Assembly (NCBI GenBank): GCA_937873145.1
Contig: CALMVK010000110.1
Location: 21,353-54,546 of the forward strand
Direction of reading: 5' to 3'
DNA from: an uncultured Granulicella sp.
GTDB taxonomy: Bacteria > Acidobacteriota > Terriglobia > Terriglobales > Acidobacteriaceae
DNA: 33,194 nucleotides
Shown here: positions 1 to 33,194 of the stretch, one piece after another
How positions within the stretch are numbered: position 1 is the stretch's first letter
Layout of the letters: the number at the start of each line of letters is the position of its first letter
The notes under the pieces: model-generated
The model's database searches: none
What the model was told of the DNA's origin: nothing
What the model saw: the letters and a program-made list of their open reading frames with translations, nothing else
Program-made: the position numbers and the translations under genes

Positions 1-52
1 TTAGTTGAGCTATCGTCTTTTCAAGCGCGGCGATGGTACGTGCATTGTTCAT
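1..52 (-). CDS. Start of an unknown protein, cut by window edge
   Basis: Reading leftward from the ATG at 50-52 there is an open frame MNNARTIAALEKTIAQL that runs off the left edge. The repeated hydrophobic spacing (A-L-E-K-T-I-A-Q-L) looks like the start of a coiled coil. Only 17 codons are visible and no convincing ribosome binding site precedes the ATG, so this may be a chance frame. Function unknown. Confidence 0.25.
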   Translation of the reverse strand, partial: MNNARTIAALEKTIAQL

Positions 53-356
53 CTAGAAACCGTATCAGGTTCTCTCGTTCTAGCTTCCCGTACGGGGGCA
101 TGAACTTGCAGAGACGGACAGAGATCGAAGGGGGCTACCCGTTTGATTCCTTTTTCTCTCCGAAAAGGAACGGCTTTGGCGACAGGCCTCTTCGAGCTGG
201 AGTCGAGCTGCACCTGTTTATGACCTTGTGGATGCTGCTCTCGCCATAGCTTCAGCAGAAGCGGCGGCAGGCCGAGAGTACCGCCTTGGTCCGGTTGGAA
301 GTGCCCGGCTTGAAATGTGCCCAGTGGATAAGAGAGGCATTGGACAAGGAGAGCGT
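53..356. other. Stretch without a recognisable gene
   Basis: Short open frames exist here on both strands, but none shows a ribosome binding site, a known motif or believable amino-acid composition. With the adjoining IS3 relic it may be the eroded remains of mobile DNA or its insertion site. Confidence 0.4.
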
Positions 357-478
357 ATGGGACTCGGGAAGAAGTACCAACCTGAGCAGGTGGTCAATCT
401 GTTGCGGCGGATCGAAGTGGCCGTAGCGAACGGGAAAGGCGACGGCTCTGGCGTGTAAGGAAGCCCGGATCAACGGGA
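357..478 (+). pseudogene. Relic of IS3-family transposase orfA, frameshifted
   Basis: From the ATG at 357 the frame reads MGLGKKYQPEQVVNLLRRI and continues EVAVANGK, the typical beginning of IS3-family OrfA proteins (helix-turn-helix that binds the element ends). At about 435-439 an extra base in GGGAAAGG throws it out of frame. One frame over, the expected continuation ATALACKEARI is found, matching the family pattern of an A-C-K/R-E-A-G-I turn. Homology stops after about 40 residues; the rest of orfA and all of orfB (the DDE integrase-like part) are absent. It cannot make a transposase. Seen: the two halves in neighbouring frames. Known: the OrfA pattern. Inferred: an old IS3 insertion that has decayed. 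Confidence 0.6.
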
Positions 479-548
479 AAGCGCCGACGCTTGAACATGA
501 CTCATCCTAAATAACCCAGACACACTCTGACCTTCTCAGCCGGGATCA

Positions 549-1079
549 ATGCACAGAGCTCATTCCAGGTGGGTGTGGAGGGTTATCCTACAATTCGTGG
601 ATCGATCAAAACATCCCTTAAGGCTTAAACCTTCGCTGGCAAAGTTTCGGAGTGATCCTCACGAGGCTTACCTTCGGCTGCAAATCATGGCCAGCCATCT
701 GTCCCATGAGGTCGACCAACTGCTTCGTTCGTTCGATATCTCACAACCTCAGTTCAACGTACTCCGCATTCTTGCGGGAGTTGGTTCGGAGGGTTTGGGA
801 CGGAACGACATTGCTGCACGCATGATAACAACCACCCCAGACATGACCCGCCTGCTGAACAGGATGATGGAAAAGGGCTGGATTCTCCGTGCGCGCGGAA
901 CAGAGGATCGCCGTGAAGTGCCAACGACCCTGACTTCCTTAGGAAAGCAGTTGCTGAAGAAGATTGATGACCCCCTGGATTGCCTACACACACGACAATT
1001 TGAGACCGTCAGTCCCAAAGAACTGCGGCGTTTGTTGAAGCTGTTGAAGACCATCACTACAACCGAGCCATACTCTTGA
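549..1079 (+). CDS. MarR-family transcriptional regulator
   Basis: Up to 176 residues with the MarR winged-helix core: helix SHEVDQLLRSFDISQPQFNV, then LRILAG, the recognition region GLGRNDIAARMITTTPDMTRLLNRM, and the beta-wing signature ILRARGTEDRREVPTTLT around DRR. MarR proteins are dimeric repressors that usually sense small phenolic or oxidising compounds. The start is uncertain: ATG 549 has only a weak GGGA before it, and GTG 597 is in frame and gives a length more usual for the family (about 160). It lies 80 bp before a ring-cleaving-type VOC oxygenase, with a near-ideal palindrome between them, so it probably represses that gene. The arrangement recalls Bacillus MhqR/CatR controlling CatE/MhqE-type dioxygenases. 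Regulator family is secure; ligand and target are inferred. Confidence 0.88.
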   Translation: MHRAHSRWVWRVILQFVDRSKHPLRLKPSLAKFRSDPHEAYLRLQIMASHLSHEVDQLLRSFDISQPQFNVLRILAGVGSEGLGRNDIAARMITTTPDMTRLLNRMMEKGWILRARGTEDRREVPTTLTSLGKQLLKKIDDPLDCLHTRQFETVSPKELRRLLKLLKTITTTEPYS

Positions 1080-1114
1080 TACCTTGATGAGTCCTTTTTG
1101 CGACCGGCACATCC

Positions 1115-1138
1115 CATTAGGTGTTGATACACCTAATG
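1115..1138. promoter_or_regulatory. Perfect palindrome, candidate MarR operator
   Basis: Two perfect 10-bp inverted arms, CATTAGGTGT (1115-1124) and ACACCTAATG (1129-1138), flank a 4-bp spacer TGAT. The arm length and dyad geometry suit a MarR dimer. It lies between marR and the VOC gene, ending 8 bp before the ribosome binding site of the latter, where a bound repressor would block transcription. No similar site was seen before marR itself. Confidence 0.6.
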
Positions 1139-1159
1139 TACTTTTAAAAGAGGTTGCTG

Positions 1160-2062
1160 ATGGCTTCCGCCCAAATTTCTTCTTTTGGTTCAAACGCTGT
1201 AGGTATTCAGCCCCCCAGTTTTCGCCTGCCGGATGCAACGCATGTAGGTCTTGTCAGCTTGGCGGTTTCCAGTCTGAAAGCATCGATTGCCTTTTATCAC
1301 GAGGTGATCGGCTTGGCCGTGCTGAAACAAGATGCGACCACGGCTGAGCTGGGTATTGGCGAAACAGCACTGCTGAATCTTAAGGAGCTTCCTGGAATTC
1401 AACCGATCGGCCGCCGTAAACGGCTGGGTCTCTATCACACAGCATTTCTGTTACCAAGCCGAGCTGCGCTCGGCAGCTTTACTAGCCATTTGAACCGGCT
1501 CGGCGTGTACTTCGGGGCGGGCGATCACCTCTACAGCGAAGCCCTCTACCTGACCGATCCGGATGGACTCAGCGTGGAAGTTTACGCCGACCGCCCTCGC
1601 AGCACCTGGAAGAGCAATGGTACGGAACTGCTAAGCGCGACGAACAGTGTCGATATCGGAAGTCTGATTGCCGCCGGCGATGGAGAATGGCACGGTGCGC
1701 CAGCCGGAACGACGGTGGGACATGTTCACTTTTATATTGGCGATCTTGAGAAGGCAGCACGCTTCTATCACGAGGCCATGGGCTTTACGATCATGACGTG
1801 GAGTTACCCGGGTGTACTGTTCATCTCCGCGGGTGGCTATCACCACCATGTCGGCCTGAATGTCTGGGCGGCAGGGTCCCCGCAGGCAGGCCCCACCGAC
1901 GCGCGCCTTCTATCCTGGGAGCTGGTCCTACCCGATCTCTCCAACCTCGAGGTACTTTACAAAAATATGAAACGATTGGGATGGGATTGCAGCCTCCAGG
2001 CCGACGGCAAACTGACCGCAACGGATCCGTGGGGCATCACGGTTCATGTTATTTCAGGTTGA
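1160..2062 (+). CDS. Two-domain VOC oxygenase, catechol-2,3-dioxygenase-like
   Basis: 300 residues when started at ATG 1160, which has AAAGAGG six bases upstream; an in-frame TTG at 1154 is less likely. Two glyoxalase/VOC domains are visible, about 25-145 and 183-300. Domain 1 carries a possible 2-His-1-Glu metal site: H28 (in THVGLVSL), H93 (in LYHTAFLL) and E140 (in DPDGLSVEVY). Domain 2 keeps H188/H190 and the HHH run at 228-230, but the position matching E140 is a histidine (DPWGITVHV, H296). The layout matches CatE/YfiE-like ring-cleaving dioxygenases, which open catechol-type rings using Fe(II) or Mn(II). It probably forms a module with the preceding marR. Substrate unknown; a non-oxygenase VOC function such as quinone or antibiotic resistance cannot be excluded. 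Confidence 0.82.
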   Translation: MASAQISSFGSNAVGIQPPSFRLPDATHVGLVSLAVSSLKASIAFYHEVIGLAVLKQDATTAELGIGETALLNLKELPGIQPIGRRKRLGLYHTAFLLPSRAALGSFTSHLNRLGVYFGAGDHLYSEALYLTDPDGLSVEVYADRPRSTWKSNGTELLSATNSVDIGSLIAAGDGEWHGAPAGTTVGHVHFYIGDLEKAARFYHEAMGFTIMTWSYPGVLFISAGGYHHHVGLNVWAAGSPQAGPTDARLLSWELVLPDLSNLEVLYKNMKRLGWDCSLQADGKLTATDPWGITVHVISG

Positions 2063-2309
2063 GCTTTACCTGCGTCACACATCACCGGCCAGCCCAGCAC
2101 GTAGCCGTTGATGTCGTGTTCCGTACTCTCTGAAACGACTCTCTCAGCTAGGTACGCTTTCCTTGCTCAATCCAAGTACGAGCCGCGTACATCACAAATT
2201 GATAACCTCCGCCTCCACCAGATCCAATTGGCACGGATTCGTTGGGACGGTGCAATTTCGTTCGAACCTGCAACGTATGGTTCTCAGCACGCCGCGGGTT
2301 CTTCTTCAC

Positions 2310-2999
2310 TCACTTTCCACCAGGAATGTTAAGAACCCCGTATAGAAACAGACGGACAACGTGCCTTACTCTAAGCGTGACTTCGGAGGGCGACACTCGA
2401 CCTCCGGTGAGAACCTTCAGCTGCAGGTTATTAATCAGACCGTCCAGGAAAATGGCGGCCGCGGCGTGCGGGTCTTCGAGCGCAAACACTTTTTCCAGAG
2501 CGCGTTTCGCCAGAAAGCTGCCCAGGATTGCATTGGCACTGTCCGGCCCGGGAGAAAAGAAGAATCTTGCAACCTCCGGGACGCGAGGTGCTTCGCTGAC
2601 CATGAGCCGATGAAAAGCGATCGCCTCGGGTTTCAGTATCGCTGTGAGCACCACATGGCCAACCTGCGTGAGCGCCTCTTCCAACGACAACGCTTCCAGA
2701 GCAGGACTGGCGAGTGCCTTTTTCATGGGTGCCAAAATCTCTGTACACAGGCGCTTCAACACAGTTTCAAACAAGCCCTCTTTCCCGCCAAAGGCACTGT
2801 AGAGATCGCGGTACGAACCGCCCGACTCGGCGATGATCTTTTCCAAAGACACGCCCTCATAGCCGTGTTGTAGAAACAGTCTGCTGGCTACAGCGGCGAT
2901 CGCAGCCGCTCGCTCGTCGGCACCCACGTTCGTTCTACGCGCTGGCCGTGACGGCTTGAGCGATTGCTGAACCTGCTGAATGGGCTGCTTGGACTTCAT
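2310..2999 (-). CDS. TetR-family transcriptional regulator
   Basis: 229 residues. The N-terminal TetR helix-turn-helix is clear at about 28-75: AAIAAVASRLFLQHGYEGVS, then LEKIIAESGGSYRDLYSAFGG followed by KEGLFETVL. The C-terminal ligand domain holds EAIAFHRLMVSEAPRVPEV and resembles the AefR-like TetR C-terminal family. Residues 1-27 are a basic tail rich in Q, P and R. It is transcribed divergently from the bicupin dioxygenase at 3130; the 130 bp between them holds alternating ATGGTA/TACCAT half-sites, so it very likely controls both itself and the dioxygenase. This parallels QdoR/LmrA (TetR) regulating qdoI in Bacillus subtilis, where flavonoids are inducers. Family call is solid; ligand is inferred. 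Confidence 0.9.
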   Translation of the reverse strand: MKSKQPIQQVQQSLKPSRPARRTNVGADERAAAIAAVASRLFLQHGYEGVSLEKIIAESGGSYRDLYSAFGGKEGLFETVLKRLCTEILAPMKKALASPALEALSLEEALTQVGHVVLTAILKPEAIAFHRLMVSEAPRVPEVARFFFSPGPDSANAILGSFLAKRALEKVFALEDPHAAAAIFLDGLINNLQLKVLTGGRVSPSEVTLRVRHVVRLFLYGVLNIPGGK

Positions 3000-3012
3000 T
3001 GGTAATCCAGGC

Positions 3013-3044
3013 TACCATCTCAATATGGTAATGCGTCTTACCAT
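3013..3044. promoter_or_regulatory. Three alternating half-sites, candidate TetR operator
   Basis: Between tetR and the bicupin gene lie TACCAT (3013-3018), ATGGTAA (3025-3031) and TTACCAT (3038-3044). The second and third form a perfect 7-bp inverted repeat with a 6-bp spacer. The first and second form a perfect 6-bp inverted repeat, also with a 6-bp spacer. The middle half-site is thus shared by two overlapping palindromes, with centres about 12-13 bp apart, allowing cooperative binding of two dimers. Confidence 0.65.
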
Positions 3045-3129
3045 CTGTTTAGCCTGCAAAGAGCTTGGTGTCTAGGCAGTACGATGAGATGCGGTTTCGC
3101 CAGGAAGTTCAGGTCCAACAGGAGTGAAA

Positions 3130-4056
3130 ATGAATCGTGAGCGCAAGCCGTATATGCTGACAAACCAGAACAGCACGGCGTTCTGGATGATCGATAACCT
3201 GTGGATGCCCTTGGCAACGAGCCACCATACACAAGACAACTTTTCACTCATGGAGCAGGTCTGCGGTACCGGAATTGGTGGACCGCAAACCCACATGCAC
3301 CCCACCGACGAAGGCATGCTGATCCTTGAGGGCCATGTCACTTTCCAGGTCGGCGGCCACGAGATCAAGGCTGGTCCGGGAACGTTTGCCTCCATCCCCC
3401 GAATGACCGAACACAGCTTCACCATTGATAAGCCATCTACACGGCTGCTCAATTTCTACACGCCGGGTGGGTTCGAAATGCTCATCATGAGCCTTGCCAT
3501 ACCGGCCCCGGAGCGCCGGGCTCCGGAGCCCGGAACAACACCCATGCCCCCGTACTGGATGACGATGGAGGCCTCCAGAGAGTTCGGGCAGTTTGCCGCT
3601 CCGACGATGCCCGTCGCAGACCCGCCGACGGACGAGCACAGAGTCACAAAACCGAGCGAGACCAACCCGACGCTGCCCTTCGGCGTGGAACTGGACAAAG
3701 CGCCAGTCTTCCAGTTGAAAGACAATCTGATTACGGTAGTTGCCTCCGCGGAGCAGACCGGCGGATCCTACTCCTTGTCGCGCCAGAAAAGACCAAGGGG
3801 CTCTGGACCCGCTGTCCATTCACACGAGCAGGACGAGGCCCTCTACGTGCTGGAAGGAGAGCTTACCCTCATCGCCGGAGAGGAACGATTCAATGCGACC
3901 GCAGGTTCGTTCCTGTACATCCCCGCAGATGTGCACCATAGCTTTCGCGTGGTGAGCGATGAAGTTCAACTTTTGAACTGGCACCTGCCTGGCTGCTCCG
4001 AGCAAATGCTGCTGAAAGCAGCAATTCCAGCAGCGGTTGGCACCACGAATACTTAG
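3130..4056 (+). CDS. Bicupin dioxygenase, quercetin 2,3-dioxygenase-like
   Basis: 308 residues from ATG 3130, chosen because AGGAG (3120-3124) sits five bases upstream; the GTG at 3124 overlaps that site. Two cupin barrels are visible. Cupin 1 has HMHPTDEGMLILEG with H55, H57, E61 and H95. Cupin 2 has HSHEQDEALYVLEG with H230, H232, E236 and H270. Both therefore keep the full 3-His-1-Glu metal set, as in Bacillus QdoI, where both domains bind Fe or Mn and cleave the flavonol heterocycle, releasing CO. Length also fits QdoI (about 330). No signal peptide, so cytosolic. It is divergent from a TetR regulator with a shared operator. Other bicupin substrates are possible; cupin specificity cannot be read from sequence. 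Confidence 0.8.
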   Translation: MNRERKPYMLTNQNSTAFWMIDNLWMPLATSHHTQDNFSLMEQVCGTGIGGPQTHMHPTDEGMLILEGHVTFQVGGHEIKAGPGTFASIPRMTEHSFTIDKPSTRLLNFYTPGGFEMLIMSLAIPAPERRAPEPGTTPMPPYWMTMEASREFGQFAAPTMPVADPPTDEHRVTKPSETNPTLPFGVELDKAPVFQLKDNLITVVASAEQTGGSYSLSRQKRPRGSGPAVHSHEQDEALYVLEGELTLIAGEERFNATAGSFLYIPADVHHSFRVVSDEVQLLNWHLPGCSEQMLLKAAIPAAVGTTNT

Positions 4057-4166
4057 TTTATGAGGTGGCATGCTCATCTGCGCGGTAAGTGCAGTACCAC
4101 CGAAGGTCCTTGTAACGTATTGCGAAGCACTTCAAGCACGGGCGGCAAAAGACAGGCCTACTCAAA

Positions 4167-4189
4167 CTGCTAGGCCGTATTGCCATATT
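4167..4189 (+). repeat. Left terminal inverted repeat of IS5-type element
   Basis: The first 14 bases, CTGCTAGGCCGTAT, are the exact reverse complement of 4763-4776; allowing 2 mismatches the match extends to 23 bp. Confidence 0.78.
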
Positions 4190-4226
4190 CACTTCCGCCA
4201 TTGCACAATTTTGGTGCCGTAGATGG

Positions 4227-4773
4227 ATGGTAAGTTTGCGGGATGAGTTGAGCGAGGCGCAGTGGCGGCGGCTTGAGTCCTTGTTGCCTGGTCGTGTGGG
4301 CACGGTAGGTCGGCCTGCGGAAGATAATCGGCGTTTTGTAAACGGGGTGCTCTGGGTGATCCGCTCGGGCATGCGCTGGGCCGACCTTCCGGAGCGTTAC
4401 GGCAAGTACAAGAGCGTGCACGCCCGCTTCATCCGCTGGGCTGAAGCGGGCGTGTGGGATCAGCTGTTCGACGAACTGGTTGCGGACCGAAAGAACCCAT
4501 ACCGTATGCTCGATTCGACCATCGTCCGGGCTCACCAGCAGGAGGCCACGGGCCGCAAAAAGGGGGGCGAAGATAAGGCTCTGGGGCGTTCCCGAGGTCG
4601 TCTGAGCACCAAGATTCACCTGCTCGCCAACGGCCTGGGGGGAACCCATTGCGTTCCGGCTGACCGGCGGCCAGGAAGGTGAGGTTGCCCAAGCCTTGCC
4701 GCTGCTGGCTGGTCGCCAGGCCGAGATCGCCTGCGCGTGGCTACACCTGGAGAAATATGTCGATACGGCCTAG
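4227..4773 (+). pseudogene. IS5-family transposase, frameshifted and internally deleted
   Basis: The N-terminal part is a good IS5-family (IS427/IS1031-like) transposase: LRDELSEAQWRRLESLLPG, NGVLWVIRSGMRWADLPERYG, then the first catalytic Asp in DSTIVRAHQ and GRSRGRLSTKIHLLANGLG. At a run of six G (4637-4642) the frame shifts by one; the following frame carries EPIAFRLTGGQEGEVAQAL and PLLAGRQAE. This then jumps directly to IACAWLHLEKYVDTA and a stop, which looks like the natural C-terminal tail. The block with the second Asp (GDKGYDS-type) and the catalytic Glu is missing, roughly 90-110 residues by comparison with family length. The protein cannot catalyse transposition. The G-run shift could be a programmed frameshift in the parent element or a mutation. 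Confidence 0.75.
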
Positions 4774-4776
4774 CAG
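4754..4776 (-). repeat. Right terminal inverted repeat of IS5-type element
   Basis: Mirror of the left end: ATACGGCCTAGCAG at 4763-4776 is perfect, with an inner extension AATATGTCG differing at two positions. It overlaps the transposase stop codon (4771-4773), which is usual for compact insertion elements. Confidence 0.78.
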
Positions 4777-4782
4777 CTCCAT

Positions 4783-5340
4783 CTAGAACGGACTGTCTGC
4801 CTTCAGCAAAGCCCATTCCATCCGCAGATACCCGCGCCGCTTCAGGTGGACGCCGTCACTGTAGGCGTTTGGATGTCCATGCAGCGCGCTCGCGTAGTCG
4901 ACTACCGCGACCTTTCGCTGCGCAGCTAGTCGTACGATTCCCGTATCGAGAGCACGTACCGCCGGCAGGTACCGCCCGCTCTCTTTATAGATAGGAGGAA
5001 TTTCAGCCAGCACCGGACGTACCCCCGACGCGCGAGCCAAGTCCACCATCCGGCCCAGGTTGCTCAGGGTCAACGCCGGATCCAGCGCCTGCAGCGTATC
5101 GTTGGTGCCTCCCAAGATCACCACCTCGCGATATTGCCCTGCAGAGATCTGCCGCGGAAACCGCTCCAGCATCTGCGCCGTGGTCTCTCCGCGGATGCCG
5201 AGATTCGCCCGAGGAAAGGACCAGCCCCACGTGAGCGAGTCGCCCATAAACGCAACCCGGCGGCTCGCATGATTCAGCCGCGGAAGCACAACGGCCAACG
5301 CAACCAAAACCACCAGCAGCCCTGCCAACGTTCGTCGCAT
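4783..5340 (-). CDS. SGNH/GDSL-type hydrolase, membrane-anchored or secreted
   Basis: 185 residues, started at ATG 5338-5340, which has GGAGG nine bases upstream. Residues 4-20 form one hydrophobic segment (signal anchor or signal peptide) after MRR. The four SGNH blocks are present: block I FMGDSLTWGW (nucleophile S35), block II glycine in NLGIRGETT (G49), block III GGTND (N80) and block V SDGVHLKRRGY (D162, H165). Such enzymes remove acyl or acetyl groups from lipids or polysaccharides at the cell envelope; lysophospholipase L1/TesA-like is the nearest type. It is divergent from the KdsC-like gene with 33 bp between the start codons. The stop lies just outside the IS5-type element, so the insertion sits in its 3' flank and may affect its terminator; the protein looks complete. 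Confidence 0.85.
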   Translation of the reverse strand: MRRTLAGLLVVLVALAVVLPRLNHASRRVAFMGDSLTWGWSFPRANLGIRGETTAQMLERFPRQISAGQYREVVILGGTNDTLQALDPALTLSNLGRMVDLARASGVRPVLAEIPPIYKESGRYLPAVRALDTGIVRLAAQRKVAVVDYASALHGHPNAYSDGVHLKRRGYLRMEWALLKADSPF

Positions 5341-5373
5341 GCGCCTGATCCTCCCGGCTTGTATCATCGCAGA

Positions 5374-5967
5374 ATGATCTCGCTTGAAGACGCGCAGGCC
5401 CGCGCTCGCAACATTAAAGTGCTTATCTTCGATGTCGACGGCGTCCTGACCGACGGCGACATCACCCTCATCCCGCAGCCCGACGGCTCCGGTGTTGAGG
5501 TCAAAAGCTTCACCGCGCATGATGGCCTCGGCATCTCGCTGGCCCGGCTGGGAGGCCTGCGCACCGGCATCATCACCAAGCGCCAAAGCCAGACGGTTGC
5601 CCTGCGCATGCGCGACCTCAAGATGGAGTTCGTCTACCAGGGCCAGGCGCACAAGCTGAAGGCCTTCCAGGAAATCCTCGCCAAGGCTGAAGTGACCGCC
5701 GACGAACTTTGCTATGTCGGCGACGATATCGTCGACCTTCCCATCCTGCGCCTCTGCGGCCTCGCCATCGCCACCGCCAACGCTCGCCCGCAGGTCAAGC
5801 AGGCGGCCCACTGGATCACCCCGCTGCCCGGAGGCCAGGGCGCCGGCCGCGACGCGATCGACTTCATCCTCATCGCCCAGGGATCGCTCGACCGCGTCAT
5901 CGAGCAGTACCTCGACGCCAGCAATCCCGCCGCCCAGGCCAGCGACATCGGCGCAGGCAATATGTAA
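5374..5967 (+). CDS. HAD phosphatase of the KdsC (KDO-8-phosphate) type
   Basis: 197 residues, starting at ATG 5374; a much longer upstream frame is open but is just the antisense of the hydrolase. Motif I is FDVDGVLTDG with the nucleophile D20 and acid/base D22; then HDGLGISLARLGGLRTGIIT with the motif II Thr and KRQS supplying the motif III-like Lys; and motif IV GDDIVDLPIL. This order and the compact C0-type core without a large cap fit KdsC, which dephosphorylates KDO-8-P in lipopolysaccharide synthesis as a tetramer in the cytosol. The C-terminus is about 25 residues longer than usual. Neighbouring KDO genes are not in view, so a different sugar-phosphate substrate is possible. Ends 33 bp before the Lhr helicase. 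Confidence 0.82.
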   Translation: MISLEDAQARARNIKVLIFDVDGVLTDGDITLIPQPDGSGVEVKSFTAHDGLGISLARLGGLRTGIITKRQSQTVALRMRDLKMEFVYQGQAHKLKAFQEILAKAEVTADELCYVGDDIVDLPILRLCGLAIATANARPQVKQAAHWITPLPGGQGAGRDAIDFILIAQGSLDRVIEQYLDASNPAAQASDIGAGNM

Positions 5968-6000
5968 GCGAACAACAGGCGAACGCGGTACCATCGATTT

Positions 6001-9000
6001 ATGCTGGCCGAGACACCCGTCATTGCTTCCCTCGCCTGGGCTCATCCCGTCGTCCAGGAGTGGTTCGTCGCCAAGTTTGGCACGCCCACCGAGCCCCAGG
6101 AGGCCGGCTGGCCGCACATCCTCGCCGGCGAAACGACCCTCATCTCTGCGCCTACAGGCTCCGGCAAAACCCTGTCGGCGTTCCTCGTCGCCATCGACCA
6201 GCTCCTGCGCAAGGCCATTGCTGGAACCCTTGCGTCCGTCACGGAAATCATCTACGTCTCGCCCCTCAAAGCCCTTTCGAACGACATCCAGAAGAACCTC
6301 GACGCTCCCCTGGCCGAGATCCTTGAGCTCGCCCTGACCCGCGGTTACCTCGCGACCACCATCCGCACCGGCGTCCGCACTGGCGATACCTTGCCCAGAG
6401 AGCGAGCCGCCATGCTCCGCCATCCGCCACACATCCTGGTCACCACGCCGGAATCTCTCTACATCCTCCTCACCGCTGGCAAGTCCCGTGAGAATCTGCG
6501 CCGCGTTCATACCGTTATCGTCGATGAGATCCATGCTGTGGCCGACGACAAACGCGGCGCCCATCTCGCCCTTTCGCTGGAGCGCCTCGAAGCCCTCGTG
6601 TGCGGCGAAAACCAGCTTAGCCCCGGAGCTTTCCTCACCGGGCTGGCCACTCCGCCCCAGCGCATCGGCCTTTCCGCCACCCAGAATCCCATCGAGCTTG
6701 TCGCCGACTTCCTCACCGGCAGCCACCCCTCACGCCAACCCGCCAAAATCGTCCAGGTCGGCCAGCGCCGTCATCTCGACCTCGCCATCGAGGTCCCTTC
6801 CGACGAACTCGGCTCCATCGCCTCCATCGCCATGTGGACCGAACTCTTCGACAAGCTCGCCACCCTCACCGAGAATCACCGCAGCACGCTCGTCTTCGTC
6901 AACACCCGCCGCCTCGTCGAAAAGATCGCCTTCGAGCTGTCCGAGCGTCTCGGCCCCGAGCACGTGGCCGCGCACCACGGCTCACTCTCCCGTTCGCTCC
7001 GCCTCGACGCCGAACAACGCCTCAAGCGCGGCGAGATCAAGATCCTCATCGCCACCGCCTCCCTTGAGCTCGGCATCGACATCGGCAACGTCGACCTCGT
7101 CTGCCAGATCAATACAACCCGCGCCGTCGCCGTCGCCATGCAGCGCGTCGGCCGTGCCGGACACTGGCGCGGAGCCATCCCCAAAGGCCGCTTCTTCGCC
7201 ACGACCCGCGACGACCTTCTCGAGCAGGCTGCCCTGATCCGCAAGATGCGCGCCGGCGAGTTGGATCAGCTCGAGATCCCCGAAGCACCGATCGACGTCC
7301 TCATGCAGCACATCGTGGCAGCCTGCGGAGCCGAGCCCTGGCGCGAAGACGCGCTCTTCAACGTCTTGCGCCGAGCATACCCTTACCGCGCGGTCACCCG
7401 CGAGCACTTCGAGGAACTCCTTAAGCTCCTCCACGAAGGCATCGAGTCCAGCCGCGGCCGGTACGGCGCCTACCTGCTGCGCGACGGCGTTCACGGCGAG
7501 CTGCATCCCCGGCGCGGAGCCCGCATGATCGCCATCGCCAACGGCGGAGCCATCCCCGACACCAGCCTCTTCGCGGTGATCCTGCAACCCGAGGGCGTGC
7601 AGATCGCCACCCTCGACGAGCACTTCGCCGTCGATTCCTCCCCTGGCGACGTTGTGCTGCTCGGCAACTCCAGCTGGCGCATCCAGAAGATCGAGTCCGC
7701 CGGCCGCGTCCTGGTTGAAGACGCGCACGGAGCCCCGCCCAGCATTCCCTTCTGGGAGGGCGAAGCGCCGCAGCGCACCGGCGTCCTCTCGGACGGCGTC
7801 GGCGACTTACGCGAAGAAATCTCCGCCCGCACCCCTGACGTCTTCCCCTCCGCGCTTCACCCCACCCATCCGCAGGTTGCCGAAGCCGTCTCCTGGCTTC
7901 AGGCAGAAACCGGAGTCTGCCGAAGCGGCGCGCTCCAGCTCATCGCCTACGTCGTCGCCGGTCGCGCCATGCTCGGCGCGGTTCCGTCCAAAACCACGAT
8001 CATCGCCGAGCGCTTCTTTGATGATGGCGGCGGCATGCAGCTCATCCTGCATGCCCCTTTCGGCGGACGCGTCAACAAGGCTTGGGGTCTTGCCCTGCGC
8101 AAACGCTTCTGCCGCGGCTTCAACTTTGAGCTCCAGGCCGCCGCCACCGACAACGGCATCAACATCTCGCTCGCCGAGCAGCACAGCTTCCCGCTTGCCG
8201 ACGTCTTCCACTTTCTCACCGAGCACACCGCGCAGGAGCTCCTCGAACAAGCCTCGATCACCTCGCCTATCTTCAAAAATCGCTGGCGATGGGCGGCTGG
8301 CCGCAGCCTGCAACTGCTGCGCATGCAGAAGGGCAAACGGGTCGCTCCGCAGATCCAGCGCACCCGGTCCGACGACCTGATGGCCAACGTCTTCCCCCAG
8401 GCCGCGGCCTGCTTTGAGACCATCGTCGGCGACATCCAGATCCCCGACCATCCGCTGGTCCGCGAGGTCATGAAGGACGTACTCACCGAAGCCATGGACA
8501 TCGACGGCCTCGTCGAAATCCTGCGCGGCATCGAGCAGGGCACCATCCGCTGCCTGGCTGTCGACACACCGACGCCCTCGGTCTTCGCGCATGAGCTCAT
8601 CAACGCCATGCCGTACGCCTACCTCGACGAGGCTGGAGCCGAAGAACGCCGCGCCCGCGCTACCACGTTGCGCCGCGGCCTGCCTTCCACGGCCCCCAAC
8701 GAGCCACGCCATCTCGATCAGGCGGCCATCGACACCGTCCGCGCCGAGCTCTGGCCCGATCTGCGCGATGAACATGAGCTGCACGACCTGCTCCTCTCGC
8801 TTGTCCTTCTGCCACTCGCCTTTCTCGACACCGAGAAAGCAGCTGGCTGGCCGTTGTTTTACGAGCGTCTCGCCCGCAACAACCGCGTACAAACCATCGA
8901 AGTCCACGGCAAACCCTGCTGGATCGCCGCCGAACGTCTTCCTGCCATCGCATCCTTTACAGCCCAAAACTCTCCCGGAACCGAACCGGTTACAGATTCC

Positions 9001-10476
9001 GAGCACATCCTGCAATGTGTTCAGGGATGGTTACAAATTCTCGGTCCCGTGACTGCCAGCAGCCTCTCCACCCTGACCAGCCTGCCCGCCGCGGAAATCT
9101 TCAAAGCGCTTCTCGCCATGGAGATGCAGGGTCTTGCCTTGCGTGGAGCCTTCGAGCACCCCGCTCTTACCTCCTTCGATCCCGATCACGAGATCGAGTG
9201 GTGCGAGCGCCGCATCCTCCAGCGCATCCACCGCCTCGCCCTCGGCACCCTGCGTAAGGCCGTCGAGCCCGTCACTCCATCCATCTACCTGCGCTGGCTG
9301 CTCGGTTGGCAGCACCTTGCCCCACAGACGCAGCTCGCCGGAGAAGAAGGCCTGCTCGAAGTTCTCTCGAAGCTCGAAGGCTTTGAGGCTCCGGCTGTCG
9401 AGTGGGAGCGCACTTTGCTCCCGGCGCGCGTCGCCAACTACGACCCCCGCTGGCTTGACGCACTTTGCCTCTCCGGAGCCGTCGGCTGGGGACGCGTCTC
9501 TCCGCACCCGGCCTGGAACGTGGGCCAGGGCTCTGCTCCGCGCCGCGTCATCCCCACCAATGCCGCACCCATCACCTTCTTCGTCCGCGAGTCCGCCGAC
9601 TGGCTGCCGCACGCGCTCGCAGCCCAGTGTGTCGACGAGAGCACCTTGCTCGCCGCGCTCAGCCCCGACGCCCTCGCCGTCCGCACCCTCCTGCGCCAGC
9701 GCGGAGCCTGCTTCTCAAACGACCTCCAACGCCTGCTGGCCTTCACCCGCCCTCAAACCCAGCAGGCCCTATGGGAGCTCGCCACGGCCGGCATCGCCTC
9801 GGCCGACGGCTTCGACCAGCTGCGCGGCATGATGGACCCCCGACGGCGCGCCGCAAGCCAAACCAGCTCGGCAGCCGCCGCACCCAACAGCCTGAACAAA
9901 CGTGCCGCCGCCCGCACCACTGCTGGCCGTTGGTCGCTGCTCTGCGACGAGGCCGAGCCGCCCGCGCCCGTCGCCAAACCCACCCCTGCGGAACGCCAGG
10001 CCCAGGCCATCGCCGAAGCCCGCCGCCTCGACGCCGCACATGAGTCCGCCGCCCGCATGCTGCTCTGCCGTTACGGTGTGCTCTTTCGCGATCTGCTCGA
10101 GCGCGAGTCGAACGCCCCCAGATGGCGCGACCTGCTCGGCGTGCTCCGCCGTCTTGAAGCCCGCGGCGAGATTCGGGGAGGCCGCTTTGTCTCCGGCTTC
10201 GGCGGCGAGCAGTTCGCTCTCCCCGAGGCGGTCGACTCCCTTCGCGACGCGCGCAGTCGCACCTGCGTCCACGAGATCCCAGTCGCCGCCGCCGACCCCA
10301 TGAACCTCGTCGGCATCGTCATCCCCGGCCTTCGTATCGCCGCCGTCCCAGGACGCCATCTTCGCTTCCGCAACGGCACGCTGGTAACGGACGAAACTCC
10401 ATCGACCGAGCTCCCCAGCCCGGATGCAATTGCAACCGTGCTCCCGACGGCTTCTGCGGAGCGACGGTTATTCTGA
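6001..10476 (+). CDS. lhr: Lhr-type large ATP-dependent helicase
   Basis: 1491 residues, close to the 1500 or so of E. coli Lhr. Superfamily 2 motifs are in order: Q-motif region PTEPQEAGW, Walker A APTGSGKT (50-57), Walker B DEIH (175-178), motif III LSATQNP, motif V ATASLELGIDIG and motif VI QRVGRAGH (from 381). These are followed by the Lhr winged-helix and beta-barrel and a long C-terminal half that in E. coli Lhr holds tandem winged helices and has been linked to DNA repair. It unwinds RNA:DNA or DNA duplexes in the 3'-5' direction in characterised homologues. Start is ATG 6001 without a strong ribosome binding site. A DUF5522 gene follows 4 bp after the stop. Codon use is strongly GC-rich, like a resident housekeeping gene. 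Confidence 0.93.
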   Translation: MLAETPVIASLAWAHPVVQEWFVAKFGTPTEPQEAGWPHILAGETTLISAPTGSGKTLSAFLVAIDQLLRKAIAGTLASVTEIIYVSPLKALSNDIQKNLDAPLAEILELALTRGYLATTIRTGVRTGDTLPRERAAMLRHPPHILVTTPESLYILLTAGKSRENLRRVHTVIVDEIHAVADDKRGAHLALSLERLEALVCGENQLSPGAFLTGLATPPQRIGLSATQNPIELVADFLTGSHPSRQPAKIVQVGQRRHLDLAIEVPSDELGSIASIAMWTELFDKLATLTENHRSTLVFVNTRRLVEKIAFELSERLGPEHVAAHHGSLSRSLRLDAEQRLKRGEIKILIATASLELGIDIGNVDLVCQINTTRAVAVAMQRVGRAGHWRGAIPKGRFFATTRDDLLEQAALIRKMRAGELDQLEIPEAPIDVLMQHIVAACGAEPWREDALFNVLRRAYPYRAVTREHFEELLKLLHEGIESSRGRYGAYLLRDGVHGELHPRRGARMIAIANGGAIPDTSLFAVILQPEGVQIATLDEHFAVDSSPGDVVLLGNSSWRIQKIESAGRVLVEDAHGAPPSIPFWEGEAPQRTGVLSDGVGDLREEISARTPDVFPSALHPTHPQVAEAVSWLQAETGVCRSGALQLIAYVVAGRAMLGAVPSKTTIIAERFFDDGGGMQLILHAPFGGRVNKAWGLALRKRFCRGFNFELQAAATDNGINISLAEQHSFPLADVFHFLTEHTAQELLEQASITSPIFKNRWRWAAGRSLQLLRMQKGKRVAPQIQRTRSDDLMANVFPQAAACFETIVGDIQIPDHPLVREVMKDVLTEAMDIDGLVEILRGIEQGTIRCLAVDTPTPSVFAHELINAMPYAYLDEAGAEERRARATTLRRGLPSTAPNEPRHLDQAAIDTVRAELWPDLRDEHELHDLLLSLVLLPLAFLDTEKAAGWPLFYERLARNNRVQTIEVHGKPCWIAAERLPAIASFTAQNSPGTEPVTDSEHILQCVQGWLQILGPVTASSLSTLTSLPAAEIFKALLAMEMQGLALRGAFEHPALTSFDPDHEIEWCERRILQRIHRLALGTLRKAVEPVTPSIYLRWLLGWQHLAPQTQLAGEEGLLEVLSKLEGFEAPAVEWERTLLPARVANYDPRWLDALCLSGAVGWGRVSPHPAWNVGQGSAPRRVIPTNAAPITFFVRESADWLPHALAAQCVDESTLLAALSPDALAVRTLLRQRGACFSNDLQRLLAFTRPQTQQALWELATAGIASADGFDQLRGMMDPRRRAASQTSSAAAAPNSLNKRAAARTTAGRWSLLCDEAEPPAPVAKPTPAERQAQAIAEARRLDAAHESAARMLLCRYGVLFRDLLERESNAPRWRDLLGVLRRLEARGEIRGGRFVSGFGGEQFALPEAVDSLRDARSRTCVHEIPVAAADPMNLVGIVIPGLRIAAVPGRHLRFRNGTLVTDETPSTELPSPDAIATVLPTASAERRLF

Positions 10477-10480
10477 GAGT

Positions 10481-10648
10481 GTGACTGACCCCTCCGATTC
10501 CACGCCAGAACTCGCGTCCTCCGACGAACTTGCGCCTGAGGACTTCTACTTCGACGGACCTTACATGGTCTTCACCGCCGCCTACCACCGGAAGCGTGGC
10601 TATTGCTGCAACTCCGACTGCCGCCACTGTCCATATAAAGAGCTATAG
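10481..10648 (+). CDS. DUF5522 small cysteine-rich protein
   Basis: 55 residues from GTG 10481, four bases after the Lhr stop, suggesting translational coupling. The hallmark of the family is present: PEDFYFDGPYMVFTAAYH, then KRGYCCNSDCRHCPYKEL with four cysteines in CC-x3-C-x2-C, which could bind zinc or an iron-sulfur cluster. The role of the family is unknown. The 25 residues before the motif are acidic and probably flexible. It was recognised from the motif, which is very characteristic. Confidence 0.85.
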   Translation: MTDPSDSTPELASSDELAPEDFYFDGPYMVFTAAYHRKRGYCCNSDCRHCPYKEL

Positions 10649-10858
10649 CTTGCCGTTCGGCAGAGAAGGCAGAAGTCCGTTCTCCGTGATCTGCTCATCG
10701 CGCATGGCTTTGGCGTTATTAAGAAACCAGGGTAACCTGTGGATCACTCACGTAGATCCGCAGCATTCAGTCGTTGCCCATTTCCGGCTGCGTGTCGAAG
10801 CCTACCTCGGTGGCGCGCCGTCCGCTTCTTTGAGTCTCCACCGCGCCCAAGGGCAAAA

Positions 10859-11610
10859 CTACTTACTAGAAGACATCGTAGATAAATAAGCGACCGCACT
10901 TGCAGTGCTTAGGCCAGACAACTTAGATTTCCCGTTAGCCGCGCGTTCTATCTCAAACTGATCATCGGGTACAACAATACCGGATGTAACATCCCATTTC
11001 TTGAGAATGGTAAATGTTCCAGAACATGACATTGAGCTCAGCTGCATGATGTAAGTATGTCCGGGTTGTACAAAGAATCGTCGCGGAATAAGCTGCTCGG
11101 CGCTAACTCGACCGGTCGAGCGTTTAATTTCCCCTCCTCAAAGTCCACGTCAAAGGACGAACTCGTGCTTAATGTACCTGCAGGAGGCTGCAATATTACT
11201 TGCAGGATACGAAAGTGCATTTCCGTATACAAAAGATGGCCGCTTTCATCTAGCGAAATTACAGAGTAATTATTGAAGTTGGCTACCACCCAAGAGGACG
11301 AGGGCTCGTTACTGACCTCAACTAAGGAAGGCAGTCCTGCGAAATGGACGACGGTCTTGCCAGAGTTTTCGACTGCCCAGTCAGCCGCAAGCATCGGTCT
11401 CATCTGTGCGTTGCGCAAAGTCCTCATACTATAGGGGACAGTGTCTGGTTGTTTGTCTATATCAAAGGCGCTTAGTTGCCAACGATTCTCGGCCCCGTCA
11501 TACCCGGAATTGCTATGGCCTGACAATGGTCCGAGCGGTACTGTGTCTTGAGCTATTAACGCTTCTCTGTAACACAGTGAAAACGCCGCTGCTAATATAA
11601 AGAATTCCAT
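10859..11610 (-). pseudogene. Unknown, probably secreted protein, frameshifted
   Basis: Reading from ATG 11608-11610, the frame begins with a hydrophobic leader MEFFILAAAFSLCYREALIA and continues through LVEVSNEPSSSWVVANFNNY to FDVDFEEG. It then drifts to a stop at 11038. One frame over, a convincing continuation GEIKRSTGRVSAEQLIP, then RRFFVQPGHTYIMQLSSMSC and a 60-residue tail, runs on to the stop at 10859. Adding one G to the run of four G (plus-strand C at 11131-11134) would restore a single frame of about 250 residues. I do not recognise the family; alternating beta-type sequence suggests an exported beta-rich domain. The stretch is visibly more AT-rich than its neighbours, hinting at acquisition. 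It could be a genuine mutation or an assembly error in a homopolymer. Confidence 0.6.
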
Positions 11611-11720
11611 ACCAGATGTAATTTACGTCCGGTCATCCGTAGCCTTTCAAATTGAGCGGGAAGCTTATACCCAGACTTTGCCCATAGACTGCACCTGCGT
11701 AACGGGTCTGTCAATCCCGC

Positions 11721-13919
11721 TTACGGTGTCGGCGCAGCTGCAGGCACCTTGGCCGCAGACGGTGCTACGGAGGGAGCCGCGCCGGCCGGCTGGATGATTC
11801 GCAGCGCCATCCGGGGAAAGCTGAAGCTGCCGCCGGCGTCATCAATCACGTTCACCTGGCAAACGTAATCGCCCGGCTGGAGTGGGGTGAGCGGCACATC
11901 GAACTGAAACGCCACGGCACCACGGTCTGGACTATTGATCGTGTTGGCTTCAACCAGGGGCGTCTCATAGACCTTCGCGCCAGCTAGCAGGAACTCGATA
12001 CTGGTCAGCACATGCACCCCGCTTAGCGACGGTCGCCGCGTCAGGCCCGCTCCGGTCTCCGGAGGTGCGGCTCCACCCTTCTGGTGCGCCGGATCGTAAA
12101 CCTCGTAGAGGAAGTAGAGGTGCTGATCCTGGCGGAAGACATGCGGGATATTCGGGATCCACTGCAAACCATCGCGCACCAAAGGGTCGGCCGTCTTCTG
12201 CGTATCCGGGACGCGCTGGCTCGCCAGCACCACCGAACTGAGCTTCAGCGGAGCCTTCTTTAGATCGGGAACATTCAGCTCGGTCTCAAAGCTGCCCATC
12301 TGCCCGGTCTGGTTCTCGCGTACGACGAACTTCAGGCTGTACTTGCCCGTTGCCAGATTGAATCCGGTCGAATACTGAATGTTTCTCTGCTGCACCTGTT
12401 GCGCCGCGTCCACAGCCAGCTTGATCGTCTGGCGTACATCGCCGACCTTGATGCCCTGCGCATTCTTTACCTGGCCGAGGATGTCCAGCGTGGCCTTATC
12501 GCGATCGCCATTCTTCAGAAAAGGAATCTGCGAACCCGGAACGATCAAGCTTACCGGCACAAAGAAGTGGCCTTCGTCCGTGCGGAAGTAGAGGGCCTGC
12601 AGGTAAAGGGAGACGTCGGTTGCGGGCAGATCGCTGCGCATCTGCTCGGTGAGCGCCAGTTCGCGGTCTTCGCTCTTGGCGTGCTGAAAGTCTGCGGGCG
12701 CATAGTAGCCGGGGCGATACTGGACGACGACATCCGGCCGGTTCACCTTGATGGTCAGGTGCCGAAAACCGCCGTCGCGCGCCTGATTAGTCGACTTGAA
12801 ACCGAGAATGTAATACGCCTCGGTATCGTGCTGCACCTGCTGGAAGGCAGGGCCAAAGTCGTTCGAATCGAAGAAGGCCTTACCGCCCGTGTCCATGCTG
12901 AGCGTTCCGAGCGTCTCTTGCGAGGAAAAGTTGGCGCTCAAAGCTGCGGTTACCGCGCTTCCGCTATAGGCCGAGTTGCCGCGCAGACTTCCGCGGCTGG
13001 CGTCTCCTCCCGGCGGGAGAGCCTGCAGCCCACGGGTGTCGACCGAGTAGATCGCCATGTTGGCCTTCGTTGCGGCATTGGTCGCCGCGCGCAGACTGGC
13101 CTGGTTTTCAATGCCGTTGCGCGTCAGGCCGCCCGAGAAGTAGAGCATGGACTTCTTCTGGTCGACGCGCTCCAGGCTCTTGGCAATCGTGCGGATCGCC
13201 AAGAGTTCGCGGTCCGTGTTCAGGCTGTTGTACTCCGTGTCGTCCGCCGCAAACTGCGAGGTGTCGTCGCTGGTGCCGTCGGTCGAGCCCGTCGTGCCAT
13301 TGGCAAAGCCGGTCGTGTCGGTGCCGTTGTACTTCGCCAGCCCGTGCAGCAACGCGTCCTTGTCGGAGGTGAAATCCTGGTCCATGCTCAACCCGGTGGA
13401 CATGCTGACCAGCGCGACCAGGTCCGCCGGAGCCATCTTGTTCTTGACGTAATCCGTTGCCGCATCCACGGCGCGGTCGATGTCCTCATCCTGCATGGAG
13501 CTCAAATCGAAGAAGACTACGATCAGCCGGTGATCGCGCAACTGCTGCGGAGAGGCCGCCAGATTGTGCTCCAACAGCTCGGCGATGGTCGCCTTACCTT
13601 GGACCGTGTTCTTCTCCTGCAGCGCGACCGCCTGATCGACGCTTTGATAGTCAAAGCTGCGCACCGTCTGCGGCTTCTTGTCTTCAAGAATTTGGAAGTC
13701 GCTGGCTTTGAGCCCCTTGACCAGTTCGCCCGTTTTTTTGTCGCGCACCACGACGTTAGTGAGGACAAGGTTGGTATTTATGCTTAACGTAAAAGTGGAA
13801 CTGCCCTTCTGGCCATCAGCCTGGGCGCCAACCTGAGGAGGCGTGGCTTGAGCCGGTGCGCCGAGCGTTCCCTGCAGTCCGAGAAGTCCGATTGTCAGTG
13901 CTGCCACCAGTTGCCGCAT
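11721..13919 (-). CDS. Secreted VWFA-related protein (acidobacterial type)
   Basis: 732 residues. A signal peptide is visible (MRQLVAALTIGLLGLQGTLG, then APAQA). The segment from about 43 to 95 (LSINTNLVLTNVVVRDKKTG, GLKASDFQILEDKKPQTV) followed by a von Willebrand A-like fold is the pattern of the VWFA-related domain common in Acidobacteria. The metal site is reduced: D138-L-S-S-M142 instead of the canonical DxSxS. The C-terminal 300 residues look like beta-sandwich repeats and end in an Ala/Pro-rich tail. It follows the TonB-dependent receptor by 27 bp and is the last gene of a three-gene operon. Probably a periplasmic or surface adhesion/scaffolding protein; the exact role is not known. 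Confidence 0.82.
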   Translation of the reverse strand: MRQLVAALTIGLLGLQGTLGAPAQATPPQVGAQADGQKGSSTFTLSINTNLVLTNVVVRDKKTGELVKGLKASDFQILEDKKPQTVRSFDYQSVDQAVALQEKNTVQGKATIAELLEHNLAASPQQLRDHRLIVVFFDLSSMQDEDIDRAVDAATDYVKNKMAPADLVALVSMSTGLSMDQDFTSDKDALLHGLAKYNGTDTTGFANGTTGSTDGTSDDTSQFAADDTEYNSLNTDRELLAIRTIAKSLERVDQKKSMLYFSGGLTRNGIENQASLRAATNAATKANMAIYSVDTRGLQALPPGGDASRGSLRGNSAYSGSAVTAALSANFSSQETLGTLSMDTGGKAFFDSNDFGPAFQQVQHDTEAYYILGFKSTNQARDGGFRHLTIKVNRPDVVVQYRPGYYAPADFQHAKSEDRELALTEQMRSDLPATDVSLYLQALYFRTDEGHFFVPVSLIVPGSQIPFLKNGDRDKATLDILGQVKNAQGIKVGDVRQTIKLAVDAAQQVQQRNIQYSTGFNLATGKYSLKFVVRENQTGQMGSFETELNVPDLKKAPLKLSSVVLASQRVPDTQKTADPLVRDGLQWIPNIPHVFRQDQHLYFLYEVYDPAHQKGGAAPPETGAGLTRRPSLSGVHVLTSIEFLLAGAKVYETPLVEANTINSPDRGAVAFQFDVPLTPLQPGDYVCQVNVIDDAGGSFSFPRMALRIIQPAGAAPSVAPSAAKVPAAAPTP

Positions 13920-13946
13920 GTGCCTGCCCTTCTGTTCTCTTTCTTG

Positions 13947-16900
13947 CTAAAACCTGTAGCGAGCCTGCACCTGCAGCGAACGCATCGCGGCCGCGCTGGT
14001 AACCTGGCCGAAGTTGGCCGAGTTCTCCGTCACGTTGATGCCGCTGTACTGGACGGTGTTGAAGACGTTGGTGGCCGTCACCCGCGCTTCGAACGAATTG
14101 GTTCCGCCGAGTTGGAAGGTGCGCGAGAGAGCTGCGTTAGTGGCTACCGTTCCTGGTCCTTCAATGGAACCTTGCGACGCCGTGCCGTACTGCCCTGTGC
14201 CTGGCAAGGTAAACGCGTTGGTATTGAAGAAGCTCTTTAGCTGGCCCGTACCTTTGATTGCCGTCCCGGCTACCCGGTTCGGTCTCTGATTGAAGGTGTT
14301 TGCCGCCGAAGCCTCGGCCTGATTGCCCAAATACTGCGGCGTAAAGTAGGTGCCCGTCGCAAAGGTAAAGTTGCCGCTCAGCGAGAAGCCGTCCAGTGCC
14401 TTGGCCAGAATGCCGCCCTTGTTCAGGAACTCACGATTGGGGCCAAAGGGCAGCTCCAGCACCCAGTTGCCGGTCAGGTTATGGCGCTGATCGAAGGTTG
14501 AGTTTCCCTCTTCAAGATCTGGCCGATAGAAGTTTTGGATCGGCGTGCCCACCGCGCCACCGACCCCGGAGGCGTTGTCGATCGTATGCGAGTAGACGTA
14601 CGTGAAGCCTACGGCGATGCCCTTTTGCTGTCGCTTCTGCGCGCTCAGCACAAGCTGGTTTGAGTGCGAGCCCGCAATCGATCGCTCATAGTCGAACGGA
14701 GCGATGCCCGGCGTCGTCGTACCCGCGGGTGTTCCGTTGGGGGAGCCAACTAAATCCAGATCGCTTCCCTTCGAGCCGTTGTAGCCTACGTTCAGCACAA
14801 TCCCCAACGGAATCGTCTTCTGCACGTTCAGGTTGTAGATCTGGACCATGCCCAGCCGATAGTTTGGGTCAACGGCCCAGTTATTTGAGATCTGCTGCGC
14901 GGTCGAGCAGCCGAAGCCATTGCTGAACGTCAGATTTGCCGTCGTCGCCGGGCGGACCACGGAGGTTCCCGACGAAGTCATATAGAGATAAGGCGCCTGC
15001 GTGGTCGTGCAGCCAGTGGCCGCGGGCGTCGGATTGGCGCTCGTAGGTGTGGGCGCGACGTTATTCTGCGTCACGGCAAACGGCACCTGCTGCGACAGCA
15101 ACTGCGCAAAGGTGCGGTACTGGCCGGTGTTGAAGTTGATCCCGTAGCCTGCGCGTACGACCACATCCTTGATTCCTTTGAATCGTGGCGTCCAGGCCCC
15201 GCCAAAACGCGGCTCGAACATCGTACGGTCGGGACGGATCAGGCTACTCGGGAACTGGCCGCCGTAGGCTCCCGTGCCTCCCGGAAACACGGCCTGCACC
15301 GCGGTGTAGTTCGCGTTGTGATCCAGATTGACCAGCCGGTTGTTCTTTTCGGTGTACGGCCCGAAGTACTCGTAACGCAGTCCATAGTTCAAAGTCACGT
15401 TGGACTTGATGCGGAAATCATCGGTCACGTACCAGTCATAGACGTTCTCGCGCAGGTAGGTCTTATAGATACCCGCCTGGATGCTGGTGCTCTCCGGCAG
15501 TCCCAGCAGAAAGTCGGCAAACCCGGAGCCGCTGGCAGCGGTCGAGCCACTTATCCCAGCGATCTGGTAGGCGGGGCTGGCCGTCGCATAGCCCGTAAAG
15601 GTAAAGGAACCAAGCGGATTATTGCCGCCAACCGAATCCGCATGCACCCGCCGAATGTCGAGCCCCAGACGGACGTTATGCCGCTTGTGCCGCCAAGCCA
15701 CGAAGTCCGAGAAGCTGATTGTCTGGCTGATTGACTGCTCGGGAGTGGTGTTCGAGAGCCCCGCGAAGTTTGTGATATTCAACGACGGCACGCCATTATA
15801 AAAGTGTGGGTTGGCAAACGATTGCGCTTGGTTCGGGATGTTCAAATTCGCCGTCTGGGTAGGATTCGTGGCGCTGTTGGTGAAGTAGTTCTGGGTCTCG
15901 GACGAGCTGCGATTCCAGTTCACCGAGGCGTTGTTCGAGAGTCTGCCATAACTGACGACATAGCCTAGATTCAGCGCGTTGCCGTCGCTCGCCGTCGTTC
16001 CGCCCAGTGGCAGAAAAATGTTGCGCAGGTCGCTCGCAGTATGCGAGTAGTTGAACGAAGCATTGATATTTTGTCGCAATACCGGAGGCGCGTTCGCGTT
16101 TCTGCCTCCTCCTCCACCACGGCCACCACCGCCAAATCCGCCGAAGCCTCCAAAAGGACCGCCGCCGGTCTGCTGCCCAAGCTGCCGCTGATAGCGGGTA
16201 TTGATGGCGATGTTATTCGCACCCGCATTTGAGATCGTCTGATAGTTGAAGACGGTCGGGTCATTCGAGCCGCAGTTGATGTTGCACTGCGGGTAGTAGT
16301 TCAAAAGCGCCAAAGCCTGGGGCGAAATTCCGACCGTGCTGTTCCTCAAATTGTTGCTCGGAATCGGCATCCCGGTTTGAGGATCGAAGAGTGAGACCGG
16401 CGCCAAGCCACCGCTGACCCGCTGGAATGACTGGGAAAAGTCACCCGCGCGCTCGAGAACCGTCGGAACACGCACCGGATTGGGCAAAAATGGATTCAGG
16501 TTCTTCTGCCCAGTCAAATTAATAAAGACATATTGCCGCGTGTCCGGCTTCGTCAATCCAGGAAGATACGGCGATCCGGCAATACTCGCCCCAAACCGGT
16601 TCGAGTACGCCGAAGGATTAATAATCGGCTCCAGCGTGGGGGACCACGGTGCCGAGTTCAACGCGTTGTTGCCTCCCTGGTAGAAGACGCTACCGTGCGG
16701 TTGCGCCGGGTTGAAGTTGCGAAACGCTCCGCCGCCTCCACCCTCGCCACCCCGTCCTCCTCGTCCTCCGCCGAAGCCGCCGCCACCGCCGCCCAATCCG
16801 CCTGGACCACTCAACATGCCCCCCAGCATGCCGACGACCGCCTGAATCTGGTCGTTGGTGGCTCCCCCCTGCTGTCGCGCATTGCTCAGGGCATCCTGGA

Positions 16901-17630
16901 TCCGGGTGCGGATCTCGTCCTCACTGAAGCCGGCCAGGCCGTTGGTGCTACCGGTGACACCGCTGACCGTCACCGCATCCGCCGAAGCGCCGGCGTCGTT
17001 GCCAGCGATCCCGGCTAGCGACGGCAGTGCGGTCGCCCCACCCGTACCGCCCGCGGTTGCCGCTTCTGCTCCCGAGGCCTCGCCGAGCATGTCCAACGTG
17101 ATTGTCGACCGCTGGCCACCCGCGCCCAGAATACGCGTGCGCTGGTTGGCGACAGCCTCCGCCTGGGCTAAGCGGGAGGCAAGCTCCAACTTGAACTCCG
17201 CTACCTGGTCGGCTGACTCCGCTGTGATCCGCACCTCGTTCGTGACTGGAGCGAAGGCCGAGAACTCCGCCCGCACCACGTAGCGGCCGGTCTTCGGGAT
17301 AGTCATCGCATAGGTGCCGTCGATGCCAGTCGTGGTCGCGTATTTCTTCCCGGTTAAGGTGTTGGTTGCCGTGATGGCGACTCCGGGCAGGGGCATCACG
17401 CCCGTTTTGACTGTTCCATGGATCGTGCCTCCGATGGCCGTAACCACCGCACTCCCTGGTTCCTGACTCGCGGCAGAGGGTGCCTGCTCCTGAAGACCCG
17501 ATGCCGGCCGCGATTCTTGCGCGAATGCCGTAGACAAAGAAACGAGCACCGGAACAAGAAAAGAAATCGTCGCAAACGCCACGCCCGTGTGCTCACGTGT
17601 TCGACGCTCCAACCGCCCCTGCGCTCTCAT
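13947..17630 (-). CDS. Large TonB-dependent receptor, Oar-like, Gly-rich
   Basis: 1227 residues. The N-terminus has a signal peptide (hydrophobic 18-37, ending STAFAQ). Residues 66-150 are a carboxypeptidase-regulatory-like beta domain (GGTIHGTVKTGVMPLPGVAI). A plug-like region follows (DAVTVSGVTGSTNGLAGFSE). Two glycine-rich stretches stand out at 269-302 and 489-509. The remainder is beta-barrel in character (e.g. PHGSVFYQGGNNALNSAPW; LNYGLRYEYFGPYTEKNNRL) and ends in a terminal F (ARYRF), the outer-membrane insertion signal. Family members import bulky substrates such as plant glycans or export surface proteins. The start ATG overlaps the stop of the preceding DUF5666 gene by ATGA, so the two are translationally coupled. 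Substrate unknown. Confidence 0.85.
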   Translation of the reverse strand: MRAQGRLERRTREHTGVAFATISFLVPVLVSLSTAFAQESRPASGLQEQAPSAASQEPGSAVVTAIGGTIHGTVKTGVMPLPGVAITATNTLTGKKYATTTGIDGTYAMTIPKTGRYVVRAEFSAFAPVTNEVRITAESADQVAEFKLELASRLAQAEAVANQRTRILGAGGQRSTITLDMLGEASGAEAATAGGTGGATALPSLAGIAGNDAGASADAVTVSGVTGSTNGLAGFSEDEIRTRIQDALSNARQQGGATNDQIQAVVGMLGGMLSGPGGLGGGGGGFGGGRGGRGGEGGGGGAFRNFNPAQPHGSVFYQGGNNALNSAPWSPTLEPIINPSAYSNRFGASIAGSPYLPGLTKPDTRQYVFINLTGQKNLNPFLPNPVRVPTVLERAGDFSQSFQRVSGGLAPVSLFDPQTGMPIPSNNLRNSTVGISPQALALLNYYPQCNINCGSNDPTVFNYQTISNAGANNIAINTRYQRQLGQQTGGGPFGGFGGFGGGGRGGGGGRNANAPPVLRQNINASFNYSHTASDLRNIFLPLGGTTASDGNALNLGYVVSYGRLSNNASVNWNRSSSETQNYFTNSATNPTQTANLNIPNQAQSFANPHFYNGVPSLNITNFAGLSNTTPEQSISQTISFSDFVAWRHKRHNVRLGLDIRRVHADSVGGNNPLGSFTFTGYATASPAYQIAGISGSTAASGSGFADFLLGLPESTSIQAGIYKTYLRENVYDWYVTDDFRIKSNVTLNYGLRYEYFGPYTEKNNRLVNLDHNANYTAVQAVFPGGTGAYGGQFPSSLIRPDRTMFEPRFGGAWTPRFKGIKDVVVRAGYGINFNTGQYRTFAQLLSQQVPFAVTQNNVAPTPTSANPTPAATGCTTTQAPYLYMTSSGTSVVRPATTANLTFSNGFGCSTAQQISNNWAVDPNYRLGMVQIYNLNVQKTIPLGIVLNVGYNGSKGSDLDLVGSPNGTPAGTTTPGIAPFDYERSIAGSHSNQLVLSAQKRQQKGIAVGFTYVYSHTIDNASGVGGAVGTPIQNFYRPDLEEGNSTFDQRHNLTGNWVLELPFGPNREFLNKGGILAKALDGFSLSGNFTFATGTYFTPQYLGNQAEASAANTFNQRPNRVAGTAIKGTGQLKSFFNTNAFTLPGTGQYGTASQGSIEGPGTVATNAALSRTFQLGGTNSFEARVTATNVFNTVQYSGINVTENSANFGQVTSAAAMRSLQVQARYRF

Positions 17631-18412
17631 CGTCCTTTGTTCTCTCCTGTCTCCGGGGCTGAACTTCCTGAGCCATTCTGCCGTCTATGTCCGCGTGCGG
17701 ACGCGTCGCTGATGCCTAAGGTTGTCGGCACAAAAATGCCCTTTTTCAGCGATCCAGGACCCGCCACCAAGGAACCAACCTTGACGTCCAGAAGAGTAAC
17801 GCTCTCGCCTGCATCCTGGGCCGAACTCGGTGACGTCACACCGGTACGCCCGCCTCCCAGCAACTCGCCTCCCATCGCCATCTGCATGCTGCGTCCTCCA
17901 CGCCGAAAGGACGTATCCTCGTCCACCGAGATAACCTGCCGCACCTGGTCGGGCCGCAGCACCGTGATCCTGGTATCGTCGATCGCCGTCACCGTTCCGG
18001 TGATCCAGGTCTTGCCGAGACCTTCTCGGGCCTTCTTGATTTGTTCAGCGTCGATGACTACTAAATAGAGTGCATGCACCGTTTTGCTTGAGGCGTCCAA
18101 CTCTCCCATCGCGCCGATCCCGTCTCCCGGGTGGATCTCGGCAAACTTGATCGGCTCACGATTCTTCAGCACGCGCGTGTTTGGCGAGAGAGCAACTTGG
18201 TACAGTTCGCCACGCTCCGTTTTGAGGGTCAGGCGATCCTTGGTTACGGAGGTAACCGTCCCTTGCACGCCGCGCCCGGCACCCAGGATCATCGCCGGCT
18301 CACCGTTACCCTCTTGCTGCGCCGCGGCAGATCCAGCCAGACTGAGGCCTGGCAGCAGATAAAGGAAGATGGCTCCGATGTGCCGCGCGACCAACGAAAA
18401 TCTTCTGCTCAT
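17627..18412 (-). CDS. DUF5666-type exported protein
   Basis: 261 residues, started at the ATG ending at 18412 because a GGGG tract lies about 8 bases upstream; an ATG 36 bases earlier is possible. A leader MSRRFSLVARHIGAIFLYLL and then PGLSLAGSAAAQQ is a signal peptide. Two similar beta-barrel modules follow: RGVQGTVTSVTKDRLTLKTE with VALSPNTRVLKNREPIKFAE, and WITGTVTAIDDTRITVLRPD with ISVDEDTSFRRG. This is the DUF5666 OB-like pattern (GTVT-x-I/V-x-x-x-x-I/L-T-V/L). Residues 190-215 are Gly/Met-rich. First gene of an operon with a TonB-dependent receptor and a VWFA protein; probably a periplasmic partner. Molecular function unknown. Confidence 0.75.
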   Translation of the reverse strand: MSRRFSLVARHIGAIFLYLLPGLSLAGSAAAQQEGNGEPAMILGAGRGVQGTVTSVTKDRLTLKTERGELYQVALSPNTRVLKNREPIKFAEIHPGDGIGAMGELDASSKTVHALYLVVIDAEQIKKAREGLGKTWITGTVTAIDDTRITVLRPDQVRQVISVDEDTSFRRGGRSMQMAMGGELLGGGRTGVTSPSSAQDAGESVTLLDVKVGSLVAGPGSLKKGIFVPTTLGISDASARGHRRQNGSGSSAPETGENKGR

Positions 18413-18586
18413 CAAGCGATCCCCTACCGGTACAGACGGTTGCTCCATCGGAAAGACTCTACGGCTCCAAATTGGAGTTTGCTCGCGAGCCTCCGCCTTC
18501 GGCCGTTGCGCCAGGCGGTTCATGGTTACGAACCCCAGCCGCGCGTCCCGCATCCAAAAGATGATCTTTAAGAAGGACGACCAGCT

Positions 18587-19942
18587 ATGTCCACGCAAAC
18601 GGCACCAGTCTCTTCCTCCCGCGGCACCGCCTCTCTTCTCTCCCGGTTTCAGAACGTTCGCGCTGCCACGCTTGCCTTCACCGCGCCCCTTTCGCCTGAA
18701 GACATGATGGTTCAGTCCTGCGCGGAGGCAAGCCCGGTTAAGTGGCATCTCGCACATAGTTCCTGGTTTTTCGAAACATTCGTTCTCACCCCCTTCAGTG
18801 CGGGGTACACGGCCTTCCATCCTGATTTTGTCTGGCTTTTCAACTCCTACTACACGTCGCTGGGCGACATGCCGGCGAAGAATCTGCGTTCCTCGTTCTC
18901 CCGGCCTCCCCTCGACGCGATCCTGGCTTACCGTAACCATGTGGATACGGCGCTGGTCACGCTGCTTCAAAGCGATCTTCAGGAACAAGAAGAGGACATT
19001 TTGCGCCGAGTGGTTTTGGGCATGGAGCATGAACAGCAGCATCTTGAGCTCATCGCTACCGACTTCAAGCATGCCCTGTTTACCAATCCACTTCAGCCCG
19101 CTTACCGTGTGGCGACGAGCAGCCAGGCTGCGGCGCCCTCCAGAGACGAACTCTCTCTTGGCTACACCGCGTTTGAGGGTGGCCTGACGCAGATCGGCAT
19201 CTCTCCCGACGCATCCGATCCCGAGGCCTTCGCCTTCGACAACGAAACGCCACGTCATACCGTTTTTCTTCACCCGTTCCGGATCGCCAACCGCCTGGTC
19301 ACTGCTCGCGAGTACCTTGCGTTTCTCGACGACAACGGTTACTCCCGATCCGAACTTTGGCTCTCCGAGGGTTGGAGCACGATGCGCGCCAGTGGCTGGC
19401 AGGCTCCGCTTTACTGGCGACGCGACCCAAATGCGGCGTCTGGCTGGAGCATCTTTACCTTGCACGGATGGCGAAGTCTGGACGAGCTTTTTGAGACTCC
19501 CGTGTGTCATCTCAGCTTCTTTGAAGCCGATGCGTACGCACGCTGGGCTGGCTGTCGTTTGCCGACTGAGTTCGAATGGGAGCATGCCGCGGCCTCGCTT
19601 GGAGCTAGGGCCGAGCCGTTGAACAATCCGTCTGCCAACATGCTCGAGTCCGGCGTTCTGCATCCCGCTCCGGCTGCCGGGAATTTGCTTCAGCAAATGT
19701 TTGGGGACGTATGGGAGTGGACGTCGTCCGGGTACACGGGCTATCCCGGCTATCGTCCGCTGCCTGGAGCGCTCGGCGAATACAACGGCAAGTTCATGTC
19801 CTCGCAAGTCATCCTTCGTGGCGGATCCTGCGTGACGCCGGCGACGCATATCCGCTCCACCTATCGCAACTTCTTTCCCGGAGCGACGCGTTGGCAGTTC
19901 TCCGGCCTGAGACTGGCTCAAGACGGCGGACATATCAACTAA
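18587..19942 (+). CDS. egtB: EgtB, ergothioneine sulfoxide synthase
   Basis: 451 residues from ATG 18587, with AAGGA about ten bases upstream. The N-terminal DinB-like domain has PVKWHLAHSSWFFETFVL (H54) and MEHEQQHLELI (H148, H152), the three-His non-haem iron set. The C-terminal domain is FGE-sulfatase-like: ETPRHTVFLHPFRIANRLVT, then CRLPTEFEWEHAA, GDVWEWTSSGYTGYPGYRP, LRGGSCVTP and YRNFFPGATRWQFSGLRLA. EgtB joins trimethylhistidine (hercynine) to a thiol donor using O2, in the cytosol. Followed 84 bp later by egtD. The donor (gamma-glutamylcysteine or cysteine) cannot be told here; no egtA or egtC lies next to it, and the EgtB of the acidobacterium Chloracidobacterium uses cysteine. Confidence 0.93.
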   Translation: MSTQTAPVSSSRGTASLLSRFQNVRAATLAFTAPLSPEDMMVQSCAEASPVKWHLAHSSWFFETFVLTPFSAGYTAFHPDFVWLFNSYYTSLGDMPAKNLRSSFSRPPLDAILAYRNHVDTALVTLLQSDLQEQEEDILRRVVLGMEHEQQHLELIATDFKHALFTNPLQPAYRVATSSQAAAPSRDELSLGYTAFEGGLTQIGISPDASDPEAFAFDNETPRHTVFLHPFRIANRLVTAREYLAFLDDNGYSRSELWLSEGWSTMRASGWQAPLYWRRDPNAASGWSIFTLHGWRSLDELFETPVCHLSFFEADAYARWAGCRLPTEFEWEHAAASLGARAEPLNNPSANMLESGVLHPAPAAGNLLQQMFGDVWEWTSSGYTGYPGYRPLPGALGEYNGKFMSSQVILRGGSCVTPATHIRSTYRNFFPGATRWQFSGLRLAQDGGHIN

Positions 19943-20026
19943 GATCTTTCTTGCAGTCTCTGTTCGCGTCAACTTGTGTTCAGGTTCTAGCGAACGGTTT
20001 ACCCACCGAAGATAGATGGAGTATGT

Positions 20027-21004
20027 GTGCCGCACATTGCAGAAGCGATTGAATCTATTGCCAATGCCGCTCGTACCGGGCTTTCCGCCTCCCCAAAGAC
20101 CCTGCCGCCCTGGCTGTTTTATGACGAAGCAGGTTCGTTGCTGTTTGAACAGATTACAGCGCTGCCTGAGTACTCTCTTACACGGACCGAACGCGCCCTG
20201 CTTGCCGCTCACGCGGATGACATTCTCGCCGCGCTGAAGGCGGATGTCACCCTCGTCGAACTTGGCGCCGGAACCGCGACCAAAACCGGCTTGTTGCTGA
20301 GAGCCGCAGCCGCGCGGCAAGCGACGGTGCTCTATCAGCCGATCGATGTCAGCCCAACGGCGCTTGAGGAAGCCTGCGCACAACTCTCTGCCGGGATTCC
20401 TGGGCTGACGGTGCGGCCGCAGATCGCAAACTACGTGACAGAACCGATTCACGTGATGCGGGAAACTCATAAAAAGGTCCTCGCTCTCTCTATCGGCTCC
20501 AGCATCGGAAACTTTAGTCCGGACGAGGCGCGCGCCGTGCTTGCCAAGCTCAGACAGCAGCTTCGCCCGGGCGATCATCTGCTGCTGGGCACCGATCTGG
20601 CACCAGGTCCACAGAAGTCTGTACGCTCACTGATTGCGGCCTACGACGATGCTCAAGGTGTTACCGCAGTCTTCAACCTCAACATTCTGAGCCGTTTAAA
20701 CCGTGAGTTGGAGGCCGATTTTGACCTCCGGCGCTTTGAGCATCAGGCTCGCTGGAATGCTGGTGAATCCCGTGTGGAGATGCATCTCGTCTCGACCTGT
20801 GCTCAAACGGTCTCCCTTCCTGCGCGCTCGATGGGCCGCGCACAGACGGTGCACTTTGCTCCCGGGGAGACGATCCACACGGAAAACAGCTATAAGTTCA
20901 CCGCGGAGAGCGTGCGCGCGCTGCTCACGCCCAGCTTCCGTCCGGTGCGCAGCTTCCGCGACGCTGACGATCACTTCGCCGTAACGCTGGCAGAGGCTGT
21001 CTGA
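20027..21004 (+). CDS. egtD: EgtD, histidine N-alpha-methyltransferase
   Basis: 325 residues from GTG 20027 (TGGAG five bases upstream); the ATG at 20016 belongs to another frame. SAM-binding ELGAGTATKTG (78-88), PEYSLTRTE at 47-55 with the histidine-site tyrosine, YQPIDVSPTALEEA, SIGSSIGNFSPDEA (157 on) and LNILSRLNRELEADFD are the family signature, with IHTENSYKF near the end. EgtD methylates histidine three times to give hercynine, the substrate of EgtB. It makes a compact egtB-egtD unit with the preceding gene; the order is the reverse of the pathway. The C-S lyase EgtE was not seen in this window. Confidence 0.94.
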   Translation: MPHIAEAIESIANAARTGLSASPKTLPPWLFYDEAGSLLFEQITALPEYSLTRTERALLAAHADDILAALKADVTLVELGAGTATKTGLLLRAAAARQATVLYQPIDVSPTALEEACAQLSAGIPGLTVRPQIANYVTEPIHVMRETHKKVLALSIGSSIGNFSPDEARAVLAKLRQQLRPGDHLLLGTDLAPGPQKSVRSLIAAYDDAQGVTAVFNLNILSRLNRELEADFDLRRFEHQARWNAGESRVEMHLVSTCAQTVSLPARSMGRAQTVHFAPGETIHTENSYKFTAESVRALLTPSFRPVRSFRDADDHFAVTLAEAV

Positions 21005-21037
21005 TCTCGGCCGTGAGGTCTTCTACACCGCGGAGAT

Positions 21038-21223
21038 TTACTTTTTTCGGCGGCGGAAGAGCGCAAAGGTGCTCAGCCCGGAGAAACTAAGCAGCGCAAT
21101 GACAATCAGCGCAAGGCCTCCCAGGATAGGAACCAGCGCCAGTGCAATCCCAGCCGTGAGCGCACTGGCCATCACTCGCAACAGCGCTTGAGTCAATCCA
21201 ACGAGGATACGAACCACCACCAT
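21038..21223 (-). CDS. Small hydrophobic membrane protein, unknown
   Basis: 61 residues, mostly two hydrophobic helices (about 5-28 and 30-54) with a positively charged end RRRKK, so the C-terminus is predicted to lie in the cytosol. No strong ribosome binding site was seen before ATG 21221-21223. It is transcribed convergently with egtD, with 33 bp between the stops. Not recognised; length and composition fit real small membrane proteins, but a chance frame is possible. Confidence 0.5.
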   Translation of the reverse strand: MVVVRILVGLTQALLRVMASALTAGIALALVPILGGLALIVIALLSFSGLSTFALFRRRKK

Positions 21224-21480
21224 TCTGCTCAGGATAGTCGCAAGAGCGGAAAAGGCGCGAATAGTTTACTACGACTTATGGGTTGCAAGGCACGCACGGC
21301 GGGCTGAGGAAGGAATGGGCGGTCAGGTCTTCAGCTAAAGTGAAAGCCGCGAACGTTTGCCCTTTCGCGATGGGCCCGGAGTCTGAACGGGAAGCGCGCG
21401 TTTCACCTTGGACGGCGAAGCTCAGAGAGCATTGCGGGAACTGCAATGGTGGAAGTCGCGGGACGTTGGCCGGCAACAGG
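21224..21480. other. Intergenic stretch, no gene seen
   Basis: Between the small membrane gene and the hairpin downstream of htrA. A 66-codon minus frame from a TTG is open but shows no ribosome binding site or motif. Nothing else is recognised. Confidence 0.4.
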
Positions 21481-21514
21481 AAACCCCACCTCTCAAGCGC
21501 GAGAGATGGGGTTT
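21481..21514 (-). terminator. Hairpin downstream of htrA
   Basis: AAACCCCACCTCTC (21481-21494), loop AAGCGC, then GAGAGATGGGGTTT (21501-21514): a 14-bp stem. The single mismatch is a C/A on the plus strand but a G-U pair in minus-strand RNA, so it is best folded in the transcript from htrA, which ends 20 bp upstream. It ends in a short UUU rather than a long U tract. Confidence 0.65.
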
Positions 21515-21533
21515 GGTTGGGGTTGATTGTCGG

Positions 21534-23090
21534 TTAACCCTGGTTCGGGAGGGTGCGGAGGGTGCGGTAGCTGGCGTTGCCCTTGGACCAGACGAGCAGG
21601 AGCAGGTCCTGGTCGGAGGCGCCGGTGCCGCGCACGCTTGAGACGAAGTTATCTGCGGAGTTGACGGGGTGGCGGTTGACCTCGAGGATAACGTCGCCCT
21701 GCTGGAGGCCGGCGTTGTCAGCAGGAGAGTCTGGGCGAACCTGGGCGACGACGACGCCATGGACAGAGGCCGGAAGCTGCAGTTGGGAACGGGTGTCCTG
21801 GTCCAAATTCTCGACGGCAAGGCCGAGCTTGCCGGGTTTGGCGGCAGGGCTGCCGTTTGTGCCATCGCTTTCAGCGAGTTGCGTTCCCTTCCCGGCGTAC
21901 TGGCCTACGGTGAGTTTGAGGTTTTGCGATTTTCCATCGCGGAGGATGCCGATGGAGATGGAGGTTCCGGGCTGGGTCTCCGAGACGGCGACCTGAAGAG
22001 CCTGGCCGTTGACGAGCCGAGCTCCGTTGAGCTGGGTGATCACGTCGCCCTGCTGGAGACCGGCGCGAGCAGCTGGGCTGTCGGGCGTGACCTGGGCGAC
22101 GATGGCTCCGGCAGCGTCCTGGAGATTGAAGAAGTGGGCGTTGTCGGGGGTCACGTCGTTCATGCTGATGCCGAGATAGCCATGCTCGACCTTGCCATGG
22201 GCGATGATCTGCTGGGAGACGTTGCGGGCGGTGCCGGAAGGAATGGCGAAGCCGGCGCCGGCGAAGGAGCCGGAGTTGGTGGCGATGAGGTAGTTGATGC
22301 CGACGAGTTCACCGTGCGCGTTGACGAGCGGGCCGCCAGAGTTTCCGGGATTGATGGCGGCGTCGGTTTGGATGATGCCGCCAGGGGTGCGGGCGTCTTC
22401 GCGGTTGGGATTGTCGCGGTTGATGGCGGAGACGATGCCGCGGGTGACGGAGAACTTAAGGTAGCCGAAGGGGCTGCCGAAAGCAAGGACGGTCTGGCCG
22501 GGCTCAAGCTTCGAAGAATCGCCCCAGGAGATGGCGGGGAGGTTCTGTGCGGCAATTTTGACGACGGCCAGGTCGGTGAGCTTGTCCGTGCCGATGACCT
22601 TGCCGGTGAAGATGCGGCGGTCATAGAGGGTGACGGAGATCTGGGTGGCGCCATTGACGACGTGGTTGTTGGTGAGGATGTAGCCGTCCGGGGAGATGAT
22701 GACGCCGGAGCCGATGCCGTGCTCGGTTTGGGGCTGCTGGGGCTGCATCTGGCCGCCGAAGAACTGACGGAGCTGGGGTGGGAGGTTCTGCATCTGGCCC
22801 TGGTCAGGACCGCCCTGCTGCTCGGATTCCTCAGGGTTGCCGCGAGAGGTAACGGCAATGTTGACAACTGAGGGCGTGACGCGGGCTGCGACGGTTTCCA
22901 TCGCGTGGTCGAGCGAGGTGAGAGCGGCGACGGAGTTGTCGTCAATGGGAGCTACAGTGGTGGAGCTTGCGGCGTGAACACCGTTCGAGTTAAAAATGAG
23001 GCAGGCGCCGAGGGCGGTTGAGGTGGCGACGGCAGTGGGAACAGCATACCTTCTTACGGTTGCTACTAGTTTATTAGTCGATGCAGACAT
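21534..23090 (-). CDS. HtrA/DegP-type periplasmic serine protease
   Basis: 518 residues, started at the ATG ending at 23090 (AGGAG nine bases upstream); a TTG 30 bases earlier is less likely. A hydrophobic leader at 16-40 ends in VHA-A, giving export to the periplasm. Catalytic triad: H143 (ILTNNHVV), D173 (LTDLAVVKI) and S251 (INPGNSGGPL). A Q/G/P-rich linker at about 85-122 replaces the usual LA loop. Two PDZ domains follow (HGYLGISMNDVTP with DSPAARAGLQQGDVITQLNG; GKLGLAVENL with DSPADNAGLQQGDVILEVN). Such proteins degrade or refold damaged envelope proteins. It is the third gene after blaI and an M56 peptidase, an unusual regulatory arrangement for HtrA. Confidence 0.92.
   Translation of the reverse strand: MSASTNKLVATVRRYAVPTAVATSTALGACLIFNSNGVHAASSTTVAPIDDNSVAALTSLDHAMETVAARVTPSVVNIAVTSRGNPEESEQQGGPDQGQMQNLPPQLRQFFGGQMQPQQPQTEHGIGSGVIISPDGYILTNNHVVNGATQISVTLYDRRIFTGKVIGTDKLTDLAVVKIAAQNLPAISWGDSSKLEPGQTVLAFGSPFGYLKFSVTRGIVSAINRDNPNREDARTPGGIIQTDAAINPGNSGGPLVNAHGELVGINYLIATNSGSFAGAGFAIPSGTARNVSQQIIAHGKVEHGYLGISMNDVTPDNAHFFNLQDAAGAIVAQVTPDSPAARAGLQQGDVITQLNGARLVNGQALQVAVSETQPGTSISIGILRDGKSQNLKLTVGQYAGKGTQLAESDGTNGSPAAKPGKLGLAVENLDQDTRSQLQLPASVHGVVVAQVRPDSPADNAGLQQGDVILEVNRHPVNSADNFVSSVRGTGASDQDLLLLVWSKGNASYRTLRTLPNQG
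23065..23078. promoter_or_regulatory. Operator-like palindrome at the start of htrA
   Basis: ACTAGTTTATTAGT on the plus strand, inside codons 5-9 of htrA. It resembles the perfect ACTAAT-GG-ATTAGT before blaI, including the preceding GCT on the plus strand; one half-site differs by one base. If BlaI binds here it could block or tune htrA separately. It may be a coincidence, since the bases also encode the T-N-K-L-V stretch. Confidence 0.3.
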
Positions 23091-23132
23091 GGGTATCAGC
23101 TCCTGAGAATGAGGGATCAAACTCTTACTTGG

Positions 23133-24533
23133 TCAAAGTGAGAGGGTGAGGACTGGTTGAGCAGCCTGGGCAGGCAGCAGGACGAAAATCCAGCCGCCAT
23201 GGACCTGGACGGCTGTGTACGAAAATTTGTCGGCGGTGGTTACGCTGAAGGTCATATAGACCGCAGTGCCGGATACGCGGGGATAGAAGCTGGTTAGCCG
23301 GACAAGAGGCGTCTGCGAATTGCTAGGACGAACGGCGATGCGGAACCTGCTTTTACCGACCCGCTGCGTATCAGCAGCAGCCTTCAGCAGGACAGGATGG
23401 ACAGGCCGACGATCGGTGAGGAGGGCCTTCGTCGTACTGATGAAAGGCACGCTTATACGGGAAGAGTAAGCGACGGGAAGGAGCTGATCGCCGGTGCGGG
23501 TGCGGGTGCGAGTGACTTCGGCAAGCTGGACTGCCGGTGACTTGAATTGAATGAGCTGGGGGCTTTGGGCAAGTTCGACCGAGCCGCCGGTGATGAGGGT
23601 GATGAGTCCGGCTGCCACGGCAGCGCTGCTGCGGGGACTGAGGGTCCGATTTGGGAGCGTAAGGATGCGAGTGACGCGACGTGCGAGCTCGGACGGGGAA
23701 GGCTGGATGCGACTGGGCGTGGCAGACTGGACGCCGACCAGCGCGAGAGCAAGCGAAACACCACGGCGCAGAAGCGTGTGCTCGGCGAGATGGGCGAGGC
23801 AGGTAGCGTAGGCTTTTGGGGCTCCAGTGGTTTTAAGGACGCGGTCGTCGCAGGCTAATTCGCGCTCGATTGCGAGACGGCGCTCAAGCCAAAGGAGGAC
23901 GGGATTGAGCGGGAAGACGACGAGGGCAAGGCGGCCGAGAAGGTTGGCCCAATCGTCTCGGCGGCGAAGATGTTCAAGCTCGTGGAGCAGGATCTGCTGA
24001 AGCTCGGCCGAAGAGAGGGTTTCGAGAAGGCCAGTGGGGAGCAGGATGCGCGGGCGAAAGAAGCCAAGAACGCTCGGGCGGTCGACCTCGGTGGAGATGC
24101 AAAGTTCAGCGGGGCGGGATTCGGCGCGTCGGCTCTGTTCGAGCAAGGTGGCACAGGCAGCCGAGGCAGCAACAGGAATGGCGGTGCGACTCAGGCGGCG
24201 AATGGCTATCGCTCCGGCAGCGAGCTGGACGGCGCGGACGAACGAGGCAACAGCCCAGACGGCAGCGAGGAGGAGCGTCCAGCGCGAGTCTATATAGAGA
24301 GGAGTCCGAGAAAGTGTGTGCGTTCCCGGAGCTAAGGGCGCGGAGGTCTGCACAAAAGGGAGTAGTACAGTGAGCGCGGCGATGGTCAGCCAGACAAATG
24401 AGCGAACGGCTGCTGTGAGAGCCGGCATCAGGCGCAAACAGAAAGCCATGACAGCAATGAGCAGAAAGCCCTGCCAGATGGCGGAGAAGAGCCCGGAAGC
24501 CATGGAAGCAGCGAGAAGGGTCAGGCTTGACAT
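23133..24533 (-). CDS. M56-family (BlaR1/MecR1-like) membrane metallopeptidase
   Basis: 466 residues. Transmembrane helices are evident around 10-37, 46-62 and 86-110. The zinc motif HELEH (184-188) is in ILLHELEHLRRRDDWANLL, and RELACDDRVLK (with the third ligand Glu) follows, both typical of M56. A further hydrophobic segment at about 300-315 leads to a C-terminal 150 residues outside the membrane. No penicillin-binding domain (no SxxK followed by KTG) is seen, so it is not a beta-lactam sensor of the BlaR1 kind; the sensor domain is of unknown type. It is 3 bp downstream of blaI and 42 bp before htrA. In known pairs the activated peptidase destroys the repressor. Confidence 0.85.
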   Translation of the reverse strand: MSSLTLLAASMASGLFSAIWQGFLLIAVMAFCLRLMPALTAAVRSFVWLTIAALTVLLPFVQTSAPLAPGTHTLSRTPLYIDSRWTLLLAAVWAVASFVRAVQLAAGAIAIRRLSRTAIPVAASAACATLLEQSRRAESRPAELCISTEVDRPSVLGFFRPRILLPTGLLETLSSAELQQILLHELEHLRRRDDWANLLGRLALVVFPLNPVLLWLERRLAIERELACDDRVLKTTGAPKAYATCLAHLAEHTLLRRGVSLALALVGVQSATPSRIQPSPSELARRVTRILTLPNRTLSPRSSAAVAAGLITLITGGSVELAQSPQLIQFKSPAVQLAEVTRTRTRTGDQLLPVAYSSRISVPFISTTKALLTDRRPVHPVLLKAAADTQRVGKSRFRIAVRPSNSQTPLVRLTSFYPRVSGTAVYMTFSVTTADKFSYTAVQVHGGWIFVLLPAQAAQPVLTLSL

Positions 24534-24536
24534 GGC

Positions 24537-24974
24537 CTATACCTCCTCCGGCTGGGTGTGATCCCCGGCTACAGAGTCGTCTGCAGGCTTTGCGTCCTCG
24601 GGTGCCTGGGCAATCACGGCCTGGATGCGGGTGAGCTCGGCGGGGGTGATGTCATTATCGCCAAGTAGGGCGAGCAGGAGACGCTCGCGGGAGTTGCCGA
24701 AGAAGCGGCCGAGGACATGGCGAACCTCCAAACGGCTGGCCTCGTGCTCGGCGATTGAAGCGGTATAAAAGAAAGCGCGGCCCTCTTGGCGGTGGGTGAC
24801 GTAGCTCTTCTTTTCGAGGACGCGGATGGTTGTGAGAACAGAGGTATAAGCAAGCGGGGTGTCGTCGGCAAGGGATTGGGTAAGCTCGGCGACGGAAGAC
24901 TCACCGCGGCTCCAAAGGAGCTTCATGAGTCTAAGTTCGGCTTCGGTAAGCGTAATGGACTGGCGCGGCGGCAT
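24537..24974 (-). CDS. BlaI/MecI-family repressor
   Basis: 145 residues. The winged-helix domain is plain: LTEAELRLMKLLWSRGESSV, AELTQSL, then LAYTSVLTTIRVLEKKSYV and GRAFFYTASI, followed by a dimerisation helix region ERLLLALLGDNDITPAELTR. BlaI proteins dimerise on palindromic operators and are inactivated by cleavage, usually by an adjacent M56 peptidase. Operator-like ACTAAT-GG-ATTAGT lies 25 bp upstream of the start, giving likely autoregulation. The C-terminal 20 residues are acidic and probably disordered. Confidence 0.9.
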   Translation of the reverse strand: MPPRQSITLTEAELRLMKLLWSRGESSVAELTQSLADDTPLAYTSVLTTIRVLEKKSYVTHRQEGRAFFYTASIAEHEASRLEVRHVLGRFFGNSRERLLLALLGDNDITPAELTRIQAVIAQAPEDAKPADDSVAGDHTQPEEV

Positions 24975-24998
24975 ACGTCTGTTGGGATAGACGGAGCT

Positions 24999-25012
24999 AC
25001 TAATGGATTAGT
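24999..25012. promoter_or_regulatory. Perfect palindrome, candidate BlaI operator
   Basis: ACTAAT-GG-ATTAGT, a perfect 6-bp dyad with a 2-bp spacer; outside it, GCT on the left is answered by AGC on the right after one extra T. Size and symmetry fit BlaI/MecI sites. It is 25 bp from the blaI start and also upstream of the divergent gene at 25197. Confidence 0.6.
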
Positions 25013-25196
25013 TAGCAGGCAGAGTGCTCGGCGCCAGCTTTATCTGTGTACTCGGACTTCTGCTACCCAAACCGGGTTCGCTATCGTGGGATATGCATGA
25101 CTTATCTACCGAGTAGAAGGCGAATCGACTGCAGCTGGCAATCCCGGCTAATTGGCGTTGGTATACAACAGTTGAACGACGACATGAGGAGACAGA

Positions 25197-25886
25197 ATGA
25201 TGAGGACGTCCACAAGACAGCGATACAGCTTTGTTCTACTGTGTCTTTCCTTCGGCGTGGCCTCAGCACAAGGAGCCGGGAACACCGCCAAGCCGGCGGA
25301 CGCTAAAGATTTTGTGGCTTTGGCCGATGTAGTGAATGTGGTTGAAAATGTGCTGGTGGAGGTGGAGAGACAGATTGAGACGACCGATCCGCAGTTGAAG
25401 TCGGCGGAGTTCGATTTCCAGACCACCACCACGAACGACACGCGAGGCGGCTTGCTTTTAAGCGTTCTTTCTGCGGAAGGGGAGCACATGAAGACAGTGA
25501 CGCGGGAGACGGACTTTGTGTATTCCGTGCCGGCGGCGGCGCCTAAGGGTGCGCTTGCGCCAAACAGTGTGGCGGGGTTCGGTTGGGTGAAGACGCTGTG
25601 GGACAAGCTGCACGCGACGGCCAGACCCGAGGACTTGAATACATCGCTGCCTGCAGCAATCATTGCAGCGGCGATGACGACGCGGCAGGTGAAAGCCATT
25701 GCGAACCCGGGAGGCACGGCACTTAGCCATCGGCAGTTTGTGGTGACGCTCACGTTCGCGGTGTCGAACAGCTTCAACGCAGGCGGGGATGCCTCGACGC
25801 TGCTAATGGTGGCGCCGGAGGGACACTATAACCGGACAGCCGGGGCGACCCAGACGCTAAGGCTGACCTTTGAGGACCCGGCGTGA
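25197..25886 (+). CDS. Secreted protein, possible trypsin-co-occurring domain
   Basis: 229 residues from ATG 25197, with GAGGAG a few bases upstream. A signal peptide is visible (RYSFVLLCLSFGVASAQ). Residues 38-113 run FVALADVVNVVENVLVEVER, QIETTDPQLKSAEFDFQTTT, then a beta-rich GGLLLSVLSAEGEHMKTVTR and ETDFVYSVP. This helix followed by beta hairpins recalls trypsin-co-occurring domains (trypco2 type); that is a memory-based, moderate match. Residues 120-229 repeat a similar beta pattern after a helical stretch. It is divergent from blaI-M56-htrA, whose last gene is a trypsin-fold protease, making such a link attractive. Function unknown. Confidence 0.75.
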   Translation: MMRTSTRQRYSFVLLCLSFGVASAQGAGNTAKPADAKDFVALADVVNVVENVLVEVERQIETTDPQLKSAEFDFQTTTTNDTRGGLLLSVLSAEGEHMKTVTRETDFVYSVPAAAPKGALAPNSVAGFGWVKTLWDKLHATARPEDLNTSLPAAIIAAAMTTRQVKAIANPGGTALSHRQFVVTLTFAVSNSFNAGGDASTLLMVAPEGHYNRTAGATQTLRLTFEDPA

Positions 25887-26010
25887 ACCGCGGAGGTAAA
25901 CCGTCGGAAACGCAGGAACCAGCAGTCCTGGGGAGGTGGTGGTGGCAAAGGAGGGCGTAGGAGCAGGCAATGCGGGAGCTGATCAAAAGTCTAAGGATGG
26001 CGGAAATTGA

Positions 26011-26045
26011 ACGCGCCGTGAAATCCACGTGGCTACACGGCGCGT
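26011..26045. repeat. Strong inverted repeat with a nested palindrome
   Basis: ACGCGCCGTG (26011-26020) and CACGGCGCGT (26036-26045) are perfect 10-bp arms; the loop holds the 8-bp palindrome CCACGTGG (26025-26032). No U tract follows, so it is not a standard intrinsic terminator. It ends just before the ribosome binding site of the small gene at 26061 and could regulate it, end transcription from 25197, or bind a protein. Confidence 0.7.
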
Positions 26046-26060
26046 AGGAAAGAGAGGCCA

Positions 26061-26309
26061 ATGACAACACTCCCCCTCCCCCCACCGAAAGTCTTGTGGT
26101 CGAAAATGCTAAAGACCTGTTCCAGGGCAGATCTGGACCTGCTGCGTTGCGACGTGCTGATTCAGATTGCGAATGAAGGTTTTCGTGTTACAGACGATCC
26201 AAACCTGGAGCGCGTGGAGTTCCTGCGCAAAATCAAGCTGGAGACAGGACGCCGGAAGCGCGGCCCCGCAGCTTTACGGAGCGCGGTGCATGAGAATGCA
26301 GCTGCGTGA
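26061..26309 (+). CDS. Small protein of unknown function
   Basis: 82 residues from ATG 26061, with AGAGAGG four bases upstream. Mostly helical and basic: WSKMLKTCSRADLDLLRCDV, LIQIANEGFRV, then VEFLRKIKLETGRRKRGP. No membrane segment or signal peptide; possibly a small nucleic-acid-binding or regulatory protein, but no family was recognised. It lies directly after a strong hairpin. Its composition is reasonable for a gene; a chance frame is still possible. Confidence 0.45.
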   Translation: MTTLPLPPPKVLWSKMLKTCSRADLDLLRCDVLIQIANEGFRVTDDPNLERVEFLRKIKLETGRRKRGPAALRSAVHENAAA

Positions 26310-26472
26310 CCGGTCTAGGCTGCGGTCTGGACCTCGACCTCAGACGTACGTTGGTATGGAATGTTCGATAGACACAAAGGTGTAAGTGCGCGTACCCTTC
26401 TCGGGTCTGCTAAAACACCTTTAGAGGGATGTCCTAATTCCCCCCAGAGCAATAGCGTAGAGGTATGAGAAG

Positions 26473-27351
26473 GTGCGCGTGGATGAGTATCTGTTTGTGA
26501 AGAAAGTAGGACGGCTCGGTGTACTGTTTGCGACGATGGTTGCGGCGATCTGCTTGGCAGGATGCGCAGTAAAGCAGGGATCAGGAACTTCGACGGGACC
26601 TACTACGCCTCCGACCACACCCCCTACGGCAACTCCCAGTGGACCGTATGTCTTTTTGTCAGGGAACTGGGAGTTCACGCCCTCGTCGACGAAGGGTCCA
26701 GTACCGTTTACCCTGCTTGCTGGCTATCTGGACGAGTTCAACAACAGCGTCGGCGTCAGCGATTTTGCAACGGCGGCACTGCAGGTACGCTCGACGACCT
26801 GTTACACAGACCAGACGACGATTCCATTGACCGGAGGCGTCACGCCTTCGCATGCGGTTTTTCAGTCGTTTCCGATTGATCTGCAGGTGCTGGACCTAAG
26901 CGGCAACAAGAATACTCAAGTGACTCAGCTAGCGGGCTCTTACACAATCGCGGGAGGGTGCGGTGACGGTGCGTCGGGCAATCTGACCGGACAGCTTTAC
27001 AACCAGCTCATGGGCCAATATACAGGGGCATTGACCAACAGCACGACGACCTCTATGCAGCTCAGCCTGACGCAGGATGCGAAAGGTACAAGCGACGGCC
27101 GATCGTTCGTCACAGGCTCGGCGGTCTTCCACGGCTTCTCCTGCTTCAGCACGGGAACCCTGGTTGCGCCAAACGGCTGGGTTCTCGGCAGCTCGCTTTC
27201 GCTCACCTTCAACACCAACGAGGCCACGGGGTCGACGGTGGTCTTGACGGGCAGCTTTGACCCGGCAGCGGATACATTGGCGATCTCGTCTGCATCGGTA
27301 ACCGGAGGAGGATGCGCAGGTTCGCTGGGAACGGCGACACTCAGTCACTAA
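26473..27351 (+). CDS. Lipoprotein of unknown function, first of a tandem pair
   Basis: 292 residues from GTG 26473 (an alternative GTG at 26479 has GAGAAGG five bases upstream). A lipobox LAGC (C31) follows a hydrophobic stretch, so it should be lipid-anchored. After a Thr/Pro linker (TGPTTPPTTPPTATPSGP) it shows SGNWEFTPSSTKGPVPFTLL, AGYLDEF, YTIAGGCGDGASGNLTGQ, FHGFSCFSTGTL and GGGCAGSLGTATLSH. These words recur in the same order in the following gene, so the two are paralogues. Conserved cysteines suggest disulfides outside the cell membrane. Such lipoproteins are common in Acidobacteria; role unknown. Confidence 0.8.
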   Translation: MRVDEYLFVKKVGRLGVLFATMVAAICLAGCAVKQGSGTSTGPTTPPTTPPTATPSGPYVFLSGNWEFTPSSTKGPVPFTLLAGYLDEFNNSVGVSDFATAALQVRSTTCYTDQTTIPLTGGVTPSHAVFQSFPIDLQVLDLSGNKNTQVTQLAGSYTIAGGCGDGASGNLTGQLYNQLMGQYTGALTNSTTTSMQLSLTQDAKGTSDGRSFVTGSAVFHGFSCFSTGTLVAPNGWVLGSSLSLTFNTNEATGSTVVLTGSFDPAADTLAISSASVTGGGCAGSLGTATLSH

Positions 27352-27455
27352 GGGTCCTCGCTCTGCGGATTGCTCCGTCGTAGAAAGAGAGAACCTCACA
27401 CGAGTGAGTCGACCTGCAAAGCAGTTGCTTTACGCGAAAGATTTGAGGAAAGAGC

Positions 27456-28277
27456 ATGACGGGAAGTGGCTCCATACGAGGTACGCGGCGCATCGCCGCA
27501 GCAGCGGTTTTAATGCTTTGTGTCTATTTTGTGGGATGCACCAACGTCTTTGGACCGAACTCCACAAGCGGGACACCGTCGTATCCGTACCTGACGGGAA
27601 ACTGGGAGTTTACCTTAACTGCGACGCAGGGACCTGTTCCTTTTCCCACGCTGGCGGGTTTTCTCGATGAAGAGCCAGCCGCGGCAAGCGCTACCGACAA
27701 GCTGGTCACCCTGACGCAACTGGAGCAACCAGCCATGTGCTACCTGGGGGGAACAATTCTTCCTTTACAAGGCACGGTAGACGGCACGGCAGTCAGTCTA
27801 TTTTCCTTCAGCTTCAACGGGCAATATATGTCGGTAAACGGCACGAAGAATTCTACGGGAACGGGGTTTGCTGGAACCTATAGCATCGGGAATGGCTGTG
27901 CGGACGGCTATGCCGGCACGATTGCCGGCGTGCGGTATGCGGCGCTTACCGGTACGTACTCCGGCGCGGCGACGCAGCCCACGCAGCAGATCGCGGTGAC
28001 GCTGCAGCAGGCAACGCTTGGAAGTGCAGATGGCACCACCAATGTCTCCGGAACTGCGGCGTTCACTGGCATCTCCTGCTTCAGTAAGGGCACGGTGACA
28101 GGAAACGTGCTCGGCAAGCAGGTTCATCTGACGATCGCGACCAACGAGACGGGCGGCTCGCAACTGATCCTTGCGGGGACGTTTGATTCGGCGGCAAGTA
28201 TGCTGCAGGCGAGTTCGCTCCAGGTGATGGGCGGCAGCTGCGCCGGTTCGCTGGGCATGGCAACATTAAGCCACTAA
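27456..28277 (+). CDS. Lipoprotein of unknown function, second of a tandem pair
   Basis: 273 residues from ATG 27456 (AGGA nearby). Lipobox region VYFVGC (C28). Body motifs mirror the previous protein: LTGNWEFTLTATQGPVPFPT, LAGFLDEE, YSIGNGCADGYAGTIAG, FTGISCFSKGTV, and the end GGSCAGSLGMATLSH. It lacks the long Thr/Pro linker, so the domain sits closer to the membrane. Tandem duplication followed by divergence. Convergent with the esterase at 28321. Function unknown; beta-rich. Confidence 0.8.
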   Translation: MTGSGSIRGTRRIAAAAVLMLCVYFVGCTNVFGPNSTSGTPSYPYLTGNWEFTLTATQGPVPFPTLAGFLDEEPAAASATDKLVTLTQLEQPAMCYLGGTILPLQGTVDGTAVSLFSFSFNGQYMSVNGTKNSTGTGFAGTYSIGNGCADGYAGTIAGVRYAALTGTYSGAATQPTQQIAVTLQQATLGSADGTTNVSGTAAFTGISCFSKGTVTGNVLGKQVHLTIATNETGGSQLILAGTFDSAASMLQASSLQVMGGSCAGSLGMATLSH

Positions 28278-28320
28278 CGCAATACGAAGTTTTTTTAGCG
28301 AGACCGCAACAAGGCAGCGC

Positions 28321-29898
28321 TTAGGGTTTCCAGGATTGGCCGGGGCGCGCTACTCGGTACATCTCGGCCGGGATACTCTCAGTCAACGGGGCGGGGGAGC
28401 GCGCAGAGAGGTCGAAGTGGCTTGCGCCGGGAACATAGGTGAAGAAAGGATTGGCACCCAGCTGCTTCAGACGAGCTTCCAGAAGATGCGCGGAACCGTC
28501 GAGGTAAAAGGTATCGGCCGTGCCCACGATCAGGTGGATGCGGCCTTTCAGCAGTGAGGCTTTAGCCGGCCAGATTCGTTCGACTACGTTGGCCAAATCG
28601 TAGTGTTGGCCCCAGTAGGCAACGACCTGCGGGTCAACGTCTCCGGTAACCCGGTCGAACATTGGCATGGGCGCACCGGAGGGGTCCTTCGGCGAGAAGA
28701 CCCAGTCAAAGGACGACATTTGGCCGCCGTAAGGGCCCAAGACAGCTTCCAGCTTTGCAAACTGCTCGAGTGTCGCGACCACCTTTCCGTCCGCCCGCAT
28801 AATCGGCCGCGGTGTTCCATCCGGGGCGTGGTAGACGTTGGCATGGGGCGCGTAGAGGTCAATGCCGCTCCAGTTATGGAAGTCGGAGGGGTCGGGCGAT
28901 GTAGCCCAGGCGCCTCCGAAGATCTCCGGATAGTTCACCTGTAGCTGCAGCGTGGCCCAGCCACCGGACGAGTGCCCGGTGAGAAAGCGACCGGAGGAGC
29001 GAGCGTCCATGCGGTAGAGGGTCTCCAGCTGAGGGATAGCCTCGGTGGTGAGCGCGGTGCCCCATGGGCCGTTGTTGATCGAGTCGGCGAACTCGTGGGT
29101 TCCCTCGGGGATCGCCTCGTCGAGCATGACCCAGATCATCGGCGGAGTCTTACCATCCAGCATGTGTTGGCGGATCGCGATCGCCGGCGTCAAGTCCAAC
29201 TCGCCGGCGCCTCCAAAGCCATGGGTCCAGTAGACGGTGGGATAGTGTTTCTCGGGATGATCGGCGTAGCCTGGTGGCAGAACGACCCAGGCCTGGAGAT
29301 GACGGGGCTGACCCCAGAATTGGGTCAGCACGGGACTGGCGAGGAGTTGCTGCTCGATCTCGCCCGGACGCACTTTGAGCCGGGCAGCGGCCAGCGCTTT
29401 TTCCCGCTCAGGGTTGGGCTGCGGATGATGATTGAGGATGAGGACCGATGCTGCGCTAGCTCCGACGGTGTAGGGCAGCACGGCGCTCTCCCAATCCTGC
29501 GATTGCCGGCCGAAGTAGTTATAGCTATGCTCCGTATCCAATACTGCCTGGATCTGCCAGTCCCCCGGCGTCATCTGGCTGAAGGGCATGGGAAAGGCTT
29601 GCTGATCGGCATCGATCTGGACGGTAGCCCCAGGAAGCAGAGCATGCACCTCGGCGGCTGCGACCCAGGTGTCCTCGGGGTGGAACTCCTGAACGTCCAG
29701 GTCTTGCGTGCCCTTTCCGCGCTTGGCAAACAAAAGCAATCGGCCGCTCAATGGCGTCGAAACGCTAGGATCCAGCTTGACGGTAAACAGGGCCGTGTGA
29801 GGGCTGGCTGCGGCGGCGGGCGCCTGCGGGAGGGCGGATGCGGACAATAAGGGTCCGCTCACGGCGGCTAAGCTGAGCAACTTTGACAAGGGTTTCAT
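28321..29898 (-). CDS. Secreted alpha/beta-hydrolase esterase
   Basis: 525 residues from the ATG ending at 29898, which gives a clean signal peptide (MKPLSKLLSLAAVSGPLLSA, SALPQAPA). Residues 1-170 form a beta-rich N-terminal domain. The catalytic esterase domain (about 200-525) resembles putative esterase/Fes family enzymes: YPTVYWTHGFGGAGE, then the nucleophile elbow GHSSGG (S310), acid in IVGTADTFY and base in PGASHFDL. Such enzymes hydrolyse esters of sugars, feruloyl groups or siderophores. The longer frame upstream lacks a ribosome binding site. It is 57 bp downstream of the membrane glycosyltransferase in the same direction. Substrate unknown. Confidence 0.85.
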   Translation of the reverse strand: MKPLSKLLSLAAVSGPLLSASALPQAPAAAASPHTALFTVKLDPSVSTPLSGRLLLFAKRGKGTQDLDVQEFHPEDTWVAAAEVHALLPGATVQIDADQQAFPMPFSQMTPGDWQIQAVLDTEHSYNYFGRQSQDWESAVLPYTVGASAASVLILNHHPQPNPEREKALAAARLKVRPGEIEQQLLASPVLTQFWGQPRHLQAWVVLPPGYADHPEKHYPTVYWTHGFGGAGELDLTPAIAIRQHMLDGKTPPMIWVMLDEAIPEGTHEFADSINNGPWGTALTTEAIPQLETLYRMDARSSGRFLTGHSSGGWATLQLQVNYPEIFGGAWATSPDPSDFHNWSGIDLYAPHANVYHAPDGTPRPIMRADGKVVATLEQFAKLEAVLGPYGGQMSSFDWVFSPKDPSGAPMPMFDRVTGDVDPQVVAYWGQHYDLANVVERIWPAKASLLKGRIHLIVGTADTFYLDGSAHLLEARLKQLGANPFFTYVPGASHFDLSARSPAPLTESIPAEMYRVARPGQSWKP

Positions 29899-29955
29899 TC
29901 GCTGTAGGTCAAGAGTATCAGTGCCAGCAGCCCGGTTAGCTTTAAAACCTGGCAC

Positions 29956-32004
29956 CTACCTTATAGACGCAGCGTTGAAGCCACGTTCGATTTGGGGGCC
30001 AAGCTCTTCCTCTTCTAGATCGGGTCGTTGGCGGAGCAGGTTCTGCCGGGCAAGCTGGTAGTGTTCCCGAGCCGGGACCCATTGCTGCTGCCTTGCCAGC
30101 ACAGTGGCCAATTGCAGTTGCGTACGGGCCGACTCGGGTGCAAGCGCCGTTGCCTGTTGGGCAAGCGTACGTGCCTCCGCCAGGTCGCCTCTTTGTACGC
30201 ACTTCGCGGAGTGGTGTACCGCGACCCAAGCCGAGGCAAGCGGTACCGGGAAGTCTCCCTGGTAGACATACACTCCGTCTTGCAGGATGGCGACGGGCTT
30301 CAGCTTCTGGAACTCTGCGTAGGGATTCAGCGCTCCCTCTCCGGACTCTACCCCATCCAGATCGCTCTCGCTGATCAGAACGGTGCCGTGGATGCGTGGC
30401 GGCACGTTCATCGGCAGATCAAACCATCTAAGCCCGCTCGGCGTGGGCAGACGGTGGCAGCGGATGCCGTAGTCCTGCGGCTGGACGGCGCCGTCTGGAA
30501 AGTAGGCAAACCAGCACTCTGGGTCATGGTTCTGGTCGAGGTATGCTTTGACTGTCTTCAACTGCTGGCCCCAGTCCACGTTGGCATCGCTCAGATAGTG
30601 CCGGACCTGCAGCGGACCTCCCCAGGCCTCGTTTCCGTACGCCATGTAATTGGGAGCGACGCGGATGGTGGTCACGGCCTGCCAAAGAAGCAGACCGCCT
30701 GCCAGCGCCGCCCAGCCCGGTCCCCGCCGCAGAAGCATGGCCGCGACGGCTCCCGCCAGCAGAGAAAGGAACGGATACACAGGCATCAGGTGGCGTGCGC
30801 CGATGTCGAAGTGGGATGTAGTGATGACGGCGAAGTACACGCCTACCGGCACCAGAAGAAAGACCAGCTGGCGCCCATACTCTGCGCCTGCTCGCCGCCA
30901 AAGCACGGGAGCCAGCAAGAGCAGGAGAAGCAGCGGCAAAGTGGATTTGAGCAGAAAAGCCACGGGAAAATACTGCCACGGCCCATGACGATACACGCGC
31001 CCAAAGAAGTAGCTGGTGTAGTCCCACTCCGTATGTTTTGTGTTGGCGAGTCCCCAGAGATAGGCCTGGGGCAGAACTTGAAATCGTGCCAGCAGGGCAA
31101 GCTTCGCGCCGTCAGCAGGATGCGGCATGGTGGCGAGATACTTGCCGAGCGCAGGTGAGAGCTGCAAACCGTTGGACGCGGGAGCGTAACGAAAGCCGTA
31201 GAACGCCCAGAGTACAAGCCATGCACAGGCCAGCACGGCGAACGACGCGCCCAGCAAGCGCACTGCGGTAGCTGGCTTTCGTTCACGCATGCCTTCCACG
31301 GCTGCGATCATCACTAACATGGGTGCGATCAATACGCCTGTAAACTTGGCCACCAAGGCCAATCCGGCCAGCAGACCGGTGGCGAGCAGCCATCTCCAAG
31401 TACGCCTAATAGAGTAACGGTAGAACGCATAGGTGGATGCCAGCAGAAAGCAGGCGCTTCCCATATCGGTGGAGATCAGGGTGCCGTGGGCAAGAACGTT
31501 GGGATCAAAAACAAACAGAAAAAGCGAGCACACCCCGGCGAGCACACCAAAGAAATGTCTTCCTGCGGCATAGATCAGCCAGGCGGTGGCCAGGCTGAAG
31601 AGCATGCAGGCCATCCGTGCCGGGAAGAGCAGACGATCGCCTCCGTTGCCGAAGACAAACGCACGTCCGGCTAAAAAGGCGTTTTCTGTCTGCGAGGTGC
31701 CGGTAGCAGCGGGCAGCACAGGATGTAAGTGAAGCAGAGGGAGAGCGGCCGCTATCTTTACGAGCGGGGGGACCTCGGCGTTGGCTCGATAGTCCCGCTG
31801 CGTCAGGATCAGATAGCCGTCATAAAGATGATGCGCCTCATCCCAGTTGGCGGAGTAGAGGTGCGCGACACAAACCAGTTGCAAGGTGAACAGGCCGAGC
31901 AGAACAGGGACGCAAGCGAACGCAAGCGTTTGTTTCCTGGCACGCAGCAGTTGGAGATGAAACCCCATTGGCATGCTCACCAGCTTACCTTTGAGGAATG
32001 TCAC
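29956..32004 (-). CDS. Membrane glycosyltransferase (GT39/ArnT-like) with TPR-like tail
   Basis: 682 residues from GTG 32004; the ATG 30 bases later is equally possible and neither has a clear ribosome binding site. About ten to twelve hydrophobic segments span residues 25-450. The first periplasmic loop carries WDEAHH (D55, E56), the acidic pair essential in PMT/ArnT-type GT-C enzymes, which move sugars from polyprenyl phosphate onto proteins or lipids. A large loop follows (NYMAYGNEAWGGPLQVRHYL, SDANVDWGQQLKTVKAYLDQ). The last 90 residues (AKCVQRGDLAEARTLAQQAT, ALAPESARTQLQLATVLARQ) look like tetratricopeptide repeats. Donor and acceptor unknown. Confidence 0.8.
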   Translation of the reverse strand: MTFLKGKLVSMPMGFHLQLLRARKQTLAFACVPVLLGLFTLQLVCVAHLYSANWDEAHHLYDGYLILTQRDYRANAEVPPLVKIAAALPLLHLHPVLPAATGTSQTENAFLAGRAFVFGNGGDRLLFPARMACMLFSLATAWLIYAAGRHFFGVLAGVCSLFLFVFDPNVLAHGTLISTDMGSACFLLASTYAFYRYSIRRTWRWLLATGLLAGLALVAKFTGVLIAPMLVMIAAVEGMRERKPATAVRLLGASFAVLACAWLVLWAFYGFRYAPASNGLQLSPALGKYLATMPHPADGAKLALLARFQVLPQAYLWGLANTKHTEWDYTSYFFGRVYRHGPWQYFPVAFLLKSTLPLLLLLLLAPVLWRRAGAEYGRQLVFLLVPVGVYFAVITTSHFDIGARHLMPVYPFLSLLAGAVAAMLLRRGPGWAALAGGLLLWQAVTTIRVAPNYMAYGNEAWGGPLQVRHYLSDANVDWGQQLKTVKAYLDQNHDPECWFAYFPDGAVQPQDYGIRCHRLPTPSGLRWFDLPMNVPPRIHGTVLISESDLDGVESGEGALNPYAEFQKLKPVAILQDGVYVYQGDFPVPLASAWVAVHHSAKCVQRGDLAEARTLAQQATALAPESARTQLQLATVLARQQQWVPAREHYQLARQNLLRQRPDLEEEELGPQIERGFNAASIR

Positions 32005-32069
32005 TTGGACGCTCTATGATGTCCCTTTGGAGACGCTCTATTTAGCGCGCCTCCCTGCATGCCCCACAT

Positions 32070-33194
32070 TCAGGCGGCTTCGAGAAAGTCGGCCCGCAAA
32101 CGCTTTTGACCGCCCTTGAGAAAGTCGACCAGCACCATCTTGTCATGGATGTCGAGGATGGAGCCGGAACCGAAACGCTTGTGGCGGACGCGGTCTCCGC
32201 GGCGGAAGATGGACTCGGCAGGCAGGGTGGGCAGAGGCTCGGCGGGGGAGGACACCGGAATGTCGCCGTGAATCGAGGGCAGGGTGACCTCTGCGGAGGT
32301 GGCCGGTTCGGCGGCGGAATCACGCGTAGAGTCTTTTGCTTGCACCTCTCCTTCGCTACCGGTGGACGAGGAGGCAGCGCGGTTCTCGCGCTGGCAGTTA
32401 TCGCAGCGATGGCACGGGACGCCTTCGGGCTCGCCAAAGTAGGTGCGGATGATTTGGGTCCGGCAGATGGGGGTCTCCGCATAGTGCATCATCTCGGCCA
32501 AGCGGTCTTGGTCGCGGGCGGCGCGGTCGACATAGGTGCTTAGCAAGGCCTCAAGTTTGTCGCCAGTAGGCGGCTCGGCATCTGTGAGCAGATAGCCGCG
32601 GGAGGTGCGGCGCACGAGGTTAGCCTCGCGCAGCAGGTTCAGGATGACCTGGGTGCGGCGGCGGCCGAGGTCAGCCTTGGCCGCGAGATCGAGGGCGGAA
32701 AGTGTAGGTCTCTTGGCGCGGGGCGATGGAGCATTGGATGCCTGCACATCTGTCTCAGACGAGGCATCCGGGTTTCCTGCCGCGTCGACAGGAGTGCCGG
32801 CGAGGGTGTTATAAACAGCGTTCATCTCCAGAAGATGGGGATAGCGGCCGGAGAGGAAAAAGCTCTGAATGCGTTTGTCTTCAAGGCGATAAAAGAGCAC
32901 GGCGAGAGAAGCTTTGCCGTCACGTCCGGCGCGTCCGGCCTCCTGAAAGTAGGTTTCGAGCGAGTCCGGGAACTCGAAGTGATAGACGAAGCGAATGTCT
33001 GGCTTGTCGATGCCGAGGCCAAATGCTTTGGTCGCGATCATGACCTTCTGGTCGCCGCGCATGAAGGACTGCTGCATCTGTTCACGCTCACGCATACGCA
33101 TCTGTCCGTGGTAGCGGCCGACGGAGATACCGTCCTGAATCAGGCGCTCATAGAGCTCGTTGGCGGACCGAACACTGGCGGTGTAGATGATGCC
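32070..33194 (-). CDS. RecQ-family ATP-dependent DNA helicase, C-terminal part
   Basis: Open through the right edge; 374 residues are visible, missing the N-terminal Walker A and DEAH parts. Seen: GIIYTASVRSANELYERLI, YHGQMRMREREQMQQSFM, motif V ATKAFGLGIDKPDIRFVYHF and motif VI ETYFQEAGRAGRDG, typical of RecQ. The RecQ zinc region follows (CRTQIIRTYFGEPEGVPCHRC with DNC: Cys-x17-Cys-x2-Cys-x2-Cys). The winged-helix is reduced, and the C-terminus after an acidic linker holds IFRRGDRVRHKRFGSGSILD with KMVLVDFLKGGQKRL, an SH3-like module also found at the ends of UvrD/PcrA-type helicases. The latter is unusual for RecQ and may mediate protein contacts. Confidence 0.9.
   Translation of the reverse strand, partial: GIIYTASVRSANELYERLIQDGISVGRYHGQMRMREREQMQQSFMRGDQKVMIATKAFGLGIDKPDIRFVYHFEFPDSLETYFQEAGRAGRDGKASLAVLFYRLEDKRIQSFFLSGRYPHLLEMNAVYNTLAGTPVDAAGNPDASSETDVQASNAPSPRAKRPTLSALDLAAKADLGRRRTQVILNLLREANLVRRTSRGYLLTDAEPPTGDKLEALLSTYVDRAARDQDRLAEMMHYAETPICRTQIIRTYFGEPEGVPCHRCDNCQRENRAASSSTGSEGEVQAKDSTRDSAAEPATSAEVTLPSIHGDIPVSSPAEPLPTLPAESIFRRGDRVRHKRFGSGSILDIHDKMVLVDFLKGGQKRLRADFLEAA

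Follow-up and report, generated by a model that had tools for sequence, protein, structure and literature searches.

The locus studied here, in an uncultured Granulicella sp., carries two cassettes side by side, each consisting of a putative ring-opening dioxygenase gene, its own repressor and a candidate DNA switch. Both are of known types, down to their individual parts, and the question is whether they form one pathway or are separately controlled. A sequence-only reading of the window (the whole stretch of 33,194 nucleotides analysed) had described four genes, each enzyme with its own repressor and operator. This arrangement was recovered at the positions given, with open frames for MarR (549-1079), VOC (1160-2062), TetR (2310-2999, minus strand) and a bicupin (3130-4056), and a distinct operator-like palindrome was seen for each cassette. 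The likelier starts, ATG 1160 for VOC and ATG 3130 for the bicupin, are small corrections. On balance, we lean slightly towards an accessory island of independently switched cassettes for the detoxification of aromatics, polyphenols or quinones, each with its own ligand.

We infer the following mechanism. MarR would bind GGTGT-N4-ACACC just ahead of the VOC gene and block it, until a catechol- or quinone-type ligand freed the repressor and turned the gene on; the CatE-like, metal-dependent VOC enzyme would then open a catechol ring. In the second cassette, the NalC-like TetR would occupy two sites in the divergent gap, blocking both its own gene and that of the bicupin. A plant-type phenolic may release it, and the bicupin, with its QdoI fold, could cleave a flavonol-like ring. 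Both cassettes would work in parallel, not as consecutive steps.

The gene families of the window were defined by Pfam and NCBIfam profile searches. None of the four cassette proteins (MarR, VOC, TetR and bicupin) reached a curated NCBIfam cut-off, and a precise NCBIfam enzyme name is therefore withheld for all of them. No Rfam or tRNA match was obtained in the window, and a promoter scan found one site against 1.9 expected, situated away from the cassette promoters.

Conservation and genomic context

The four genes had been proposed to form a conserved plant-phenolic module, and the suggested search for the same neighbourhood in relatives was run. Within about 8 kb to either side of VOC, none of the 11 loci from the same genus has the bicupin. 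Four loci around relatives of the bicupin (a 56% fragment and others of 38% and 58-59%) all lack the MarR-VOC pair, and the pairing was met in no other genome examined. On these two sets of loci, a conserved module of the four genes was rejected and, as the pair is together in none of the other genomes examined, the locus is not a conserved flavonoid pathway. The sole TetR match in the 11 VOC loci (L026) is 28% identical and lies 2.4 kb from VOC. In a scan of 73 loci at E 1e-4, the window MarR was found in none, VOC in one (in pieces, L074) and TetR in two, L050 and L055. The L050 match (44%) is confined to the helix-turn-helix region; in L055 (Rhodanobacteraceae), a 26% bicupin-like gene and a 30% TetR gene lie on opposite strands, about 1.1 kb apart.

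The cassettes had also been placed next to IS remnants, which is accurate for the right-hand side. There, an IS5-family transposase remnant (4227-4770, plus strand; NF033580, 158.8 bits against a cut-off of 110) carries a frameshift near 4640 and ends early. The left-hand piece is a 33-residue remnant of a multi-copy element (357-455, plus strand) that we take to be IS3-like. It recurs in 7 of the 21 genomes searched, own included, at up to five places in one genome and with several copies at contig ends; it matched no Pfam model at E 0.001 and no PHROG, and the expected transposase match was absent. The two pieces are different sequences, which rules out a composite transposon. At about 5.37 kb a conserved chromosomal block starts with a HAD phosphatase gene (KdsC-like, as judged by eye) and an Lhr helicase gene (5374-10476, plus strand; Pfam). 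Both are adjacent in all 12 relatives fetched, where the left-hand genes of the window are absent, and the DNA left of the block is variable. This boundary, together with the multi-copy left piece and the broken right transposase, supports the idea of accessory DNA adjoining IS remnants. GC content weakly supports acquisition: the cassettes have 0.553, the DNA just to their right 0.657, the left-end 20 kb of the contig 0.556 and the remaining window 0.597.

The same evidence would suit cassettes that are functionally unrelated and became neighbours only through landing in one variable region. Their absence as a pair from all other loci examined, the mobile-element remnants on both sides and the variable DNA left of the conserved block are what this explanation expects. 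However, three adjoining units (see below) all encode enzymes of catechol-, quinone- or flavonoid-type families, and single-cupin genes lie near CatE-like VOC genes in two loci, L040 and L122. We rate a chance neighbourhood as a serious contender, at somewhat less than an even chance.

The TetR-bicupin cassette

The bicupin (3130-4056, plus strand; 308 aa) matches Pfam Cupin_2 in two stretches (2e-24) and had been called quercetinase-like. The predicted model (pLDDT 80.8) agrees, as it displays the quercetinase-type fold of QdoI/YxaG. Comparison with QdoI gave E 1.5e-21 by sequence and, for the model, E 5e-26 by Foldseek, at 22-24% identity; in VIA, Z was 33.1 to QdoI (8hfb) and about 30 to fungal quercetinase, the first non-quercetinase listed having 22.7. 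Residues H55, H57, E61 and H95, and H230, H232, E236 and H270, are invariant among four sequences, and the 3-His-1-Glu site (HxHx3E plus His) is intact in both cupins. According to the model, the bicupin is of quercetinase fold with both metal sites present.

With an identity of only 22-24%, its substrate may differ from that of QdoI. Hence, the enzyme might be a metal-dependent dioxygenase for another small aromatic or diketone, quercetinase-like in fold alone. Consistent with this, its 58-59% relatives adjoin other regulators (AraC, LysR) and varied genes, and have C-terminal tails that extend some 35 residues further. The separate top cluster formed by quercetinases (Z 30-33, next 22.7) argues against it, and we consider a different substrate possible but doubtful. 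A first scan of genome contigs with the bicupin as sole query gave no confirmed match, and a literature search returned, among the matches listed, no publication joining quercetin dioxygenase or quercetinase to Acidobacteria.

The repressor (2310-2999, minus strand) is a NalC-like TetR-family protein with an AefR-type C-terminal domain (Pfam TetR_N and TetR_C_7, 2e-18). Among the PDB chains compared, 13 solved sequences matched at E 1e-4 and NalC (8ke8) was the nearest, at E 5e-26 over residues 21-212, spanning the DNA-binding and ligand domains. The names QdoR, YxaF and LmrA do not occur among the 13, and orthology to QdoR/LmrA was rejected. In B. subtilis, the TetR gene qdoR lies near the bicupin quercetinase gene qdoI (YxaF-YxaG), and a Priestia plasmid is annotated with neighbouring genes for a TetR repressor and a bicupin quercetinase. 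The analogy with QdoR made earlier therefore stands for gene layout and not for the kinship of the repressor. As in the QdoR system, whose target promoter is described as holding two operators (PMC8481877), the TetR gene lies near a bicupin gene with two operators, candidates in our case; unlike in that system, the genes are divergent and the bicupin is a distant homologue. As to P. aeruginosa NalC, the window TetR is a sequence relative that is likewise divergent from its putative target. NalC, however, controls PA3720-armR and hence efflux, whereas the target here would be a dioxygenase. NalC is reported to be modulated by chlorinated phenols, its natural effector being expected to be a plant phenolic (PMC3290565).

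One TetR operator candidate in the divergent intergenic region (3025-3044) is a 7-bp inverted repeat with a 6-nt spacer, ATGGTAA-N6-TTACCAT; the second (3000-3017), with one mismatch, lies directly ahead of the TetR start. The draft genome holds one perfect copy of the palindrome and, with up to two mismatches, six forward places against three in a reversed control, one of the six being the neighbouring site. With the sites immediately next to the TetR start and 86-130 bp away from that of the bicupin, TetR autoregulation is the safer prediction and control of the bicupin the less certain one. No TetR relative was found at E 1e-25 in 99 other genomes, and comparative support for these sites is thus lacking. 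On plasmids, all TetR relatives were below 60% identity, and one adjoins a DoxX gene. The proposal of separate repressors and operator-like sites for each enzyme was borne out by a palindrome search of both upstream regions; in genome-wide pattern searches, the MarR and TetR sites are dissimilar and not shared between the cassettes.

A third unit left of the window

The contig extends leftwards to a third, related unit, joined to the window only across a 100-N scaffold gap and composed of MarR, a YhhW-type pirin, MhqO and an MhqD-type esterase. MhqO matches 3oaj at E 1.3e-94 and the pirin matches YhhW at E 3e-63. The esterase (Pfam Abhydrolase_2, 1e-20; GFSQG motif) stays below the NCBIfam MhqD equivalog cut-off (33.5 vs 325 bits), with a frame that enters the gap. 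With its MarR, ring-cleavage VOC and carboxylesterase, this left unit resembles mhqED/mhqNOP of B. subtilis and mhqRED of S. aureus. Across 12 MhqO loci, its MarR is kept in three and the pirin in one. MhqO and CatE-like VOC genes are not usual neighbours either, since the five other genomes that hold the two (G045, G023, G039, G030 and G058) have them on separate contigs or more than 200 kb apart.

A bolder and, in our judgement, unlikely extension of the island reading would be an acquired polyphenol arsenal of three stacked, independently sensed units, with three repressors and four enzymes for ring opening drawn from three families (pirin, bicupin and VOC, the last of two kinds). If true, it would protect in combinatorial fashion against mixtures of plant and humic phenolics.

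The same contig encodes UbiD, about 17 kb from MhqO, and a flavoprotein, presumably UbiX. Thus, the island might serve lignin-biaryl catabolism through MhqO, MhqD and UbiD, in the manner put forward for Paenibacillus sp. B2, whose mhqPOD genes likewise include MarR, MhqO and MhqD with UbiD elsewhere and are lignin-biaryl-induced, DDVA inducing mhq genes and ubiD alike (PMC12673573). Residues H9, H218 and E265 of the third-unit MhqO, matched by eye in GLHHV, VHHIAF and LFEMA contexts, fit the His, His and Glu ligand positions 11, 218 and 266 given for MhqO (PMC12673573), and the GFSQG esterase would complete the set. This route is nevertheless improbable, as UbiD is far from MhqO on a contig with scaffold gaps and the unit fits quinone resistance equally, as in S. 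aureus mhqRED (PMC6798810). In the passages describing the B2 cluster, no bicupin, pirin or CatE-like cassette is mentioned.

Detoxification or catabolism

PF00775 and PF02900, ring-cleavage families needed for full catabolism, had no match in the draft genome (90.85% complete), and for this reason we favour detoxification over catabolism. The suggested hand-over of the bicupin product to VOC is likewise conjectural. In such a flavonol pathway, the bicupin would open quercetin-type flavonols, the depside would be split and VOC would open the released catechol. The quercetinase fold of the model and the quercetinase-type pirin and esterase nearby are compatible with it. In addition, an Acidipila MAG (L050) has a gamma-resorcylate-decarboxylase-like gene (3s4t, E 1.5e-67) some 4.5 kb away from its bicupin gene, a 58% relative; such a decarboxylase is plausible for a trihydroxybenzoate fragment. 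Considering the lack of both Pfam families, the non-conserved pairing and the separate, dissimilar MarR and TetR sites, we find little probability in a single pathway.

Independently switched detoxification cassettes would represent ready-made sensor-enzyme pairs for phenolics in Acidobacteria, which are abundant in acidic, humic soils. If the enzymes are active, the island would be a further case of island-borne defence against plant or humic phenolics; if inactive, nothing general changes.

The MarR-VOC cassette

The MarR-family repressor (549-1079, plus strand; Pfam MarR 9e-11) has 3u2r as its nearest solved chain (E 1e-23), and its conserved part begins near residue 33. The VOC gene (1160-2062, plus strand) codes for a two-domain, CatE/extradiol-like protein of 300 aa (Pfam Glyoxalase/dioxygenase superfamily, 1.5e-17). 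Its description as a ring-cleaving type agrees with the alignment to 1f1r, in which H93 and E140 pair with H214 and E267, the presumed metal ligands. H93, E140, H188 and H190 are invariant among 18 aligned sequences, and the third ligand may be H188 or H190. The single-sequence predicted model was poor (pLDDT 37). Membership of the MhqO/PcpA (3oaj/4huz) family was rejected, as local identity to the MhqO of the left unit is 23%; 3oaj and 4huz were absent among 47 VOC-profile matches at E 0.001, in which 1zsw, of the same group, appeared at 9e-6.

CatD is a DoxX protein, and relatives of the window VOC adjoin DoxX genes on Paenibacillus and Deinococcus plasmids. The cassette resembles B. subtilis CatR-CatDE in that a MarR-type regulator accompanies a CatE-type VOC, MarR-type control of a CatE-type catechol 2,3-dioxygenase being described there (PMC6212828). 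Unlike CatDE, the cassette showed no adjoining DoxX gene. The redox-sensing cysteine of CatR, a member of the MarR/DUF24 group, is Cys7 (PMC6798810), whereas the window MarR lacks an N-terminal redox cysteine, its single cysteine being residue 145.

The MarR operator candidate (1115-1138), CATTAGGTGT-TGAT-ACACCTAATG, is a perfect 10-bp inverted repeat with a 4-nt spacer, 21 bp ahead of the VOC ATG. When the region upstream of VOC was shuffled 50 times by mononucleotide, no shuffle equalled it, and no other copy within two mismatches occurs in the whole draft genome (reversed-pattern control: 2). With its GGTGT-N4-ACACC core, it differs from the MhqR operator, a 9-9 bp palindrome of the TATCTCGAA type (PMC6798810). 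The VOC upstream regions of relatives were scanned with the window as positive control. The core was present at the VOC promoter in all four relatives with a related MarR upstream, two of them Deinococcus, and in 0 of 13 others; each of the four copies has 4 to 6 mismatches and is placed between -27 and -44 relative to VOC. This footprint scan left out locus L124, although it is in the VOC alignment, and L122 and L123 were counted as MarR-free from annotation within 3 kb. The palindrome also scored as terminator-like, but its being the MarR gene terminator and no operator is very unlikely, for all the 10-bp stem, 4-nt loop and T-rich tail, since the core is kept in four relatives at promoter positions and the L025 copy does not retain the full stem.

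As part of the arsenal reading, and as speculatively, we suggest that MarR, GGTGT-N4-ACACC and the CatE-like gene form a regulatory system that is undescribed and common to Acidobacteriota and Deinococcota. As a prediction, the operator is exact and open to a rapid test, and it would extend to two phyla. In L028, where MarR was not detected, we observed a weak operator-like site with 7 mismatches, equalled by 5 of 200 shuffles.

Results and Discussion

Two cassettes, each with its own regulator, lie side by side in the window, C110:21353-54546 of this acidobacterial draft genome (4.18 Mb in 344 contigs, completeness 90.85%). The first comprises a MarR regulator (549-1079) and a two-domain VOC protein (1160-2062), and the second a TetR regulator with an AefR-type C-terminal domain (2310-2999, minus strand) divergent from a protein with two cupin stretches, the bicupin (3130-4056). 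These positions and families agree with those of the sequence-only reading, whose observation is correct and stands on firmer ground than could be known from sequence alone; none of the four genes reaches a curated NCBIfam cut-off. The same reading had suggested that the cassettes together form a plant-phenolic module; for a conserved flavonoid module we found no support. Individually, both cassettes are of known kinds. We regard two features as mildly new: an acidobacterial region in which three units of this sort are stacked, and a predicted MarR operator that is precise and would be valid in two phyla.

The candidate operator, a perfect palindrome of 10+10 bp, occupies 1115-1138 and is the sole inverted repeat of at least 7 bp between MarR and VOC; the VOC ATG follows 21 bp further on. 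None of 50 shuffled controls (mononucleotide, VOC upstream sequence) matched it, and no further copy was found in the whole draft genome at up to two mismatches. Using the window's 20-base site as query, we scanned a 220-bp stretch spanning the start of VOC at each of 17 further loci. A MarR-type site with 4-6 mismatches was present at -27 to -44 in L023 and L025, from the same genus as the window, and in L039 and L040, from Deinococcus plasmids (shuffles that good, 0-2 of 200 in each case). It is in these same four that a related MarR lies upstream of VOC, at L040 with a MarR-to-VOC distance the width of three genes. The remaining 13 loci, in which MarR was searched for by tblastn in 11 and by annotation only in L122 and L123, showed no site at up to six mismatches; L028 has one at seven. 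The association (4/4 with MarR versus 0/13 without) gives p=0.0004 assuming independent loci, which these only partly are, and L023, L025 and L028 had already been noticed before the scan. At L024, a MarR of 33% identity lies downstream of VOC and the site is absent. A terminator scan also flagged the palindrome; this notwithstanding, the footprint in MarR-bearing loci argues against a mere terminator. Because the footprint is kept wherever a related MarR lies upstream, MarR, site and VOC probably constitute an old cassette. In G023, the genome with the closest VOC relative, the MarR gene runs across two frames (L023:9188-9476) and is probably broken; the operator-like site and the open VOC frame persist.

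Four residues of the VOC protein (H93, E140, H188 and H190) are invariant in 18 aligned sequences. In a profile alignment with homoprotocatechuate 2,3-dioxygenase (1f1r), H93 aligns with H214 and E140 with E267, which we take to be iron ligands. Since residue 31, the same-domain position expected for the third metal ligand, is variable, this ligand is likelier to be H188 or H190 of the second domain. VOC matches occur in 10 of 99 other genomes (E 1e-30), every one of the window's genus. On Paenibacillus and Deinococcus plasmids, VOC relatives are adjoined by DoxX genes. CatE-like VOC genes have single-cupin genes in their vicinity in Deinococcus taeanensis (L040), on a Paenibacillus plasmid (L122) and in a Planctomycetota MAG (L074).

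The gap between TetR and the bicupin gene holds ATGGTAA-N6-TTACCAT at 3025-3044, which in its perfect form occurs just once genome-wide, and TGGTAA-N6-TTACCA with one mismatch at 3000-3017. Both sites adjoin the start of TetR and stop 86 bp short of the bicupin ATG, which would make TetR autoregulation the safer assignment. The sequence bears no sign of joint control of the two cassettes, since the MarR-type site is absent from the second and the TetR-type site from the first. The nearest solved chain to TetR is NalC (E 5e-26). Chlorinated phenols modulate this repressor, whose gene runs divergently from the target, and a plant phenolic has been suggested by its authors as the natural effector (PMC3290565). 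No TetR relatives were found in the 99 other genomes at E 1e-25.

As for the bicupin, its best solved sequence relatives are B. subtilis quercetinase chains (E 1.5e-21). A model predicted from a four-sequence alignment (pLDDT 80.8) matches QdoI at Z 33 and a fungal quercetinase at Z 30, with the rest at or below 22.7 among the matches listed, and the metal sites of both cupins are complete. The gene is rare: 5 of 396 phylum genomes match at E 1e-15, its own included, the others being a 61% fragment in G024 and three half-length matches at 35-39%, all within the genus. A scan of 84,980 species, based on two degenerate peptide patterns only, returned 73 loci, among them full-length relatives at 58-59% in two acidobacterial MAGs and one at 38% in an Acetobacteraceae MAG. 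The two closer relatives have as neighbours regulators of AraC and LysR type, a hydrolase and an HlyD-type exporter protein; neither the window's TetR nor its MarR-VOC pair was found beside them. In an Acidipila MAG, a gamma-resorcylate-decarboxylase-like gene (L050:536-1519) lies about 4.5 kb from the bicupin relative, across an apparent exporter operon (HlyD by Pfam, the remainder by eye), and may hint at a flavonol-type product, the sole such pointer in any neighbourhood. As read from its sequence, the bicupin gene is decayed in at least one relative, Edaphobacter lichenicola M8US30, where a fragment 56-61% identical and cut at both ends (L034:8068-8547, on the contig shared with L052) adjoins isochorismatase-like and nitroreductase-like genes (labels by eye).

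To the right of the cassettes, a KdsC-like gene and Lhr are neighbours in each of the 12 relatives fetched, out of 43 other genomes in which KdsC was matched. Over about 10 kb around this pair, the 12 relatives lack the window's left-hand genes, and the two that were read are unlike each other in the DNA left of KdsC. From this conserved block, its variable left side and two different element remnants, we infer that the cassette region is accessory DNA. GC content supports this status weakly: it is 0.553 in the cassettes and 0.657 just to their right, but 0.597 over the window's remainder and 0.556 at the left contig end. A composite transposon was rejected, as the remnants, a short multi-copy piece (357-455) and an IS5-family transposase piece (4227-4770), differ. 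Between the latter and the KdsC-Lhr block lies a GDSL/SGNH-type hydrolase gene (4783-5340, minus strand; by eye), without a match beside KdsC in the 12 relatives.

The third unit lies left of the window on the same contig, in the order MarR, YhhW-type pirin, MhqO and MhqD-type esterase (L018:18434-19604 and L019:11646-13253), separated from the window by a 100-N gap that cuts it; a flavin-reductase-like gene accompanies it. The pirin has a quercetinase C-terminal domain (YhhW match, E 3e-63), the MhqO relative matches at E 1e-94, and the Abhydrolase_2 esterase is of MhqD type by position, falling far under the NCBIfam MhqD cut-off. At E 1e-60, 20 of the 99 other genomes carry MhqO relatives, at 21 loci in all. 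In the 12 loci fetched, the esterase is always adjacent, this unit's MarR in three and its pirin in one; none contains the window's MarR, VOC, TetR or bicupin (E 1e-5). One genome (G012, L158) repeats the MarR-pirin-MhqO-esterase order, followed by an FMN-reductase-like match.

Quinone and catechol resistance has been linked with MhqR, MhqE and MhqD of S. aureus (PMC6798810) and with CatDE of B. subtilis (PMC6212828). For Paenibacillus mhq genes, the proposed role is lignin biaryl degradation (PMC12673573). Two ring-cleavage families, PF00775 and PF02900, had no match in the draft genome, each being matched in 4 of 14 control genomes. Given this absence and the resistance links, we favour, with moderate confidence, detoxification in parallel rather than a complete catabolic pathway. 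Elsewhere on the contig (L018:1158-4924), a row of genes runs from a UbiD decarboxylase, through a luciferase-like monooxygenase and a small VOC protein (these two labelled by eye), to a UbiX-like flavoprotein, possibly a hydroxyarylic acid decarboxylase set.
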